From positions 62,843 to 126,842 of the forward strand of contig NZ_QLIX01000002.1 of NCBI RefSeq assembly GCF_003258945.1: a stretch of DNA of 64,000 nucleotides, given 5' to 3'. The notes under the pieces are model-generated. The model saw only the letters and a program-made list of their open reading frames with translations, made no database searches and had not been told where the DNA came from. Positions within the stretch are counted from its first letter, which is position 1; the number at the start of each line of letters is the position of its first letter. Below are positions 1 through 64,000 of the stretch, in pieces. This DNA is from Roseicella frigidaeris (GTDB lineage: Bacteria > Pseudomonadota > Alphaproteobacteria > Acetobacterales > Acetobacteraceae). Position numbers and translations under genes: made by a program.

Positions 1-429
1 GGTCTTGCCGGTGCCGGTCTGGGCGCAGCCGAGCACGTCGCGGCCCATCAGCACGACCGGGATGGCCTGCTCCTGGATCGGCGTCGGGGTCACGTAGCCG
101 GCCTCGGCCACCGCCCGCAGGATCGGCTCGGACAGGCCGAGATCGGTGAAGGTGACGCGCGGCGCGGCGGGCTCCTCGCCCTCCGCCTCGCCATCATCCT
201 CCTCCTCATCGGTGGCCGCGACGGCTTCGTCGTCCTCCGCCTCGGCCCTCATGGGCTCCGCCGGGGCGTCTTCGGCCACGGCATCCGGCGCGGCCGGTTC
301 GGCCGCCGCGGGGGGCGCCTCGGCGGACGGGGCAGGCCCAGCCTCGGCCGGGGCGCCCTCGGCCGGGTCGGCCATGTGGTGCGGGAGGTCGGCTGCCGCC
401 TCGGCGGGCCGGTCAGGGGTATCGGTCAA
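1..429 (-). CDS. DEAD-box RNA helicase, RhlE type (N-terminal part only)
   Basis: An ATP-dependent RNA helicase whose C-terminal part lies beyond the left edge. The visible part has an acidic, Ala/Pro/Glu-rich extension of about 85 residues, then [10 protein letters not shown], the Q motif ([11 protein letters not shown]) and the Walker A motif AQTGTGKT at the very edge. The Q motif plus AQTGTGKT is the DEAD-box signature; RhlE is the best subgroup guess. I chose the TTG start at 429 because AAGGA lies about 9-10 nt upstream; an ATG at 375 has no clear ribosome-binding site and would shorten the extension by 18 residues. It is transcribed away from the hydrolase at 664, leaving a 234-bp divergent gap. 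Confidence 0.85.
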
Positions 430-663
430 GTGCGATCGGTTCCTTCGCCGGGACGGCGACGGCAAGGCGGCCTTTCCGCCAGCACAGAGGCTGCAGCGCA
501 AGGCCGAAAACCGACGCCCGGCGTGCCGAATTGCAGGGCCGCCGTTCCAGGTCCGGCCGCCATATGCGCTCTCGGGGGCGGGAAATCAAGCGTTGCAGGC
601 GATTGCCGCTGCGGCGGTTGCGGGCGATTGTCGCCCCGGCCGGCCGGCAGTATGCGAGGGGCC

Positions 664-1362
664 ATGCCCGAGGCCGTTCCGCTGCTGCTCCTGCCCGGCC
701 TGCTCTGCGATGCCAGGCTCTGGCGAGACCAGGTCGCCGGCCTCGCCGGCCTGGCCGCCTGCAGCATCGCCGACACGCTCCAGGATGACAGCCTGGGCGC
801 CATGGCGGCCCGGGCGCTGGCCGCCGCGCCGCCGCGCTTCGCGCTCGCCGGCCTCTCCATGGGCGGCTACCTCGCCTTCGAGATCCTGCGCCAGGCGCCC
901 GGGCGGGTCAGCCGGCTGGCGCTGCTCGACACCTCCGCCCGGCCCGACGATGCGCAGCAGGCGCGCCGCCGCCGCGGCCTGATGGCGCTCACCCGCTCCG
1001 GCCAGTTCCGCGGCGTGACGCCGCGGCTGCTGCCGCAGCTCGTGCATCCGGATCGGCTGGCCGGCCCGGTCGGGCAGGAGGTCATGGCCATGGCCGAGCG
1101 GGTCGGCCGGGACGCCTTCCTGCGGCAGCAGGCGGCCATCCTCGGCCGGCCGGACAGCCGCCCGGACCTGCCCGGCATCCGGGTGCCGACGCTGGTGGCG
1201 GTGGGGGAGGCGGATCTGCTGACGCCGCCGGCCCTGGCCGAGGAGATCGCCGCCGGGATCGCCGGCGCCCGGCTGCACCGCATCCCCGGCTGCGGCCACC
1301 TGCCGCCGCTGGAGGAGCCCGGCCTGGTGACGGCGCTGCTGCGGGACTGGCTGTTGGCCTGA
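664..1362 (+). CDS. alpha/beta hydrolase
   Basis: A cytoplasmic alpha/beta-fold hydrolase of 232 residues, normal for single-domain members. LLLLPGLLCD near the start is the oxyanion strand, GLSMGG holds the nucleophile Ser65, the acid lies in VGEADLLTPP and the catalytic His in IPGCGHLPPLEE near the end. The substrate cannot be told from sequence. ATG 664 follows GAGGGG closely; an in-frame ATG at 652 is an alternative. It stands alone, followed by a hairpin at 1408. The stop codon lies in the first of three copies of a 10-bp repeat. Confidence 0.85.
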   Translation: MPEAVPLLLLPGLLCDARLWRDQVAGLAGLAACSIADTLQDDSLGAMAARALAAAPPRFALAGLSMGGYLAFEILRQAPGRVSRLALLDTSARPDDAQQARRRRGLMALTRSGQFRGVTPRLLPQLVHPDRLAGPVGQEVMAMAERVGRDAFLRQQAAILGRPDSRPDLPGIRVPTLVAVGEADLLTPPALAEEIAAGIAGARLHRIPGCGHLPPLEEPGLVTALLRDWLLA

Positions 1363-1392
1363 TCTCCCTGGCCTGATCCCTTTGGCCTGATC
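1355..1392 (+). repeat. three copies of TGGCCTGATC at 14-bp spacing
   Basis: TGGCCTGATC occurs at 1355, 1369 and 1383, exactly 14 bp apart. The first copy contains the TGA stop codon of the hydrolase gene. Confidence 0.8.
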
Positions 1393-1407
1393 CCCTCAAC
1401 CCGACGG

Positions 1408-1431
1408 CCGCTCCGGCCAAGGCCGGGGCGG
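1408..1431 (+). terminator. hairpin between the hydrolase and the ABC receptor
   Basis: CCGCTCCGGCC and GGCCGGGGCGG pair over 11 bp with one T-G wobble and an AA loop. No T tract follows, so it is at best a GC-rich, Rho-assisted type of terminator. Confidence 0.45.
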
Positions 1432-1496
1432 TGGCCCCTGGGGTTTCGGTCCGCCCGCCTCCTGGGGCATCGTCCTGCCCCGGAGGAACCAACATC

Positions 1497-2714
1497 ATGT
1501 CCAGGATCGAACGACGCGCCCTGCTCGCGGGCGCCACGGCGCTGCCCCTCGCCAGGCCCGGCCTGCTGCGGGCACAGGCCCGGGGGCCGGTGCAGATCGG
1601 GCTGTTGAGCGACATGAGCGGCCCCTTCCGCGATGTCGGCGGGCCGGGCAACCGGGTGGCGGCGGAGCTGGCGGTGCAGGATTTCGGCGGCAGCCTTCTC
1701 GGCCGGCCGATCACCGTCCGCCAGGCGGATGGGCAGAACCGCGCCGATGTCTCGGCGGCGCTGGCGCGGGAATGGATCGACAGCCTCGGCGTCGATGTCC
1801 TGGCCGATGGCGCCGCCAGCAGCTCCGGCCTCGCCATCCAGGAGGTCTGCCGCGAGAAGAAGCGGATCTACATTATCACCGGCCCCGCCACCTCTGACAT
1901 GACCGGGGCGAAGTGCTCGCCCTATGGCATGCATTTCGGCTTCGACACCTATGCGCTGGCCCATGGCACCGGCACGGCGCTGACCCGCTCGGGCGGCGAC
2001 AGCTGGTACTTCATCACCTCCGACTATGCCTTCGGCCATGCGCTGGAACGCGACACCATGGCCGCCGTCCGCGCCGCCGGCGGCAAGGTGCTCGGCGCGG
2101 TGCGGGCGCCGCTGAACAACGCCGATTTCTCCAGCTTCCTGATCCAGGCCCGCGCCTCGGGGGCCAAGGTGGTGGGCTTCGCGCTCGCCGGGATCGACCT
2201 GCAGAACTGCATCAAGCAGGCGGCGGAGTTCGGCCTGACGCGCGGCGGCGCGCGCATCGCCACGCTGCTGGTGCAGGTCACGGACATCGTCGCGCTCGGC
2301 CAGAAGACCTGCGAGGGCATGGTGCTGACCGACAGCTTCTACTGGGACCTGAACGACGCGACCCGGGCCTGGGCGAAGCGCTACATGGCGCGGATGACGA
2401 CCCCGCCCGGGCTGCAGCACGCGGCGATGTACACCGGCGTGACGCACTGGCTGAAGGCGGCGCGCGAGGTCGGCGGCACCGATGCCGACGCCGTCGCCGC
2501 GGCGATGAAGGCGATGCCGGTCAACGACATGTACAATGCGGATGTGCGCATCCGCGAGGATGGCCGGACGCTGCACCGCATGTATCTCTGGCAGATCAAG
2601 CCGGAGGCGGAGGCGCGCCATCCCTACGACTACTGCAAGCTCATCACCTCGATCGCGCCGGAGGAGGCCTGGCGGCCGCTGCGCGAGGGGGGCTGCCCGC
2701 TGATTCGCGGCTAA
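1497..2714 (+). CDS. ABC transporter substrate-binding protein, Leu/Ile/Val type
   Basis: A periplasmic receptor of 405 residues in the family that serves branched-chain amino acid and related ABC importers (Peripla_BP_6 fold). The N-terminus MSRIERRALLAGATALPLA has two arginines before a hydrophobic stretch and ends near LLRAQA, so export is likely, possibly by Tat. The mature part opens with VQIGLLSDMSGPFRDVGG, typical of the family, followed by the two-lobe core. ATG 1497 follows GGAGGAACC. No permease or ATPase gene is adjacent, so it is an orphan receptor; amide or urea ligands are as likely as amino acids. Confidence 0.88.
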   Translation: MSRIERRALLAGATALPLARPGLLRAQARGPVQIGLLSDMSGPFRDVGGPGNRVAAELAVQDFGGSLLGRPITVRQADGQNRADVSAALAREWIDSLGVDVLADGAASSSGLAIQEVCREKKRIYIITGPATSDMTGAKCSPYGMHFGFDTYALAHGTGTALTRSGGDSWYFITSDYAFGHALERDTMAAVRAAGGKVLGAVRAPLNNADFSSFLIQARASGAKVVGFALAGIDLQNCIKQAAEFGLTRGGARIATLLVQVTDIVALGQKTCEGMVLTDSFYWDLNDATRAWAKRYMARMTTPPGLQHAAMYTGVTHWLKAAREVGGTDADAVAAAMKAMPVNDMYNADVRIREDGRTLHRMYLWQIKPEAEARHPYDYCKLITSIAPEEAWRPLREGGCPLIRG

Positions 2715-2743
2715 GGCGTGCCCCATGCGATCCAACGCCGCGC

Positions 2744-2757
2744 CGGACCATGGTCCG
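2744..2757. promoter_or_regulatory. 14-bp perfect palindrome
   Basis: CGGACCATGGTCCG is a perfect palindrome in the 157-bp gap after the receptor gene. A second hairpin, GGTCCC-TC-GGGACC, follows at 2830. They could be an operator or part of a terminator; nothing shows which. Confidence 0.3.
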
Positions 2758-2871
2758 TGAACCGGCGTGAGCGGATCGTGGCCTAAACCGGCGGGAGCCA
2801 GCCGACGGCTCGCGCGTTAAGACCGGCCCGGTCCCTCGGGACCGCCTGCAGCCAGAAGGAGGCATGATCGG

Positions 2872-3063
2872 ATGGATGGCAGGGACCTTCGACGGCGCAT
2901 GGGCTGGATGCGGGCCGAGGCCGCGGCCCGCCGCCAGGCGGCGCCGCTGCGGCAACGCCAGCCGCAGCTCGCGCCGGTGACCGCCGAGGATTGCGTCAGG
3001 CTCGGCCGCGAGCCGGAGCGGCGGCTGGAGCCGCTGCGCCGGGGCACCGAGGCGCGGCGCTGA
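2872..3063 (+). CDS. small charged protein of unknown function
   Basis: An unrecognised ORF of 63 residues, very rich in Arg, Glu and Ala, with no membrane segment and no cysteine pair. The case for a real gene is the near-perfect ribosome-binding site AAGGAGG at 2856-2862, 9 nt before ATG 2872. It sits alone between the ABC receptor and the convergent aldehyde dehydrogenase. A highly charged sequence in GC-rich DNA can also arise by chance. Confidence 0.5.
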   Translation: MDGRDLRRRMGWMRAEAAARRQAAPLRQRQPQLAPVTAEDCVRLGREPERRLEPLRRGTEARR

Positions 3064-3117
3064 GAGCCGCTCCGCCGCATCCGCCCCATGCTGCGGACGC
3101 GGCGGGCACCCGCCTTT

Positions 3118-3143
3118 GGGCTGAGGCCGCCTGGCCTCAGCCC
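3118..3143. terminator. perfect hairpin overlapping the aldehyde dehydrogenase stop codon
   Basis: GGGCTGAGGCC and GGCCTCAGCCC form a perfect 11-bp stem with a 4-nt loop. The right arm contains the TGA stop of the minus-strand aldehyde dehydrogenase. The position between converging genes fits a bidirectional terminator, though no T tract is present on either strand. Confidence 0.6.
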
Positions 3144-4648
3144 ATGTTCACCATGATGGTTTTCTTGTGCGTGAAATGCTCGAGCATCGCCTCGAGCGAG
3201 GCCTCCTTGCCGAGGCCGCTGCTCTTCACCCCGCCATAGGACAGGTTGGCCTGGACAACGAGGTTCTGGTTGATCTGCACCAACCCGGCCTCCAGCCGGT
3301 GCGCCAGGTCCAGCCCGACCTTCAGGTTGTTGGTCCAGAGGCTGGCGGCGAGGCCGTATTCGCTGTCATTCGCCTCCTCCAGCACCGCCTCGGCCTCGTC
3401 GAAGGGCGCGATGACGGTGACCGGGCCGAAGATCTCCTCGCGCACCAGCCGGCTGTCCCGCGGCAGGCCGGTGAAGATCACGGGCTGGATGAACAGCCCC
3501 TTCCGCAGCCCCTGGTCCTTCGGCATGGCGCTGCAGACATGCGCGACGGCGCCCGGCGTGTTGCGGCCCTCCTCGATGAAGGCGCGGACCTTCTCGAGCT
3601 GGCCCTCGGAGACGATGGTGCCGATATCGGTCTTCTCGTCCAGCGGGTCGCCCATCACCATCGCATCCACCGCGGCCTTCATCGCCGCGACGAAGCGGTC
3701 GAAGATCGGCCGCTCGACATAGATGCGCGAGGCGGCGGTGCAGCTCTGCCCCTGGCGGGTGAAGCGCATGGAGGTGAGGGCGCCGCTCACCGTCTTCTCG
3801 AAGTCGCAATCCTGGAAGACGATCATCGGCGACTTGCCGCCGAGCTCGAGCGTCACCGGCACCAGCTTCTCGGCCGCCGCCCGGGCCACGATCTTCCCCG
3901 TCTCGACCGAGCCGGTGAAGGTGACCTTGCGCACCTTCGGGTGCTCGACCAGCGGCGCGCCGCAGTCCCGCCCGAAGCCGGAGAGCATGTTGAAGCAGCC
4001 CGGCGGCAGCACGCGGTTCATCAGCTCGCAGATGCGCAGCACGGCGAGCGGCGCCTCCTCGGCGCTCTTGACCACCACGGTGTTGCCGGCCACCAGCGCC
4101 GGCGCCACCTTCAGCGCCATCAGCAGCATCGGCACGTTCCAGGGGATGATGGCGCCGACCACGCCGAGCGGCTCGCGCACCGTCACGCTGAGGACGTTCG
4201 GCGCGAAGGGCACGCTCTCGCCCTTCAGCTCGGAGCCGAGGCCGCCGAAGAACTCCAGGATGTCGGCGACGGTGCCGGCCTCGACCCGGCTCTCGGTGCG
4301 CAGCGCCTTGCCGGTCTCGAGGGCGATGAGCCGCGCCAGCTCCTCCTGGTGCTCGCGCAGCAGCGCGGCGCATTGGTGAACCAGCGCGCCGCGCTTGCGG
4401 GCGGGCATCTTGGCCCAGGCCTTCTGCGCCCGCGCCGCGCTCTGCACCGCGGCGTCGACATCCTCGGCATCGCCCTCGGCGGCGTGCGCCACCGCCTCGC
4501 CGGTCGCCGGGTTCACCACCGCGAAGCTGCGGCCGTTGCGGCCGGGCACGTAGCCGCCATCGATGAAGTGGAAGCCCGACAGCGCCCTAGCCAGGGCGAA
4601 GGGGTCGAGGCTGGGCGCGGCGGGGGTCGGGTGCGGGCGATCGAGCAT
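3137..4648 (-). CDS. NAD(P)+-dependent aldehyde dehydrogenase
   Basis: It oxidises an aldehyde to a carboxylic acid in the cytoplasm. At 503 residues it has normal family length and all key sites: PWN at 170 (Asn171), Lys194 in VVVKSAEEAP, the general base Glu268 in LELGGK and the nucleophile Cys303 in GQSCTAA. The substrate is not evident; betaine-type and aromatic aldehyde dehydrogenases are the nearest patterns. ATG 4648 follows GGAGG 8 nt upstream. It lies 88 bp downstream of the GntR regulator on the same strand, so it may be co-transcribed and belong to the malonate locus, for example acting on a malonate-related semialdehyde. That link is inference. Confidence 0.92.
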   Translation of the reverse strand: MLDRPHPTPAAPSLDPFALARALSGFHFIDGGYVPGRNGRSFAVVNPATGEAVAHAAEGDAEDVDAAVQSAARAQKAWAKMPARKRGALVHQCAALLREHQEELARLIALETGKALRTESRVEAGTVADILEFFGGLGSELKGESVPFAPNVLSVTVREPLGVVGAIIPWNVPMLLMALKVAPALVAGNTVVVKSAEEAPLAVLRICELMNRVLPPGCFNMLSGFGRDCGAPLVEHPKVRKVTFTGSVETGKIVARAAAEKLVPVTLELGGKSPMIVFQDCDFEKTVSGALTSMRFTRQGQSCTAASRIYVERPIFDRFVAAMKAAVDAMVMGDPLDEKTDIGTIVSEGQLEKVRAFIEEGRNTPGAVAHVCSAMPKDQGLRKGLFIQPVIFTGLPRDSRLVREEIFGPVTVIAPFDEAEAVLEEANDSEYGLAASLWTNNLKVGLDLAHRLEAGLVQINQNLVVQANLSYGGVKSSGLGKEASLEAMLEHFTHKKTIMVNMG

Positions 4649-4736
4649 GGGCGTGGCCTCCGAAATCGGCGGGACCATGACGCCGGGGCCCAAGCAGGGC
4701 AAGGCGGCCGGGCAAGGCGGCCGGCGCCGCGCCGCC

Positions 4737-5423
4737 TCAGCCCGGCATGCGCAGCGTGCTCGCCAGGCTCGCGCCGGCGGTCAGCATATGCGCCCGCATC
4801 TCCTGCCCGGCCGCCTCGCCATCGCCGCGCAGCACCGCCCGCAGCACGGCGCCATGCTCGGCGAAGGAGCGGCGGAGCCGGTCCTCGCCATGGAATTGCG
4901 CCCGGCGGAAGGGGGCGAGGCGCAGCCGCAGCGCCTGCACATGCTCGACGAGGAAGCGGTTGTGCGTGCAGCGATAGAGGGCGGAATGGAATTCCCGGTT
5001 CAGCGCGTCATAGGCCGGCACCTCCCCGGCGGCAGCGGCGGCGGCCGAGCGCTCGTGCAGCGATTGCAGGGCGAAGCGCTCCGGCGCGGTCATGCGGTGG
5101 GTGGCGAGGCGGGCGCACATCGCCTCGGTCTCGGCCATCACCTCGAACATCTCGCCGAGCCGCTCCAGCGTCAGGGCCGCGACGCGCACCCCCCGCCGCG
5201 GCTCGATCTCGACCAGCCCGGCCGCCGCCAGCTCGCGCAGGGCCTCGCGCACCGGGGTGCGGGAGGCGCCGAAGCGCAGGGCGGCCTGCTGCTCGTCGAT
5301 CTCGGCCCCGGGCGGCAGGCGGCCGGCGATGATCTCCTCGGCCAGCGCGGTGCGGATCCCCTCGCTCAGCGTGGCCGGCGCCGGGGCGGCGCCCGGCGCG
5401 GGGTCGGGGTGGTGGCGCGTCAT
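4737..5423 (-). CDS. GntR-family regulator (FCD domain), likely malonate regulator
   Basis: A DNA-binding repressor or activator of 228 residues. The N-terminal winged helix-turn-helix reads LSEGIRTALAEEI, then FGASRTPVREALRELAAAG and GLVEIEPRRGVRV; the C-terminal all-helical FCD domain has the metal-site pattern NREFHSALYRC. It is divergent from the malonyl-CoA decarboxylase gene across a 147-bp gap, the arrangement of matR with matABC in Rhizobium. Control of both flanking units from that gap is expected. The effector is probably malonate or malonyl-CoA, inferred from context. Confidence 0.88.
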   Translation of the reverse strand: MTRHHPDPAPGAAPAPATLSEGIRTALAEEIIAGRLPPGAEIDEQQAALRFGASRTPVREALRELAAAGLVEIEPRRGVRVAALTLERLGEMFEVMAETEAMCARLATHRMTAPERFALQSLHERSAAAAAAGEVPAYDALNREFHSALYRCTHNRFLVEHVQALRLRLAPFRRAQFHGEDRLRRSFAEHGAVLRAVLRGDGEAAGQEMRAHMLTAGASLASTLRMPG

Positions 5424-5570
5424 GGCTGCGGCGTTTCCCTCCGCGGCCGGCCGGCGCCACGGGAATTGTTGATATGCATTAGGGGCGATGCACGGGCCTT
5501 GTGCATACTGAAATCCTATGAAACAAAGTTTCTGAATACCAGCACCGGGGCGCTGCCCCAGGGAGACCCC
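5424..5570. promoter_or_regulatory. divergent control region between the GntR gene and matA
   Basis: A 147-bp gap whose middle is unusually A/T-rich for this genome. It holds three sites centred on TGCA: TGATATGCATTA (about 5470-5481), CGATGCACGG (5486-5495) and TTGTGCATACTGA (5499-5511). The outer two are near-palindromic and recall the TTGTATACAA-type site bound by MatR. They are candidate operators for the adjacent regulator. I could not assign clear -35 and -10 boxes. Confidence 0.5.
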
Positions 5571-7049
5571 ATGCCGGACACCGCGACGCAGGTCTCGCCC
5601 CCCACCGGCCTCTCCGGCACGCGGGGCTGGCTGGAGCGGCTCTGGTCGAGCATCGCCGATCGCGGCAGGGCCTATGCCGACGTGCCCTCGGCCGGCCTGC
5701 CGCCGCTGGAGCGCGCCCAGCGCCTGGCCCGCGCCATCCTTTCGGAGCGCGGCGAGGCCTCCGGCGCCGCCGTCGCGCGGGAGTTGCACGACAGCCTCAA
5801 CGCCCTGGCCGGCGAGGACCGCCTGGCCTTCTTCCGCTTCCTCGCCGAGGGCTTCGCGCCGGAGCCGGCGAAGCTGCGCAAGGCGGCCGAGGCCTGGCTG
5901 GCCGAGCCGGGCACCGAGACGGCGGCGCGCCTCGCCGATGCCGCCGAGCCGCCGCGGCAGGAGTTGCTGCGGCGCATGAACCTCGCCCCGGGCGGCACCG
6001 CGGCGCTGGTGAAGCTGCGCGAGGAGCTCACCGCCCTTCTGCGCGGCGAGCCGGTGCTGAAGGTGCTGGACAGCGACCTCCGCCACCTCTTCGCCTCCTG
6101 GTTCAACCGGGGCTTCCTCGAGCTGCGCCGGATCGACTGGCAGACCCCGGCGGCGGTGCTGGAGAAGCTGATCCGCTACGAGGCGGTGCACGAGATCCAG
6201 GGCTGGGACGACCTGCGGCGGCGGCTGGAAGGGGACCGGCGCTGCTTCGCCTTCTTCCACCCCGCCCTGCCGGGCGAGCCGCTGATCTTCGTCGAGGTGG
6301 CGCTGGTCGCCGGCATGGCCGAGGCGGTGCAGCCGCTGCTGGCGCGCGACCAGCGGCCCGCCAGCCCGAAATCGGCGGATACCGCCATCTTCTACTCCAT
6401 CTCCAACTGCCAGGAGGGGCTGCGCGGCATCTCCTTCGGCAATTTCCTCATCAAGCAGGTGGTCGAGGAGCTGAAGGGCGAGCTGCCGCAGCTCAGCCGC
6501 TTCGCCACCCTCTCGCCGGTGCCCGGCTTCCGCCGCTGGCTCGACCGCCAGCTCGCCAGCCCGCCGGAGGGCGGGATCTTCAACGCCGAGGAGGCGGCGG
6601 CGCTCGGCGGCGAGGACCCGGTGCAGGGCTTCAAGGCCATGACCGAGGGCGAGTGGTGGCTGGATGCGGCGCGCGCTGAGGCGTTGCGGCGGCCGCTGCT
6701 GCGGCTGGCCGCCGGCTACCTCACCCGGCCGAACAGCGGCGGCGCGGCCATCGACCCGGTCGCGCGCTTCCATCTCGGCAACGGCGCCCGGCTGGAGCGC
6801 GTCAACTGGCTCGGCAACACCAGCGCCCGCGGCATGCGCGAGAGCTATGGCGTGATGGTGAACTACCTCTACGATCCGGAGGCGATCGAGGCGAACCACG
6901 AGGCCTTCGTGCATTCCGGCCAGGTGGTGCGCTCGGCCGGCGTCGACGGGCTGCTGCAACTGCCGCGCACCGCCCCCCAGGGTGGGTCGCGCTACGGTCT
7001 GTCGCGGCTGCTGGGCGGCGAGGAGAAGGCGGGCGGCAAGCCGGGCTGA
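5571..7049 (+). CDS. matA: malonyl-CoA decarboxylase
   Basis: It converts malonyl-CoA to acetyl-CoA and CO2. The 492 residues match the family length of about 450-500, with an N-terminal helical part and a C-terminal acetyltransferase-like catalytic part. The signature segments are LRGISFGNFLIKQVVEELK, the serine in RFATLSPVPGFRRWL near residue 313, and RFHLGNGARLERVNWLGN with the catalytic His near 400, then SYGVMVNYLYDP. ATG 5571 follows GGGAGACCCC. matC follows 51 bp downstream. With the MatC carrier and the GntR gene this forms a mat-type malonate locus. Confidence 0.93.
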   Translation: MPDTATQVSPPTGLSGTRGWLERLWSSIADRGRAYADVPSAGLPPLERAQRLARAILSERGEASGAAVARELHDSLNALAGEDRLAFFRFLAEGFAPEPAKLRKAAEAWLAEPGTETAARLADAAEPPRQELLRRMNLAPGGTAALVKLREELTALLRGEPVLKVLDSDLRHLFASWFNRGFLELRRIDWQTPAAVLEKLIRYEAVHEIQGWDDLRRRLEGDRRCFAFFHPALPGEPLIFVEVALVAGMAEAVQPLLARDQRPASPKSADTAIFYSISNCQEGLRGISFGNFLIKQVVEELKGELPQLSRFATLSPVPGFRRWLDRQLASPPEGGIFNAEEAAALGGEDPVQGFKAMTEGEWWLDAARAEALRRPLLRLAAGYLTRPNSGGAAIDPVARFHLGNGARLERVNWLGNTSARGMRESYGVMVNYLYDPEAIEANHEAFVHSGQVVRSAGVDGLLQLPRTAPQGGSRYGLSRLLGGEEKAGGKPG

Positions 7050-7100
7050 TCCGGCCCCACCCGATGGGTTGAGACGTTCGGGGAAGGAAACGCGTCAACA

Positions 7101-8426
7101 ATGTCGCCGCAGACGGCCTCCATCCTGGGGCTGGTCGTGATGTTCGTCGTCGCGACCGCCCTGCCCATCAACATGGGCGCGCTGGCCCTCGCCATGGCCT
7201 TCCTGGTCGGGACGCTCTTCGTCGGGATGTCCTCGGCGGCGATCATCGGCGGCTTCCCCGGCGACCTCTTCGTCACCCTGGTCGGCATCACCTACCTCTT
7301 CGCCATCGCGCAGAAGAACGGCACCATCGACTGGCTGGTGCACCAGGCGGTCCGCGCCGTGCGCGGGCGGATCGCCGCCATCCCCTGGATCATGTTCGCG
7401 GTCGCCGCGGCGCTGACCGCGGTCGGCGCCGTCTCCCCCGCCGCCTGCGCCATCCTGGCGCCCATCGCCCTGCAATTCGCCAAGGCCTACGGCATCAGCC
7501 CGCTGCTGATGGGGCTGCTGGTGATCCATGGCGCCCAGGGCGGCGGCTTCTCGCCGATCAGCATCTATGGCGGCATCACCAACCAGATCGTCGCCCGCTC
7601 CGGCCTGCCGGTCTCCGAGACCTCGCTCTTCCTGGCCAGCCTCGGCTACAACCTGCTCTGCGCCGTCGGCGTCTTCCTCGCCTTCGGCGGCCGGCAATTG
7701 CTGCACCGGCGCGCCGCGGCCGACGGCGTGACCGGCGACGAGCACGGGCCCGCCGGAATCCCGATGTCCGGCCATGGCACCTCGGCCGATGCCAGCCTCG
7801 CGCTGCCGGCGCATCCGGCGGCGGCGCGGCTCGACCCGCAGCAGCTGGCGACGCTGGCCGGGCTGGCGGCGCTCGCGGTCGGCGCGCTGGTCTTCAACCT
7901 CAATGTCGGCCTGGTGGCGGTGACCGTCGCGGTCATCCTCACCCTGCTGGCGCCGGCCGAGCAGAAGGGGGCGGTGGACAAGATCGGCTGGTCCACCATC
8001 CTGCTGGTCGGCGGCGTCGTCACCTATGTCGGCGTGCTGCAGAAATCGGGCGCCATCGACAGCGTCGGGCAGGGGGTGTCGGGGATGGGGGCGCCGCTGC
8101 TGGCCGCCCTGCTGCTCTGCTACATCGGCGGCGTGGTCTCGGCCTTCGCCTCCTCGGTCGGCGTGCTCGGCGCCATCATCCCGCTGGCGGTGCCCTTCCT
8201 GCAGCACGGCGAGATCGGCACGGCGGGCATGATCGCGGCGCTGGCGGTCTCCTCGACCGTGGTCGATGTCTCGCCCTTCTCGACCAACGGCGCCCTGGTG
8301 GTCGCCAATGCCCAGCCCGAGGAGCGCGACAGCGTCTACCGCCGCTTCCTGATCTACAGCATCCTGGTGGTGCTGGCGGGGCCGCTGCTCGCCTGGCTGA
8401 TCTTCATCGTGCCGGGGTGGATGTAG
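7101..8426 (+). CDS. matC: malonate/dicarboxylate carrier MatC
   Basis: An inner-membrane carrier of 441 residues with about a dozen hydrophobic segments. The N-terminal half fits the MatC N-terminal family: PINMGALALA, GGFPGDLFVTLVGITYLFAIAQ, NGTIDWLVHQAVRAVRGRI and IHGAQGGGFSPISIYGGITN. These closely resemble Rhizobium MatC as I recall it. A polar loop at about 200-245 links to the second half of an SLC13/ArsB-like fold. GGAAGGAAA precedes ATG 7101. Import of malonate for matA is the natural role. Confidence 0.88.
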   Translation: MSPQTASILGLVVMFVVATALPINMGALALAMAFLVGTLFVGMSSAAIIGGFPGDLFVTLVGITYLFAIAQKNGTIDWLVHQAVRAVRGRIAAIPWIMFAVAAALTAVGAVSPAACAILAPIALQFAKAYGISPLLMGLLVIHGAQGGGFSPISIYGGITNQIVARSGLPVSETSLFLASLGYNLLCAVGVFLAFGGRQLLHRRAAADGVTGDEHGPAGIPMSGHGTSADASLALPAHPAAARLDPQQLATLAGLAALAVGALVFNLNVGLVAVTVAVILTLLAPAEQKGAVDKIGWSTILLVGGVVTYVGVLQKSGAIDSVGQGVSGMGAPLLAALLLCYIGGVVSAFASSVGVLGAIIPLAVPFLQHGEIGTAGMIAALAVSSTVVDVSPFSTNGALVVANAQPEERDSVYRRFLIYSILVVLAGPLLAWLIFIVPGWM

Positions 8427-8505
8427 CCCGCCGGGCGGCCCCCTCCGCCCGACAGCCCCTGGACCATTGTTCGATCGCGTGATCCACGCGTCTCGGCGGC
8501 CCCGC

Positions 8506-8525
8506 TTCGGGCGATGACGCCCGAA
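8506..8525 (+). terminator. hairpin between matC and the CoA-transferase gene
   Basis: TTCGGGCG and CGCCCGAA form a perfect 8-bp stem with an ATGA loop, 30 bp before the CoA-transferase start. It could attenuate read-through or stabilise the matA-matC 3' end. Confidence 0.4.
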
Positions 8526-8554
8526 AGACGATTGCGACCCGGAGAGGAATGACC

Positions 8555-9793
8555 ATGCAGCACGCCACCGGCCCAGGCAGTGATTTCGCAACCAGCGCCA
8601 CGGGGCCCCTGCAGGGCCTGCGCGTGCTGGACCTCACCCGCGTCCTCGCCGGCCCGACCTGCACGCAGATGCTGGGCGATCTCGGCGCCGAGATCATCAA
8701 GATCGAGCGGCCCGAGGCCGGGGACGACACCCGCGGCTTCGCCCCGCCCTTCATCCCGAACACCCGGGAGAGCGCCTATTTCGTCGGCGTCAACCGCAAC
8801 AAGAAGTCGGTCACCGTCGACATCGCCAAGCCGGAGGGCCAGGCGCTGATCCTGCGGCTGCTCGAGCACTGCGACATCCTGGCGGAGAATTTCAAGGTCG
8901 GCGCCCTGGCGAAATACGGGCTCGGCTACCAGCAGTTGAAGGCCCGCTTCCCGCGGCTGATCTACTGCTCCATCACCGGCTTCGGCCAGACCGGCCCCTA
9001 CGCCCCGCGGCCCGGCTACGACGCGCTGATCCAGGCCATGGGCGGCGTCATGTCCCTCACCGGGGAGCCGGCGGGCTCGCCGCAGAAGGTGGGCGTGCCG
9101 GTCGCCGACCTCTTCGCCGGCCTCTATGGCTGCATCGGCATCCTCGCCGCGCTCAACCACCGCAACGCGACCGGGGAGGGGCAGCAGATCGATATCGGCA
9201 TGCTCGACACCCATGTCGCCTGGCTGGCCAACCAGGGCATGAACTACCTGGCGACGGGCCAGAACCCGCCGCGGCTCGGCAACCAGCATCCGAACATCGC
9301 GCCCTACCAGGAATTCCCGACCAAGGACGGCTACATCATCCTCGCCGTCGGCAACGACCCGACCTTCGAGCGCTTCTGCAAGGCCTTCGGGCAGGAGGCG
9401 CTGCTGGCCGATCCGCGCTTCGCCACCAATGCCTCGCGGGTGCAGAACCGCCAGCTGGTGACCGACACCCTGACCCCGGTGATGCAGGGCCGGACCACGG
9501 CCGAGTGGATCGAGGCGCTGGAGGCGCTGAAGATCGGCTGCGGCCCGATCAACACGCTGGAGCAGGTCTTCGCCGACCCGCATGTGCAGGCCCGCGACAT
9601 GGTCGTCGAGATGCAGCACGCGAGCGGCGAGGCGGTGAAGGTCATCGCCAACCCGGTGAAGCTCTCGGCGACGCCGCCGAGCTACCGCAGCCCGCCGCCG
9701 GTGCTCGGCCAGCACACGGACGAGGTGCTGGGCGGGTTGCTCGGCATGACCGAGGCGGAGATCAGCGGCCTCCGGCACAAGGGCATCACCTGA
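8555..9793 (+). CDS. family III (CaiB/BaiF) acyl-CoA transferase
   Basis: It moves CoA between a carboxylate and an acyl-CoA. The 412 residues carry the family marks: GLRVLDLTRVLAGPTCTQ at the start, IKIERPEAGDDTR, NRNKKSVTVD, and the catalytic Asp near 185 in GVPVADLFAGLYG. The C-terminal half interlocks with the partner subunit in this family. ATG 8555 lies 7 nt after GGAGAGG; ATG 8549 would be too close. It follows matA and matC in place of the usual MatB malonyl-CoA synthetase, so malonate could be the acceptor. The specificity is inference; succinyl-, oxalyl- and other CoA donors are possible. Confidence 0.9.
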   Translation: MQHATGPGSDFATSATGPLQGLRVLDLTRVLAGPTCTQMLGDLGAEIIKIERPEAGDDTRGFAPPFIPNTRESAYFVGVNRNKKSVTVDIAKPEGQALILRLLEHCDILAENFKVGALAKYGLGYQQLKARFPRLIYCSITGFGQTGPYAPRPGYDALIQAMGGVMSLTGEPAGSPQKVGVPVADLFAGLYGCIGILAALNHRNATGEGQQIDIGMLDTHVAWLANQGMNYLATGQNPPRLGNQHPNIAPYQEFPTKDGYIILAVGNDPTFERFCKAFGQEALLADPRFATNASRVQNRQLVTDTLTPVMQGRTTAEWIEALEALKIGCGPINTLEQVFADPHVQARDMVVEMQHASGEAVKVIANPVKLSATPPSYRSPPPVLGQHTDEVLGGLLGMTEAEISGLRHKGIT

Positions 9794-9806
9794 GGCCGCA
9801 TGCGCG

Positions 9807-9840
9807 CCGCGGGACGGGGCAGGGGCGCCGCGTCCCGCGG
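9807..9840 (+). terminator. hairpin after the CoA-transferase
   Basis: CCGCGGGACG and CGTCCCGCGG form a perfect 10-bp stem around a 14-nt GC-rich loop, 14 bp after the stop codon. No T tract follows. Confidence 0.5.
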
Positions 9841-10055
9841 GAATGTCAGGCCTGCCGCGATGCGGCGCGGCTTTGCGCGCCGCGCCGCCGCCTGTAGACA
9901 CGGGGGCGGGGAGGACACGTCCTGGTTGCGTTGCCGCAGGCCGGCACCCGGCCTGCCGCGGCGCCGCTCCGGCGCGCCCGGCAGGCGCCAGCGATCCTCC
10001 CGATGGCTGGCCCGCGGGGGCGCGGTCGTCGTCGGGACCGGATCGGGGGCCTTGC

Positions 10056-10898
10056 ATGCGCCGCGAAGGATTGCGCTACCTGCTGCCGCAGGGATTTTTC
10101 GGCCTGGCCTGGACGGAATGGGGGCCACGGGACGGCTCGCCCATCCTCTGCGTGCATGGCCTGACCCGGACGGGACGGGATTTCGACCGGCTGGCGGCGG
10201 CGCTCGCCGCCCGCGGCCGGCGGGTCCTCTGCCCGGACCTGCCGGGGCGGGGCGCCTCCGACTGGCTGCCCGACCCCGCGCTCTACGTCCCGGCGACCTA
10301 TGTGGCGGCGCTCGGGCATCTCCTCGCCCGGCTGGACGGGCCGGTGGACTGGGTCGGCACCTCGCTCGGCGGCGTCTGCGGCATGGCCGTGGCGGCGACG
10401 CCCGGCAACCCGATCCGCCGCCTGGTGCTGAACGACATCGGCGCCGTCGTGCCCGGGGAGGCGCTGACCCGGATCGGCGCCTATCTCGGGCAGGAGGAGG
10501 CCTTCGCCGACCTGGCCGGGCTGGAGGCGCATCTGCGCGCCGTGCATGCCCCCTTCGGCTGCCTGAGCGATGCCGACTGGCGGCACCTGGCGGAGACCTC
10601 GGCGCGCCATCGGCCCGGCGGGGGCCTGGCGCTGCATTACGACCCGGCGATCGCCGTCGCCGCCCGCAACGCCGCGCCCGGCGATCTCGACCTGTCGCCG
10701 ATCTGGTCGCGGGTGGGCGCGCCCGTGCTGCTGCTGCGCGGCGCCGAGAGCGATGTCCTCCCTGCCGCCACGGCGGGCGCCATGGGGCGGCGGCCGGGCG
10801 TCCTGGTGCGGGAGATCCCCGGCTGCGGCCATGCGCCGGCGCTGATGGAGGCGACCCAGATCGACCTGCTGGTGGATTTCCTCCTCTCCGGCGCCTGA
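10056..10898 (+). CDS. alpha/beta hydrolase
   Basis: A cytoplasmic hydrolase of 280 residues. VHGLTRTGRDF is the oxyanion segment, GTSLGG carries the nucleophile Ser103, LRGAESDVLP the acid and IPGCGHAPAL the catalytic His. PDLPGRGASDWL is typical of the carboxylesterase and haloalkane-dehalogenase-like branch. The 262-bp gap before it holds only the hairpin at 9807 and no recognisable gene. No SD sequence is convincing, so the start is less certain than the identity. Confidence 0.82.
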   Translation: MRREGLRYLLPQGFFGLAWTEWGPRDGSPILCVHGLTRTGRDFDRLAAALAARGRRVLCPDLPGRGASDWLPDPALYVPATYVAALGHLLARLDGPVDWVGTSLGGVCGMAVAATPGNPIRRLVLNDIGAVVPGEALTRIGAYLGQEEAFADLAGLEAHLRAVHAPFGCLSDADWRHLAETSARHRPGGGLALHYDPAIAVAARNAAPGDLDLSPIWSRVGAPVLLLRGAESDVLPAATAGAMGRRPGVLVREIPGCGHAPALMEATQIDLLVDFLLSGA

Positions 10899-10946
10899 GG
10901 AGGGCGACCGCCGTGATCGTCGGGCGGCCTGCCGCGTTGCTGCCGC

Positions 10947-11960
10947 ATGCTCCCGTTCCACCCCCGACCGCCCTGGCTGACAGGGCGCCTGCAGACGCTG
11001 CGCGCCCTGCGCTGGCCCTTTCCCGCCCGGCTGGCCGAGGGGCACCGGCTCTGGCTGCCGCTGCCGGACGGCGATGCGCTGGCGGCGACGCTGCACCTGC
11101 CGGAGGCGGCGCGGCCAGGCCGGCCCCTCGCGGTGCTGGTGCACGGGCTCGCCGGCGGCGAGGACGATCCCTGTCTGCGGGAGGCGGTCGGGGCGCTGCT
11201 GCGCCGCGGCTTCCCTGTGCTGCGGCTCAACCTGCGCGGCAGCGCCGCCAGCCGCGACCGCAGCACCAGCCATGTCCATCTCGGCCGGTCCGAGGACCTC
11301 GCCGCGGCGCTGGCCAGCCTGCCGCCGCCCCTGGTGAATGCCGGGGTGCTGCTCGCCGGCTGGTCGCTCGGCGCGGCGCTGGTGCTGCTGCTGCTCGGGC
11401 GGCTATCGGCGACGCCGGGCCTGCCGCGCCTCCTCGGCGCCGCCGCGATCAGCCCGCCGCTGCAGCCGGACCTGGCGCATGCGGCGATCGACGCGCAGCC
11501 GCTGCTCGGCCGGGCGCTGCTGGCGGCCTACCGGCGCGAGGTGCTCGCCGTGCCGGCGCGCGACCTGCCGCCCGCCCTGCGCGAGGCGGCGCAGGCGGCG
11601 CGCTCGCTGCGGGAATTCGAATCGCGGGTCACCGCGCCGCGCTTCGGCTACCCGTCCTATGCGGTGTTCTGCGAGGTGAACCGCCCGGCCGCGGTGCTGC
11701 CGCGGATCCGGCGGCCGGTGCTGCTGCTGACGGCCGCGGACGATCCCTTCCTGCCGCCGGAGGCGGCGGCGCGGATCGCCTGGGAGGACTGCCCGGCCAT
11801 CCTGCCGCTGCAACTCGCCGGCGGCGGCCATTGCGGCTTCTACGACCGGCGGCCCGAGGCGCTGTCGGTCCGCGCCCTGCTCGCCTTCTTCGAGGGGCTG
11901 GCGGACGAGCCTGACATTGCCGCGGGCAGGGCGGTCGCCGCCTTCGACGCGGCGGCCTGA
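10947..11960 (+). CDS. alpha/beta hydrolase of the YheT family
   Basis: A 337-residue hydrolase of the YheT/EMB8-like group. The lengthened N-terminus (FHPRPPWLTGRLQTLRAL) is typical, as are VLVHGLAGGEDDP, RLNLRGSAAS, AGWSLGAAL with the nucleophile at Ser140, LLTAADDPFLPP with the acid, and GGGHCGFYD with the catalytic His. The family is thought to act on esters or lipids, but no physiological substrate is clear. It begins 48 bp after the previous hydrolase on the same strand, so the two may be co-transcribed. Confidence 0.86.
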   Translation: MLPFHPRPPWLTGRLQTLRALRWPFPARLAEGHRLWLPLPDGDALAATLHLPEAARPGRPLAVLVHGLAGGEDDPCLREAVGALLRRGFPVLRLNLRGSAASRDRSTSHVHLGRSEDLAAALASLPPPLVNAGVLLAGWSLGAALVLLLLGRLSATPGLPRLLGAAAISPPLQPDLAHAAIDAQPLLGRALLAAYRREVLAVPARDLPPALREAAQAARSLREFESRVTAPRFGYPSYAVFCEVNRPAAVLPRIRRPVLLLTAADDPFLPPEAAARIAWEDCPAILPLQLAGGGHCGFYDRRPEALSVRALLAFFEGLADEPDIAAGRAVAAFDAAA

Positions 11961-12045
11961 GCGGCCGCGTGGCGCGACGCCGAGCGGCCGGAGGCGGCGC
12001 CCGGCCTCTGCGGGACGCGAAGGGGAAGCCTTCGCGCGCCTGGAA

Positions 12046-12837
12046 TCAGAATCCCGGCCGCGGCGTCAGCTCCATCATCACCTGGTCGAGGCCGCCATCG
12101 ACCAGGATCTCGGCGCCGTTGACATAGGCGCTGCGCGGGCAGGCGAGGAAGATCACCGCATCGGCGATGTCCTGCGGCGTGCCGATGCGGCGCGTCGGCA
12201 GGATCTGCTCGCGGCGCTCCTTCACCTCCGGCTGCTGGTAGAAGCTCTCCGACATCGGCGTGCGGATGAAGCCGGGGCTGACGACGTTGCTGCGGATGCC
12301 GTCCGGCCCCCATTCCAGCGCGAGCTGGCGCGACAGCATCACGGCCGCCGCCTTCGAGGCGCTGTAGGCGCCGCTGCGCGGCTGCGGGTTGCTCGCGGCG
12401 ATCGAGGCGATGTGCACCATGGCGCCGCCGCGGCCGATCATCTGGTGGCGGAAGGCCTGGGCGCAGAGCAGGTAGCCGGTCAGGTTCACGTTGAGCAGCG
12501 TGTTCCATTCCTCGAGCGAGAGGCTGGACAGCGCGCCCGGCCGCAGGATGCCGGCATTGTTCACCAGGATGTCGGCCGGGCCGATCCGGTCGGCGCTGGC
12601 GAGCGCCGCATCGGCGATGCTGCCCTCGCTGCCGGTGTCGCAGGGAATCGCGGTGACGCGGCCGCCCATCTCCTGCAACTGCCGTTCGAGCGACTTCAGC
12701 GCATCGAGGTCGCGGTCGAGCAGGGCGACGGCGCAGCCCGCCTCGACGAAGGATGTGGAGATGGCGCGGCCCATGCCGCCGGCGGCGCCGGTGACGACCG
12801 CGATCTTTCCCCCCAGTCCCAGCCAGTCCGTGTTCAT
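12046..12837 (-). CDS. SDR-family oxidoreductase
   Basis: An NAD(P)(H)-dependent classical short-chain dehydrogenase of 263 residues. VTGAAGGMGRAI is the cofactor loop, LVNNAGI the structural motif, and YSASK the catalytic Tyr and Lys, followed by SPGFIRTPM. Asp41-Asp43 (LLDRD) after strand 2 favour NAD(H). ATG 12837 follows GGGGGAGAT. It lies 76 bp downstream of hemB on the same strand and may be read through from metY-hemB. The substrate is unknown. Confidence 0.9.
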   Translation of the reverse strand: MNTDWLGLGGKIAVVTGAAGGMGRAISTSFVEAGCAVALLDRDLDALKSLERQLQEMGGRVTAIPCDTGSEGSIADAALASADRIGPADILVNNAGILRPGALSSLSLEEWNTLLNVNLTGYLLCAQAFRHQMIGRGGAMVHIASIAASNPQPRSGAYSASKAAAVMLSRQLALEWGPDGIRSNVVSPGFIRTPMSESFYQQPEVKERREQILPTRRIGTPQDIADAVIFLACPRSAYVNGAEILVDGGLDQVMMELTPRPGF

Positions 12838-12913
12838 GCGTCGATCTCCCCCGGTCCCGGCGCGATCAGACGCGCCGGGACGGGTGAGGTCAAGCCGCCG
12901 TGTGCGCTGGCGG

Positions 12914-15527
<2,614 letters not shown>

Positions 15528-15980
15528 ATGACGACTGCCCCGCTCACCATCGCCATCGGCGGCGACCATGCCGGCCTGCCGCTGAAAGCCGTGCTGCAGG
15601 AGGCGCTGGCCAAGGCGGGGCACCGGCTGGTCGATGTCGGGACCAATTCCGCCGAGAGCGTGGACTACCCGGATTTCGCGCACCGGGTCGCCGCGGCGGT
15701 GGCGGCCGGGCAGGCCGCCTTCGGCGTGCTCGTCTGCGGCACCGGCATCGGCGTGCAGATCGCCGCCAACCGGCATCCCGGCATCCGTGCCGCGGTGCTG
15801 CACGACACCACCGAGGCGCGGCTGACGCGGGCGCATAACGACGCCAACATCGCCTGCTTCGGGGCCCGCACCACCGGGGCCGAGGTGGCGCTGGACGCGC
15901 TGCGCACCTTCCTCGGCACGGGCTTCGAGGGCGGCCGGCATGCCCGCCGCCTCGCCAAGATCGACCAGCCAGCCGCCTGA
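15528..15980 (+). CDS. rpiB: ribose-5-phosphate isomerase B
   Basis: It interconverts ribose 5-phosphate and ribulose 5-phosphate in the pentose phosphate pathway. At 150 residues it is of normal length, with the phosphate-binding [11 protein letters not shown] and the active-site Cys70 in [26 protein letters not shown] is the conserved downstream segment. It lies 22 bp before glyA, the usual neighbour in Alphaproteobacteria, and the two are probably co-transcribed. Confidence 0.95.
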
Positions 15981-16002
15981 CCCATTCCTCCAGGGCCGAC
16001 CG

Positions 16003-17301
16003 ATGAACGAGACCTCCGCCTACCGCATCCCCGACCGCTTCTTCTCCGCCGGCCTGGCGGAGGCCGATCCCGCGCTGGCGGCCGCCATCGGCCAGGAGCT
16101 TGGCCGGCAGCAGGACGGCATCGAGCTGATCGCCTCGGAGAACATCGTCTCCCGCGCGGTGCTGGAAGCCCAGGGCTCGGTCCTGACCAACAAGTATGCG
16201 GAAGGCTATCCGGGCCGCCGCTACTATGGCGGCTGCGAATATGTGGACGTCGCCGAGACCCTGGCGATCGAGCGGGCGACGAAGCTGTTCGGCTGCGGCT
16301 TCGCCAATGTGCAGCCGCATAGCGGCGCCCAGGCCAACCAGGCGGTCTTCCTCGCCCTGCTGCAGCCGGGCGACGCCTTCATGGGCCTCGACCTCGCCGC
16401 CGGCGGCCACCTGACCCATGGCTCGGCCGCCAACCTCTCCGGCAAGTGGTTCCGCCCCGTGCCCTATACGGTGCGCCGCGAGGACCAGCGGATCGACATG
16501 GCCGAGGTCCGCCGCATCGCGCTCGAGAGCCGGCCGAAGCTGATCATCGCCGGCGGCTCCGCCTATGCCCGGCACTGGGACTTCGCCGGCTTCCGCGCCA
16601 TCGCCGACGAGGTGGGCGCCATCTTCATGGTGGACATGGCGCATTTCGCCGGCCTCGTCGCCGGCGGCGCGCATCCCTCGCCCTTCCCGCATGCGCATGT
16701 CGCCACCACGACGACGCACAAGACACTGCGGGGCCCGCGCGGCGGCATGATCCTCACCAATGACGAGGCGCTGGCGAAGAAGTTCAACAGCGCGGTCTTC
16801 CCCGGGCTGCAGGGCGGCCCGCTGATGCATGTGATCGCCGCCAAGGCCGTCGCCTTCGGCGAGGCGCTGAAGCCGGAGTTCCGCGCCTATGCCCGGGCCG
16901 TGGTCGCCAATGCCGTGGCGCTGGCCGCCGAGCTGCGGGCGCAGGGGCTCGACCTCGTCACCGGTGGCACCGACAACCACCTGCTGCTGGTCGATCTCCG
17001 GCCGAAGCGCCTCACCGGCAAGGCCTCGGAGGCGGCGCTGAACCGCGCCCACCTGACCTGCAACAAGAACGCCATCCCCTTCGACCCGGAGAAGCCGATG
17101 GTCACCTCCGGCGTGCGGCTCGGCACCCCGGCCGGCACGACGCGGGGCTTCGGCGAGGCGGAGTTCCGCGAGGTGGGGCGGTTGATCGGCGAGGTGCTGG
17201 ACGGCCTCGCCCGCGCCAATGATGCGGCGGCGAACTCGGCGGTGGAGGAGAGCGTGAAGTCCCGCGTCCTCGCCCTCTGCCAGCGCTTCCCCATCTACTG
17301 A
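16003..17301 (+). CDS. glyA: serine hydroxymethyltransferase
   Basis: A PLP enzyme moving one-carbon units between serine, glycine and tetrahydrofolate. The 432 residues carry [44 protein letters not shown] and the PLP Lys240 in [14 protein letters not shown]. It follows rpiB closely and ends in a long hairpin at 17311, so rpiB-glyA looks like a closed unit within the larger conserved block. Confidence 0.97.
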
Positions 17302-17310
17302 CCAGTGATG

Positions 17311-17347
17311 CCGGTGCGCATTGACGCTGGCGCGTCAATGCGCCGGC
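17311..17347 (+). terminator. strong hairpin after glyA
   Basis: GCGCATTGACGC (17316-17327) and GCGTCAATGCGC (17332-17343) make a perfect 12-bp stem with a TGGC loop. It is extended by CCGG on each side across one bulged T. No T tract follows. The site lies between glyA and the convergent GNAT gene. Confidence 0.65.
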
Positions 17348-17417
17348 GCGCCGGCCTTGCCCCTGGCCGCTTGGCTTCGCGCCGATGGGTGCGGCGCCCG
17401 TTCGGCCGCTCCGCCGG

Positions 17418-17924
17418 TTACGGATCGGGCGGCTTGCAGACCGACATGGGTTTGGCCATCGGGTAGCCGACAGCCCCCATCTGGCGCTGCAGCGGGCCGG
17501 CCTCGGCATAGCCGCGCGCCCGGTAGAAGCGACGGGCGGTCGCCGTGCTCTCCAGCCGGCAATGGGCGAGGCCGCGAGCCCGCGCCCAGGCCTCCAGGGC
17601 CGCCAGCACCGCCGTGCTGACCCCGCGGAAGCGTGCCTCCGGCGCCACGTAATTCAGGCCGATGCGGCCGTCGCCGCCGCTCGAGCCGACGCCGCAGACC
17701 CTGCCGCCGATCTCCGCGACCAGGACGCAACCCTGCGGCGAGGCGATCCAGCCCGCCACCTGCGCCGGCGTCTTGTTGCCGAGCCAGGCGGCCAGCACGG
17801 CCGGGTCGTCCCCATGATCCGCCCGGCACAGAAGCTGGATGGAGCGGCGCAGCACCGCGCTGGCGGCGGCGGCATCCGCCGGCCTCGCCGGCCGCACCGT
17901 GATGGCCTCGCCCACGGTCCGCAT
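17418..17924 (-). CDS. GNAT-family N-acetyltransferase
   Basis: An acetyl-CoA-dependent acyltransferase of 168 residues. The GNAT core is visible as [15 protein letters not shown], then the CoA-binding turn [20 protein letters not shown] and the late [13 protein letters not shown]. The acceptor is unknown. ATG 17924 is preferred to an in-frame TTG at 17930. It interrupts the conserved glyA-nrdR neighbourhood and is transcribed against it, so it is probably a lineage-specific insertion. Confidence 0.85.
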
Positions 17925-17999
17925 GCCCAACCCTGGCGCTCCCTGAAGCCGCCTGCCACTATATCTGGTGCCAAGCGGGCGAGGAAAGGATCCCCTGAC

Positions 18000-18452
18000 A
18001 TGCGCTGCCCCTTCTGCGGGAGCGAGGACACCCAGGTGAAGGACAGCCGACCGGCCGAGGACAGCGCCGCCATCCGCCGGCGCCGCTCCTGCCCCGCCTG
18101 CGGCAGCCGCTTCACCACCTTCGAGCGGGTCCAGCTGCGCGAGATCACCGTCCTCAAGACCGATGGCCGGCGGGTGCCCTTCGACCGGGAGAAGCTCGCC
18201 CGCTCCATCCGCGTCGCCCTGCGCAAGCGGCCGGTGGACGAGGACCGCATCGAGCGCATCGTCAACAGCATCCAGCGCAAGCTGGAGACCGAGGCGGAAT
18301 CCGAGGTCACCTCCCGCCAGATCGGCGAGATCGTCATGGAATCGCTGAAGGAGGTGGACCAGGTCGCCTATGTCCGCTTCGCCAGCGTCTACCGCAATTT
18401 CGGCGAGGCGAAGGATTTCCGCGAATTCCTCGGCAAGATGGATGCCGGCTGA
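18000..18452 (+). CDS. nrdR: transcriptional repressor NrdR
   Basis: It represses ribonucleotide reductase genes in response to dATP/ATP. The 150 residues have the zinc ribbon MRCPFCG ... [12 protein letters not shown] at 1-35 with four cysteines, then the ATP-cone domain from about 49 ([16 protein letters not shown]) to 139. ATG 18000 follows GAGGAAAGGA. The place between glyA and the rib genes is the usual one. NrdR boxes would be near nrd genes, which are not in this window. Confidence 0.96.
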
Positions 18453-18526
18453 CCGGTCGCGCCCGCGGCGGCTGGACCGCGCCCCTCGCCTCTGATGTGC
18501 TCTCCGGAAAGGGGAGGACCCACGCC

Positions 18527-19513
18527 ATGCCGCCGCTCCGCCGGCGCGCCCTGCTCGGCGCGCTGCTCGCCAGCCCCGCCCTCGCCGCCGGGCCGGAGGC
18601 CGCCCGGGACTGGCCGAGCCGCCCGGTCCGCCTCATCGTCGGCTATCCCGCCGGCGCCTCCACCGATCTCTGCGCCCGCATCCTCGCCGAGGACATACGC
18701 CGCCGCCTGCCGCAGCCAGTGATCGTCGAGAACCGGCCCGGCGCCAACGGCGCGCTCGGCGCCGCCTTCGTCGCCGAGGCCGAGCCGGACGGCCATACGC
18801 TGCTGGTCAGCAACACCAGCACCATGACCGCGAACCACCTGCTCTACCGCGACATCCGCTACGACCCGCTGCGCGACCTGCTGCCGATCTCGACCATCAC
18901 GCTGAGCCCCTTCATCCTCGCGGTCAGCGGCAAGAGCCGGCAGCGGGCGCGGATGCAGAGCCTGGCCGCCATCCTCGAGCTCGCGCGCAGCCGGCCGGAG
19001 GGGCTCACCTACGGCTCGGGCGGCATCGGCAACCTGCAGCACCTCAACATGGAGCTGCTGGCCCGCAAGGCCGGCATCCGCCTGCTGCACGTGCCCTTCC
19101 GCGGCGCCGCGCCGGCCGAGAACGCGCTGGTCGCCGGCGATGTCGACCTGATGCTGGAGACGCCCTCGGCCGGGCCGCTCTTCCGCGACCGGGCGATCGA
19201 CGCCATCGCCGTCACCGGCGGGACGCGCTGGCGCGACCTGCCCGAGGTGCCGACCCTGGCCGAGGCGGGCCTGCCCGAGCTGGTGCTCACCTTCTGGAAC
19301 GGGCTGGTGGCCCCCGCCGGCCTGCCGCCGGCGATCCGCGAGCGGCTGGTCGGCCTGATGCGGGCGGCGAGCGAGGCGCCGGAGACGCGCCGGCTGCTGC
19401 TCGGCCAGGGCGAGGTGATGGTGCTGCCGCCCGAGGCCTTCCGCGACCGCATCGCCGCCGACATCGCCCGCAACGCTGCGGTGATCCGCGAGGCCGGCAT
19501 CGAGGTTCAGTAG
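18527..19513 (+). CDS. Bug/TctC-family periplasmic solute receptor
   Basis: A tripartite tricarboxylate transporter-type receptor of 328 residues. The signal peptide is MPPLRRRALLGALLASPALAA. The family signatures follow: WPSRPVRLIVGYPAGASTD, ILAEDIRRRLPQPVIVENRPGANG, YGSGGIGNLQHL, LHVPFRGAAPAENALVAGDV and VPTLAEAGLPE. The ATG lies 9 nt after GGAAAGGGGAGGA. No TctA or TctB membrane partner is near, the usual state for the many orphan Bug proteins of this family. It splits nrdR from ribD. The ligand is unknown. Confidence 0.92.
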   Translation: MPPLRRRALLGALLASPALAAGPEAARDWPSRPVRLIVGYPAGASTDLCARILAEDIRRRLPQPVIVENRPGANGALGAAFVAEAEPDGHTLLVSNTSTMTANHLLYRDIRYDPLRDLLPISTITLSPFILAVSGKSRQRARMQSLAAILELARSRPEGLTYGSGGIGNLQHLNMELLARKAGIRLLHVPFRGAAPAENALVAGDVDLMLETPSAGPLFRDRAIDAIAVTGGTRWRDLPEVPTLAEAGLPELVLTFWNGLVAPAGLPPAIRERLVGLMRAASEAPETRRLLLGQGEVMVLPPEAFRDRIAADIARNAAVIREAGIEVQ

Positions 19514-19626
19514 GGCAGCCCTGCGCCGGCCCCTCTTTTCCGCATCCCGGCGCCGCGCCACCTTGCGCGCATGACAGCCTCCCGTGCCCGGGCGGGTGGG
19601 CACCCGTGCCGGGTGCCGGCCCGCCG

Positions 19627-20772
19627 ATGACCGACCGCGATCCCGACCCGGAGGCCGATCGCGACCACATAGCCGCGGCGCTGGCCATCGCCCGGCGCGG
19701 CCTCGGCAATACTTGGCCGAATCCGGCGGTCGGCTGCGTGCTGGTGCGGGACGGCCAGGTGGTCGGCCGCGGCTGGACCCAGCCCGGCGGGCGGCCGCAT
19801 GCCGAGGCGGTGGCGCTGGCCCGCGCCGGGGCGGCGGCCGAGGGCGCGACCGCCTATGTCACGCTCGAGCCCTGCTCGCATTGGGGCCGCACCCCGCCCT
19901 GCTGCGACGCCCTCATCAAGGCCGGCATCCGCCGCGTGGTGGTGGCGACCGGCGATCCCGACCCGCGGGTGGACGGGCGCGGCTTGCAGCGGCTGCGCAA
20001 GGCCGGGGTGATCGTCGAGCTCGGCCTCGGCGGGCCGGCGGCGCGGGCGCTGAATGCCGGCTTCGCCCGGCGCATCACCCGGGGCCTGCCGCTCGTCACC
20101 CTGAAGCTGGCGACGACGCTCGACGGCCGCATCGCCACCGCCGGCGGCGAGAGCCGCTGGATCACCGGCCCCGAGGCGCGGCGGGAGGCGCATGCGCTGC
20201 GCGCCCGGCACGATGCCATCCTGGTCGGCAGCGGCACGGTGCTGGCCGACGACCCCGAACTCACCCCGCGCCTGCCCGGCACCGCCCGGGTGCCGCTCGC
20301 CCGGGTGGTGGCCGACAGCCGGCTGCGCACCCCGCTCGACAGCCGGCTGGTGCGGACGGCGCGGCAGGTGCCGACCTGGATCGCCACCCGCACCGGCCAG
20401 CGCCCCGGCGTGCTCGCCCCCTATCTCGAGGCCGGGGTGCAGATCCTGCCGGTGCCGCGGGCGCGGCCGGGGCTCGACCTCGCCGCCCTGCTCGGGGCGC
20501 TGGCGCAGCGCGGCGTTACCCGGGTGATGGCCGAGGGCGGCGCCGGGCTGGCGGCCGGCCTGCTGCGCGCCGGCCTGGTCGACCGCATCGCCTGGTTCCA
20601 CGCGCCCGGCATCATGGGCGGGGACGGGCTGCCGGCGGTGCAGCCCTTGCCGCTGGCCGCGCTTTCCGCCATGCCCAGATACCGCCGCGTCGCCAGCCGG
20701 GCGGTCGGGGCCGACTGGTTCACGGAGCTGGTCCGCGAGGAGAGCGAGGAAGCATGTTCACCGGAATCGTGA
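19627..20772 (+). CDS. ribD: bifunctional riboflavin deaminase/reductase RibD
   Basis: It performs the second and third steps of riboflavin synthesis, deaminating and then reducing the pyrimidine. In 381 residues the N-terminal zinc deaminase domain has PHAEAVALA and PCSHWGRTPPCCDAL. The C-terminal reductase domain starts near 155 with PLVTLKLATTLDGRIATA. ATG 19627 is used; an in-frame GTG at 19606 is the alternative. It overlaps ribE by 19 bp. Confidence 0.95.
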   Translation: MTDRDPDPEADRDHIAAALAIARRGLGNTWPNPAVGCVLVRDGQVVGRGWTQPGGRPHAEAVALARAGAAAEGATAYVTLEPCSHWGRTPPCCDALIKAGIRRVVVATGDPDPRVDGRGLQRLRKAGVIVELGLGGPAARALNAGFARRITRGLPLVTLKLATTLDGRIATAGGESRWITGPEARREAHALRARHDAILVGSGTVLADDPELTPRLPGTARVPLARVVADSRLRTPLDSRLVRTARQVPTWIATRTGQRPGVLAPYLEAGVQILPVPRARPGLDLAALLGALAQRGVTRVMAEGGAGLAAGLLRAGLVDRIAWFHAPGIMGGDGLPAVQPLPLAALSAMPRYRRVASRAVGADWFTELVREESEEACSPES

Positions 20773-21416
20773 CCGATCTCGGCACGGTGCGGGAGGTCCA
20801 GCCGATCGGCGGGGGCAACGACATGCGCCTCGTCATCGGCACCTCGCCGGCCTTCCTGGCGCAGCCGGCGCCGGCCGCCATCGGCGCCTCGATCTGCTGC
20901 TCGGGCGTCTGCCTGACCGCGGTGCAGCTCGGCGGCGACTGGTTCGCCGCCGACGCCTCGGCCGAGACCCTGTCGAAGACCACGCTGGGCGGGCTGCGGG
21001 CGGGCAGCCGCATCAACCTCGAGCGCAGCCTGCGGCTCGGCGACGAGCTGGGCGGGCATCTCGTCTCCGGCCATGTCGACGGCGTCGCCGAGGTGCTCGC
21101 GGCCGATCCGGAGAATGCCTCGGTGCGCTGGCGCTTCCGCCTGCCGCCCGGCCTCGCGCGCTTCGTCGCGGAGAAGGGGTCGGTGGCGATCGACGGCGTC
21201 TCGCTGACGGTCAACGAGGTTGACGGCGAGGTGTTCGGGGTCAACATCATCCCGCATACCGCCGCCGTGACGACCTTCGGGACGCTGCAGCCCGGCGGCC
21301 GGGTGAATATCGAGATCGACACGCTGGCGCGCTACGTCGCGCGGCTGGTGTCGGCAGACCAGGGCGCGCCCAGGGCCGTCATGCCCGGGGCCGCCCGTCC
21401 GGGGAGCCCTGCATGA
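20754..21416 (+). CDS. ribE: riboflavin synthase, alpha subunit
   Basis: It converts two 6,7-dimethyl-8-ribityllumazine molecules to riboflavin. The 220 residues show two lumazine-binding repeats, the first opening with the hallmark MFTGIVTDLGTV and containing SICCSGVCLTA, the second with GHLVSGHVDG and SVAIDGVSLTVNEV. The start codon lies inside ribD, and the stop overlaps the next ATG by 4 nt, so translation of the rib genes is tightly coupled. Confidence 0.95.
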   Translation: MFTGIVTDLGTVREVQPIGGGNDMRLVIGTSPAFLAQPAPAAIGASICCSGVCLTAVQLGGDWFAADASAETLSKTTLGGLRAGSRINLERSLRLGDELGGHLVSGHVDGVAEVLAADPENASVRWRFRLPPGLARFVAEKGSVAIDGVSLTVNEVDGEVFGVNIIPHTAAVTTFGTLQPGGRVNIEIDTLARYVARLVSADQGAPRAVMPGAARPGSPA

Positions 21417-22552
21417 CCGCCGCCGCCGCGCCGCAACGCGTCAATTTCGCCGATTTCATCAGCCCGACCGAGGAGCTGATCGAGGAGGCGCGCCGCGGCC
21501 GGATGTTCGTCCTGGTCGATGACGAGGACCGCGAGAACGAGGGCGACCTCGTCATCCCCGGCCAGTTCGCGACCCCCGACGCCATCAACTTCATGGCCAA
21601 GCATGCCCGCGGCCTGATCTGCCTGGCGATGACGCGGCACCGGGTGGAGCAGCTCGGCCTGCCGCTGATGGCCGCCGCCAACGGCACGCGCCACTCCACC
21701 GCCTTCACCGTCTCGATCGAGGCGAAGGAGGGCGTCACCACCGGCATCTCGGCGGCCGACCGGGCGCACACCATCGCCACCGCCATCAACCCCGAGCTCG
21801 GCCGCGAGCACATCGTGACCCCCGGCCATGTCTTCCCGCTGCTGGCGCGCGACGGCGGCACCCTGGTGCGCGCCGGCCATACCGAGGCCTCGGTCGACAT
21901 CGCCCGCCTCGCCGGCCTCAACCCCTCGGGCGTGATCTGCGAGATCATGAACGAGGACGGCACCATGGCGCGGATGCCGGACCTCGTCGCCTTCGCCCAG
22001 CACCATGGGCTGAAGCTCGGCACCATCGCCGACCTCATCGCCCATCGCCGGCGCACCGAGCGGCTGGTGCGGCGGGTGACCGAGGGCCAGATCGAGCATC
22101 CGGTGGGCGGCGACTGGCGCCTCGTCGTCTTCACCAACACGCTCGAATACGGCGAGCACCTGGCGCTGGTGAAGGGCGACGTCGCCGCCGCCGGGCCGGT
22201 GCTGGTGCGCATGCATGCCGCGAACCTGCTGCACGACATCGTCGCCGGCGCCGGCACGGCCGACCTGCACGACGCCATGCGCATGATCGAGACGGCCGGG
22301 CGCGGCGTCGTCGTCATCATCCGCGACTGGCGGCTCAACAACATGAGCGAGCAGATCCGCCACAGCAAGGATCGCCGGGTCGCGCCGCCCGAGATCCGCG
22401 ACTACGGCATCGGCGCCCAGATCCTGGCCGATCTCGGCGTCCGCGACATGGTGCGGCTGTCCAACAACCCCCGGCCCATCGTCGGCCTCGAGGGGTATGG
22501 GCTGCGGGTCGTCGAGACCCGGCCGCTGATCCGCAGGAAGGACACGCCATGA
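21413..22552 (+). CDS. ribB: 3,4-dihydroxy-2-butanone 4-phosphate synthase with degenerate RibA-like domain
   Basis: The N-terminal half (about 1-220) makes dihydroxybutanone phosphate from ribulose 5-phosphate. Its active-site segments are intact: LVDDEDRENEGDLV, GLICLAMT and TLVRAGHTEASVDIARLAG. The C-terminal half has the length and position of GTP cyclohydrolase II, but the zinc motif is gone: RMHAANLLHDIV stands where functional enzymes have three cysteines, and the QEGRGIGL segment is absent. This matches the RibBX type, in which only the RibB half is active. A separate RibA should lie elsewhere. It overlaps ribE and ribH by 4 nt each (ATGA). Confidence 0.93.
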   Translation: MTAAAAPQRVNFADFISPTEELIEEARRGRMFVLVDDEDRENEGDLVIPGQFATPDAINFMAKHARGLICLAMTRHRVEQLGLPLMAAANGTRHSTAFTVSIEAKEGVTTGISAADRAHTIATAINPELGREHIVTPGHVFPLLARDGGTLVRAGHTEASVDIARLAGLNPSGVICEIMNEDGTMARMPDLVAFAQHHGLKLGTIADLIAHRRRTERLVRRVTEGQIEHPVGGDWRLVVFTNTLEYGEHLALVKGDVAAAGPVLVRMHAANLLHDIVAGAGTADLHDAMRMIETAGRGVVVIIRDWRLNNMSEQIRHSKDRRVAPPEIRDYGIGAQILADLGVRDMVRLSNNPRPIVGLEGYGLRVVETRPLIRRKDTP

Positions 22553-23031
22553 GTACCATCGACGCGCCGGTGCGCGCGGCGCAGCCCCTTCCCGGGCCGG
22601 CGCCGCGGCTGCTGGTGATCCAGGCCCCCTATTACGAGCAGGTGGTCGGCGGCATGCGCCGCGGCGCCGAGCGGGTCTTCGCCGAGGCCGGGGCCACCCA
22701 CCAGGTGGTCGAGGTCGCCGGCGGCTACGAGCTGCCGGCCGCGCTCCGCATGGCGCTGGCGCAGACCGGCGAGGCCTATGACGGCTACCTGCTGCTCGGC
22801 TGCGTGGTGCGTGGCGAGACCGACCACTACACCTTCATCTGCGACGCCATCTGCCACGGCGTGATGCAGATCGCGGCCGAGACGGGGGCGGCGATCGGCT
22901 TCGGCCTGCTCACCGTCGACACCCTGCCGCAGGCGGTGGCGCGGGCCGGCGAGGACCATCACAACAAGGGGGCCGAGGCGGCGCATGCGCTGCTCGGCCA
23001 GGTGGCGCTCCGCCGCCGCTGGGGCCTGTGA
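22549..23031 (+). CDS. ribH: 6,7-dimethyl-8-ribityllumazine synthase
   Basis: It joins the RibD product with the RibB product to give the lumazine substrate of RibE. The 160 residues include LLGCVVRGETDHYTFIC, the phosphate and substrate loop, FGLLTVDTLPQAVARAG and NKGAEAA. The early aromatic-position segment reads VIQAPYYEQV instead of the common ARFN or SRWN. The start overlaps the ribB stop by 4 nt and the end overlaps nusB by one base. Confidence 0.94.
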   Translation: MSTIDAPVRAAQPLPGPAPRLLVIQAPYYEQVVGGMRRGAERVFAEAGATHQVVEVAGGYELPAALRMALAQTGEAYDGYLLLGCVVRGETDHYTFICDAICHGVMQIAAETGAAIGFGLLTVDTLPQAVARAGEDHHNKGAEAAHALLGQVALRRRWGL

Positions 23032-23711
23032 TGCCGGGACCGAAATCGGCGACCGGCGAGCTCGACCGGCTGCGGGCGGAATACGCCGCGGAGCAGCGGG
23101 CGGCGGGCGAGGGCCGGCCGTCGGGGCTCGACCGGGGGCCGGCCGCCCCGCCCGAGGCCGCGTCCGGGGCCGCCCCCGCCGGCCGGGCGGCGCCGGCCCG
23201 CAAGGGCGGCGCGCCGCGCGGCCGCGGCCGGCCGCGCACCGGCGCCCGCCTCGCCGCGGTGCAGGCGCTGTTCCAGAGCGAGCAGACCGGCGAGCCGGCC
23301 GAGTCCGTCATCAGCCAGTTCCAGCGCCACCGCCTCGGCACCCAGCCCGGCGAGGGCGGCTTCGAGGAAGGCCGGGTGCCGGACGCCGATGCGCCGCTCT
23401 TCGCCGAGATCGTGCTGCGCGTCGCCCGCGATCCCGCGGCGCTGGACGAGGAGCTGGCGCGCCACCTGGCGCGGGACTGGCCGCTCGCCAAGCTCGACCC
23501 GGTGCTGCGGGCGCTGCTGCGGGCCGCCTGCGGCGAGCTGCGCGGCACCACGGAGCCGCCGGCGCGGGTGGTGATCAACGAGTATCTCGACGTGGCGCAT
23601 AGCTTCTTCGGCCCCGAGGAATCGCGCTTCGCCAATGGCGTGCTGGACGCCATGGCGCGCGCCCTCCGGGCGGAGGAGTTCGCCGGCCAGCCGCGCCGCC
23701 GCGGTGGCTGA
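23031..23711 (+). CDS. nusB: transcription antitermination factor NusB
   Basis: It joins the rRNA antitermination complex with NusE, NusA and NusG. The NusB fold begins near residue 72 (GARLAAVQALFQSEQTGEP) and ends with the conserved NEYLDVAHSFFGPEESRFANGVLD. At 226 residues it is about 70 longer than usual, because of a basic, Pro/Ala/Gly-rich N-terminal tail that looks disordered. ATG 23031 shares its A with the ribH TGA; a GTG at 23028 is also possible. Confidence 0.92.
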   Translation: MPGPKSATGELDRLRAEYAAEQRAAGEGRPSGLDRGPAAPPEAASGAAPAGRAAPARKGGAPRGRGRPRTGARLAAVQALFQSEQTGEPAESVISQFQRHRLGTQPGEGGFEEGRVPDADAPLFAEIVLRVARDPAALDEELARHLARDWPLAKLDPVLRALLRAACGELRGTTEPPARVVINEYLDVAHSFFGPEESRFANGVLDAMARALRAEEFAGQPRRRGG

Positions 23712-24729
23712 GCCGCCGGGCGCGCCGGCGGACGAAGAGGCGCGGGAGGGTTCGCCGGAGGCGCCGCTGCCGGGCGAGTTCGCGCTCATCGCCCGGCATT
23801 TCCGCCGCCTCGCCGGCCCCGGCGCGCTGGATCTGCAGGACGATGCCGCGGTGCTGGCGCCCCCCCGGGGGCGCGAGCTGGTGCTGGCCGCCGATGCCAT
23901 GGTGGCGGGCGTGCACTTCCTCCCCGACGACCCGCCGGAGGAGGTCGGCCGCAAGCTGCTGCGGGTGAACCTGTCCGACCTCGCCGCCATGGGGGCGGTG
24001 CCGCTCGGCTACCTGATGACCACGGCCCTGCCGCGGACGCTGCCGGCCGACTGGCTCGGCCGCTTCGTCGAGGGGCTGGCCGCCGATCAGGCGGAATACG
24101 GCGTCTCGGTGCTGGGCGGCGACACGGTCTCGACGCCGGGGCCGGTGGCGCTCTCGCTCACCATCCTCGGCCATGTGGCGCCCGGCACGGCGCTGCGGCG
24201 CGCCGGGGCGCGGCCGGGCGACGGGCTCTGGGTTTCCGGCACCATCGGCGACGGGGCGCTCGGCCTGCTTGTGCTGCAGGGCAGGCTGGCGGGCGACGCG
24301 GCGGGGCATCTGGCGCGCCGCTACCGCCTGCCGCAGCCGCGCCTGGCCCTCGGGCAGGCGCTGCTCGGCCTCGCCCGGGCGGCGATGGATGTCTCGGACG
24401 GGCTGGTGCAGGATTGCGGCCATCTCTGCCGCGCCTGCGGCTGCGGCGCCGAGATCGAGGCGGCGGCGCTGCCGCTCTCGCCGGCGGCGCTGGCGGCGCT
24501 CGCGGCCGAGCCGGGGCTGCTCGCCACCCTGCTCGGCGGCGGCGACGACTACGAGCTGCTCTTCGCCGCGCCGGCCGAGGCCGCGGCGGAGGTCGAGGCC
24601 CGGGCCGCCAGGGCCGGGACGCCGGTGACCCGGATCGGCCGCTTCGCCGCCGGCCCGGCGCGGGTGCGCGTGCTGGATGCGGCCGGCGCCGAGCTGCCGC
24701 TGCCGCAGGCCGGCTGGAGCCATTTCTGA
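23704..24729 (+). CDS. thiL: thiamine-monophosphate kinase
   Basis: It phosphorylates thiamine monophosphate to thiamine diphosphate, the last step of cofactor synthesis. The 341 residues carry LQDDAAVL, LAADAMVAGVHF, RKLLRVNLSDLAAMGA, VLGGDTVS, AMDVSDGLVQDCGHLC and GGGDDYELLF, all typical of the PurM-like ATP-binding fold. I chose GTG 23704, 8 nt inside nusB, because the protein then starts just before the conserved region; an ATG at 23635 would add 23 residues. Confidence 0.93.
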   Translation: MAEPPGAPADEEAREGSPEAPLPGEFALIARHFRRLAGPGALDLQDDAAVLAPPRGRELVLAADAMVAGVHFLPDDPPEEVGRKLLRVNLSDLAAMGAVPLGYLMTTALPRTLPADWLGRFVEGLAADQAEYGVSVLGGDTVSTPGPVALSLTILGHVAPGTALRRAGARPGDGLWVSGTIGDGALGLLVLQGRLAGDAAGHLARRYRLPQPRLALGQALLGLARAAMDVSDGLVQDCGHLCRACGCGAEIEAAALPLSPAALAALAAEPGLLATLLGGGDDYELLFAAPAEAAAEVEARAARAGTPVTRIGRFAAGPARVRVLDAAGAELPLPQAGWSHF

Positions 24730-24828
24730 GGCGCCCGCGGCGCCGCCGGGACGAGCGGATCGGCAGAACACTGAAAATAAGGCCCGGTGTCCCGATCCCG
24801 ACGTCCCGCAGACGCCAAGATCAGGACA

Positions 24829-24936
24829 CTAGAGCATGTCCTGCGAAGGTCCGTTCGCCTGCAATGCTCTAGGGATTTGTTTTTACGAGCATCGTCACCT
24901 GTCAGGCTGAGGTCTTCCGGACAGGATCTGCTCTAG
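24829..24936 (-). repeat. dispersed double-hairpin element, copy 1
   Basis: A 108-bp element bounded by CTAGAGCA on the left and TGCTCTAG on the right. On the minus strand it reads TAGAGCAGATCC, a hairpin (CCTGTC/GACAGG), GATGCTCGTAAAAACAA, then a second hairpin bounded by TAGAGCA and TGCTCTA. Copy 2 at 44595-44700 shares the order and the conserved single-stranded parts but not the stem sequences. The TAG that opens the element is the stop codon of bamE. Confidence 0.8.
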
Positions 24937-25505
24937 CGCATCGTCCCCGGGCCCGGCGTCTGCTGCGGACCGCCCGGCATGCTCGCCGCGCCGGGGCCGA
25001 AGCTGCCGATATTCCCGAACAGCGCCTGCAACAGAGTGCGGTCGTTGCCGGGGACCGGCGTCTCGCGCGAGACCATCTGGACAGCCTTGCCCTGGTCCTC
25101 GCCGACCCGCTTCACCTCCTGCACCACGCCCTGCGCGTCGAAGTTGATGACGACCACCTCCTGGTCCATCACCGCCAGGGCGCGGCCGGGGCGCTGCCGG
25201 GTCTTGCTGCTGATGTAGTACCAGACATTGTCGCCGAAGGTGCTGGTCTGGGTCGGCGAGCCGAGCAGCGCCTGCACGTCCTGCTTGGTCTGCACGCCCG
25301 GGACGATCTCGCCGAGCTGGTCCTGCGGCACGCGGTGGCCGCGCTGGACGACGGGCGCCTGGAAGACGCTGCAGCCGGGCAGGGCGGCGAGCAGGGCGGC
25401 GAGCAGGGCGAGGGCCAGGGGGAGGGCCAAGGCGCGGCCGGGCCGTGGGCCGGCCAGGCGGCTCCTGCGGCACGGCGCGTTGACCGGGCGGGAAGGGCGA
25501 TCCAT
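24933..25505 (-). CDS. bamE: outer membrane assembly lipoprotein BamE
   Basis: A small lipoprotein of the BAM complex that inserts beta-barrel proteins. The 190 residues have a lipoprotein signal peptide ending in LAALPGC with the lipidated Cys45, then the SmpA/OmlA core: VPQDQLGEIVPGVQTKQDV, LLGSPTQTSTFGDNVWYYI and VVVINFDAQGVV. A Gly/Pro-rich tail of about 30 residues follows. It is divergent from the cbp3-type gene, as in many Alphaproteobacteria. Its TAG stop is contributed by the repeat element at 24829. Confidence 0.92.
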   Translation of the reverse strand: MDRPSRPVNAPCRRSRLAGPRPGRALALPLALALLAALLAALPGCSVFQAPVVQRGHRVPQDQLGEIVPGVQTKQDVQALLGSPTQTSTFGDNVWYYISSKTRQRPGRALAVMDQEVVVINFDAQGVVQEVKRVGEDQGKAVQMVSRETPVPGNDRTLLQALFGNIGSFGPGAASMPGGPQQTPGPGTMR

Positions 25506-25580
25506 GTCTGCGGCCGAATGCCACCTCGCCGCGCCAGGGTCAACCGGATCGCGGCCCGCAGCCCGAAGGACCCCGCCGCG

Positions 25581-26150
25581 ATGGGCCTCTCCGCCCTGTT
25601 CCGACGCAAGCCGCATGAAAGGGCAGGCTTCCTGCTCTACGGGGCGGCGGTCGCGGCGGCGCGCCATCCCTATTTCTTCGACCGGCTCGGCGCGCCCGAC
25701 AGCCTCGATGGCCGCTTCGACCTGGTCGGGCTGCATGTGGCGCTGCTGATCCACCGGCTGCGGCGCGACGCCGATGCGCGCGGCGCGGCGCTGGCCCAGG
25801 CGGTGTTCGATGCCATGTTCGCCGACATGGACGTCAATCTCCGCGAGATGGGCGTCGGCGACCTCGCGGTCGGCAAGCGGGTGCGGCGGATGTGGGAGGC
25901 GTTCCACGGCCGGGCGCAGGCCTATGAGGCGGCGCTCGAGGCGGCGGATGCCGAGGCCTTCGCCGCGGCGCTGCAGCGCAATGTCTGGCGCTCGGAGGGC
26001 GAGGCCTCGCCGGCGGCGCGCCGACTCGCCGGCCATGCGCGCGCCACCGCTGCGGCCCTGGCGGCGCAGCCCCTGGCGCCACTGCTGCGCGGCGAGGTCC
26101 GCTTCCCCGATCCCGTCCCTGGCCCCGAGGAGCCCGCCGATGCCGCCTGA
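25581..26150 (+). CDS. ubiquinol-cytochrome c chaperone family protein (Cbp3-like)
   Basis: The family is related to mitochondrial Cbp3/UQCC1, an assembly factor for cytochrome b of the bc1 complex. The 189 residues match the domain: HPYFFDRLGAPDSLDGRFDLVGLHVALLIHRL, then FDAMFADMDVNLREMGVGDLAVGKRVRRM. The gene is 75 bp from bamE in the divergent direction and overlaps yceD by 11 nt. The exact bacterial role is not established. Confidence 0.88.
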   Translation: MGLSALFRRKPHERAGFLLYGAAVAAARHPYFFDRLGAPDSLDGRFDLVGLHVALLIHRLRRDADARGAALAQAVFDAMFADMDVNLREMGVGDLAVGKRVRRMWEAFHGRAQAYEAALEAADAEAFAAALQRNVWRSEGEASPAARRLAGHARATAAALAAQPLAPLLRGEVRFPDPVPGPEEPADAA

Positions 26151-26643
26151 GGCCCCCGAATTCTCCCGCCCCCTGGCGCTGGGGCGGGTCGGCCCCGAGG
26201 GCCGCGCCGAGACGCTGGAGGCCGGCCCGGCCGAGCGCGCGGCGCTGGCGCGGCGATTCGGCATCCCCGGCATCGACAGCCTGCGGGTGCGATTCGACCT
26301 GCAGCCGGAGGCGGATGGCGCGATCCGCGCCACCGGCGAGCTGGAGGCCGAGGTGGTGCAGGAATGCGTGGTCAGCCTCGAGCCGGTGCCGCAGCGCGTG
26401 GCCGAGCGCTTCGTGCTGCGCCTGCTGCCCGCCGGGCGGGAGCCGGGGGACGGGCCGGAGGATCTCGACGAGATCGAGACCGAGCATGACGTGGCGGATC
26501 TCGGCGAGGTGGCAGCGGAGCAGCTCGCCCTCGCCCTCGACCCCTATCCCCGGGCGCCGGATGCGGTCCTGCCGGCGGAGGCCGGATCGGCGGAGGGCGC
26601 CTTCGCGGCGCTCGCCGCGCTCCGCCGGCGCCCGGCGCCATGA
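26140..26643 (+). CDS. yceD: YceD family (DUF177) protein
   Basis: A 167-residue protein of the family always found before rpmF and linked to 23S rRNA maturation. The core includes the cysteine-containing VVQECVVSLEPVPQRVAERFVLRLLP and the acidic EDLDEIETEHDVADLGEVAAEQLALALDPYPRAP. A second conserved cysteine is not obvious. ATG 26140 follows GAGGAG and overlaps the previous gene. Confidence 0.9.
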   Translation: MPPEAPEFSRPLALGRVGPEGRAETLEAGPAERAALARRFGIPGIDSLRVRFDLQPEADGAIRATGELEAEVVQECVVSLEPVPQRVAERFVLRLLPAGREPGDGPEDLDEIETEHDVADLGEVAAEQLALALDPYPRAPDAVLPAEAGSAEGAFAALAALRRRPAP

Positions 26644-26820
26644 CCGGCCCCGGCGGCGCCGGATGCGCCGTGCTGCCGCGGCGCGGGCGGAAGTCCTTCT
26701 TCCGCCACCCTTTCCGGGGAGGCCCCGGCCGGCGGCGCGCTTGCGTCAGGGGGGGCAGGATGCTACAGCCGCGCGCTCCCGCAGAATCCTGCTGTTTGTG
26801 ACGAAGAAAGGCTCGGCGCC

Positions 26821-27021
26821 ATGGCCGTTCCGAAGAAGAAGGTTTCGCCCTCCCGCCGCGGCATGCGTCGGAGTCATGAGGCGCTGTCCGCCCAGGCGCA
26901 CCATGAGTGCCCGAATTGCGGCGAGCTGAAGCGGCCGCACCATGTCTGCGGCTCCTGCGGCCATTACGACGGCCGTGAGGTCATCGCCGCCGACGCCGTG
27001 AAGGGCGTGGTCCGCACCTGA
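26821..27021 (+). CDS. rpmF: 50S ribosomal protein L32
   Basis: A 66-residue large-subunit protein. [19 protein letters not shown] at the start and a CxxC pair twice (CPNCG, CGSCG) mark the zinc-binding type of L32. AAAGG lies upstream of the ATG. It sits between yceD and plsX in the conserved order linking translation with fatty-acid synthesis. The 177-bp gap before it probably holds its own promoter. Confidence 0.97.
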
Positions 27022-27055
27022 GCCGCCGCGCCCGGCCGGCAAGGAAACGCAGATC

Positions 27056-28105
27056 GTGTCGAAGCCCTTCTCCCTGGCGATCGACGCCATGGGGGGTGAC
27101 AACGCACCCGACATCGTGCTGGACGGGCTGGAGCTCGCCGCGGAGCGGCATCCCGAGGCCCGCTTCCTCCTGATCGGGGACGAGGCCCGCATCGGCGGCA
27201 TGCTGGCGCGCCGGCCGAAGGCGGCGAAGCTCAGCAGCCTGCGGCACGCGCCCGACGTCATCTCCTCGGAGATGAAGCCGACCGCGGCGCTGCGGCAGGG
27301 CCGGCGGAGCTCCATGCGCGTCGCCATCGACAGCGTCGCCGCCGGCGACGCCGCCGGCGTGGTCTCGGCCGGGAACACCGGCGCGCTGATGGCGCTGGCG
27401 AAGATCGTCATCAAGACCCTGCCGGAGATCGACCGGCCGGCGCTCGCCGCCATCATGCCCTCGGCGCGCGGCGACGTGGTGATGCTCGATCTCGGCGCCA
27501 ACGTGCAGTGCGACGCGCGCAACCTCGTCGAGTTCGCCGTCATGGGCGAGACCTTCGCCCGCGCCGTGCTCGGCCTCTCGGCGCCGAGCTATGGCTTGCT
27601 GAATGTCGGCTCCGAGGAGCTGAAGGGCGACGAGCGGGTGCGCGCGGCGGCCGAGGTGCTGAAGGAAAGCCATATCGGCGCCACCTTCCACGGCTTCGTC
27701 GAGGGGCACGACATCACCGCCGGCACGGTCGATGTGATCGTGACCGACGGCTTCACCGGCAACATCGCGCTGAAGACCGGCGAGGGCGCGCTCAAGCTGA
27801 TGCGCGACCTGCTGCGGCAGGTCTTCACGAGCAGCGTCCCGGCGCGGCTCGGCTACCTGCTCGCGCGCCCCGCCCTCGACCGCCTGCGGGAATGGATGGA
27901 CCCGCGCCGCTACAATGGCGCCATCCTGCTCGGCCTGAACGGCGTCGTCGTGAAGAGCCATGGCGGCACCGACGCGCTCGGCTTCGCGCATGCCGTCGAC
28001 GTCGCCATGGACATGGTGACGCACCACTTCAACGACCGCATCCGGGAGGGACTCTCCCGGCTTTCCATGCCCGCGGCGGAGCCGCTCGCCCCCGCCCGGC
28101 CTTGA
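27056..28105 (+). CDS. plsX: phosphate acyltransferase PlsX
   Basis: It converts acyl-ACP to acyl-phosphate for phospholipid synthesis. The 349 residues open with FSLAIDAMGGDNAPDIVL and include SAGNTGALMALAKIVI, LDLGANVQC, LLNVGSEELKGDE, IVTDGFTGNIALKTGEG and VVVKSHGGTDALGFAHAV. The start is GTG 27056 after AAGGAAA. It lies 34 bp after rpmF and 14 bp before fabH. Confidence 0.96.
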   Translation: MSKPFSLAIDAMGGDNAPDIVLDGLELAAERHPEARFLLIGDEARIGGMLARRPKAAKLSSLRHAPDVISSEMKPTAALRQGRRSSMRVAIDSVAAGDAAGVVSAGNTGALMALAKIVIKTLPEIDRPALAAIMPSARGDVVMLDLGANVQCDARNLVEFAVMGETFARAVLGLSAPSYGLLNVGSEELKGDERVRAAAEVLKESHIGATFHGFVEGHDITAGTVDVIVTDGFTGNIALKTGEGALKLMRDLLRQVFTSSVPARLGYLLARPALDRLREWMDPRRYNGAILLGLNGVVVKSHGGTDALGFAHAVDVAMDMVTHHFNDRIREGLSRLSMPAAEPLAPARP

Positions 28106-28119
28106 GGATCTGACCTGCC

Positions 28120-29100
28120 ATGGTGACCCGCGCCATCATCGTCGGCTGTGGCGGCTACCTGCCGCAGCGGGTCGTCGCCAATGACGCGCTCGGCGAGGCC
28201 TTCGGCATCGAGACCTCGGATGCCTGGATCACCGAGCGCACCGGCATCCGCCAGCGCCATGTCGCGGCGCCGGAGGAGACCGCCTCCTCCATGGGCCTCG
28301 CCGCGGCGCGGCAGGCGCTGGAGCGCGCCGGCCTCGAGGGCGCGGCGGTCGATTGCGTCATCGTCGCCACCGCGACGCCGGACAGCGCCTTCCCCGCCAC
28401 TGCCGTCCGCATCCAGGCGGGGCTCGGCTCGCATCAGGGCTTCGCCTTCGACGTCTCGGCCGCCTGCACCGGCTTCGTCTACGCGCTCGGCCTCGCCGAT
28501 TCGCTGATCCGCACCGGCCAGGCGCGCTGCGCCGTGGTGATCGGGACGGAGGTCTTCTCCCGCATCCTCGACTGGACCGACCGCGGCACCTGCGTCCTCT
28601 TCGGCGACGGCGCCGGCGCGGTGGTGCTGGTGGCGGGCGAGGGGCGGGGCGATGCGACCGATCGCGGCATCCTCTCGACGCATCTGCACTCCGATGGCCG
28701 CTACGGCGACATCCTGCTGGTCGATGGCGGCGCCGGCTCGAACGGCGAATGCGGCAAGCTGCGCATGGCGGGCAAGGAGGTGTTCCGGCACGCCGTCTCC
28801 AAGCTCGCCTCGGTGGTGGACGAGGCGCTGGCGGCGAACGGCCTGGCGCAGTCCGACATCCGCTGGCTGATCCCGCACCAGGCCAATCTCCGCATCATCG
28901 ACGCCATGGGCAAGAAGCTCGGCCTGCCGAAGGAGCGGGTGGTGGTGACGGTGGACCGGCACGCCAACACCTCGGCCGCCTCGATTCCGCTGGCGCTGGC
29001 CGAGGCGGCGGGCAAGGGGCTGATCGAGCGCGGCGACCTGATGGTGCTGGAGGGCATCGGCGGCGGCCTCACCTGGGGCGCCGCCCTGGCCCGGTTCTGA
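28120..29100 (+). CDS. fabH: 3-oxoacyl-ACP synthase III
   Basis: It starts fatty-acid synthesis by condensing acetyl-CoA with malonyl-ACP. The 326 residues have the full triad Cys116 (DVSAACTGFVYAL), His253 (WLIPHQANLRIID) and Asn283 (RHANTSAASIP), and end in GGGLTWGAALARF. It follows plsX closely. The malonyl-CoA link to the matA locus is chemical only; the two are far apart here. Confidence 0.97.
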   Translation: MVTRAIIVGCGGYLPQRVVANDALGEAFGIETSDAWITERTGIRQRHVAAPEETASSMGLAAARQALERAGLEGAAVDCVIVATATPDSAFPATAVRIQAGLGSHQGFAFDVSAACTGFVYALGLADSLIRTGQARCAVVIGTEVFSRILDWTDRGTCVLFGDGAGAVVLVAGEGRGDATDRGILSTHLHSDGRYGDILLVDGGAGSNGECGKLRMAGKEVFRHAVSKLASVVDEALAANGLAQSDIRWLIPHQANLRIIDAMGKKLGLPKERVVVTVDRHANTSAASIPLALAEAAGKGLIERGDLMVLEGIGGGLTWGAALARF

Positions 29101-29232
29101 GCCGGGCGCGCCACCGCAGCCGCGAAGCCACGCCCGCCGCTCTTCGATGCGCTCGCGGCAAGCTTCGCTTGACCGCCGCAACCGATACCGGTTTCCTTGG
29201 CGTCACAAGGGTTTGCGGGGACCAGTTGTGGC

Positions 29233-29547
29233 ATGAACACGCTCACGCGTGCGAGCCTTGCCGAGGCGATCTACAGCCAGGTCGGCTTGTCACGGAACGA
29301 ATCCGCCGCTCTCCTCGAGGCCGCGCTCGAGCACATGGCCGCGGCGCTCGAGGCCGGCGAGGCGGTGAAGATCTCCGCCTTCGGCACCTTCATGGTGCGC
29401 CAGAAGGGCCAGCGGGTCGGCCGCAACCCGAAGACCGGCGTCGAGGTGCCGATCCTGCCGCGCAAGGTCCTCTCCTTCCGCCCCTCCCAGGTGCTGAAGG
29501 CGCGCATCAACGGGCAGCCGGTGCCGCGCGGGGCGGCGGAGGCGTGA
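29233..29547 (+). CDS. ihfA: integration host factor subunit alpha
   Basis: A DNA-bending protein of 104 residues. [21 protein letters not shown] is the typical N-terminus; [25 protein letters not shown] includes the minor-groove arm with its proline (NPKTG). It lies 132 bp after fabH with its own leader, and before the MerR gene, the usual alphaproteobacterial order. Confidence 0.95.
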
Positions 29548-29641
29548 GGCCGGGCCCGGGCAGGGGGGTGCTGGCGGCCGCGGGGCGCCGCCATCCCGGC
29601 GGCCGGCGGCCGCAGGCGGTGCGTGACACCATGGGGGGTGG

Positions 29642-30040
29642 ATGAGCGAGGACCCGACCGATCCGGGCCGGCTGCGGGCCCGCAAGGCCCCCACCGCCTT
29701 CCGCACCATCTCGGAAGTGGCCGATGACCTGCACATCCCCCAGCACGTCCTCCGCTTCTGGGAGACCAAATTCCCGCAGCTCAAGCCGCTGAAGCGCGGC
29801 GGCGGGCGCCGCTACTACCGGCCGGAGGATATCGCGCTGCTGCGGCGCGTCTCCGATCTCCTTTACACCCAGGGTTATACGATCAAGGGGGTGCAACGCC
29901 TGTTGCGCGAGGGTGGCCTGGCGGAGGGCGAGTCCGAGCTGCCGCAGCCGGAGCCCGAGGCCCCGCCCGGCAGCCTGCGGGCGGTGCTCGAGGAGCTGGA
30001 GGAGCTGGCCGAGGAACTGCACGCCATCGCTGGCCGTTGA
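29642..30040 (+). CDS. MerR-family transcriptional regulator
   Basis: A 132-residue regulator conserved after ihfA in Alphaproteobacteria. The winged helix is [22 protein letters not shown], then [33 protein letters not shown]. It lacks the metal-binding cysteines of MerR proper. The acidic C-terminus ([14 protein letters not shown]) forms a short coiled coil for dimerisation. Its target is not known. Confidence 0.9.
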
Positions 30041-30224
30041 TCCGCCCCGCGGCCGATCACAGCCGTCCGAGGCCGGGGCGTGCCCGGGCCTCGGGCGGCG
30101 ACAGGGCCGGGCGGGGGCTTTAAAAGCGAGTCCCTGCCGGGCGGATCTCGGTGCGCCTGGGCCGTGCCTTGGGCCGACCGTCCCGGGGCCGCTATGCCAG
30201 CCGCATGCCAGAGGATAGGTGCCG

Positions 30225-30836
30225 ATGTCCGCCAAGCCGCTCGCCGAACAGCCCATGGCGCAGGATCGCCCGAGCCGCAGCGAGGCCGAGGCGGCGGTCC
30301 GCACCCTGCTGCGCTGGGCCGGCGACGATCCCGGGCGGGAGGGGCTGCTCGACACGCCGGCGCGCGTCGTCCGCTCCTACGAGGAGTTCTTCGCCGGCTA
30401 CGGGATCGACCCCGTGGCGCTGCTGGAGCGGACCTTCGCCGAGACCGAGGGCTATGACGAGATCGTCCTGCTGAAGGACATCCGGCTCGAGAGCTATTGC
30501 GAGCACCACATGGTGCCGATCATCGGCATCGCGCATGTCGCCTATCTCCCGGCCAACCGGGTGGTCGGCATCAGCAAGCTCGCCCGGGTGGTGCATGCCT
30601 ATGCCAAGCGGCTGCAGATCCAGGAGAAGCTGACGGCGCAGATCGCCAACACCATCGAGTCGGTGCTGCAGCCGCGCGGCGTCGCGGTGGTGATCGAGAG
30701 CGAGCATCAGTGCATGACTACCCGCGGCGTGCACCAGCACGGCGCCAGCATGGTGACCAGCCGCATGCTGGGCGCCTTCCGCGACGACCCGAACACGCGG
30801 CGGGAGCTGATGGCGCTGATCCGGTCGCGGCACTGA
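30225..30836 (+). CDS. folE: GTP cyclohydrolase I
   Basis: It makes dihydroneopterin triphosphate from GTP for folate synthesis. The 203 residues include the zinc ligands Cys92 and His95 (YCEHHMVP) and Cys163 (HQCMTTRGV), and the GTP-site segment [27 protein letters not shown] 30225 lies 9 nt after GAGGA; a GTG at 30219 is in frame. The next gene begins 14 bp downstream. Confidence 0.96.
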
Positions 30837-30850
30837 CCGGCCGCCCGGCG

Positions 30851-31807
30851 ATGCCGCCCGACGCGCCCGGCGGCGCGATGCCGCCCGACATGCCCGGCGG
30901 CGTGGGGCCGATCGACGACCCTTCCGTGCTCGCCGAGCTGCGTGCCGTCTTCGACCGCTACGAGCGCGCCATCGCGGTGAATGACGCGGCCGTGCTCGAT
31001 GCCAGCTTCTGGGCCGATCCACGCACGGTCCGCTTCGGCACCACCGAGATCCTCTACGGCATCGAGGCCATCCGCGCCTTCCGGGCGAGCGTCGCGCGCT
31101 ACGCGCCGCGCGCGGCCCGGCGCGTCCACATCACCGCCTTCGGCCGCGACTTCGGCTGCACCCACCTGGAATACCAGCGCACCGATACCGGGCTGGTCGG
31201 CCGGGAGACCAAGATCATGGCCCGGCTGCCCGGCCTTGGCTGGAAGGTGGTCTCGGCGCATGTCTCGCTCCTCGCCGGCAGCGATCCCGGGCGGGTGGCG
31301 CGGGAGCCGGCGGCGGACGGCACAGCGAAGGAGGGGAGCATGGCAGGCAGGATCGAGGCGCGGCTCAGGGAGCTCGGCATCGCGCTGCCCGCGCCGGCGG
31401 CGCCGGTGGCGAACTACATCCCGTTCAACCGGGTCGGGACCCTCGTCGTCGTCTCCGGCCAGATCCCGCTGCGCGACGGCAAGATCGCCTATGCCGGCAA
31501 GCTCGGCGCCGGCGTCTCGGTCGAGGAGGGCCAGGCGGCGGCGCGGCTCTGCTTCGTCAACCTCGTGGCGCAGGTGAAAGCCGCCTGCGAGGGCGACCTG
31601 GACCGGGTGCGCCGCGTGGTGCGGCTCGGCGGCTTCATCGCCGCGCCGCCCGACTTCACCCAGCATGCGGTGGTGATGAACGGCGCCTCGGACCTCGCCG
31701 TCGAGATCTTCGGCGAGGCCGGGCGGCATGCCCGCAGCACCATCGGCGTGCCCTCGCTGCCCGGCGATGCCGCGGTCGAGGTCGAGGGCCTGTTCGAGAT
31801 CGCCTGA
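30851..31807 (+). CDS. HpxZ-like domain fused in frame to a RidA domain
   Basis: A single open frame of 318 residues with two domains normally found as separate proteins. Residues about 20-145 match the AtzH/HpxZ family (NTF2-like), with FWADPRTVRFGTTEILYG, GRDFGCTHLEY, GRETKIMARLPG and VVSAHVSL; HpxZ is linked to oxalurate and ureide breakdown. Residues 164-318 match the longer RidA (YjgF) subgroup: NYIPFNRVGTLVVVSGQIPL, with the substrate-binding Arg in HARSTIGVPSLP. No stop codon separates them. A strong ribosome-binding site before the internal ATG 31340 suggests RidA is also made alone. The first start could be ATG 30851, 30878 or 30890; none has a good ribosome-binding site. Confidence 0.75.
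   Translation: MPPDAPGGAMPPDMPGGVGPIDDPSVLAELRAVFDRYERAIAVNDAAVLDASFWADPRTVRFGTTEILYGIEAIRAFRASVARYAPRAARRVHITAFGRDFGCTHLEYQRTDTGLVGRETKIMARLPGLGWKVVSAHVSLLAGSDPGRVAREPAADGTAKEGSMAGRIEARLRELGIALPAPAAPVANYIPFNRVGTLVVVSGQIPLRDGKIAYAGKLGAGVSVEEGQAAARLCFVNLVAQVKAACEGDLDRVRRVVRLGGFIAAPPDFTQHAVVMNGASDLAVEIFGEAGRHARSTIGVPSLPGDAAVEVEGLFEIA
31328..31342 (+). promoter_or_regulatory. internal ribosome-binding site and start for free RidA
   Basis: AAGGAGG at 31328-31334 stands 5 nt before ATG 31340, in frame with the fusion. This is the best ribosome-binding site in the neighbourhood and would give a 155-residue RidA protein of normal size. Confidence 0.6.
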
Positions 31808-31829
31808 CGGGCGCCCGCCGGCCGCCGGG

Positions 31830-33107
31830 TCAGGCGGCCAGCTCGGCCAGGACCTGCGCCAGCACCCGCGCGCCCTTCGCCAGCTGCTCCGGCGAGGAAT
31901 ACTCCGCCGGGTTGTGGCTGATGCCGCGGCGGCTGGGGACGAAGACCATGCCGCTCGGGCAGAGCGGCACCATGAACTGCGCGTCGTGGAAGGCGCCCGA
32001 GGGCATGCGCTTCGCCGCCAGCCCCTGCGCCGCCGCGGCGCGGGCCACGGCCTCGACCACCGCCGGGGCGAATTCCGCCGGCAGGGCGTGGAAGCGCTCG
32101 GTCACCGCGACCTCGCAATGCCGCACCGCCTGCCGGATCGTGGATTCGATCGCATCGCCGCGCGCGGTCAGCACGGCGGCGTCGGGATGCCGGAAATCGA
32201 TGGTGAAGCGCACCGTCTCGGCGACGCTGTTCGAGCTGTTCGGCGCCACCTCGATGCGGGCGACGGTGAAGCGCAGCACGTCGGTCGGGTCCTCCATCAG
32301 CCGGTTCAGGGCCGTGATGGCGCGCACCATGTCCTGCACCGCATCCCGCCGGGTGGAGAGCGGCGCGGTGCCGGCATGCGCGCTCTCGCCCGTCAGCTCG
32401 ACCAGGAACCAGCGGCTGCCCTGGATGCCGGTGACCACGCCGATATCGAGCCCCTCCGCCTCCAGCACCGGCCCCTGCTCGATATGCGCCTCGACATAGG
32501 CATGCGGCCGCATCCTCTCGACCACGCCGAGCGGGCGGCGCGGGATGTCCGCCTCCAGCGCCAGTTGCTCGGCGAGCGCATCGCCGAAGCGGATGCCCTC
32601 GCCATCCGTCACCGCGTCCCAGGCATCGGGCGGGCTGTGGCCGGCATAGGCCATGCTGCCCATGCAGCCCGGGGCGAAGCGGCCGCCCTCCTCGTTGGTC
32701 CAGGCGACGATCTCGATCGGGTGGCGGGTGGCGGTGCCGGCCTCGCGCAGCGCCTGCACCGCCTCGAGCGCGGCGAGGACGCCCCAGATGCCGTCGAACC
32801 GCCCGCCGGACGGCTGGCTGTCCATATGGCTGCCGGTCAGCACCGGCGGCAGGCCGGGCTCCTTCCCCGCATGCCGCAGGAAGAGGTTGCCGAGCGCATC
32901 GACCGAGGGTTCGAGGCCGATCGCCTCGCCCCAGCCGATCAGCAGCCGGCGCGCCTCGCGGTCCAGCGGGCAGAGGCAGGGGCGGTTGACGCCCGGCGCG
33001 CCGTCGGCGCCGGTGATGGCGCCGAGCCTGGCCATGGCCATCAGCCGGTCCCATTGCCGCTGCCCATCCACCGCCGCCACGGCATTCGGCGCCACGATCC
33101 CGCTCAT
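31830..33107 (-). CDS. M20-family amidohydrolase (allantoate amidohydrolase / N-carbamoyl-amino-acid hydrolase)
   Basis: A binuclear zinc amidohydrolase of 425 residues. Metal and catalytic residues are visible: His94 in GSHMDSQPSGG, Asp105 in GRFDG, Glu139-Glu140 in TNEEGGRF, His208 in EAHIEQGPVLE and a late His in SGAFHDAQFM. HIEQGP is typical of the HyuC/AllC branch. The nearby HIU hydrolase and HpxZ favour allantoate or a ureide as substrate, but carbamoyl amino acids cannot be excluded. It converges with the HpxZ-RidA gene across 22 bp and is divergent from the HIU hydrolase gene. Confidence 0.9.
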   Translation of the reverse strand: MSGIVAPNAVAAVDGQRQWDRLMAMARLGAITGADGAPGVNRPCLCPLDREARRLLIGWGEAIGLEPSVDALGNLFLRHAGKEPGLPPVLTGSHMDSQPSGGRFDGIWGVLAALEAVQALREAGTATRHPIEIVAWTNEEGGRFAPGCMGSMAYAGHSPPDAWDAVTDGEGIRFGDALAEQLALEADIPRRPLGVVERMRPHAYVEAHIEQGPVLEAEGLDIGVVTGIQGSRWFLVELTGESAHAGTAPLSTRRDAVQDMVRAITALNRLMEDPTDVLRFTVARIEVAPNSSNSVAETVRFTIDFRHPDAAVLTARGDAIESTIRQAVRHCEVAVTERFHALPAEFAPAVVEAVARAAAAQGLAAKRMPSGAFHDAQFMVPLCPSGMVFVPSRRGISHNPAEYSSPEQLAKGARVLAQVLAELAA

Positions 33108-33249
33108 CCCGCCCTCATCCGGCTCGCTGCCTCCGCTACAGCGCCGCGGCCGCGCCGGCGTCAAGCAGCCTTGGCGCGGCGCGGGCGGCCCGCGCATCAT
33201 CGCCGGCGCCCGGGCCGCGATGGCACGGGGCAGCCCCGGGAGCGGCGCC

Positions 33250-33606
33250 ATGGCGCATGACAGCTATCTCAGCACCCATATCCTCGACACCGCCCGCGGC
33301 CGCCCCGGCGCCGGCGTGACGGTGGAGCTGTGGCGGCTCGACCCGGAGCCGGCGCATCTCGTCACCACCACCACCGACCGGGACGGCCGCGCCGCCGATC
33401 CGCTGCTGCCGGAGGCGCGGTTCATCCCCGGCCGCTACGAGTTGCGCTTCCATATCGGCGCCTATTTCGCGGCGGCCGGGCTGGCGGCGGAGCCGCCCTA
33501 TCTCGACGTGGTGCCGGTGCGGGTGACGCTCGCGGCCGGGCAGGGGCACTACCACGTGCCGCTGCTCTGCGCCCCCTGGAGCTACACCACCTATCGCGGG
33601 TCTTGA
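33250..33606 (+). CDS. 5-hydroxyisourate hydrolase (transthyretin-like)
   Basis: It hydrolyses 5-hydroxyisourate, the product of urate oxidation, on the way to allantoin. The 118 residues show [17 protein letters not shown] with catalytic His10, [37 protein letters not shown], and the diagnostic C-terminal YRGS. Neither uricase nor OHCU decarboxylase is adjacent, so the pathway is split across the genome. It is divergent from the M20 hydrolase gene. Confidence 0.95.
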
Positions 33607-33698
33607 GATTGGCGGCCCGCCCCTTGGCCCAGGCGGGGGGAGGCAACCGCCGCGCCGCCTCGGGCGTCATGCCCGGCGTGAGCGGAAGGACCGATCCC

Positions 33699-34298
33699 AT
33701 GGCACGCATCCTGGTGCTCTATTATTCCATGTACGGCCATGTCGAGACGATGGCCGGGGCGGTGGCGGAGGGCGCGCGCGGCGCCGGCGCCGAGGTCAGC
33801 ATCAAGCGGGTGGCGGAGCTGATGTCGCGCGAGCAGGCCGAGCGCGCGCATGCCAAGCTCGACCAGCCGGCGCCCGAGGCCGACCCGCAGGAGCTCGACC
33901 AGTACGACGCCATCATCATCGGCTGCCCGACGCGCTATGGCCGCATGGCGGCGCAGATGGCGCAGTTCTGGGACCAGACCGGCGGGCTCTGGGCGCGCGG
34001 GGCGCTGATTGGCAAGGTCGGCAGCGCCTTCAGCTCCACCGCCAGCCAGCATGGCGGGCAGGAGACGACTCTGATGGCCATGCACACCATGATGCTTCAC
34101 CACGGCATGGTGCTGGTCGGCCTGCCCTACAGCGCCGCCGGCCTCGCCCGGATCGACGAGATGAGCGGCGGCACGCCCTATGGCGCCACCACCATCGCCG
34201 GCGGCAAGGGCGAGCGGCAGCCGAGCGCGAACGAGCTCGACCTCGCCCGCTTCCAGGGCCGGCACGTGGCGGAGGTGGCGCGCAGGCTGGCGGGCTGA
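33699..34298 (+). CDS. wrbA: NAD(P)H:quinone oxidoreductase WrbA
   Basis: A flavodoxin-like FMN enzyme that reduces quinones by two electrons and so protects against redox cycling. The 199 residues carry the FMN phosphate loop [12 protein letters not shown], then [23 protein letters not shown], the Ser/Thr-rich [13 protein letters not shown] and the His-rich [20 protein letters not shown] precedes the ATG. It stands alone, 92 bp after the HIU hydrolase. Confidence 0.94.
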
Positions 34299-34502
34299 GC
34301 CGCGGGGCCGGCCCGGCGGCGCAGCCCGCCGGGGCATGGCCGCCCCGCTTCCGGGCCGGGCCTCGGGTGGCGAAACGCGCTTGCAAATCCGGGCCGGAGG
34401 GGGCATCTCCCCCGCGATAGCACTCCGACGAGTCTGACCGTTCGGCGGGCGGCACGAGGGATCGCCTCGAGGCCGGGCCCGCTTTCGCCTATGGAGGCCC
34501 AA

Positions 34503-36584
34503 GTGGCGCGCACCCCGCTCGACAAGATCCGCAACATCGGCATCACGGCGCATATCGACGCCGGCAAGACCACGACGACCGAGCGGATCCTCTACTACAC
34601 CGGCAAGTCGCACCGCATCGGTGAGGTGCACGACGGCAACACCACCACCGATTACATGGCGCAGGAGCGCGAGCGGGGGATCACCATCACCTCCGCCGCC
34701 GTCACCGCCGTGTGGAACGACCACCGCATCAACATCATCGACACGCCCGGCCACATCGATTTCAACATCGAGGTGAACCGCTCGCTGCGCGTGCTGGACG
34801 GCGCGGTCTTCATCATCGAGGGCGTGGCCGGCGTGCAGCCGCAGTCCGAGACCAACTGGCGCCTGGCCGACCGCTACAACGTCCCGCGCCTCATCTACAT
34901 CAACAAGCTCGACCGCACCGGCGCCGACTTCTACCGCGCCGCCGAGACGCTGACCGAGAAGCTCGGCATCAACTGGGTGGCGCTGCAGCTGCCGATCGGC
35001 GTCGAGGACACGCTGAAGGGCGTGATCGACCTGGTCGAGATGAAGGCGATCATCTGGGAGGGCGACGAGCTCGGCGCCGCCTATCACGACGCGCCGATCC
35101 CGGACGACCTGAAGGACAAGGCCGCCGAGTACCGCGAGAAGCTGCTCGAGACCGTCGTCACCGCCGATGACGAGGCGATGGAGAAATATCTCGAGGATGG
35201 CGACCTGCCGGTCGCGCTGCTGAAGCGCGCCATCAAGAAGGGCACCATCTCCGGCGAGTTCCGCCCGGTGGTCTGCGGCTCCTCCTTCAAGAACAAGGGC
35301 GTGCAGCCGCTGCTCGACGCCGTGGTCGACTACCTGCCGAGCCCGGTGGATGTCGAGGGCATCAAGGTCGCCCCCGAGGAGGGCGAGGACGAGGAGGCCG
35401 AGCGCCGCGTGATCCCGGCGACCGAGGACGGCCCCTTCGCCGGCCTCGCCTTCAAGATCATCAACGACAAGTACGGCAACCTGACCTTCGTGCGGGTGTA
35501 TCGCGGCGTGCTGCGCTCCGGCGACACGGTGCTGAACACCACCAAGGAGGGCAAGGAGCGCGTCGGCCGCATGTTCCAGATGCACGCCGACAAGCGCGAG
35601 GAGATCAAGGAGGTCTTCGCCGGCGACATCGCCGCCTTCGTCGGGCTGAAGGACACCGGCACCGGCGACACCCTGGCCTCGGCCGAGGACCCGGTGGTGC
35701 TGGAGCGCATGGCCTTCCCGGTGCCGGTCATCGACATCTCCGTCGAGCCGAAGACCAAGGAGGGCGTCGAGAAGATGACCCTCGGCCTGCAGAAGCTGGC
35801 CGGCGAGGACCCCTCGCTCCGCCTGCGTACCGACCAGGAGACCGGCCAGACCATCCTGTCGGGCATGGGCGAGCTGCATCTCGAGATCATCATCGACCGC
35901 CTGAAGCGCGAATACGGCGTCGATGCCAATATCGGCGCGCCGCAGGTGGCCTATCGCGAGACCATCACCAAGCCGCACACCGAGACCTACACCCACAAGA
36001 AGCAGTCGGGCGGCTCGGGCCAGTACGCCGAGGTGAAGATCACCTTCGAGCCGCTGGAGCGGAACCAGGGGATCGAGTTCGTCAACGCCGTGGTCGGCGG
36101 CTCGGTGCCGAAGGAGTACATCCCGGCGGTCGACAAGGGCATCAAGGTGCAGGCCGAGACCGGCGTGCTGGCCGGCTTCCCGACGGTGGACTTCAAGTTC
36201 TCCCTGGTGGACGGCAAGTACCACGACGTCGACAGCTCGGCGCTGGCCTTCGAGATCGCCGCCAAGGCCTGCTTCCGCGAGGGCATGAAGAAGGCCGGCC
36301 CGGTGATCCTGGAGCCGATCATGGATGTCGAGATCACCACGCCGCAGGACCATGTCGGCGACGTGGTCGGCGACCTGAACCGCCGCCGCGGCGTGATCCA
36401 GAGCCAGGACATGGCCGGCACCTCGGTCATCGTCCGGGCGCATGTGCCGCTGAAGGAGATGTTCGGCTACATCTCCAACCTGCGGGGCATGACCAAGGGC
36501 CGCGCCTCCTTCTCGATGCAGTTCCACCACTACGATCCGGTGCCGCGCAACATCGCGGACGAGATCATGACGAAGTCGGCCTGA
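34503..36584 (+). CDS. fusA: elongation factor G, stand-alone and EF-G2-like
   Basis: A five-domain translational GTPase of 693 residues. The G domain has [25 protein letters not shown] and NKLD; the domain IV/V region ends in [13 protein letters not shown]. Several positions differ from the str-operon EF-G as I know it: [20 protein letters not shown] for HVDF, and [17 protein letters not shown]. The first resembles the EF-G2 subgroup. No rpsL, rpsG or tuf is adjacent. It may be a second EF-G or a ribosome-recycling type. GTG 34503 lies 5 nt after GGAGG; ATG 34491 is the alternative start. Confidence 0.85.
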
Positions 36585-36610
36585 CCGCCGGCTTCCCTGG
36601 CTTCGGCAGC

Positions 36611-36633
36611 GGCGCGGGGGTCTCCCCCGCGCC
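36611..36633 (+). terminator. terminator after the EF-G gene
   Basis: GGCGCGGGGG and CCCCCGCGCC form a perfect 10-bp stem with a TCT loop, 27 bp after the stop codon, followed by GTTTGCC. The short T run makes it one of the most canonical terminators of the window. Confidence 0.7.
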
Positions 36634-36670
36634 GTTTGCCATTCCGGGCCCCGAAGGGCTAATCCCCCGC

Positions 36671-38119
36671 ATGGTCGACTTCTCCGCGCTCCGCATCCTG
36701 GTCCTCGGCGACGTCATGCTCGACCGCTTCCTCTACGGGGCGGTGGAGCGGATCTCGCCCGAGGCGCCGGTGCCGGTGGTGCGGCTCGGCCGGACGCTCG
36801 CCATGCCGGGCGGCGCCGGCAACGTGGCGCGCAACATCTCGGCGCTCGGCGGCCAGGCGGTGCTGGTCGGGCTGGTCGGGCGCGACGCCGCGGCGGCCGA
36901 GTTCCGCGCGCTGCTCGCCGCCGATCCGCGGCTGGTCGATGCCCTGGTCGAGGGGGAGGGGCGGCCGACCATCTGCAAGATGCGCGTCATCGCCGGCAAC
37001 CAGCAGGTGGTGCGGCTGGACGACGAGGTCGCCGCCCCCGCCTCGGCGGCGGAGCAGGCGGCGCTGACCGGCGCGGTCGAGGCGGCGCTGCCGGGCTGCA
37101 ACGCCCTCATCCTCTCCGACTACGCCAAGGGCGTGCTCGCCCCCGCCGTCGTCGCCGCCGCCATCGCCGCGGCGCGGCGGCACGGCATCCCGGTGCTGGC
37201 CGATCCGAAGAGCGAGGATTTCGCGCTCTATCGCGGCGCCGACTGCCTGACGCCGAATGCCCGCGAGCTGGCCCGCGCCGCGCAGATGCCGGTGGGCACC
37301 GAGGCGGAGGTGGCGGCGGCGGCGCGCAAGGTGATGGCGGCGGCCGGCCTGCCGGCGCTGCTCTGCACCCGGGCCGAGAAGGGCATGACCCTGGTGCGGG
37401 CCGATGGCGCGGTCGAGAGCGTGCCGGCCGAGGCGCGCGAGGTCTTCGACGTCTCGGGCGCCGGCGACACGGTCATCGCCACCCTGGCGCTGGCGCATGC
37501 CGCCGGCCGGCCGCTCGGCGAGGCGATGCGGCTGGCCAATGCCGCGGCCGGCATCGTCGTCGGCAAGCTCGGCACCGCGACGGTCTCGGCCGACGAGCTG
37601 GCGCATGCGCTGCGCGCCGGCGGCGGCGCCGCGCCCGATCCGGCGGCGCTGCTCGACCATGCGGCGGCGCTGCGCCAGGTGCGCGACTGGCAGGCGCATG
37701 GCTTGCGCGTCGGCTTCGCCAATGGCTGCTTCGACATCCTGCATGCCGGGCATGTGGCGCTGCTCGCCGCGGCGCGGCGGCGCTGCGACCGGCTGGTGGT
37801 GGCGCTCAACACCGATGCCAGCACCGCCCGGCTGAAGGGGCCGACGCGGCCGGTCAACACGCTCGCCGACCGGGCGGCGGTGATCGCCGCGCTCGCCGCC
37901 GTGGATGCGGTGGTCGCCTTCGAGGAGGACACGCCGCTCGAGCTGATCCGGCTGCTGCGGCCGGAGGTGCTGATCAAGGGCGCCGACTACCGCATCGACC
38001 AGGTGGTGGGCGCCGATCTGGTGCAGGCGGCGGGCGGCGAGGTGGCGCTGATCGAGCTGCTGCCCGGCCGCTCCACCACCGGCCTCGTCGCCCGCCTCGG
38101 CGGCAAGCCTAGCGCCTGA
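36671..38119 (+). CDS. hldE: bifunctional heptose-7-phosphate kinase / heptose-1-phosphate adenylyltransferase
   Basis: It makes ADP-heptose for the lipopolysaccharide inner core. In 482 residues the N-terminal ribokinase-like domain (about 1-320) has MPGGAGNVARNI and the anion hole DVSGAGDTVIATL near 262. The C-terminal nucleotidyltransferase domain has FANGCFDILHAGHVALL near 350, with the HxGH-type motif. The last 11 nt overlap the convergent MaoC gene. Confidence 0.95.
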   Translation: MVDFSALRILVLGDVMLDRFLYGAVERISPEAPVPVVRLGRTLAMPGGAGNVARNISALGGQAVLVGLVGRDAAAAEFRALLAADPRLVDALVEGEGRPTICKMRVIAGNQQVVRLDDEVAAPASAAEQAALTGAVEAALPGCNALILSDYAKGVLAPAVVAAAIAAARRHGIPVLADPKSEDFALYRGADCLTPNARELARAAQMPVGTEAEVAAAARKVMAAAGLPALLCTRAEKGMTLVRADGAVESVPAEAREVFDVSGAGDTVIATLALAHAAGRPLGEAMRLANAAAGIVVGKLGTATVSADELAHALRAGGGAAPDPAALLDHAAALRQVRDWQAHGLRVGFANGCFDILHAGHVALLAAARRRCDRLVVALNTDASTARLKGPTRPVNTLADRAAVIAALAAVDAVVAFEEDTPLELIRLLRPEVLIKGADYRIDQVVGADLVQAAGGEVALIELLPGRSTTGLVARLGGKPSA

Positions 38120-38555
38120 GGAAATGCGTGCCGAGGATCTCGAGCACCGTCACGCCATCGGCGACGCGCTTGCCGAGATAGCGGATCTTCGCCACGCCGC
38201 GGTCCGGCTTGCTGCGCGAGGGGATCACCGCCTCCACCTCGGCGGTGAGGGCGATCTCGTCGCCCGGGCGCACCGGCGCCGGCCAGCGCACCACCTGCTC
38301 GGTGCCGCCGAGCGAGACATCCTTCACCCAGCCGGTGCGAATGATGTGGCCGAAGGCCGCGGCCTGGGTGTGCAGCCCGCTGGCGATGAGGCCGCCGAAG
38401 GGGCCGGCCTTGGCCGCCGCCTCGTCCACATGGAAGGGCTGCGGGTCGTAGCGGCGGGCGAAGTCGAGGATCTCGGCGAGCTCCATGCGGAAGCGGCCGA
38501 AATCGAATGCCTGCCCGACGGCGAGCTCGTCGAGGCTGCGGAGCGGCGTCACCAT
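38109..38555 (-). CDS. MaoC-family dehydratase (hot-dog fold)
   Basis: A 148-residue hydratase/dehydratase probably acting on enoyl-CoA. The signature FARRYDPQPFHVDEAAAKAGPFGGLIASGLHT contains the catalytic Asp and His. It is 8 bp downstream of the SDR gene on the same strand, and the pair could carry out hydration and oxidation of the same acyl-CoA. The substrate is not determined. Its stop codon lies inside the hldE coding end. Confidence 0.9.
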   Translation of the reverse strand: MVTPLRSLDELAVGQAFDFGRFRMELAEILDFARRYDPQPFHVDEAAAKAGPFGGLIASGLHTQAAAFGHIIRTGWVKDVSLGGTEQVVRWPAPVRPGDEIALTAEVEAVIPSRSKPDRGVAKIRYLGKRVADGVTVLEILGTHFLRR

Positions 38556-38563
38556 GGCGGGCC

Positions 38564-39346
38564 TCAGACCAGCGACTGCATGTCGCCGTCGACGGCCAGA
38601 GCCTGGCCGCTGACGGTCGCGCCATAGGGGCTGCAGAGATAGAGCGCCATGTTGGCGATGTCCTGCGGCGTCACGTAGCAGCGGAGCGAGACCGGCCGCA
38701 GCGCCTCCGCCTCCTGCTCGGCGAAGCTGCGGCCATTCGCCTGCGCCTTGGCCTCGATGACGCGGCGGATGCGGTCGCCCGCGACCAGCCCGGGCAGGAT
38801 CGCGTTCACCCGCACCCGCTCCGGCCCCAGCTCGATGGCGAGCGACTTGGTGAGGCCGATCACGCCCCATTTCGCCGCCGCATAGGGGCTGCGCAGCGGG
38901 AAGCCGAATCGCCCGGCGGCGGAGGAGAGGTTGACGATGGAGCCGCCGCCCGCCGCGCGCAGCGCCGGCACGGCGCGGCGGGCGCAATGGAACATCGCCT
39001 CCAGGTCGATCTTCAGCACCCGCGACAGGGCCTCGGGCATCACCTCCTCGATCGGCGCGGTGGGCCCGGCGATGCCGGCATTGTTCACCAGCACGTCGAG
39101 CCCGCCGAGCCGCCGCACCGCCTCGTCGACGAATCCCTCGCAGCCCTCGACCGTTTCCATGTCGGCCTGCATCGCGGGATGTGGGCAGCCGGCCAGCGCC
39201 TCGCGGTCGACATCGCAGAGGAAGACGCGCGCGCCGCAGGCGACGAAGCCATCCGCCATGGCGCGGCCTATGCCGCCCGCCCCGGCGGTGATCGCCACCC
39301 GCAGCCCCTCGAGCTGCACCGTCAGCGGCCGCGTGTTGCCTGGCAT
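38564..39346 (-). CDS. SDR-family oxidoreductase
   Basis: A short-chain dehydrogenase of 260 residues. ITAGAGGIGRAM replaces the usual TGxxxGxG opening; CDVDREAL follows strand 2, favouring NAD(H). LVNNAGIAG and SPYAAAKWGVIGLTKSLAIELG give the catalytic Tyr and Lys. The C-terminus has GQALAVDGDMQSLV. ATG 39346 follows AAGGAGG. It is first in an operon with the MaoC gene; 3-hydroxyacyl-CoA or related substrates are plausible. Confidence 0.9.
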   Translation of the reverse strand: MPGNTRPLTVQLEGLRVAITAGAGGIGRAMADGFVACGARVFLCDVDREALAGCPHPAMQADMETVEGCEGFVDEAVRRLGGLDVLVNNAGIAGPTAPIEEVMPEALSRVLKIDLEAMFHCARRAVPALRAAGGGSIVNLSSAAGRFGFPLRSPYAAAKWGVIGLTKSLAIELGPERVRVNAILPGLVAGDRIRRVIEAKAQANGRSFAEQEAEALRPVSLRCYVTPQDIANMALYLCSPYGATVSGQALAVDGDMQSLV

Positions 39347-39481
39347 GCGCCCCCTCCTTCCCCCGATCCCCCGCGATGGTAGGCGGCGACGGGCGCTGCG
39401 CAAGCGCCGCGATGCCGGCTGGCGACGTCGGTCCGCGTCCGTGCTACCGGGAAGGGCAAGGATCCTGGGGAAAGGTCCGGA

Positions 39482-40423
39482 ATGACCGGCATCGAGATCG
39501 TCCTGCTCGTCCTGCTGCTTCTCGCCGTGGCGACGGCGGCGCGCGGCATCCGCACCGTGCCGCAGGGCGAGGTCTGGACGGTGGAACGATTCGGCGCCTT
39601 CACCCGGCTGATGCAGCCCGGCCTCAACCTCATCATCCCCTTCATCGATGCCGTCGGCCGCCGGCTGAACGTGCAGGAGGTGGTGCTCGACATCCCGGAG
39701 CAATCCGTCATCACCCGCGACAACGCCTCGGTCGCGGTCGACGGCATCGTCTATTACCGCGTCATGGAGCCGGCCAAGGCGGCCTATGCGGTGCAGAACC
39801 TGCAGCAGGCGCTCACCGCGCTCGCCATGACCAACATCCGCAGCGTCATCGGCGAGATGGACCTGGATGCGACGCTGAGCGGGCGGGAGCGCATCAACTC
39901 CTCCCTGCTCACCATCCTCGACGGCGCCACCGATCCCTGGGGCGTCAAGGTCAGCCGCGTCGAGCTGCGCAAGGTCGAGCCGCCGGAGAACCTGGTCCGC
40001 GCCATGAACCTGCAGATGACCGCCGAACGCGAACGGCGCGCCACGGTGGTCCGCGCCGAGGGCGAGAAGGCGGCACTGATCCTCGCCGCCGAGGGGCGGC
40101 GCGAGGCGGCGATGCGCGATGCCGAGGCGCGCGAGCGCCTGGCCCAGGCGGAGGCCGAGGCGACGCGCATGGTCAGCGCCGCCGCCAGCGGCGCCGGCGA
40201 GCAGGCGCTGCGCTACTTCATCGCCGACCGCTATGTGAAGGCCTTCGAGGCGCTTGGGACCAACCCCGCCCACAAGCTCGTGGTGGTGCCGATGGAGGCG
40301 GCGGCGCTCGCCGGCGGCGTCGCCCAGGCGCTGGAGCTGCTGCGTCCCGGCGCGACGCGGCCCGATCCCCGCGGCGAAGCCGCCGCCCCGGCGCCGGGAG
40401 GCAACCCATGGAACCAGGGCTGA
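39482..40423 (+). CDS. SPFH/band 7 protein of the QmcA type
   Basis: A membrane-anchored stomatin-like scaffold of 313 residues. It has one N-terminal transmembrane segment (IEIVLLVLLLLAVATAA), then the band 7 domain starting GIRTVPQGEVWTVERFGAFTRLMQPGLNLI and a coiled coil rich in Ala, Glu and Arg (ERERRATVVRAEGEKAALI). A Pro-rich tail ends it. The nfeD gene overlaps it by 16 bp, the classic partner. Role in membrane microdomains is known for the family. Confidence 0.93.
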   Translation: MTGIEIVLLVLLLLAVATAARGIRTVPQGEVWTVERFGAFTRLMQPGLNLIIPFIDAVGRRLNVQEVVLDIPEQSVITRDNASVAVDGIVYYRVMEPAKAAYAVQNLQQALTALAMTNIRSVIGEMDLDATLSGRERINSSLLTILDGATDPWGVKVSRVELRKVEPPENLVRAMNLQMTAERERRATVVRAEGEKAALILAAEGRREAAMRDAEARERLAQAEAEATRMVSAAASGAGEQALRYFIADRYVKAFEALGTNPAHKLVVVPMEAAALAGGVAQALELLRPGATRPDPRGEAAAPAPGGNPWNQG

Positions 40424-40833
40424 TCTGGATCCTCGGCGGGCTGTTGCTGCTCGCGGCCGAGCTGGCGCTGCCCGGCCTCTTCCTGCTCTGGGCCGGGATC
40501 GCCGCGATCGGCACCGGCCTCGTCGTGCTGGCGCTGCTGCCGCCCTTCGAGGGTGTCGTCGCCACCTTCCTCGCCTGCCTCGCGGGCAGCATCGGCTGCG
40601 CGCTCTGGCTGCGGTCGCGGCGGCCGCGGCAGGCGGTGAACGACCCGGCGGCCGGGCTGGTCGGGCGGCACGGCATGCTGCTGCCCATGGAGGGGCCGGC
40701 GCTGCGGGTGCGGATCGGCGACAGCGACTGGCCGGCGCGGCTGCCGCGCGACCAGAAGGTGCCCGAGGCGCCGCAGCGCGTGCGGGTGGAGGCGGTGGAC
40801 GGCGTGACCCTGATCGTCCGGCCGATTCCCTGA
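40408..40833 (+). CDS. NfeD family membrane protein
   Basis: The short form of NfeD, 141 residues. Two or three hydrophobic segments at the start (LIWILGGLLLLAAELALPGLFLLWAGIAA, VVATFLACLAGSIGCALWL) precede a soluble OB-fold domain from about 75 to the end, with GLVGRHGMLL and VRVEAVDGVTLIVRP. GGGAGG stands before the ATG. It works with the SPFH protein encoded just upstream. Confidence 0.92.
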   Translation: MEPGLIWILGGLLLLAAELALPGLFLLWAGIAAIGTGLVVLALLPPFEGVVATFLACLAGSIGCALWLRSRRPRQAVNDPAAGLVGRHGMLLPMEGPALRVRIGDSDWPARLPRDQKVPEAPQRVRVEAVDGVTLIVRPIP

Positions 40834-40945
40834 CGCAGGCCGGGCGCACACCTCCGGTTTGCCTGGGCCCTCGCCGCATGTCTGGCGGCGCCCGTTCGGG
40901 CGCTCGGCCCTGCGGGGCGCGGGTCGGAGCGCCCTGCGCCGGGTA

Positions 40946-41362
40946 TCAGGGCCGCGACAGCTCGCGCCGCGTCAGCATCCCGTCGCCGTTGCGGTCATGG
41001 GCGCGGAACCACTGCTCCGAGAGCGGCCGCAGCTCCTCGAGGGTGAGCTTGCCGTCCCGGTCGGCATCGGCGGCGCGGAAGGTGGCGCGCGCCTCCGGCC
41101 GCGCCCGGATCTCGCCCGGCTCCAGCGTGCCGCTGCGGTCGGTGTCGGCAAGGTCGAAGCGGCGCCGCAGCCAGCCCCAGACCTGGTCGTGCCCGGCCCC
41201 GCGCACCGGGTCGGCGATGGCATCCGCCGGGTCGCCGCCGAACATGCCGCCCGGGCTGTCCGGCCCGCCCCAGGGAGACCAGCCGGGCGTCCCGCCCTGG
41301 GCCAGCGCCAGGGAGGGCGCGGCGAGCGCCAGGAAGAGGACGAGAAGCGGGATGCGCGGCAT
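40946..41362 (-). CDS. secreted EF-hand protein
   Basis: A calcium-binding protein of 138 residues. The signal peptide MPRIPLLVLFLALAAPSLALA leads to a Gly/Pro-rich spacer and then three EF-hand loops: DTDRSGTLEPGE, DADRDGKLTLEE and DRNGDGMLTRRE, each with acidic residues at positions 1, 3, 5 and 12. Two loops pair and the third is unpaired or part of a half pair. The role is unknown; such proteins are often periplasmic calcium buffers or sensors. The start is chosen for the signal peptide. Confidence 0.85.
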   Translation of the reverse strand: MPRIPLLVLFLALAAPSLALAQGGTPGWSPWGGPDSPGGMFGGDPADAIADPVRGAGHDQVWGWLRRRFDLADTDRSGTLEPGEIRARPEARATFRAADADRDGKLTLEELRPLSEQWFRAHDRNGDGMLTRRELSRP

Positions 41363-41553
41363 GCGGGGAATCCTGGCTGGCGGGATGCGGAGGGCGCCAG
41401 CGACCGGGCGGCGCCCCCACGCGGCGTCCCGCGCCATTGGCCCAGATCCCGACCGGGCGGAAGCGCCCGATCCGATGACAAGGCCCTGAAAACAGCCAGG
41501 CGGAGCCTTCGCCGCGCATCCGGGCGAGGGGCAGAGGCGCCAGGCCGGTGGGG

Positions 41554-41781
41554 TCAGCCCTCGCGCCGGTCCCGCCGGGGATGGCCGCGGGCCGGGGAGA
41601 TGTCGATCGGCCCGCCGAGATTGGCGGCCTGCTCGTCGAGGTCCCCCGGCTGCGTCTCGCCCGGGGCGATCGGCGAATCGATGGTGCCGGCGGCCGGCCC
41701 GTCGGCCTCCTCGGGCCGCGCCGCGGCTTTGTCCTGCGAGGCCGGATCCCCGCCCGGCTTGCCTGTCGTCCTGTCGGTCAT
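41554..41781 (-). CDS. hypothetical acidic protein
   Basis: I do not recognise this 75-residue protein. It is hydrophilic, rich in Asp, Glu, Pro and Gly, and lacks Cys, Trp and any hydrophobic core, so it is probably disordered. GGAAGGA stands before its ATG, and an adjacent same-strand gene (lactate permease) ends 87 bp upstream. Its reality rests on the ribosome-binding site. Confidence 0.6.
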   Translation of the reverse strand: MTDRTTGKPGGDPASQDKAAARPEEADGPAAGTIDSPIAPGETQPGDLDEQAANLGGPIDISPARGHPRRDRREG

Positions 41782-41867
41782 GCGCTGCGTCCTTCCGCCG
41801 GGAAGGGGCGAACGCCCCGCGGCAGGGCGGGTTGCCGCCGGGCGCCGGCCCGGCGGCGCGCCTCGCC

Positions 41868-43568
41868 TCAGCCGCCGATCACCATCGCGGTGAAGGGCGG
41901 CACATAGGCCTGCAGCGTCACCAGCAGGCCGACGAGGCAGGCGAGGGCGATCGAGTGGAAGAAGACGTAGCGCAGGATCTCGCCCTCATGCCCGAACCAG
42001 TTCGTGGCGGTGGAGGCGACGACGATGCTCTGCGCGTCGATCATCTTGCCCATGACGCCGCCCGAGGAATTGGCGGCGGCCATCAGCAGCGGCGACAGGC
42101 CGATCTGCTGCGCGGTGATCTTCTGCAGGCCGCCGAACAGCACGTTGGAGGCGGTGTCGGAGCCGGTCAGCGCCACGCCGAGCCAGCCGAGCAGCGTGCC
42201 GAAGAAGGGGTAGAAGACGCCCGTCGCCGCGAAGGCGAGGCCCATGGTGGCATCCAGCCCGGAATACCGCGTCAGGTAGCCGAGGCCGAGCATCGCCGCG
42301 ATGGTCAGCAGCGAGTAGCGCACCACCCAGAGCGTCCGCCCGTATTCGCGGATCAGCGCCAGCGGGTTGAAGCCCATGGCGAAGCCGCCGAGCATCGCCG
42401 CCAGCAGGATGCCGGTGCCGGTCATGGAGAGGATGTTGAAGGCGAAGACCGCCGCCTCCGGCGTCGGCGCGGCGACCACCGGCGGCACCTTGATGACGGC
42501 GCGGTGCAGCCCGTCGATCGGCAGGTTCAGGTTGTAGACCCCGTTCAGCGCCGCCTTCACCCCGCCGAGGCCCCAGAGGAAGACGAAGACGGTGAGGATC
42601 AGCCAGGGCATCCAGGCGAGCAGCGTGCTGCCCCGGAAGGCGACCGCCGCCGCGCCGCCGGCGCCGCCCGCGGGCGAGCGGCCGGTGCCGCGCGCCGTCA
42701 TCGCCTCCACCGCCGCGGCGCGGCCGCCGAGCTTGGTGCTGGTCCAGATCTCGCGCGGCTGCCAGACCCGCAGGAACAGGGTGAGGCAGGCGAGCGAGAC
42801 CAGCGCCGCGATGACGTCGACCAGATAGGGGCCCATGTAGTTCGAGACGAGGAATTGCGGCACGGCGAAGGAGACGCCGGTCACCAGGATGGCGGGCCAG
42901 ATCTGCAGCATGCCGCGGAAGCCGGCGAAGGCCCAGATCAGCCAGAAGGGCACCAGCAGCGAGAAGAAGGGAAGCTGCCGGCCGATCATCGCCGAGAGGT
43001 CCATCAGGTCGAGCCCGGTGACGCCGGCCAGCGCGATCACCGGCGTCCCCAGCGCGCCATAGGCGACGGGCGCGGTGTTGGCGATGAGCGAGAGGCCGGA
43101 GGCGGCGAGCGGCGAGAAGCCGAGGCCGATCAGCACCGCGCCGGTGACCGCGACCGGCGTGCCGAAGCCGGCCGCCCCCTCGAAGAAGGCGCCGAAGGCG
43201 AAGGCGATCAGCAGGAGCTGCAGCCGCCGGTCCGGGGTGACGGCGGCGATGGTGTCCTGCAGCCGGGCGAAGGAGCCGTTCGCCACCGTCAGGCGGTAGA
43301 GGAAGATGATGTTCAGCACGATCCAGCCGATCGGGAACAGGCCGGAGGCGATGCCCAGGCCGGCCGCCTTGGCGGCGATCGCGGTCGGCATGCCGAAGAC
43401 CACGACCGCGACCACGAGGGCGACGACCAGCGCGGCGATGGCGGCGACATGCGCGGCGATGTGCAGGAAGGCGAGGGCGATCAGCATGGTCGCCACCGGC
43501 AGGGCGGCGACGAGGGCGGAGAGCAGGATCGATCCGAGCGGATCGTAGAGCTGGTTCCAGGTGTCCAT
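41868..43568 (-). CDS. L-lactate permease family transporter
   Basis: An inner-membrane lactate/glycolate:proton symporter of 566 residues with about 12-14 hydrophobic segments. Family marks are FAFGAFFEGAAGFGTPVAVTGA, TAPVAYGALGTPVIALAGVTGLD, GSDTASNVLFGGLQ and the late ANSSGGVMGKMIDAQSIVVA. The typical N-terminus MDTWNQLYDPLGSILLSALVAALPV supports the start at 43568, though AAGGAGG is 14 nt away. LctP and glycolate permease GlcA cannot be told apart here. No lactate dehydrogenase gene is adjacent. Confidence 0.92.
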   Translation of the reverse strand: MDTWNQLYDPLGSILLSALVAALPVATMLIALAFLHIAAHVAAIAALVVALVVAVVVFGMPTAIAAKAAGLGIASGLFPIGWIVLNIIFLYRLTVANGSFARLQDTIAAVTPDRRLQLLLIAFAFGAFFEGAAGFGTPVAVTGAVLIGLGFSPLAASGLSLIANTAPVAYGALGTPVIALAGVTGLDLMDLSAMIGRQLPFFSLLVPFWLIWAFAGFRGMLQIWPAILVTGVSFAVPQFLVSNYMGPYLVDVIAALVSLACLTLFLRVWQPREIWTSTKLGGRAAAVEAMTARGTGRSPAGGAGGAAAVAFRGSTLLAWMPWLILTVFVFLWGLGGVKAALNGVYNLNLPIDGLHRAVIKVPPVVAAPTPEAAVFAFNILSMTGTGILLAAMLGGFAMGFNPLALIREYGRTLWVVRYSLLTIAAMLGLGYLTRYSGLDATMGLAFAATGVFYPFFGTLLGWLGVALTGSDTASNVLFGGLQKITAQQIGLSPLLMAAANSSGGVMGKMIDAQSIVVASTATNWFGHEGEILRYVFFHSIALACLVGLLVTLQAYVPPFTAMVIGG

Positions 43569-43848
43569 GGGCGGGCGCTGCGCCTCCTTGCATGCGGGGC
43601 AAGCCGGTTGCGGCCCGGGCCCTGGCGGCGGCCTCGGCCGGCCGGGGTCCGGGATGGCCGGATGCGGCGGCCGGCCGGGCGTCCGGGCATCCTTCCGGAT
43701 CTGGTACAGGAGATTCGGCGGCGGCGCGACACGCCTGCCGGTCCGGGACGGGGCCGGGCGACGGTTGCCCGGGCGGTGTTGCGCCGCCGGGACGCCCGGC
43801 CGCGCGGGCGGGCTTGAACCCGCGGCCGGGGCGGGCAACATCTGGGGC

Positions 43849-44181
43849 ATGGAAACGCACCGGCGCCCCGGATCGCCTTACCGGGACCCGACTCCGCCCG
43901 TCCTCGACATGACGCCCGAGGGTGAGTTCCGCGACCCGCTGCCGCCGCCGCGCGGCATGCTGGACCGCGTGCTCGCCCGGCTCGGCGGCGTCGCCCTGCT
44001 GCTGACCCTCGCGGTCGGCGGGCTGCTGCTGGTCGCGGTCGCCATCTTCTTCATCGGTTTGCTGCTGCCGGTCGCGGTCGGCGCCGGGCTGGTCGCCTTC
44101 GTCTCGCTCTGGTGGCGCATGCGCCGGGCGCAGCGCGACGGCACCGCGCCGCCCTTCCGCTTCGTCGTCATGCGCCGCTGA
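43849..44181 (+). CDS. small membrane protein
   Basis: An unrecognised protein of 110 residues. A hydrophilic Pro-rich N-terminus (about 1-45, with LDMTPEGEFRDPLPPPRG) precedes two adjoining hydrophobic stretches, VALLLTLAVGGLLLVAVAIFFIG and LLPVAVGAGLVAFVSLWW, and a basic tail WRMRRAQRDG. It looks like a two-segment inner-membrane hairpin with cytoplasmic ends. The next ORF has a similar layout. The 280-bp gap before it, back to the permease start, shows no gene. Confidence 0.7.
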   Translation: METHRRPGSPYRDPTPPVLDMTPEGEFRDPLPPPRGMLDRVLARLGGVALLLTLAVGGLLLVAVAIFFIGLLLPVAVGAGLVAFVSLWWRMRRAQRDGTAPPFRFVVMRR

Positions 44182-44324
44182 CGCCGGCGGCCCGCGCGGG
44201 CCGCGCCGTGGCGCTCCGGGGCTAGCCCCGGGGCGGCGGCGGCCTGCCCGGCTGGCGGAGGTGCCGCCTGCCCCAGCCCTTCGACATCGATCCCAGACGC
44301 CTCTACGACGTCGCCCCCGATGGC

Positions 44325-44597
44325 GTGCCGCGCACCGATGCGTCGCGGCCGCCAGCCTGGCTGGATGCGCGGCATCGCCGGCTGCTGGGCTGGGCGGCGC
44401 TGGTCGGCCTGCTGGCCGGGCTGACCGTGCTGGCCTTCGCCCTCGGGGCGAGGCTGCTGGCCGCCCTGCTCGCCCTGGCCATGCTGGCGGCGACGCCGGT
44501 GCTGGGGGTGGGGCCGGCTCTCGACTGGTGGCGGCACCGCCGGCCGCATCGCCGGCGGCATCGCCACCGGCCGGAGAGCTTTCCCCGGGATCATTAG
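44325..44597 (+). CDS. small membrane protein, uncertain start
   Basis: An unrecognised protein of at least 90 residues from GTG 44325. It has two hydrophobic stretches (LLGWAALVGLLAGLTVLAFALGA, LLAALLALAMLAATPVLG) followed by WWRHRRPHRRRHRHR, strongly basic. The frame stays open back to 44226 without ATG, GTG or TTG. A CTG at 44268 follows GGAGG by 6-7 nt and would add FDIDPRRLYDVAPDG, which resembles the N-terminal region of the previous gene. The stop TAG is the first triplet of repeat copy 2. Confidence 0.6.
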   Translation: MPRTDASRPPAWLDARHRRLLGWAALVGLLAGLTVLAFALGARLLAALLALAMLAATPVLGVGPALDWWRHRRPHRRRHRHRPESFPRDH

Positions 44598-44700
44598 AGC
44601 AGATCCCGATCAGGTGGACCCACCTGATCGGGTGAAGATGCTCGAAAAACAATAGTCTAAGGCACTTCCCCTGAACCGGTGTTCAGGGGAAGTGCCCTAG
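44595..44700 (+). repeat. dispersed double-hairpin element, copy 2
   Basis: A 106-bp element with two perfect hairpins: 13-bp arms CCCGATCAGGTGG/CCACCTGATCGGG at 44605-44632 and 16-bp arms at 44661-44676 and 44681-44696 with a CGGT loop. Between them is GATGCTCGAAAAACAA. It matches copy 1 (24829-24936, opposite strand) in TAGAGCAGATCC and in the A-rich linker. Its first triplet is the stop codon of the upstream gene. The second stem is a good terminator candidate in both directions. Confidence 0.85.
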
Positions 44701-44797
44701 CGGGAGCAGGCGGCGCCGCGTCCGCTCGCGCGGCTTGCTCCACCCTCCCTCTCGTCTCGCCGGTGCCCACACGCCGCGGGCGACGCGCCGGCCCGGC

Positions 44798-45823
44798 TCA
44801 GCCGCGCCCGTCCAGGCCGAACACCTCGGCCAGCAGCCGGTAGCTCCGCTGCCGCGCCGCCGGGTCGTGGCAGGGGGTGAGGACCGCGACCTCCGCCGCG
44901 CCATGCGCCGCCGCGAGCGCCTCCAGCCGCGCCTTCACCTGCTCGGGCGCGCCGACGATGGCGCGCGGCCGCAGCCGGTCGAGATGCGCCCGCTCGGCCG
45001 GGGTGAAGGGATGCGCCTCGGCCTCCTCGACGCTCGGCAGGGGCGGGAAGCGGCCCTGGTCGCGGAACAGCCGCCAGAGCTCGCGCGACTTGTAGAGGCG
45101 CCAGGCCTCGGCCTCGGTCTCCGCCGTCAGGGCGAAGACGCCGAGCGCGGCCTGCGGCGCGGCGAGGCGGCCAGGCTGGCCGGGATGCGGCCGGAAGCCC
45201 TCGCGGTAGAGCGCCATGACCTGCTCCGAGCCCTGCTCGCCGATGAAATGCGCGAAGCAGTAGGGCAGGCCGAAATAGGCGGCGACCTGGGCGCCGTAGT
45301 CGCTGCTGCCGAGGATCCAGACCTCGGGCCGGGTCGGCACCACCGGGCTGGCCGTGACCTGGCGGAAGGGATGCCCCTCCGGCAGTCCGTCGCCCAGCCA
45401 GCCGAGCAGGTCCATGACCTGGTTCGGGAAGCGGTCGGCGGCCTCGCGGGCCTGCGGGTTGAGGGCGAAGGCGGTGCGGCCGTCGCTGCCCGGCGCCCGG
45501 CCGAGGCCGAGATCGATCCGCCCCGGGGCGATGGCCTCGGCGACCTTGAACTGCTCGGCCACCTTCAGCGCCGCGTAGTGCGGCAGCATGACGCCGGCGG
45601 TGCCGACGCGGATGCGCCGGGTGGTGGCGGCGATGGCGGCCACCAGCATCTCCGGCGCCGAGCCGGCATGGGCGCCGCTGTTGTGGTGCTCGGCCAGCCA
45701 GTAGCGGGCATAGCCGAGCCCGTCGGCGAGCTGCGCCATGGCCAGGGTCTCGCGGATCGCCGCATCGGCGCCGCGGCCGGAGGCGATGGTCGACTGGTCG
45801 AGGATGCCGAGGCGGAGGGTCAT
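44798..45823 (-). CDS. LLM-class flavin-dependent oxidoreductase
   Basis: A luciferase-like monooxygenase of 341 residues using FMN (or F420). The TIM-barrel markers are LGILDQSTIASG, YARYWLAEHHNSGAHAGSAPEMLVAAIA, RIRVGTAGVMLPHYAALKVAEQFKVAEAI and GRIDLGLGRAPGSD. SAPEMLVAA with LGILDQ fits the MsnO8 subgroup of alkanal-monooxygenase-like proteins. The substrate is unknown. It stands alone. Confidence 0.9.
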   Translation of the reverse strand: MTLRLGILDQSTIASGRGADAAIRETLAMAQLADGLGYARYWLAEHHNSGAHAGSAPEMLVAAIAATTRRIRVGTAGVMLPHYAALKVAEQFKVAEAIAPGRIDLGLGRAPGSDGRTAFALNPQAREAADRFPNQVMDLLGWLGDGLPEGHPFRQVTASPVVPTRPEVWILGSSDYGAQVAAYFGLPYCFAHFIGEQGSEQVMALYREGFRPHPGQPGRLAAPQAALGVFALTAETEAEAWRLYKSRELWRLFRDQGRFPPLPSVEEAEAHPFTPAERAHLDRLRPRAIVGAPEQVKARLEALAAAHGAAEVAVLTPCHDPAARQRSYRLLAEVFGLDGRG

Positions 45824-46003
45824 GGCGCGAGGCTAGACCGGATCGCCGCCGGGCGTGAGGGGCGCGGACCAGTTCGATCTTGCACCAAACGGGCCGCAGA
45901 GGCTAGAATGCCCGGTCACGGCATTCCTGCGCCCGCGCCCCGCCACGCTGGCCCCGAGGAACGCCCCCGAGGAACGCCCATCGCATCCCACGCCACCCGT
46001 TGC

Positions 46004-46142
46004 CCTGCCGCGGCTTCGCCGCGGCAGGCTGTGACGCATCGAGGTTCAGGGGCGAATCACGGGGCCCCCGCGGAGCCGCGCGAGCGGCTTCGTGGGGAAA
46101 ATGCCCGGGGCCCCCACGACGCCGCGCAGCGGTGTCGTGGGG
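46004..46142. repeat. cluster of three REP-like hairpins
   Basis: The 322-bp gap between the LLM gene and the DUF445 gene has no gene. It holds CCTGCCGCGGC-TTC-GCCGCGGCAGG (46004-46028), an imperfect stem at 46066-46097 and a near-perfect 14-bp stem at 46112-46142 that ends 3 bp before the DUF445 stop. The same order of a TGCCGCGGC hairpin, GGCTGTGACG, then CACGGGGCCCCC and a GCCGC stem recurs at 61655-61747. Confidence 0.75.
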
Positions 46143-46145
46143 AGT

Positions 46146-47456
46146 TCAGAAGGCGACGCGCCCGAAGACCGCGGTCAGCAGCGCGAAGAGCGCGCCGCCG
46201 ACGAGGAAGCCGACCAGGGTGCCGTTCATCCGGACATATTGCAGGTCGCGGCCGACGCGCAGCTCGATCTTCTCCGTCACCTGCGCGGTGTCCCAGCCGG
46301 CGACGACCTTGGCGATGAAGTCGGCGAGCTGGACCCGCGCCGCCGGCATCAGCCGCACCAGCACCCGCTGCACGGCGAGCGTCAGCCGCTCCCGCGCCGC
46401 CGGGTCCTCGGAGAGCAGGGTGCCGGCATTGCTGAAGGCGCCCTCCAGCAGGGTCACGGTGCGGCCCCCGGGATTGGCGGCATCGGCCTCGAGCGCCGCC
46501 CGCAGCCGGGCCCAGACATCGCCGAGCCAGGCCGCGACGGTGGGATGCGCCATGGCCTTGCGCATGGCGCGGCCGAGGGCGGCGGCCCGCTCCGGGTCGT
46601 TCTCCAGCCGGTCCACCTCGGTGCGGATCCAGAGCTCGAAGGCCTTGCGCAGGTCGCTGTCGGAGGCCTCCATGCGCTGCAGCTCGGCGGTGAGGCCGGC
46701 CAGCGCCCGCCGCGCGACGGTCGCGCCCAGCGCCCAGCCGACCAGCCGTCCGCCCTCCTCGCGCACCTTGCCCTCGATGGCGGTGCGGAGCTGGTCCTCC
46801 TTCTCCACCAGCAGCCGGCGCAGCTCGGTGATGGCGAGGTCGAAGACCTCCTGGTGGCGGCCGCCCTCGACCAGGCTGCGCAGCGCCCGCACCACGATGC
46901 GCGAGCCGGCCGGCCCGCCGGCGAGCCGCGGCAGCAGCCGGCCCAGCAGCCGCCGCGCCCGGCCGTCGCCGAGGCTCGCCAGCAGCCGCGGCAGGGAGGC
47001 GGCGATCGCCTCCGCCGCCGGCCGCGCCGTCGCCGGATCGGCCAGGAAGCCGCGCAGGATGCCGGCGAGGTCGAGCCGGCCGAGCAGCCGCGCCACCTCG
47101 GCCTCGGTGAAGACATGGTTGGCGACGAAGCGGCCGAGGCCCTGGCCCAGCCGCTCCTTCTGGCGGGGGATGATGGCGGTGTGCGGGATGGGCAGGCCGA
47201 GCGGGCGGCGGAACAGCGCCGTCACCGCGAACCAGTCGGCGAGGCCGCCGACCACGCCGGCCTTGGCGGCGGCCTGCAGCAGGTCGGTCCAGTAGCCCGG
47301 CGGCAGGCGGTAGGCGAGCAGCATCAGCCCGGCCATGCCGGCGAGCAGGCCGGTGGCGATGGCGCGGTGGCGGGCGAGCGCCCGGCGCAGCGGCGCCTCG
47401 GGATCAGGCAGGCGGTCGTGGCGGGTCACGCCGGAGGGCGGGGGAAGCGATGTCAT
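46146..47456 (-). CDS. DUF445 family membrane protein (YjiN-like)
   Basis: A 436-residue protein of unknown function. One transmembrane segment near the N-terminus (GLLAGMAGLMLLAYRLP), then the family signature AGVVGGLADWFAVTALFRRPLGLPIPHTAIIP, a long helical region with many charged residues, and a C-terminal hydrophobic segment (GTLVGFLVGGALFALLTAVFG). DUF445 proteins occur widely in the bacterial envelope. The hairpins at 46066-46142 lie just past its stop. Confidence 0.9.
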   Translation of the reverse strand: MTSLPPPSGVTRHDRLPDPEAPLRRALARHRAIATGLLAGMAGLMLLAYRLPPGYWTDLLQAAAKAGVVGGLADWFAVTALFRRPLGLPIPHTAIIPRQKERLGQGLGRFVANHVFTEAEVARLLGRLDLAGILRGFLADPATARPAAEAIAASLPRLLASLGDGRARRLLGRLLPRLAGGPAGSRIVVRALRSLVEGGRHQEVFDLAITELRRLLVEKEDQLRTAIEGKVREEGGRLVGWALGATVARRALAGLTAELQRMEASDSDLRKAFELWIRTEVDRLENDPERAAALGRAMRKAMAHPTVAAWLGDVWARLRAALEADAANPGGRTVTLLEGAFSNAGTLLSEDPAARERLTLAVQRVLVRLMPAARVQLADFIAKVVAGWDTAQVTEKIELRVGRDLQYVRMNGTLVGFLVGGALFALLTAVFGRVAF

Positions 47457-47584
47457 CGGCGGGCCAGATGGGGAGGCGGCAGGGCGGGAGCGAGGGGGTG
47501 CGCCCGCCCCGCGCCCGCGGCGGCCCGGCCTGGAACGTCCCGCGAAACCGCGTCGCGGCTTTGCGGGGATCCCGGGGAGTCCCC

Positions 47585-47613
47585 GTCCTGCCGCGGCCAG
47601 GCCGCGGCAGGAC
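47585..47613. terminator. REP-like hairpin after the pyrophosphatase gene
   Basis: GTCCTGCCGCGGC and GCCGCGGCAGGAC form a perfect 13-bp stem with a CAG loop, 30 bp past the ppa stop. It shares the core CTGCCGCGGC with hairpins at 46004, 53523 and 61655. Confidence 0.65.
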
Positions 47614-47643
47614 GACGGGCGGCGACGGTTCCGACAGGCGCTC

Positions 47644-48177
47644 TCAGCCGGCCTTCTTCGCCCGCTCGATCGCCTCGACGATCATCCGCTGCGCCTCCGA
47701 GGCATCGCCCCAGCCGGCGATCTTCACCCACTTGCCGGGCTCGAGATCCTTGTAGTGCTCGAAGAAGTGCTGGATCTGCTCCAGCGTGATGGCCGGCAGG
47801 TCGGAGTAGTTGCGGACCTTCTCGTAGCGCCGGGTCAGCTTCGGCACCGGCACGGCGATGATCTTCTCGTCGCCGCCGCCGTCATCCTCCATGCGCAGCA
47901 CGCCGACCGGGCGCACGGCGATGACCGCGCCGGGGACGATCGGGCGGGTGTTGGCGATCAGCACGTCGATCGGGTCCCCATCCTCGCTCAGCGTGTGCGG
48001 GACGAAGCCGTAATTCCCGGGATAGCGCATCGGCGTGTAGAGGAAGCGGTCGACGATGAGGGTCCCCGCCTCCTTGTCCATCTCGTACTTGATGGGCTCG
48101 CCCCCGATGGCGACCTCGACGATGACGTTGACGTCCTCGGGCGGGTTCTTGCCGATGGGGATGGCGTCGATACGCAT
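47644..48177 (-). CDS. ppa: inorganic pyrophosphatase
   Basis: It hydrolyses pyrophosphate to phosphate, pulling biosynthetic reactions forward. The 177 residues have the family I pattern: [30 protein letters not shown], the metal-binding DGDPIDVLI and [25 protein letters not shown] 48177 follows GGAGAA. The 274-bp gap upstream holds only a short hairpin (48264-48281) and no gene that I can see. Confidence 0.96.
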
Positions 48178-48263
48178 GGGATTCTCCGATGATGCGCCGG
48201 ACGAGCGGGCGGCGTGGCCCTTACACCCATATTGCGCTGCAACATAGCCGCCGGGCGGCGCGA

Positions 48264-48281
48264 CCGGGACCCCCGTCCCGG
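48264..48281. terminator. small hairpin in the gap before ppa
   Basis: CCGGGAC and GTCCCGG form a 7-bp stem with a CCCC loop. It lies downstream of the transposase-derived gene and upstream of ppa. Confidence 0.3.
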
Positions 48282-48451
48282 GCCAGGCCGCCACGGGGGC
48301 GGCCGCCCGGCGGGGGGGCTCGGCAGGCCAGGGCGGCGCCATCCGGCTGCGGCGCTCATGCCATTTTCCGCCCGCCGCGTCACGCGCCACGGCGATTCGG
48401 CCGGGATTTCGTTCCGGGTTGGGCGCGCCGGGCCACGGCCGGGGCGCGGGG

Positions 48452-49192
48452 TCATGGCGGCTCCAGTGCTCCGGGGATGCGCACGAGGCCGCCGGCGAAG
48501 CGGTGGAAGTCCTGCAACAGCCGCAGGAAGCCGGGCGGCGGCCGCCAGCGCGGATGCGCCAGCATGTGGCGCGCGGCGGCGAGGCAGACCGGCATGGTGA
48601 TGGCGGCGAGCTCCGGATCCGGCAGGTATTGCGAGGGCGCCGGCAGGGCGCTGTGCAGCCGCAGCCGCCGCGCCAGCACGATGGCGGCGAGGCCGAGCAC
48701 GCGCACCGCCCGGCGGAAGGCGCAGCAGATCCGCCAGGTGAGGGCGACCAGCGCCGGCGGCGCGTCCCGGGCCGCGACCGCCCGCAGCAGCCGCCCCCAG
48801 AGCCCGGCATGCGCCCAGCGGCGATGGCAGCGGGCGATGGTCTCGGCCTTGCCGAAGCCCTCCGGCAGGGCACGCCAGGGGGCACGGCCGCCACCCTCGG
48901 CATTGCTGCGCTTCAGGGTGACGGCGCGGAAGACGGCATCGAGCCGGGCGCGCGGATCGGCGAGCGGCCGGCCGGCCCGGCCGGGGGCGCGCAGGCCGCA
49001 GCCGGTGGCGGCGAGATGCGGGGCGAGGGCCTCCCATTCGGCATCGGTGAGCGGCGCCCAGGGATGCGGCGGGGTCAGGCCGGTCAGCGGCTCGAGATAG
49101 AGGCGGCGGGCGAGGCCGTGCCGGGTCAGGAAATCCGGCGGCAGGATCTCGGGCGGGATGCGGCTGGCGGGGCGGCGGAAGAAGCGGGGCAT
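48452..49192 (-). CDS. protein with IS5-type transposase N-terminal domain and unrelated C-terminus
   Basis: A protein of 246 residues. Residues about 46-145 match the N-terminal helix-turn-helix domain of IS5/IS402-type transposases (DUF4096): [56 protein letters not shown] and [10 protein letters not shown]. No DDE domain follows; instead there is an Ala/Arg/Leu-rich region of about 100 residues. GGAGGA stands before ATG 49192. No inverted repeats or second ORF are seen, so it is not a complete insertion sequence. It may be domesticated or a remnant. Confidence 0.75.
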
Positions 49193-49351
49193 GGGGGTCC
49201 TCCGCGACGCATCGGGAGGAGAATGAAGGCATGAAATAGGAAAAAAGTCAATGGACGTGCCACCCCCCGAAGCTGGCGCCCCGATGATGCGCGCCAGCGG
49301 CTGGCAGTCCGGAGGCGCCGCAAGGCGCGCCTCGCGGCGCGGCGTCCGCTA

Positions 49352-50122
49352 TCAGAGCTGAAGGGTCTCGCCATCCTCCGGCACCAGGACGCGGGGCGTC
49401 ATCCCCGTCTCCGCGAGGAACGCCCGCAACGCCGTCCGGGACAGCATGCCGTGGTTCACGGCCTCCATGTGGCTGGCGACGATGGTGGCGCCGGGCGCCG
49501 CCCGGAGGACCGCGAGGACGTCCTGCTGGCCCATGATGATCGAGCCGAGGCCGATGATCTGCGCATCGCCGCAATTCAGCACGACGACATCGGGCACGTA
49601 GCGGCCAAGGCTCTCCTCGACATGCCGGTTCCAGACGGTATCCCCGGCGAGGTAGAGCGTCTTCTCCGCGGGATGCCGGAAGACCACCCCGCAGACCGAT
49701 CCCAGCCTGGCGCCGATCTGCCGCATGGCCTCGTCGCTGCCGTGCTGGCCGGGGGTCTTGGCGAGGGTGATGCCGCCGAAGACGGTCGCCGCCGCCAGGA
49801 CCCGGACATCGGTGAAGCCGGCCGCCCGGATGGCCGCCGCATCCGTCTCGTCCTGCGCGAAGAGCGGGATGGCCTTGGGCAGGGCGTCCCTGGCGGCGGC
49901 GTCCCAGTGATCCAGATGGGTGTGGGTGACGATGACCGCATCGACATCGACGATCTCGCCGATCGGCATGGGCAACGCCACCAGGGGATTGGCCAGGTGG
50001 CCGTTGGGGGTGCCCGCGAAGGCGGGATGGCAGCCTTTCGCGCCCAGCATCGGATCGATCAGGAACGACGTCCCTGCATAGTCGACGAGCAGCGTCGCGT
50101 TCCGCACCTGCGTGATCCTCAT
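49352..50122 (-). CDS. MBL-fold metal-dependent hydrolase (UlaG-like)
   Basis: A metallo-beta-lactamase-fold hydrolase of 256 residues. The metal motif is THTHLDHWD (His67, His69, Asp71, His72), followed by LAGDTVWN and ASHMEAVNH with later metal ligands. The compact form and NATLLVDYAGTSFLIDPML resemble L-ascorbate-6-P lactonase-like proteins. AAGGAGG lies before ATG 50122. It is divergent from the LysR gene, which may control it. Confidence 0.88.
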   Translation of the reverse strand: MRITQVRNATLLVDYAGTSFLIDPMLGAKGCHPAFAGTPNGHLANPLVALPMPIGEIVDVDAVIVTHTHLDHWDAAARDALPKAIPLFAQDETDAAAIRAAGFTDVRVLAAATVFGGITLAKTPGQHGSDEAMRQIGARLGSVCGVVFRHPAEKTLYLAGDTVWNRHVEESLGRYVPDVVVLNCGDAQIIGLGSIIMGQQDVLAVLRAAPGATIVASHMEAVNHGMLSRTALRAFLAETGMTPRVLVPEDGETLQL

Positions 50123-50199
50123 GCGCCGGCCTCCTTGCGTCGAAGGCAGGGCGCGGTGCCGCCATGCTCCATTCGATGCCGCATGGCCCGAGGATGGCC

Positions 50200-51159
50200 A
50201 TGGACTTTCGCACGGTCGATGCGCCGAATTGCGCAATGGCTGCGCGAAAACACACAACCGACCGGGCCTTGTCGGACTGGGACCGGCTGCGGGTGGTGCT
50301 GGCCCTGCACCGGGGCGGCACGCTCTCCGCCGCGGCGCGGGCGCTCGGGGTCGATCACACCACCATCGCCCGGCGGCTGGAGGGCTTCGAGCGCGACCTC
50401 GGCGCCCCGCTCTTCGAGCGCGGCCCGGAGGGCTTCGCCGCCACCTCGCTCGGCGCGGCGGTGCTGGCCGCGGCGGAGCGGATGGAGGGCGAGGTCATCG
50501 GCCTGCTGCGGCGGCTGGACGGCGCCGCAGGCGGCGGGTTGACCGGCTCGGTGCGCCTGACCACGACGCCGACCCTGGCCGCCGCCCTCTTCGCCCCGGC
50601 GCTCGGCACGCTGCTGCGGGCGCATCCCGGGCTGCGCCTGGACCTGGTGGGCGACGACCGCCGCCTCGATCTCTCGCGGCGGGAGGCGGACCTGGCGGTG
50701 CGGCTGTCGCGCCCCGACCTGCCGGGGCTGGTCGCGCGGCGGCTCGGGGCCATCGCCTTCGCCTGCTACGCGGCGGCCTCGGACCCGCGCAGCTTCGAGG
50801 CGCAGTCCTTCCTCGCCTATGAGGACCCGTCCGGCAGCGCGTCGCTGCAGCACTATCTCGCCGCGCTGGCGCTGCCGGCGCGGACGACGCTGCGATCGAA
50901 CACGATGACGGCGCTGCTGGCCGCGGCGCGCGCGGGCCTCGGCTGCGCCGTGCTGCCCTGCATCGCGGCGGAGGGCGACCCGGCGCTGCGGCGCCTGCCC
51001 GCGCCGCGCGCCATGCCGGTCCTGCCGCTCTGGCTGCTCTATCACGAGGATCTGCGGCGCAGCCCCAGGGTGCGGGCCACGGTGGCCTTCGTGGACGAGG
51101 TGGTCACGGCCGGCCGCGCCGCATTGGTGCCGGCCGGCTTTCCCTTCGATCCGGCCTGA
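50200..51159 (+). CDS. LysR-family transcriptional regulator
   Basis: A regulator of 319 residues. The helix-turn-helix lies in LSAAARALGVDHTTIARRLEGFERDLGAPLFER; HTTIARR replaces the usual SxxSxxI. The effector domain follows from about 115. GAGG precedes ATG 50200; ATG 50164 and 50236 are in frame. The divergent MBL hydrolase gene is the likely target. The palindrome ATTGCGCAAT at 50228 overlaps the start if the downstream ATG is used. Confidence 0.87.
   Translation: MDFRTVDAPNCAMAARKHTTDRALSDWDRLRVVLALHRGGTLSAAARALGVDHTTIARRLEGFERDLGAPLFERGPEGFAATSLGAAVLAAAERMEGEVIGLLRRLDGAAGGGLTGSVRLTTTPTLAAALFAPALGTLLRAHPGLRLDLVGDDRRLDLSRREADLAVRLSRPDLPGLVARRLGAIAFACYAAASDPRSFEAQSFLAYEDPSGSASLQHYLAALALPARTTLRSNTMTALLAAARAGLGCAVLPCIAAEGDPALRRLPAPRAMPVLPLWLLYHEDLRRSPRVRATVAFVDEVVTAGRAALVPAGFPFDPA
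50228..50237. promoter_or_regulatory. 10-bp palindrome at the LysR gene start
   Basis: ATTGCGCAAT is a perfect palindrome that overlaps the ATG at 50236. If that ATG is the true start it would be a candidate autoregulatory site. Confidence 0.25.
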
Positions 51160-51244
51160 CCCGCCGCCCTCGCATCGCGACGCATGGATTGACGCGCCGC
51201 CCCATCCGCGATCCGCTACCGGCAAAAGCGGGGAGGGGAACGCC

Positions 51245-52279
51245 ATGCGCGCCGCGGTCTTCGAGGGCATCGGCCAGCCGCTCGCGCTGCGCGAGCAGCC
51301 GGAGCCGGTCGCCGGGCCCGGCGACCTGCTGCTGCAGGTGGCGCTCTGCGGCATCTGCGGCAGCGACCTGCATGCGAGCGAGGTGCCGGACTACCGGCTG
51401 CAGCCCGGCACCGTGCTCGGCCATGAATTCGCCGGCACCATCCTCGCCTCGGGCGATCCCGCCTTCCGGCCGGGCGAGCGCGTCGCCTGCATCCCCTTCG
51501 CCCCCTGCGGGGAGTGCGAGCCGCTCGGCGAATGCGGCCAGGGGCTGGCCGCGACCTGCCCCGGCATCACCGGCCTCGGCTTCTCGCCGCAGGTGCCGGG
51601 CGGCTATGCCGAGCGGGTGCGCATCCGCGCCAGCCAGGCGCTGCGCCTGCCCGAGGGCATCGGCTTCGCCGAGGGCGCGCTGCTGGAGCCGCTGGCGGTC
51701 GGGGCGCATGCGGTGGCGATGTCGCGGATGCCGGCCGGCGCCCGGGTGCTGGTGACCGGGGCGGGGCCGATCGGCCTCGCCGTCGCGCTCATGGCCCGGC
51801 TCGGCGGCGCCGGCGCGGTGGTGGTGAGCGAGCCGGGCGCGGCGCGGCGGGAACGGGCGGCGCGGCTCGGCGCCACGGCGGTGCTGGACCCCACCGCCGC
51901 GCCGCTGGCCGAGGCCTTCCGCGCGGCCGCCGGCGGGCCGCCTGACCTCATCCTCGAATGCGTCGGCATCCCCGGCATGCTGCAGCGGATGATCGAGATC
52001 GCGCCGCCGCGCGGCCAGGTCACCGTGGTCGGCGTCTGCATGGAGGAGGACCGGCTGCGGCCGCGCATGGCGATCCGCAAGGAACTCACCCTGCGCTTCG
52101 TCCTCGCCTATGACCGCGCCGATTTCGCCCGGGTGCTCGGGCATATGGCGGCCGGCGCCATCCGCGCGGAGGATCTCGTCACCGACGTCATCGGCCTCGC
52201 GGCGCTGCCGGACGCCTTCGAGGCGCTGCGCCGGCCGGGCCACCAGGTGAAGGTGCTGGTCGATCCGGCGGCGCGGTAG
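51245..52279 (+). CDS. zinc-dependent alcohol dehydrogenase
   Basis: A medium-chain dehydrogenase of 344 residues. Catalytic zinc ligands are Cys38 (CGICGSD) and His60-Glu61 (GHEFAG). Structural-zinc cysteines cluster in CGECEPLGECGQGLAATC. The Rossmann motif is VTGAGPIGLAVAL. The layout fits the sorbitol/threonine-dehydrogenase-like branch; the substrate is unknown. A weak GGGGAGGGGAACGCC precedes ATG 51245. Confidence 0.9.
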   Translation: MRAAVFEGIGQPLALREQPEPVAGPGDLLLQVALCGICGSDLHASEVPDYRLQPGTVLGHEFAGTILASGDPAFRPGERVACIPFAPCGECEPLGECGQGLAATCPGITGLGFSPQVPGGYAERVRIRASQALRLPEGIGFAEGALLEPLAVGAHAVAMSRMPAGARVLVTGAGPIGLAVALMARLGGAGAVVVSEPGAARRERAARLGATAVLDPTAAPLAEAFRAAAGGPPDLILECVGIPGMLQRMIEIAPPRGQVTVVGVCMEEDRLRPRMAIRKELTLRFVLAYDRADFARVLGHMAAGAIRAEDLVTDVIGLAALPDAFEALRRPGHQVKVLVDPAAR

Positions 52280-52310
52280 AGCGCCGGCGATGGGGAAGGG
52301 AACGAAGGCG

Positions 52311-53519
52311 ATGCAGCGACGCAGCCTGCTGGGGGCGGGGCTCGGCGGCCTGGCCGCGGCCGGAGGGGCAGGGCGCCCGGCGCGGGCCGAGGCCACGCCC
52401 GGGATCAGCGCGACGGAGATCCGCTTCGGCGGCACCACCGCGCTCTCCGGCCCGGTTTCGGCGCTCGGCGTGCAGTGCCGGGCGGTGGAGGGCGTCTGCC
52501 GGATGGCGAACGAGCAGGGCGGCATCGCCGGCCGCAAGCTCAGCTACATCCTCTACGACGACGGCTTCAGCCCGCCGAAGACGCTGGAGCAGGTGCGGCG
52601 GCTGGTCGAGCAGGACCGCGTCGCCTTCCTCTTCAACATGCTGGGCACGGCGCCGAACAACGCCGTGGTGCGCTACGTCAACCAGCGCAAGGTGCCGCAC
52701 CTGTTCCTCTCGGTGAACGGCGACAAATGGGGCGACCACGAGGCGCATCCCTGGACCATGGGCTTCGCCCCTTCGGCGCGGACCGAGGCGCAGGTCTTCG
52801 CCCGGCACGCGCTGGCGCAGAAGCCCGATGCGCGCTTCGCGCTGCTCTACCAGAACGACGATTTCGGCCGCGACTACATCGCCGGCCTCCGCGACGTGCT
52901 CGGCGCGGAGTACGATGCGCGCGTCCGCGCCGCCTCCTACGAGGTGACGGACCCGACGGTGGACAGCCAGCTCATCGCGCTGCAGGGCGCCGACGTGCTG
53001 GTCTCGGGCGTCACCGCGAAATTCGCCGCCATGGCGATCCGCCGCCTGCACGAGCTCGGCGCGCGGATGGCGCACTACATCCCGAGCGGCGCCAGCTCGG
53101 TCGCCGGCGTCATCCAGCCGGCGGGGGCGGAGCGAGCCCTGGGCACCATCACCTCGGCCTATCTGAAGGACCCGAACGACCCGGCCTGGGCGGGCGATGC
53201 CGGCATGGCGCGGTACCGCGAATTCATGGCCCGCTACCTGGCCGATGCCGACATCGCCGACATCTACTACACCTATGGCTACACGGTCGGCCTGGCGCTG
53301 CTGCAGATCCTGCGGCAATGCGAGGGCGAGCTCACGCGCGAGCGGATCATGCGCGAGGCGGCGAACCTGCGGGGGCTGGAGCTGCCGACCCTGCTGCCCG
53401 GCATCCGCGTCGACACCTCGCCGATCGACTACCGGCCCTTGCAGCAACTCCAGCTCGTGCGCTGGGACGGGCGGATGTGGGCACGATTCGGCGCGGTGAT
53501 CGAGGGCGGGACGGGCTGA
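52311..53519 (+). CDS. ABC transporter substrate-binding protein, Leu/Ile/Val type
   Basis: A periplasmic receptor of 402 residues. The N-terminus MQRRSLLGAGLGGLAAAGG has a twin-arginine-like start with a likely cleavage near ARAEA. The mature part has IRFGGTTALSGPVSALGVQ, ANEQGGIAGRKLSYILYDDGFSPPKTLEQVRRLVEQD and LLYQNDDFGRDYIAGL, typical of the family. An upstream ATG at 52290 is in frame but has no ribosome-binding site. It lies 31 bp after the dehydrogenase. No permease or ATPase genes are adjacent. Confidence 0.9.
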   Translation: MQRRSLLGAGLGGLAAAGGAGRPARAEATPGISATEIRFGGTTALSGPVSALGVQCRAVEGVCRMANEQGGIAGRKLSYILYDDGFSPPKTLEQVRRLVEQDRVAFLFNMLGTAPNNAVVRYVNQRKVPHLFLSVNGDKWGDHEAHPWTMGFAPSARTEAQVFARHALAQKPDARFALLYQNDDFGRDYIAGLRDVLGAEYDARVRAASYEVTDPTVDSQLIALQGADVLVSGVTAKFAAMAIRRLHELGARMAHYIPSGASSVAGVIQPAGAERALGTITSAYLKDPNDPAWAGDAGMARYREFMARYLADADIADIYYTYGYTVGLALLQILRQCEGELTRERIMREAANLRGLELPTLLPGIRVDTSPIDYRPLQQLQLVRWDGRMWARFGAVIEGGTG

Positions 53520-53522
53520 GAA

Positions 53523-53553
53523 CGCCCCGCCGCGGCACAGCCGCGGCAGGGCG
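53523..53553. terminator. REP-like hairpin between convergent genes
   Basis: GCCGCGGC-ACA-GCCGCGGC, extended by five further pairs across one mismatch, lies between the ABC receptor and the convergent SDR gene. The core matches the hairpins at 46004, 47585 and 61655. Confidence 0.6.
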
Positions 53554-53565
53554 ACCGGCGGCGCC

Positions 53566-54318
53566 TCAGCAGGCGAGGTAGCCGCCGTCCACATGCAGCT
53601 CCGTGCCGGTCATGTAGGCGCTCTCGTCGGAGGCGAGGAAGAGGATGGCATAGGCGACCTCGTCCACCTCGCCGGTGCGGCCGAGCGGCACGTGGTTCAG
53701 CATCTTGGCGCGAAAGACCGGGTCGGCGGTGGCGCCGCTGGTGCGCATCGGCGGCATCAGCCCGGGATGCACGCTGTTCACCCGGATGCCGGCGGCACCC
53801 TCCTGCACCGCGACGGATTTCGTCAGCAGCCGCACCGCCGCCTTGGAGGCGTTGTAGGCGCAGTGGATGCGCTGCTGACCGACCACGCCGGAGATCGAGG
53901 AGAGGTTGATGATGGAGCCGCCGCCGCCCTGGCGCATCACGGCGACGCCGTGCTTGACGCCGAGGAAGACGCCGCGCGCGTTCACCGCCATGATCCGGTC
54001 CCACAGCGCCGTGTCGTAGAGGTTGTTGGTGTTGCTGCCGGAGATCCCGGCATTGTTCACCAGGATGTCGAGCCGGCCCCAGGCGCCGGTGACCTCGGCG
54101 ACCGCCGCCTCCCACTGCTCCTCCTCGGCGACGTCGAGGCGGAGGAAGCGGGCGGTGCCGCCCGCCTTCTCGATCTCGGCGACGACGGATTGCCCCTCGG
54201 CCTCGAGCATGTCGGCGACGGCGACCCTGGCGCCCTCCCGCGCCAGCAGCCGGGCGGTGGCCGCCCCCATGCCGGAGGCGGCGCCGGTGACGAGGGCGAC
54301 CTTGTTGGCGACGCGCAT
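53566..54318 (-). CDS. SDR-family oxidoreductase
   Basis: A classical short-chain dehydrogenase of 250 residues. VTGAASGMGAATARLL is the cofactor loop, LVNNAGISGS the NNAG motif, YNASKAAVRLLTKSVAVQ the catalytic Tyr and Lys, and MTGTELHVDGGYLAC the typical C-terminus. VADMLEAEG after strand 2 favours NAD(H). The C-terminal form resembles glucose 1-dehydrogenase or cyclohexanol dehydrogenase types; the substrate is unknown. ATG 54318 follows GGGAGAGA. Confidence 0.9.
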   Translation of the reverse strand: MRVANKVALVTGAASGMGAATARLLAREGARVAVADMLEAEGQSVVAEIEKAGGTARFLRLDVAEEEQWEAAVAEVTGAWGRLDILVNNAGISGSNTNNLYDTALWDRIMAVNARGVFLGVKHGVAVMRQGGGGSIINLSSISGVVGQQRIHCAYNASKAAVRLLTKSVAVQEGAAGIRVNSVHPGLMPPMRTSGATADPVFRAKMLNHVPLGRTGEVDEVAYAILFLASDESAYMTGTELHVDGGYLAC

Positions 54319-54450
54319 GGCGTTTCTCTCCCTGGTGGTTCGGACGCGGCGAGCCTCGCAAGGCCGGTTGCCGGCGACAAGGGCAGGGCGCCCGGCGCGC
54401 CGACCCCACGGTTTCGTGTGGTGCGACGGGTGGTGGAGCAGGAACGGTCG

Positions 54451-54456
54451 TATACT
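54451..54456 (+). promoter_or_regulatory. possible -10 box of the repeat-protein gene
   Basis: TATACT stands in a rare A/T-rich patch about 50 bp before the start codon at 54503. No convincing -35 box lies 17 bp upstream. Confidence 0.3.
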
Positions 54457-54502
54457 ATTCCGCACGATAGTCTTGCTGCGCCGCGTGAGGGGGAGAGCGA
54501 CC

Positions 54503-57370
54503 ATGGTGCATCATCGGCCCGGCCGGATCCGGTTCCGCATCCGGCTCGCCTCGCGGCGCGACGAGGCCTTCCTGACCGAGGGTGAGCTGCCGCCGCTGCG
54601 CCGGCCGAAGCCCGGGCGGCCGGCGGCCAGCCTCACCCCGGCCGAGGAGGCGGCGAGCCATGCCGCCTGGGCCCGCGCCCGGCTGCAGCAGAAATTCCGC
54701 GGCGCGGTGAGCTGGACCGAGGCGACCGGACTCGGCCTCTACGGCGCGCTGCTGCTGATGCTGCTCGGCCGGCAGGTGCCGGACGGGCCGGCGGAGGGCC
54801 CGAGCCTGCCGGAGGCGGCGCCGGTGCCGCTCGCCGGGCATGGCCAGGCCGGGGCCACGGCGCAGCTTGCCCAGGCCGAGGCCCCGGTCGAGGCCGGGCC
54901 GGATGTGGTGCTGGTCGGCGGCGCCGCGGCGGGGCTGGGGCCGACCGGGCTGCCGCCCGGCCTGCATGGCGCGAGTTCGCTCGTCGCCGCCACGCTGCAG
55001 CCGCTCGCCCCGGCGGCGGTGCAATTCGCGGCGGCGGAGGGCTCGGCCGTGGCCGGCCTGCGGGAGCTGCTCGGCGCCGCCGGCCCGGCGGAGACGGCGG
55101 GGTCCGGCCTGCCGGCGGCGCTCGCGGGCGATGCCGCGCCGGCGAGCCTGCGGGAGGCGGCGGCCAGCGACGCGGCCGCGACCCGGGCCGAGGCCGGAAA
55201 GGCCGCGGCGCTGGGCAGCAAGCTGGTCCAGGCGGATGCCAGCCAGAAGGCGGCGCAGGCCGCGACGGCGAGCGCGACGCCGGTCGCCAGCCCGAACGGC
55301 GCGGCCAAGGCCGAGGCGGCCGCCGCCCCGGAGAGCGCCGTGGCCGAGGCGCCGGTCACCACGGCTGTCACAACCGCCCATGCGGCCGCGACGACCGCCA
55401 CGGCGGCGGCGGCGAGCTGGAGCGCCCCCGTGGTCGCGGAGGTCGCCCAGGCCAGCCCGGCCATGGCCTCCGGCGTGACCGGGACGGCCTCGGCCCTGCC
55501 GGCTGCCGGCACCGGGACCAGCGCGTCGAGCGGCACCAGCCATGCCTCGGGCAAGGGCACGGCCAGCCAGGCTGCCGCCGCGACGGAGAGCGCCAGCAAG
55601 GCCACCACGGCCTCCGGCACGGAGAGCCTCGCCGATGCCAGCGCCGGGAAGGCCACCTCGGCGCTGACCGGCGGCACGGCGACGGAAAGCACCGTCAGCG
55701 GCAAGGGCAGCACCACGACGGATGCCGCCGCGCATACGACCACCATGGCGACGGGGACGACGACGGGCGCCACGGTGGCGGATGCCGCCAAGGCGGCGAC
55801 AGGCGCGACCACCGCGGTCACCGGCACGGAGACGCAGGCGACCGCCGCTGCGACGGGAACGACAGCCGGCACCACGGCGGCGGGCACGGGCACCACGGTT
55901 ACTGGCGCCACGGTCACTGGCACCACGGCCACAGGCACGGTGACGGATGCCGCGACGCATGCAGCCGGCGCGGCGACCGGCGCGACCGCGGCGGTCACCG
56001 GCTCGGCGGCGGCCGCGACCACCGCGGCCACCGGGACGACGACCGGCGCCACGGTGGCGGATGCGGCCGCGCATGCGGTGGCCAGCGCGACCGGCGCGGT
56101 CACTAGCACGACGACGCCTGCGACCAGCACGGCGACGGGGGCGACGACCGGCGCCACGGTGGCGGATGCGGCCGCGCACACGGTTGATGCAGTGACCGGT
56201 GCGGTCACCGGCGCGACGACGCCTGCGACCGGCACGGCGACGGGGGCGACGGCCGGCACCGTGGTGGCGGATGCGGCCGCGCACACGGTTGACACGGTGA
56301 CCGGCGCGGTCACCGGCACGACGACGCCTGCGGCCACCACGGCGACGGGGGCGACGACCGGCGCCACGGTGGCGGATGCGGTCACGCATGCGGTTGACAC
56401 GGTGAGCGGCGCGGTCACCGGCACGGCGACGCCTGCGACCAGCACGGCGACGGGGGCGACAACTGGCGCCACGGTGGCGGATGCGGCCGCGCATGCGGTT
56501 GACGCGGTGAGTGGCGCCGTCACCGGCACGACGACGCCTGCGACCAGCACGGCAACGGGGGCGACGACCGGCACCATGGTGGCGGATACGGCCGCGCACG
56601 CGGTTGACACGGCGACCAGCACGGCGGCGCCTGCAACCACTATGGCGACGGGGACGACGACCGGCGCCACGGTGGCGGATGCGGCCGCGCATGCGGTTGA
56701 CGCGGTGACCGGCGCGGTCATCGGCACGACGACGCCTGCGACCAGCACGGCCACCGGGACGACGACCGGCACCGTGGTGACCGATGCCACCACGCATGGG
56801 GCCGATGCGGTGGCGGGCGCGACCGCCGCGATCGCCGGCGCGGCGCTGGATGCCGGCCCGCAGGCGAGCGGCGTGACGGCCGGCGCCACGGCAACCGACG
56901 CCGCCGCGCATCCTGCCGATGCGGTGACGGGCACGACCGCCGCGGCCCCAGGCATGGCGGCGCAGCCGGTCGCGGCGGGCAGCGCCGCCGCCGATGCCGG
57001 CTCGCATGCCGCCATCGCCACGGGCGCGGAGGCCACCAGCCATGCGGCGGCCCCGGCCACCGGCGCCGCGAGCGAGGCCGCGGCCGTCGCCGGCCAGCAG
57101 GCCCTGGCCGTCTCGGTCCATCCCGAGGCGGCGCTGCCGGCGGAGCTGGCGGGCCTGCATCTGTCGGTGGATCTGCAGGCCACGACGCAACCGGCGGCGG
57201 ATGGGCTGGTGGTCGCGGCGACGGCGCCGGAGACCTCGATCCACCTCGCCACGGCGGCGACCCATCCGCTCCTCGATGCGGGGCCGGCGCCCGTCGACAT
57301 GCAGGGCGCGCTCGAGACTCTCGTCGCGCTGCCGGCGCAGGCGGGGCTGCACGACGCGCTCTTCGCCTGA
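54503..57370 (+). CDS. large Ala/Thr-rich tandem-repeat protein
   Basis: I do not recognise this 955-residue protein. A basic, Pro-rich N-terminus (about 1-70) precedes a short hydrophobic segment at 76-89 (GLGLYGALLLMLL), which could anchor it in the membrane. An Ala-rich region with Glu and Lys (about 95-330) leads into Thr/Ala repeats from about 410 to 770. The 35-residue unit contains ATVADAAAHAVDAVTGAV and then TGTTTPATSTATGATTG. A less repetitive Ala/His region ends in ALPAQAGLHDALFA. Only a handful of residues are aromatic. No RTX motif, LPXTG or autotransporter domain is present. GGGGGAGAG precedes the ATG. It could be a surface or periplasm-spanning protein, by inference only. Confidence 0.75.
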   Translation: MVHHRPGRIRFRIRLASRRDEAFLTEGELPPLRRPKPGRPAASLTPAEEAASHAAWARARLQQKFRGAVSWTEATGLGLYGALLLMLLGRQVPDGPAEGPSLPEAAPVPLAGHGQAGATAQLAQAEAPVEAGPDVVLVGGAAAGLGPTGLPPGLHGASSLVAATLQPLAPAAVQFAAAEGSAVAGLRELLGAAGPAETAGSGLPAALAGDAAPASLREAAASDAAATRAEAGKAAALGSKLVQADASQKAAQAATASATPVASPNGAAKAEAAAAPESAVAEAPVTTAVTTAHAAATTATAAAASWSAPVVAEVAQASPAMASGVTGTASALPAAGTGTSASSGTSHASGKGTASQAAAATESASKATTASGTESLADASAGKATSALTGGTATESTVSGKGSTTTDAAAHTTTMATGTTTGATVADAAKAATGATTAVTGTETQATAAATGTTAGTTAAGTGTTVTGATVTGTTATGTVTDAATHAAGAATGATAAVTGSAAAATTAATGTTTGATVADAAAHAVASATGAVTSTTTPATSTATGATTGATVADAAAHTVDAVTGAVTGATTPATGTATGATAGTVVADAAAHTVDTVTGAVTGTTTPAATTATGATTGATVADAVTHAVDTVSGAVTGTATPATSTATGATTGATVADAAAHAVDAVSGAVTGTTTPATSTATGATTGTMVADTAAHAVDTATSTAAPATTMATGTTTGATVADAAAHAVDAVTGAVIGTTTPATSTATGTTTGTVVTDATTHGADAVAGATAAIAGAALDAGPQASGVTAGATATDAAAHPADAVTGTTAAAPGMAAQPVAAGSAAADAGSHAAIATGAEATSHAAAPATGAASEAAAVAGQQALAVSVHPEAALPAELAGLHLSVDLQATTQPAADGLVVAATAPETSIHLATAATHPLLDAGPAPVDMQGALETLVALPAQAGLHDALFA
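55772..56808 (+). repeat. 105-bp tandem repeats within the Ala/Thr-rich gene
   Basis: The mark GCCACGGTGGCGGATGC recurs at 56051, 56156, 56261, 56366, 56471 and 56576, exactly 105 bp apart. After one short unit of 93 bp it appears at 56669, then again 105 bp later at 56774. An earlier copy is at 55772, 279 bp before the array. Units differ by few bases, so expansion or gene conversion is recent. Confidence 0.85.
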
Positions 57371-57391
57371 GGCGCGCCGGCGGCGGCGGCC

Positions 57392-59056
57392 TCAGCCGTA
57401 GCTGACCGGCGTCTCCGTGCCGCGGCTGAGCTCGCGCGGCACGGGCTGGCCGGTCGCGGCGAGGGCCAGCGCCTCGGCGACGCGGATGCCGTCCACCCCG
57501 GCCGAGAGGATGCCGCCGGCATAGCCGGCGCCCTCGCCGGCGGGGAAGAGGCCGGGCGTGTTCACGCTCTGCAGGTCGGGGCCGCGGCGGATGCGGATCG
57601 GGCTGCTGGTGCGGGTCTCGACGCCGGTCATCACCGCATCCGGCCGGGCGAAGCCGGGGATCTGCCGGTCGAAGGCGGGCAGCGCCTCGCGGATCGCCGC
57701 CAGCACGAAATCCGGCAGGCAGCGGGCCAGGTCGGTCGGCGTCACGCCGGGGCGGTAGCTCGGCACGACATCGCCGAGCGTCGTGCTGGCGCGGCCGGCG
57801 AGAACGTCGCCGACCATCTGCCCCGGCGCCCGGTAGTCGCCGCCGCCGGCCTCGAAGGCGAGGCTTTCCCAGCGGCGCTGGAAGGCGACGCCGGCCAGCA
57901 CGTCGCCCGGATAGTCGGCCGGGTCGATGCCGACGACGAGGCCGGCATTGGCGTTGAACTCGGCGCGGCTGTACTGGCTCATGCCGTTGGTGACGACGCG
58001 GCCCGGCTCGCTGGTGGCGGCGACGACGCGCCCCCCGGGGCACATGCAGAAGCTGTAGACGCTGCGGCCGGAACTGCCGTGATGCACCAGCTTGTAGTCG
58101 GCGGCGCCGAGCAGCGGGTTGCCGGCATTCGGCCCGAAGCGGGCGCGGTCGATCAGGCCCTGCGGATGCTCGATGCGCACGCCGATGCTGAAGGGCTTCG
58201 CCTCCAGGAAGACGCCGCGCTCGCGCAGCATGGCGAAGCTGTCGCGGGCGCTGTGGCCGATGGCGAGCACGACATGCTCGGCGCGCAGCGTCTCGCCATC
58301 CTCGAGCACCACGCCGCGCAGCCGCCGCTCGCCGGCGGCGTCGGGCGCGATCAGCAGGTCCACCACCTTGCTGCCGAAGCGGTACTCGCCGCCGAGCGCC
58401 TCGATCTCGGCCCTGATGCTCTCGACCATCGTCACCAGGCGGAAGGTGCCGATATGCGGCTTGGAGACGTAGAGGATCTCCTCCGGCGCGCCGGCCTTGA
58501 CGAATTCCTGCAGCAGCTTCCGCCCGTAATGCCGCGGGTCCTTGATGCCGGAATAGAGCTTGCCGTCGGAGAAGGTGCCGGCGCCGCCCTCGCCGAACTG
58601 GACGTTGCTCTCCGGCGTCAGCACGCCGCGGCGCCACAGCGCCCAGGTGTCCTTGGTCCGCTCCCGCACCGGCTTGCCGCGCTCGAGGATGATCGGGCGG
58701 AAGCCCATCTGGGCGAGCACCAGCGCCGCCATGAAGCCGCAGGGGCCGGTGCCGATGACGATGGGGCGGGGCGCCCCCTCCGGCGCGCGGGCGACGAAGC
58801 GGTAGCGCGTGTCGGGCGCCGGGGCGATGCGCGGATCGCCGGCATGGCGGCGCAGCAGCGCCGCCTCGTCCCGCACCGCCAGGTCGAGCGTATAGACCAG
58901 CATGATGGCGCGCGGGTTGCGCGCGTCGTAGCCGCGCCGGACGACCTGCACCGATTCCAGCGCCGCCCCGGCGATGCCGAGGCGTTGCAGGATGGCGGCG
59001 TGGAGCGCGTCCTCCGGATGGGCGAGGGGCAGGCGAAGCTCGGTCAGGCGGATCAT
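57392..59056 (-). CDS. NAD(P)/FAD-dependent oxidoreductase
   Basis: A flavoprotein of 554 residues. An N-terminal domain of about 95 residues (MIRLTELRLPLAHPEDAL) precedes the FAD-binding motif IVIGTGPCGFMAALVLAQMG and ERGKPVRERTKD, then FGEGGAGTFSDGKLYSGIKDP, AEHVVLAIGHSARDSF and the C-terminal GLFPAGEGAGYAGGILSAGVDGIRVAEAL. This matches a widespread family annotated as uncharacterised FAD-dependent dehydrogenase (YP_/COG2509-like). The substrate is unknown. It is divergent from the aldo/keto reductase gene across the 58-bp tandem array. Confidence 0.9.
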   Translation of the reverse strand: MIRLTELRLPLAHPEDALHAAILQRLGIAGAALESVQVVRRGYDARNPRAIMLVYTLDLAVRDEAALLRRHAGDPRIAPAPDTRYRFVARAPEGAPRPIVIGTGPCGFMAALVLAQMGFRPIILERGKPVRERTKDTWALWRRGVLTPESNVQFGEGGAGTFSDGKLYSGIKDPRHYGRKLLQEFVKAGAPEEILYVSKPHIGTFRLVTMVESIRAEIEALGGEYRFGSKVVDLLIAPDAAGERRLRGVVLEDGETLRAEHVVLAIGHSARDSFAMLRERGVFLEAKPFSIGVRIEHPQGLIDRARFGPNAGNPLLGAADYKLVHHGSSGRSVYSFCMCPGGRVVAATSEPGRVVTNGMSQYSRAEFNANAGLVVGIDPADYPGDVLAGVAFQRRWESLAFEAGGGDYRAPGQMVGDVLAGRASTTLGDVVPSYRPGVTPTDLARCLPDFVLAAIREALPAFDRQIPGFARPDAVMTGVETRTSSPIRIRRGPDLQSVNTPGLFPAGEGAGYAGGILSAGVDGIRVAEALALAATGQPVPRELSRGTETPVSYG

Positions 59057-59121
59057 GCGGGTCCGGATCGGGGCGCCGGGATGGACCGGCTCGGGTGGTC
59101 GGGCGATCCTCGGGCCATAGA

Positions 59122-59330
59122 GCCGATCGCCGGAGGGCGGAACGCCCGAAGGCGTGAATCGGCTCGGCAGGGACAGGTGGCCGATCGCGGGAGGGCGGAA
59201 CGCCCGAAGGCGTGAATCGGCTCGGCGGGGCCAGGTGGCCGATCGCCGGAGGGCGGAACGCCCGAAGGCCTCGGGCGGCGTAACGGGACCAGGCGGCCGA
59301 ACGCCCGAGGGCGTGCATCGGCGCGGCGGG
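59122..59330. repeat. 58-bp tandem array in a divergent promoter region
   Basis: Three near-identical units begin at 59122, 59180 and 59238, each reading GCCGATCGCCGGAGGGCGG, AACGCCCGAAGGCGTGAATC and so on. A degenerate fourth begins at 59295. Each unit holds a GGGCG-GAA-CGCCC hairpin. The array fills most of the 285-bp gap between the FAD oxidoreductase and aldo/keto reductase starts and includes no gene. Confidence 0.85.
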
Positions 59331-59341
59331 AGGAGGCGGCG

Positions 59342-60307
59342 ATGGAACAGCGCGTGCTGGGGCGGAGCGGCCTCGCGGTCTCCGCCCTCGGCTACGGGGC
59401 CGGCGCGGTCGGCGGGCTGATGGTCCGCGGCAGCCCGGCGGAGCAGGAGCGCTCGCTCGCCCGGGCCTTCGAGGCTGGCATCACCTATGTCGACACCGCC
59501 GCCCTCTATGGCGACGGCGAGTCGGAACGCAATCTCGGCCGGGCGCTCAAGGCGCTCGGGGCGAAGCCGGTGCTCGGCACCAAGGTTCGGCTGCCCCCGG
59601 CGAGCCGCGGCGACATCGCCGGCGCCATCACCCGCTCGCTGGAGGCCAGCCTGCGGCGGCTGGGCCGCGAGAGCGTGGACTTGTTCCAGCTGCACGACCC
59701 GATCGGCGGGGCCGGGGGCCTCACCCCGGCGCAGGTGCTGGAGGAGGCGGTGCCGGCGCTGCAAGGGCTGCGGGCCGCGGGCAAATGCAGCCTGCTCGGC
59801 ATCACCGCCCTCGGCGAGGGGCCGGCGCTGCGGGACGTGCTGCGGAGCGGCCTCCTCGACACGGCGCAGATCCCCTTCAACCTGCTGAACCCGAGCTGGC
59901 TGGCGCCGCGCCGCGCCGGCCTGCCGGGGCAGGATTTCACCGGGCTCGGCCAGGAGGCGGCGGCCGCCGGGGTCGGGCTGATCGGCATCCGCATCCTGGC
60001 CGGCGGGGCCCTCTCGGGCGAGGCGGGGCGGCACCCGGTGGCGATGCCGGAGGTCGCGCCCATCGCCTCCGGCCCGGACTATGCGGCGGATGTCGCGGCG
60101 GCCCGGCGGCTGCGGCCGCTGCTGGCCGAGGGCGTCGCCGGCTCGCTGGCCGAACTCGCCATCCGCTACGCCGCCTTCGCCCCGGAGATGGGCTGCGCCC
60201 TGATCGGCACCGCCTCGCTCGACCAGCTGGAGGCGGCGATCGCGGCGGTGGGGCAGGGGCCGCTGCCGGCGGCGGCGCTGGCCCGGATCGACGCGCTGCT
60301 GGCATGA
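59342..60307 (+). CDS. aldo/keto reductase
   Basis: An NADPH-dependent TIM-barrel reductase of 321 residues. The tetrad is visible as Asp in VDTAALYGDGESERNLG with its Tyr, Lys in LGTKVR and His in FQLHDPIGG. The C-terminal cofactor region has LIGTASLDQLEAAI. Similar proteins include L-galactose and D-threo-aldose dehydrogenase-like members; the substrate is not known. GGGAGGAGG precedes the ATG. It overlaps the EamA gene by 4 nt (ATGA). Confidence 0.9.
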   Translation: MEQRVLGRSGLAVSALGYGAGAVGGLMVRGSPAEQERSLARAFEAGITYVDTAALYGDGESERNLGRALKALGAKPVLGTKVRLPPASRGDIAGAITRSLEASLRRLGRESVDLFQLHDPIGGAGGLTPAQVLEEAVPALQGLRAAGKCSLLGITALGEGPALRDVLRSGLLDTAQIPFNLLNPSWLAPRRAGLPGQDFTGLGQEAAAAGVGLIGIRILAGGALSGEAGRHPVAMPEVAPIASGPDYAADVAAARRLRPLLAEGVAGSLAELAIRYAAFAPEMGCALIGTASLDQLEAAIAAVGQGPLPAAALARIDALLA

Positions 60308-61239
60308 GCCTCGCCACGCGCCGCGACGCGGCGGGCCCCGCGGCGCCGGCATCGGCGCCGGCCCTGCCGCTGCGCGGCCTCGGCTACCTCTCGGTCACCG
60401 CCCTGGCCTGGGGGCTCAACTGGCCGGTGATGAAGCTGCTGATGCGGGACTGGCCGCCCTATGCCTTCCGCATCTTCGCGGCCCTCGGCGCGGTCACGCT
60501 GCTCGGCCTCGTCGCCCTCGCCCAGCGCGACCGGCTCTGGCCGCGGCGCGACCAGTGGGGGCGGCTCGCCGTCTCGGCGGTGCTGAACGTCTCGGCCTGG
60601 AGCGTGGTGGCGCCGCTCTCGCTGTTCTGGCTGGACGCCGCCGAGGCGGCGATCATCGGCTACACCATGCCGGTCTGGGCGACGGTGCTGGCCTGGCCGG
60701 TGCTCGGCGAACGGCCGACGGCGCGGCGCATCGCCGGGCTGGTGCTGGGGCTGGCCGGCGTCACGCTGCTGCTCGGCGGCACGCTGGCGGGGGCCGGGAT
60801 GGCGGCCTTCCAGGCCAAGCTGCCGGGGGCGGCGGCGATCCTCTGCACGGCGCTGATGTTCGCCGGCGGCGCGGTCTTCACCAAGCGCTGGCCGGTGCAG
60901 ATGGCGCCGGTGCCGCTGGTCGCCTGGCAGGTGGCGATCGGCACCGCGCCGGTCTGGGCGATCGCGCTCGCCTTCGAGCATCTCGATCTCGGGCGGGTCA
61001 CCTGGGTGGGCTGGGGCTGCCTCGCCTATGTGGCGGTGATGGCGCAATGCGTCGCCTATCTCGCCTGGTTCCGGGCGCTGCGGCTGCTGCCGGCGGGGAC
61101 GGCGGCGATCGGCAGCCTGCTGGTGCCGGTGATCGGCGTGGTGTCGAGCGGGCTGCTGCTCGGCGAGCCGCTCGGGCTGCGGCACGGGCTGGCGCTGGCG
61201 CTGACGCTCGGGGGCGTGCTGCTGGCGGCGCGGCGGTAG
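60304..61239 (+). CDS. EamA-family (DMT) transporter
   Basis: An inner-membrane exporter or exchanger of 311 residues with about ten hydrophobic segments in two repeats. The first repeat has YLSVTALAWGLNWPVMKLL, the second IPVIGVVSSGLLLGEPLGL in the usual E-P position. EamA proteins carry metabolites such as amino acids or purines; the substrate here is unknown. The overlap with the aldo/keto reductase gene suggests joint expression. Confidence 0.9.
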   Translation: MSLATRRDAAGPAAPASAPALPLRGLGYLSVTALAWGLNWPVMKLLMRDWPPYAFRIFAALGAVTLLGLVALAQRDRLWPRRDQWGRLAVSAVLNVSAWSVVAPLSLFWLDAAEAAIIGYTMPVWATVLAWPVLGERPTARRIAGLVLGLAGVTLLLGGTLAGAGMAAFQAKLPGAAAILCTALMFAGGAVFTKRWPVQMAPVPLVAWQVAIGTAPVWAIALAFEHLDLGRVTWVGWGCLAYVAVMAQCVAYLAWFRALRLLPAGTAAIGSLLVPVIGVVSSGLLLGEPLGLRHGLALALTLGGVLLAARR

Positions 61240-61303
61240 GCAACGAATCCCGCCGGCGGCGCGTTGGCGCGCACCTGCCACAGGCCGCGAGGAGGCCCCG
61301 CCG

Positions 61304-61612
61304 ATGGAACCGATGAAGCCGATGCAGCCCATGAAACCCATGGAGCCGATGAAACCGATGGATTCCGGCCCGCCCTGGTGGCCGCAGGCGCTCGGCCAGC
61401 CGGCGACCAGCGGCGGCCAGAACGACACGCGCTACGCCTTCTTCCCCGAGGCGCGGCGGCTGGCGGTGCAGCGCGACGGCAAGGTCACGCTCTACGACAC
61501 CGGCGAGCACCGCATCTCCGGCGTGCAGCAGCAGCAGGGCGGCACCGCCTCGCTCGCCTTCAGCAGCCAGCAGGGCACCGTGCGGCTCGAGGACCTGAAG
61601 CAGGTCGACTGA
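61304..61612 (+). CDS. Met-Pro repeat small protein
   Basis: An unrecognised protein of 102 residues in two parts. Residues 1-19 are a methionine-proline repeat, MEPMKPMQPMKPMEPMKPM, encoded by a near-repeat of 9 or 18 bp. Residues about 40-102 form a compact domain: RYAFFPEARRLAVQRDGKVTLYDTGEHRISG, then QQQQGG and RLEDLKQVD, probably a small beta domain. GAGGAGG lies 8 nt before the ATG. There is no signal peptide. The repeat may bind metal through methionines, but this is a guess. Confidence 0.8.
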   Translation: MEPMKPMQPMKPMEPMKPMDSGPPWWPQALGQPATSGGQNDTRYAFFPEARRLAVQRDGKVTLYDTGEHRISGVQQQQGGTASLAFSSQQGTVRLEDLKQVD

Positions 61613-61654
61613 CAGGCCCCTGGGAGGCGCGCCTCACCCGTCGCCGTCCGTTGC

Positions 61655-61747
61655 CCTGCCGCGGCTTCGCCGCGGCAGGCTGTGACGGATCTTCGGCCAG
61701 AGGCGCCTCACGGGGCCCCCATGAAGCCGCGGAGCGGCTTCATGGGG
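61655..61747. repeat. REP-like double hairpin between convergent genes
   Basis: CCTGCCGCGGC-TTC-GCCGCGGCAGG (61655-61679) is followed by a perfect 14-bp stem CCCCATGAAGCCGC/GCGGCTTCATGGGG with a GGA loop (61717-61747). The layout repeats that at 46004-46142. It ends 5 bp before the quinone reductase stop and lies after the Met-Pro gene, so it probably terminates both. Confidence 0.75.
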
Positions 61748-61752
61748 AATAC

Positions 61753-62727
61753 CTAGCACTCCAGCACGATCTTCCCGAAATGCGCGTTGGATCGCATATG
61801 CGCCAGCGCCGCGGCCGCCTCGGCGAGCGGGAAGACGCGGTCGATCGGCAGCCGCAGCTTGCCCGCCTCCAGCGCCGGCCAGAGATCGGCGCGCATGCGG
61901 CGGTTGATCTCCCGCACCTCCTCGATGGAGCGGGTGCGGAAGGTGACGCCGACATAGCGGATGCGGCGCAGCGCATGCAGGTCGAAGTCGAACTCGCCGC
62001 GCGCCCCGCCGAGCCGCCCGACATTGACGATGCGGCCGAGGATGGCGCAGGCGCGGAGATTGCCGTTGGCGAGCGGGCCCGAGACCTGGTCGACGATGAC
62101 CTCGACGCCCTTGCCCTCCGTCGCTTCCAGCACGCGCTCGGGCCAGGCGGGGTCGCCGGTGTCGATGGCGAGGTCGCAGCCGAACTCGGCGAGGCGGGCG
62201 CGCCGCGCCGGGTTGGTGGAACTGCCGAGCACGCGCTTCGCGCCCATGAGCTTGGCGATCTGCATCCCCATCAGCCCGACGCCCGAGCTGGCGCCCTGGA
62301 TGAGGATGCTCTCGCCCCGCTGCAGCCCGCCATTGGTGACGACGGCGTCGTGCATGGTCTGCAGCGCGACGGGCAGGGTCGCCGCCTCCACCCAGCCCAT
62401 GTTGCTGTCGGGCAGGGCGGCGCAGCGGCCCCAGTCGGCCAGGCCGTATTCGGCATAGCCTCCGGCGCCGCTCGCCATCACCCGCAGGCCGGGGCGGATG
62501 TGGTCGGGCACCTCGGCGCCGACCGCGGCCACCTCGCCGGCGAACTCCATGCCGACGATGGTGCCGGCGCCGCCGATGCGGCCATGCGCCTGGCCGGCGG
62601 CGACGCCTAGATCGGCGCGGTTCAGCCCGGCGGCGCGGATGCGCACCAGCACCTCCTGCGGCCCGGGCTTCGGCTCCGGCACCTCCTGCACCGCAACCCC
62701 CGCGCTGGTGACGATGGCTGCCTTCAT
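61753..62727 (-). CDS. quinone oxidoreductase, zinc-free MDR type
   Basis: A NADPH-dependent medium-chain reductase of 324 residues. It lacks the zinc ligands and has IGMEFAGEVAAVGAEVP near the start, LIQGASSGVGLMGMQIAKLMGAKRVLG as the cofactor loop and AIDTGDPAWPERVLEATEGKGVEVIVDQVSG, the typical QOR segment. It may reduce quinones or enones. Its stop lies just inside the hairpin at 61717-61747 on the minus strand. Confidence 0.92.
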   Translation of the reverse strand: MKAAIVTSAGVAVQEVPEPKPGPQEVLVRIRAAGLNRADLGVAAGQAHGRIGGAGTIVGMEFAGEVAAVGAEVPDHIRPGLRVMASGAGGYAEYGLADWGRCAALPDSNMGWVEAATLPVALQTMHDAVVTNGGLQRGESILIQGASSGVGLMGMQIAKLMGAKRVLGSSTNPARRARLAEFGCDLAIDTGDPAWPERVLEATEGKGVEVIVDQVSGPLANGNLRACAILGRIVNVGRLGGARGEFDFDLHALRRIRYVGVTFRTRSIEEVREINRRMRADLWPALEAGKLRLPIDRVFPLAEAAAALAHMRSNAHFGKIVLEC

Positions 62728-62766
62728 GGCGCTCTCCCCCTCCGATCGATCGGGGGTGAGTGGACC

Positions 62767-63195
62767 TCAGAACCGCTTCGCGAACCAGTGGCGGGTCGCG
62801 CCCGGCGGCATGTCCTCGAGGCGGCCCGCCTCGGCATAGCCGTGCCGGCGGTAGAAGCCCGGGGCCTGGAAGGACCAGGTGTGGAGATGCACGCCGCGGC
62901 AGCCGGCCTCCCGCGCCAGCGCCTCCGCCGCCGCCAGCAGCGCCTGCCCGGTGCCCTGCCGGCGCCGCGCCTCCGCCACCCAGAGCCAGTCGAGATAGAG
63001 CCAGCCCTGGGCCAGGCGGCAGCGGGCGCCGCCGAGCAGCGTCCCGCCGGGGTCGCGGGCCAGGATCCAGCGCTGCCGCCGCGGCAGGCGCGGCCCGTGC
63101 GCGGCGCGGTTATGGGCGGCGAGACCCCCGCCGATGGCCCGCCGGTCCGCCGGGGCGGGGGCGGCGGTGACCTCGAGGCGGAGGCCGGCCGTCAC
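62767..63195 (-). CDS. GNAT-family N-acetyltransferase, tandem copy 2
   Basis: An acyltransferase of 142 residues with the GNAT core YLDWLWVAEARRRQGTGQALLAAAEALAREAGC and a late FYRRHGYAEAGRLEDMPPGATRHWF. GTG 63195 overlaps the stop of the previous gene by 4 nt (GTGA), a sign of coupling. It is a paralogue of that gene: the same length, the same FQAPGF and GYAE motifs. The acceptor is unknown. Confidence 0.87.
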   Translation of the reverse strand: MTAGLRLEVTAAPAPADRRAIGGGLAAHNRAAHGPRLPRRQRWILARDPGGTLLGGARCRLAQGWLYLDWLWVAEARRRQGTGQALLAAAEALAREAGCRGVHLHTWSFQAPGFYRRHGYAEAGRLEDMPPGATRHWFAKRF

Positions 63196-63620
63196 AGCGC
63201 CTTGCGGAACCAGACCCGGGAATGGCCGCGCGGCATGTGGTCGAGCCGGCCGAACTCGGCATAGCCGTTGCGCTCCCAGAAGCCGGGGGCCTGGAAGCTG
63301 AAGGTGTCGGTGTAGGCGTCGGTGCAGCCGCGCTGGCGGGCGATCTCCTCGGCCCGCCGCAGCAGCTCCGAGCCCAGCCCCTGGCCGCGGGTGTCGCGGG
63401 CCAGCCAGAGCCAGTCGATGAACAGCCAGTGCCAGTAGGTGAGGCCGAGCAGCCCGCCGCGCACGGTCTCCCCGGCATCGCGGGCGAGGACGGTCACCGG
63501 CTCGCGGTCATAGGGGCCGCCCATTTCCTGGTTGAAGGCGTGCAGGCCGCGCTGGATCGCCGCCACCGCCTCCATCTCCGGGTAGTCGTCCTCGCTGATC
63601 TCGATGCCGTCGATGCTCAT
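63192..63620 (-). CDS. GNAT-family N-acetyltransferase, tandem copy 1
   Basis: A paralogue of the following gene, also 142 residues. The core reads FIDWLWLARDTRGQGLGSELLRRAEEIARQRGC, then DTFSFQAPGFWERNGYAEFGRLDHMPRGHSRVWF. An N-terminal acidic segment (MSIDGIEISEDDYPEM) is not shared. The two genes are the product of a duplication and are transcribed together. The acceptor is unknown. Confidence 0.88.
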   Translation of the reverse strand: MSIDGIEISEDDYPEMEAVAAIQRGLHAFNQEMGGPYDREPVTVLARDAGETVRGGLLGLTYWHWLFIDWLWLARDTRGQGLGSELLRRAEEIARQRGCTDAYTDTFSFQAPGFWERNGYAEFGRLDHMPRGHSRVWFRKAL

Positions 63621-63694
63621 GGGGCAGGGAAGGTCCCGATCCGGTTGCGCTGGCCGAACGCATGGTGCGGCCAGGATGTTGCGCCTTTGCTGCG

Positions 63695-64000
63695 TCAGCC
63701 GCCGAATCGACCCGCGGCGGCGATGGCCACGGTCAGCAGGCCGAGGCCGCAATTGAGGAGGATAAGCTGGCGGACCCGGTCCATCTCCGTCGCCGCGGCG
63801 GCGAGGTCGGCGCGCGCGCGGGCCGCCCGGAAGGCCTTCCAGGGGCCGGTGGCGAGGGCGAGGACGATGCCGGCCATCGCCAGGGCCAGCATGTGCATGG
63901 CGTGGATGTGCCAGCCGGCGCCGGCGAAGCCGCCATACCAGCCGAAGAGCAGCGCGTAGCCGGTCAGCAGCATGGCCGGCATGGCGTGCCAGACGAGGCG
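63695..64000 (-). CDS. CopD-like integral membrane protein (partial)
   Basis: The C-terminal part, at least 101 residues, of a multi-pass membrane protein that continues beyond the right edge. HAMPAMLLTGYALLFGWYGGFAGAGWHIHAMHMLALAMAGIVLALATGPW contains several His residues in the membrane, and LILLNCGLGLLTVAIAAAGRFGG ends it; the pattern recalls the CopD/heme or copper-related family. The frame runs through the edge (RLVWHAM), so the start is not in the window. Confidence 0.7.
   Translation of the reverse strand, partial: RLVWHAMPAMLLTGYALLFGWYGGFAGAGWHIHAMHMLALAMAGIVLALATGPWKAFRAARARADLAAAATEMDRVRQLILLNCGLGLLTVAIAAAGRFGG

Follow-up and report, generated by a model that had tools for sequence, protein, structure and literature searches.

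The window that we have analysed, a stretch of 64,000 nucleotides from a Roseicella-like genome within the Acetobacteraceae/Roseomonadaceae, carries at 30851-31807 of the forward strand a frame of 318 codons whose translation contains no stop, and which comprises an AtzH/HpxZ-like domain, a linker and a RidA domain of the Rid1 subfamily (318 aa if begun at the ATG at 30851). Upstream, on the same strand, lies folE, coding for GTP cyclohydrolase I (30219-30836; Pfam PF01227, E 1e-72), with its stop codon 14 nt ahead of that ATG; a longer frame opening at TTG 30497 was rejected as a start because it overlaps folE out of frame. The first domain of the fused frame (DUF3225, NTF2 fold) spans 30911-31276, and was recognized by Pfam PF11533 (residues 21-142, E 6e-40, 136.3 bits against a cutoff of 27), by matches to the PDB entries 6bjt and 2rcd and by the alignment of its homologues. 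The second domain occupies 31340-31807, with the YjgF_endoribonc family PF14588 matched at residues 169-307 (E 1.5e-31, 109.7 bits against a cutoff of 35). Between them is a linker of 14 residues (31298-31339), in which the Shine-Dalgarno sequence AAGGAGG (31328-31334) stands 5 nt ahead of the in-frame ATG at 31340. Downstream are the gene of an M20 amidase of the hydantoinase/carbamoylase family on the reverse strand, convergent with ridA (31830-33251), and a forward-strand gene for 5-hydroxyisourate hydrolase (HIUH; 33253-33606, PF00576 and TIGR02962 above cutoff). The original prediction had described both the joined domains open from end to end and the strong motif ahead of the RidA start, and our analysis agrees with it on the two points; its fused frame also holds, while ATG 30851 is just one of four candidate starts for the HpxZ part, each without a good Shine-Dalgarno.

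The nearest named relatives of the window genome are Roseicella sp. DB1501, R. aerolata and Paracraurococcus. In DB1501 the orthologue, with 90% amino acid identity, has the same in-frame joint and no stop, and it lies in the same gene order as in the window (folE, fusion, M20, HIUH, wrbA, fusA, rfaE). Its linker is longer by exactly 9 nt, with 17 residues instead of 14. Since the same stop-free joint is present in this separately sequenced species, a sequencing error is unlikely. An artefact of sequencing or assembly, by which a stop was removed or two loci were joined, might be suspected from the separate genes of nearly all relatives, but the second species shares the joint and its flanking genes at 90% protein identity with a different linker, and both species also have the reciprocal joint described below; we have rejected this explanation, to which we attach a negligible probability.

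Search of the relatives for HpxZ-RidA fusions, as the original prediction had proposed, yielded one, that of DB1501. No further fusion was found in sweeps of 397 genomes of the family, 385 of the class and 398 of the phylum, which were samples of each rank with E-values set where normally just a two-domain match passes, so that very diverged fusions could escape, nor in a GTDB-wide peptide scan of 84,980 species from which 80 relatives were kept. A widespread fusion is thus rejected within this sampling. The observation that had been named as refuting the proposal, separate genes with a stop in all relatives, was made in every relative examined except DB1501, and so comes near to holding without doing so. 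Our literature search found no report of an AtzH/HpxZ-RidA fusion. HpxZ-RidA is a young, rare and lineage-specific fusion of two known families.

How did the two genes come together? In R. aerolata and in a Paracraurococcus, hpxZ and ridA are apart, and hpxZ ends with DPGRVQK(G/A) and a stop codon. There, the row plsX-fabH-ihfA-merR-folE-...-hpxZ continues with a DadA-like FAD oxidoreductase gene and a cold-shock gene, with a DsbA-like gene between hpxZ and the DadA-like gene in R. aerolata, and the unfused ridA belongs to a separate row with the M20 and HIUH genes, followed in R. aerolata by wrbA, fusA and rfaE. In the window genome the dadA orthologue is on another contig (C2), near the genes that precede ridA in R. 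aerolata and Paracraurococcus. The reciprocal joint consists here of 3.6 kb of the old ridA-upstream genes (79-81% identity), about 2.6 kb of other sequence, and then DsbA-dadA-csp; it is also found in DB1501, with about 2 kb of intervening sequence. With both joints present, the two outcomes of a single reciprocal exchange, such as an inversion, can be seen, and a single deletion between neighbouring genes was found insufficient as the sole event. The extra sequence at the reciprocal joint, which lies in the region G000:C2:109000-124000 of the window genome and G003:C12:506000-521000 of DB1501, includes an open frame whose beginning resembles a signal peptide.

The sequence of the linker bears on its origin. 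In 23 unfused HpxZ homologues the protein terminates at V149 or a few residues from it, close to the beginning of the linker. Both fused species read AREP over the four codons that directly follow GRV. The linker of DB1501 agrees with the ridA 5΄UTR of R. aerolata at 15 out of 16 nt that are equally far from the ATG in both (29/51 in total, shuffle p 5e-5), which argues that the linker is largely a former ridA leader; this R. aerolata leader contains an in-frame TAG. The window's own linker, more diverged, matches that of DB1501, and has no significant match to the 5΄UTRs of R. aerolata and Paracraurococcus. As read from these alignments, the exchange, or a later deletion, took out the last hpxZ codons and the stop, which the linker replaces. 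An in-frame linker free of stops should arise in about one in three or four such joints, and the open frame taken by itself therefore does not argue that the fusion was selected.

The unfused tandem of Dankookia rubra, in which hpxZ (with a TAG stop) is followed after 124 nt by ridA in a different frame, may be an intermediate or an independent arrangement, and both adjacency followed by deletion and direct joining are possible routes. In the RidA tree the window species and DB1501 are sisters (support 97/91), the HpxZ tree leaves these two unplaced with respect to each other, and the concatenated tree places Dankookia with bootstrap values of 49 and below; as the trees do not place Dankookia firmly, they do not decide between a shared and an independent origin of its tandem. 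In Dankookia and Paracraurococcus a glycosyl hydrolase family 1-like gene lies on the opposite strand between folE and hpxZ (L059 4592-5989; L036 6063-7496), and in both fused species no such gene is present between folE and hpxZ (window 30836-30911). The separate genes of the ancestral state, the two reciprocal joints and the retained start can all be read in the sister species, and we see here a gene fusion caught soon after its birth.

The start of the RidA domain was compared with that of its free relatives. The 57 unfused RidA homologues begin at, or a few residues from, Met 164, encoded by ATG 31340, and in the nearest relatives the unfused ridA is preceded by Shine-Dalgarno sequences at similar spacing, with anti-SD duplex energies of -6.6 to -11.1 kcal/mol. 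The internal Shine-Dalgarno reaches -12.7 kcal/mol in the window and -9.5 in DB1501, where AAGGAG is preserved. For 240 internal in-frame ATGs of the 38 predicted genes of the window, just one energy is below -12.7, and AAGGAGG 4-9 nt upstream was found at none. The predicted local structure at 31340 is weak (-11.4 kcal/mol). Strong, accessible and conserved, this Shine-Dalgarno with its start codon has the features of an alternative in-frame start. Since the linker is largely former ridA 5΄UTR, the putative internal start is the ancestral ridA start, left in place at the joining. Our search of the literature for fused genes that retain an internal ribosome-binding site found no usable parallel. 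Cas11b of an archaeal type I-B CRISPR system (PMC11899642) likewise gives a long and a short protein from one frame by an internal start; in contrast, the short product predicted here from the sequence corresponds to an ancestrally separate and complete gene, whose start was inherited and did not arise within a longer protein.

Start signals are weaker ahead of the HpxZ part. The four candidates in the window (ATG 30851, 30878 and 30890, and GTG 30902) have Shine-Dalgarno energies of only -1.7 to -5.0 and lie in strong predicted structure (-27 to -34). The customary hpxZ ATG and its Shine-Dalgarno are gone, and residues 1-18 of the frame are encoded by two in-frame copies of a 27-nt tandem repeat (30851-30904, 24/27 identical; MPPDAPGGA/MPPDMPGGV) that spans the candidate starts and occurs in no aligned relative. 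DB1501 and the tested unfused relatives do have an HpxZ ATG with a Shine-Dalgarno, of -6.6 to -9.4. The fusion's own start is therefore poor in the window species, and little or no fusion may be made.

Taken to its end, this would mean that just free RidA is made in quantity and that in the window species the HpxZ part amounts to a leader with little or no translation, as the lack of a Shine-Dalgarno at any candidate, the highly structured start region and the odd repeat would allow. We consider this unlikely, while giving it more weight than any other alternative to two products: the HpxZ part is under purifying selection, keeps its invariant residues and has no break in its frame, and re-initiation from the folE stop codon, 14 nt upstream, is possible. 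With just two sequences compared, those of the window species and DB1501, dN/dS is about 0.11 for HpxZ, 0.30 for RidA and 0.84 for the linker, values that point to purifying selection on both domains and little on the linker. It is quite improbable, on the other side, that the fusion alone is made, as the functional form of both enzymes, with AAGGAGG-ATG as an unused relic. The frame has been retained in both species across the 9-nt indel, as that would require, but the internal Shine-Dalgarno is among the strongest of the window, weakly structured, kept as AAGGAG in DB1501 and equivalent to the start of unfused ridA, and the upstream start is weak in the window species.

We propose that this is a young fusion at a rearrangement joint that probably gives two products, free RidA and the HpxZ-RidA fusion. 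The comparison shows that, in the last ancestor shared by the window species and DB1501, a stand-alone hpxZ was joined at its 3΄ end, in frame, to the 5΄UTR of a stand-alone ridA; the hpxZ stop was lost, and the ridA UTR became a linker together with the Shine-Dalgarno and the ATG that it carried. Most ribosomes would now begin at 31340 and produce free Rid1, probably the main product in the window species, and fewer would begin upstream, possibly by re-initiation after folE, and produce the fusion. Because the stop is missing, HpxZ cannot be made free and can exist solely within the fusion. AtzH forms dimers (PMC6219798), whereas Rid proteins form trimers (PMC4433059); free RidA could enter mixed RidA trimers with fusion subunits, so that the two symmetries need not clash. 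One gene with two products, as the original prediction had suggested, is the reading best supported by comparison, through the retained ancestral ridA start. It makes testable how a newly fused gene still supplies its free second protein, and annotation as one fusion protein would hide the likely free RidA.

Do the joined domains keep their activities? The HpxZ domain resembles AtzH of Pseudomonas sp. ADP (PDB 6BJT/6BJU/6D63; PMC6219798), with an NTF2 fold alike, and Foldseek ranked the AtzH structures first (TM 0.88-0.94 over the target). The catalytic Tyr22/Arg46 pair of AtzH (PMC6219798) corresponds to Y37 and R61, which do not vary across the 16 homologues aligned, and Arg63, Arg73 and Arg96 are also kept. 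The full AtzH binding pocket, which includes Gln106 and Gln108, is not: these two residues are E119 and K121 in the clade of the window protein, and Gln/Gln is kept in a stand-alone HpxZ paralogue of the same genome. The window protein further differs from AtzH in that Arg66 is not kept and in its fused RidA, and no atzG or atzE was seen adjacent to its HpxZ part. For the RidA domain, the PDB matches include 3d01 (E 6e-49), PA0814 (9bk9) and 9bkb; PA0814 and ACIAD3089, both Rid1 (PMC5619798), are among the hits and place it in this subfamily (YjgF_YER057c_UK114_like_1; PF14588; PMC5619798, PMC4433059). The Arg and Glu of the deaminases are conserved, the Arg invariantly, at residue 132 of the first row of the alignment (131 or 132 of the domain, depending on the row), where it aligns with PA0814, and the active-site Arg on which imine hydrolysis depends is thus conserved. 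The window RidA differs from these Rid1 proteins in that it follows another domain, at the C-terminal end of a fusion, though with its own start retained. Structure prediction was good for the HpxZ domain and poor for the RidA domain, which was covered by only two rows of the alignment. With the catalytic residues kept in both, each domain probably retains its own chemistry.

What could be the substrate of this chemistry? AtzH proper is a decarboxylating 1,3-dicarboxyurea amidohydrolase. The original prediction had linked the locus to ureide breakdown, and a channelled enzyme pair selected for the breakdown of ureides or oxalurate, which could coexist with two products, would be consistent with the adjacent hydroxyisourate hydrolase and M20 amidase genes and with the ureido compound that is the substrate of AtzH (PMC6219798). 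We give little credence to it: the RidA-M20-HIUH order also occurs with unfused genes, the OHCU decarboxylase, an enzyme of ureide breakdown, lies on a different contig, the Gln106/Gln108 positions are changed, the usual neighbour of the clade is a DadA-like FAD oxidoreductase, and the HpxZ domain scores 123.8 bits against the NCBI oxalurate-HpxZ equivalog NF033625, whose cutoff is 135, although it is of the same family. The link to ureide breakdown is weak. The stand-alone paralogue (L002 1528-1917) scores 182 bits, above that cutoff; it overlaps an amidase/allophanate-hydrolase-like gene at that gene's end, and adjoins a hydantoinase/carbamoylase-like gene.

In other genera of the family, the gene of the HpxZ clade usually stands before a DadA-like FAD oxidoreductase gene, sometimes overlapping it, and genes for molybdenum-hydroxylase subunits often precede it. 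FAD amino-acid oxidases generate imines, which Rid proteins remove (PMC4433059, PMC5619798), and the tested Rid1 members deaminate 2-aminoacrylate and imines made by oxidases (PMC5619798). The imine and DadA-like oxidoreductase context is a more specific functional lead than the ureides, although a lead only, and the pairing of hpxZ with dadA in other members of the family offers a clue to the role of the AtzH-like clade. More speculatively, and in our estimate with a low probability, the rearrangement would have replaced the conserved neighbour of hpxZ, a DadA-like FAD oxidoreductase that might produce imines, by an imine deaminase, and a mixture of fusion and free Rid1 would act as a functional complex on the product of a carbamoyl- or imine-forming oxidation; free Rid1 would set the assembly, in which two-fold AtzH dimers would be joined to three-fold Rid trimers. 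If true, no AtzH/Rid fusion would precede it, and it would point to a pathway shared by two poorly understood protein families. The window genome codes for five other Rid proteins, so that loss of the free Rid1 need not be lethal.

Two observations on the neighbourhoods of these genes complete the picture. A row formed by an AtzH-like gene, a DadA-like FAD oxidoreductase gene, often overlapping it, and the gene of a cold-shock-domain protein recurs in the Acetobacteraceae/Roseomonadaceae, and is frequently preceded by genes for CoxL/CoxM-type molybdenum hydroxylase subunits (L076, L079, L091, L106, L118 and L044; about 3 kb on either side of hpxZ). At another locus (L031, G041:C740), a fragmentary second copy of a RidA gene lies directly beside an intact one.
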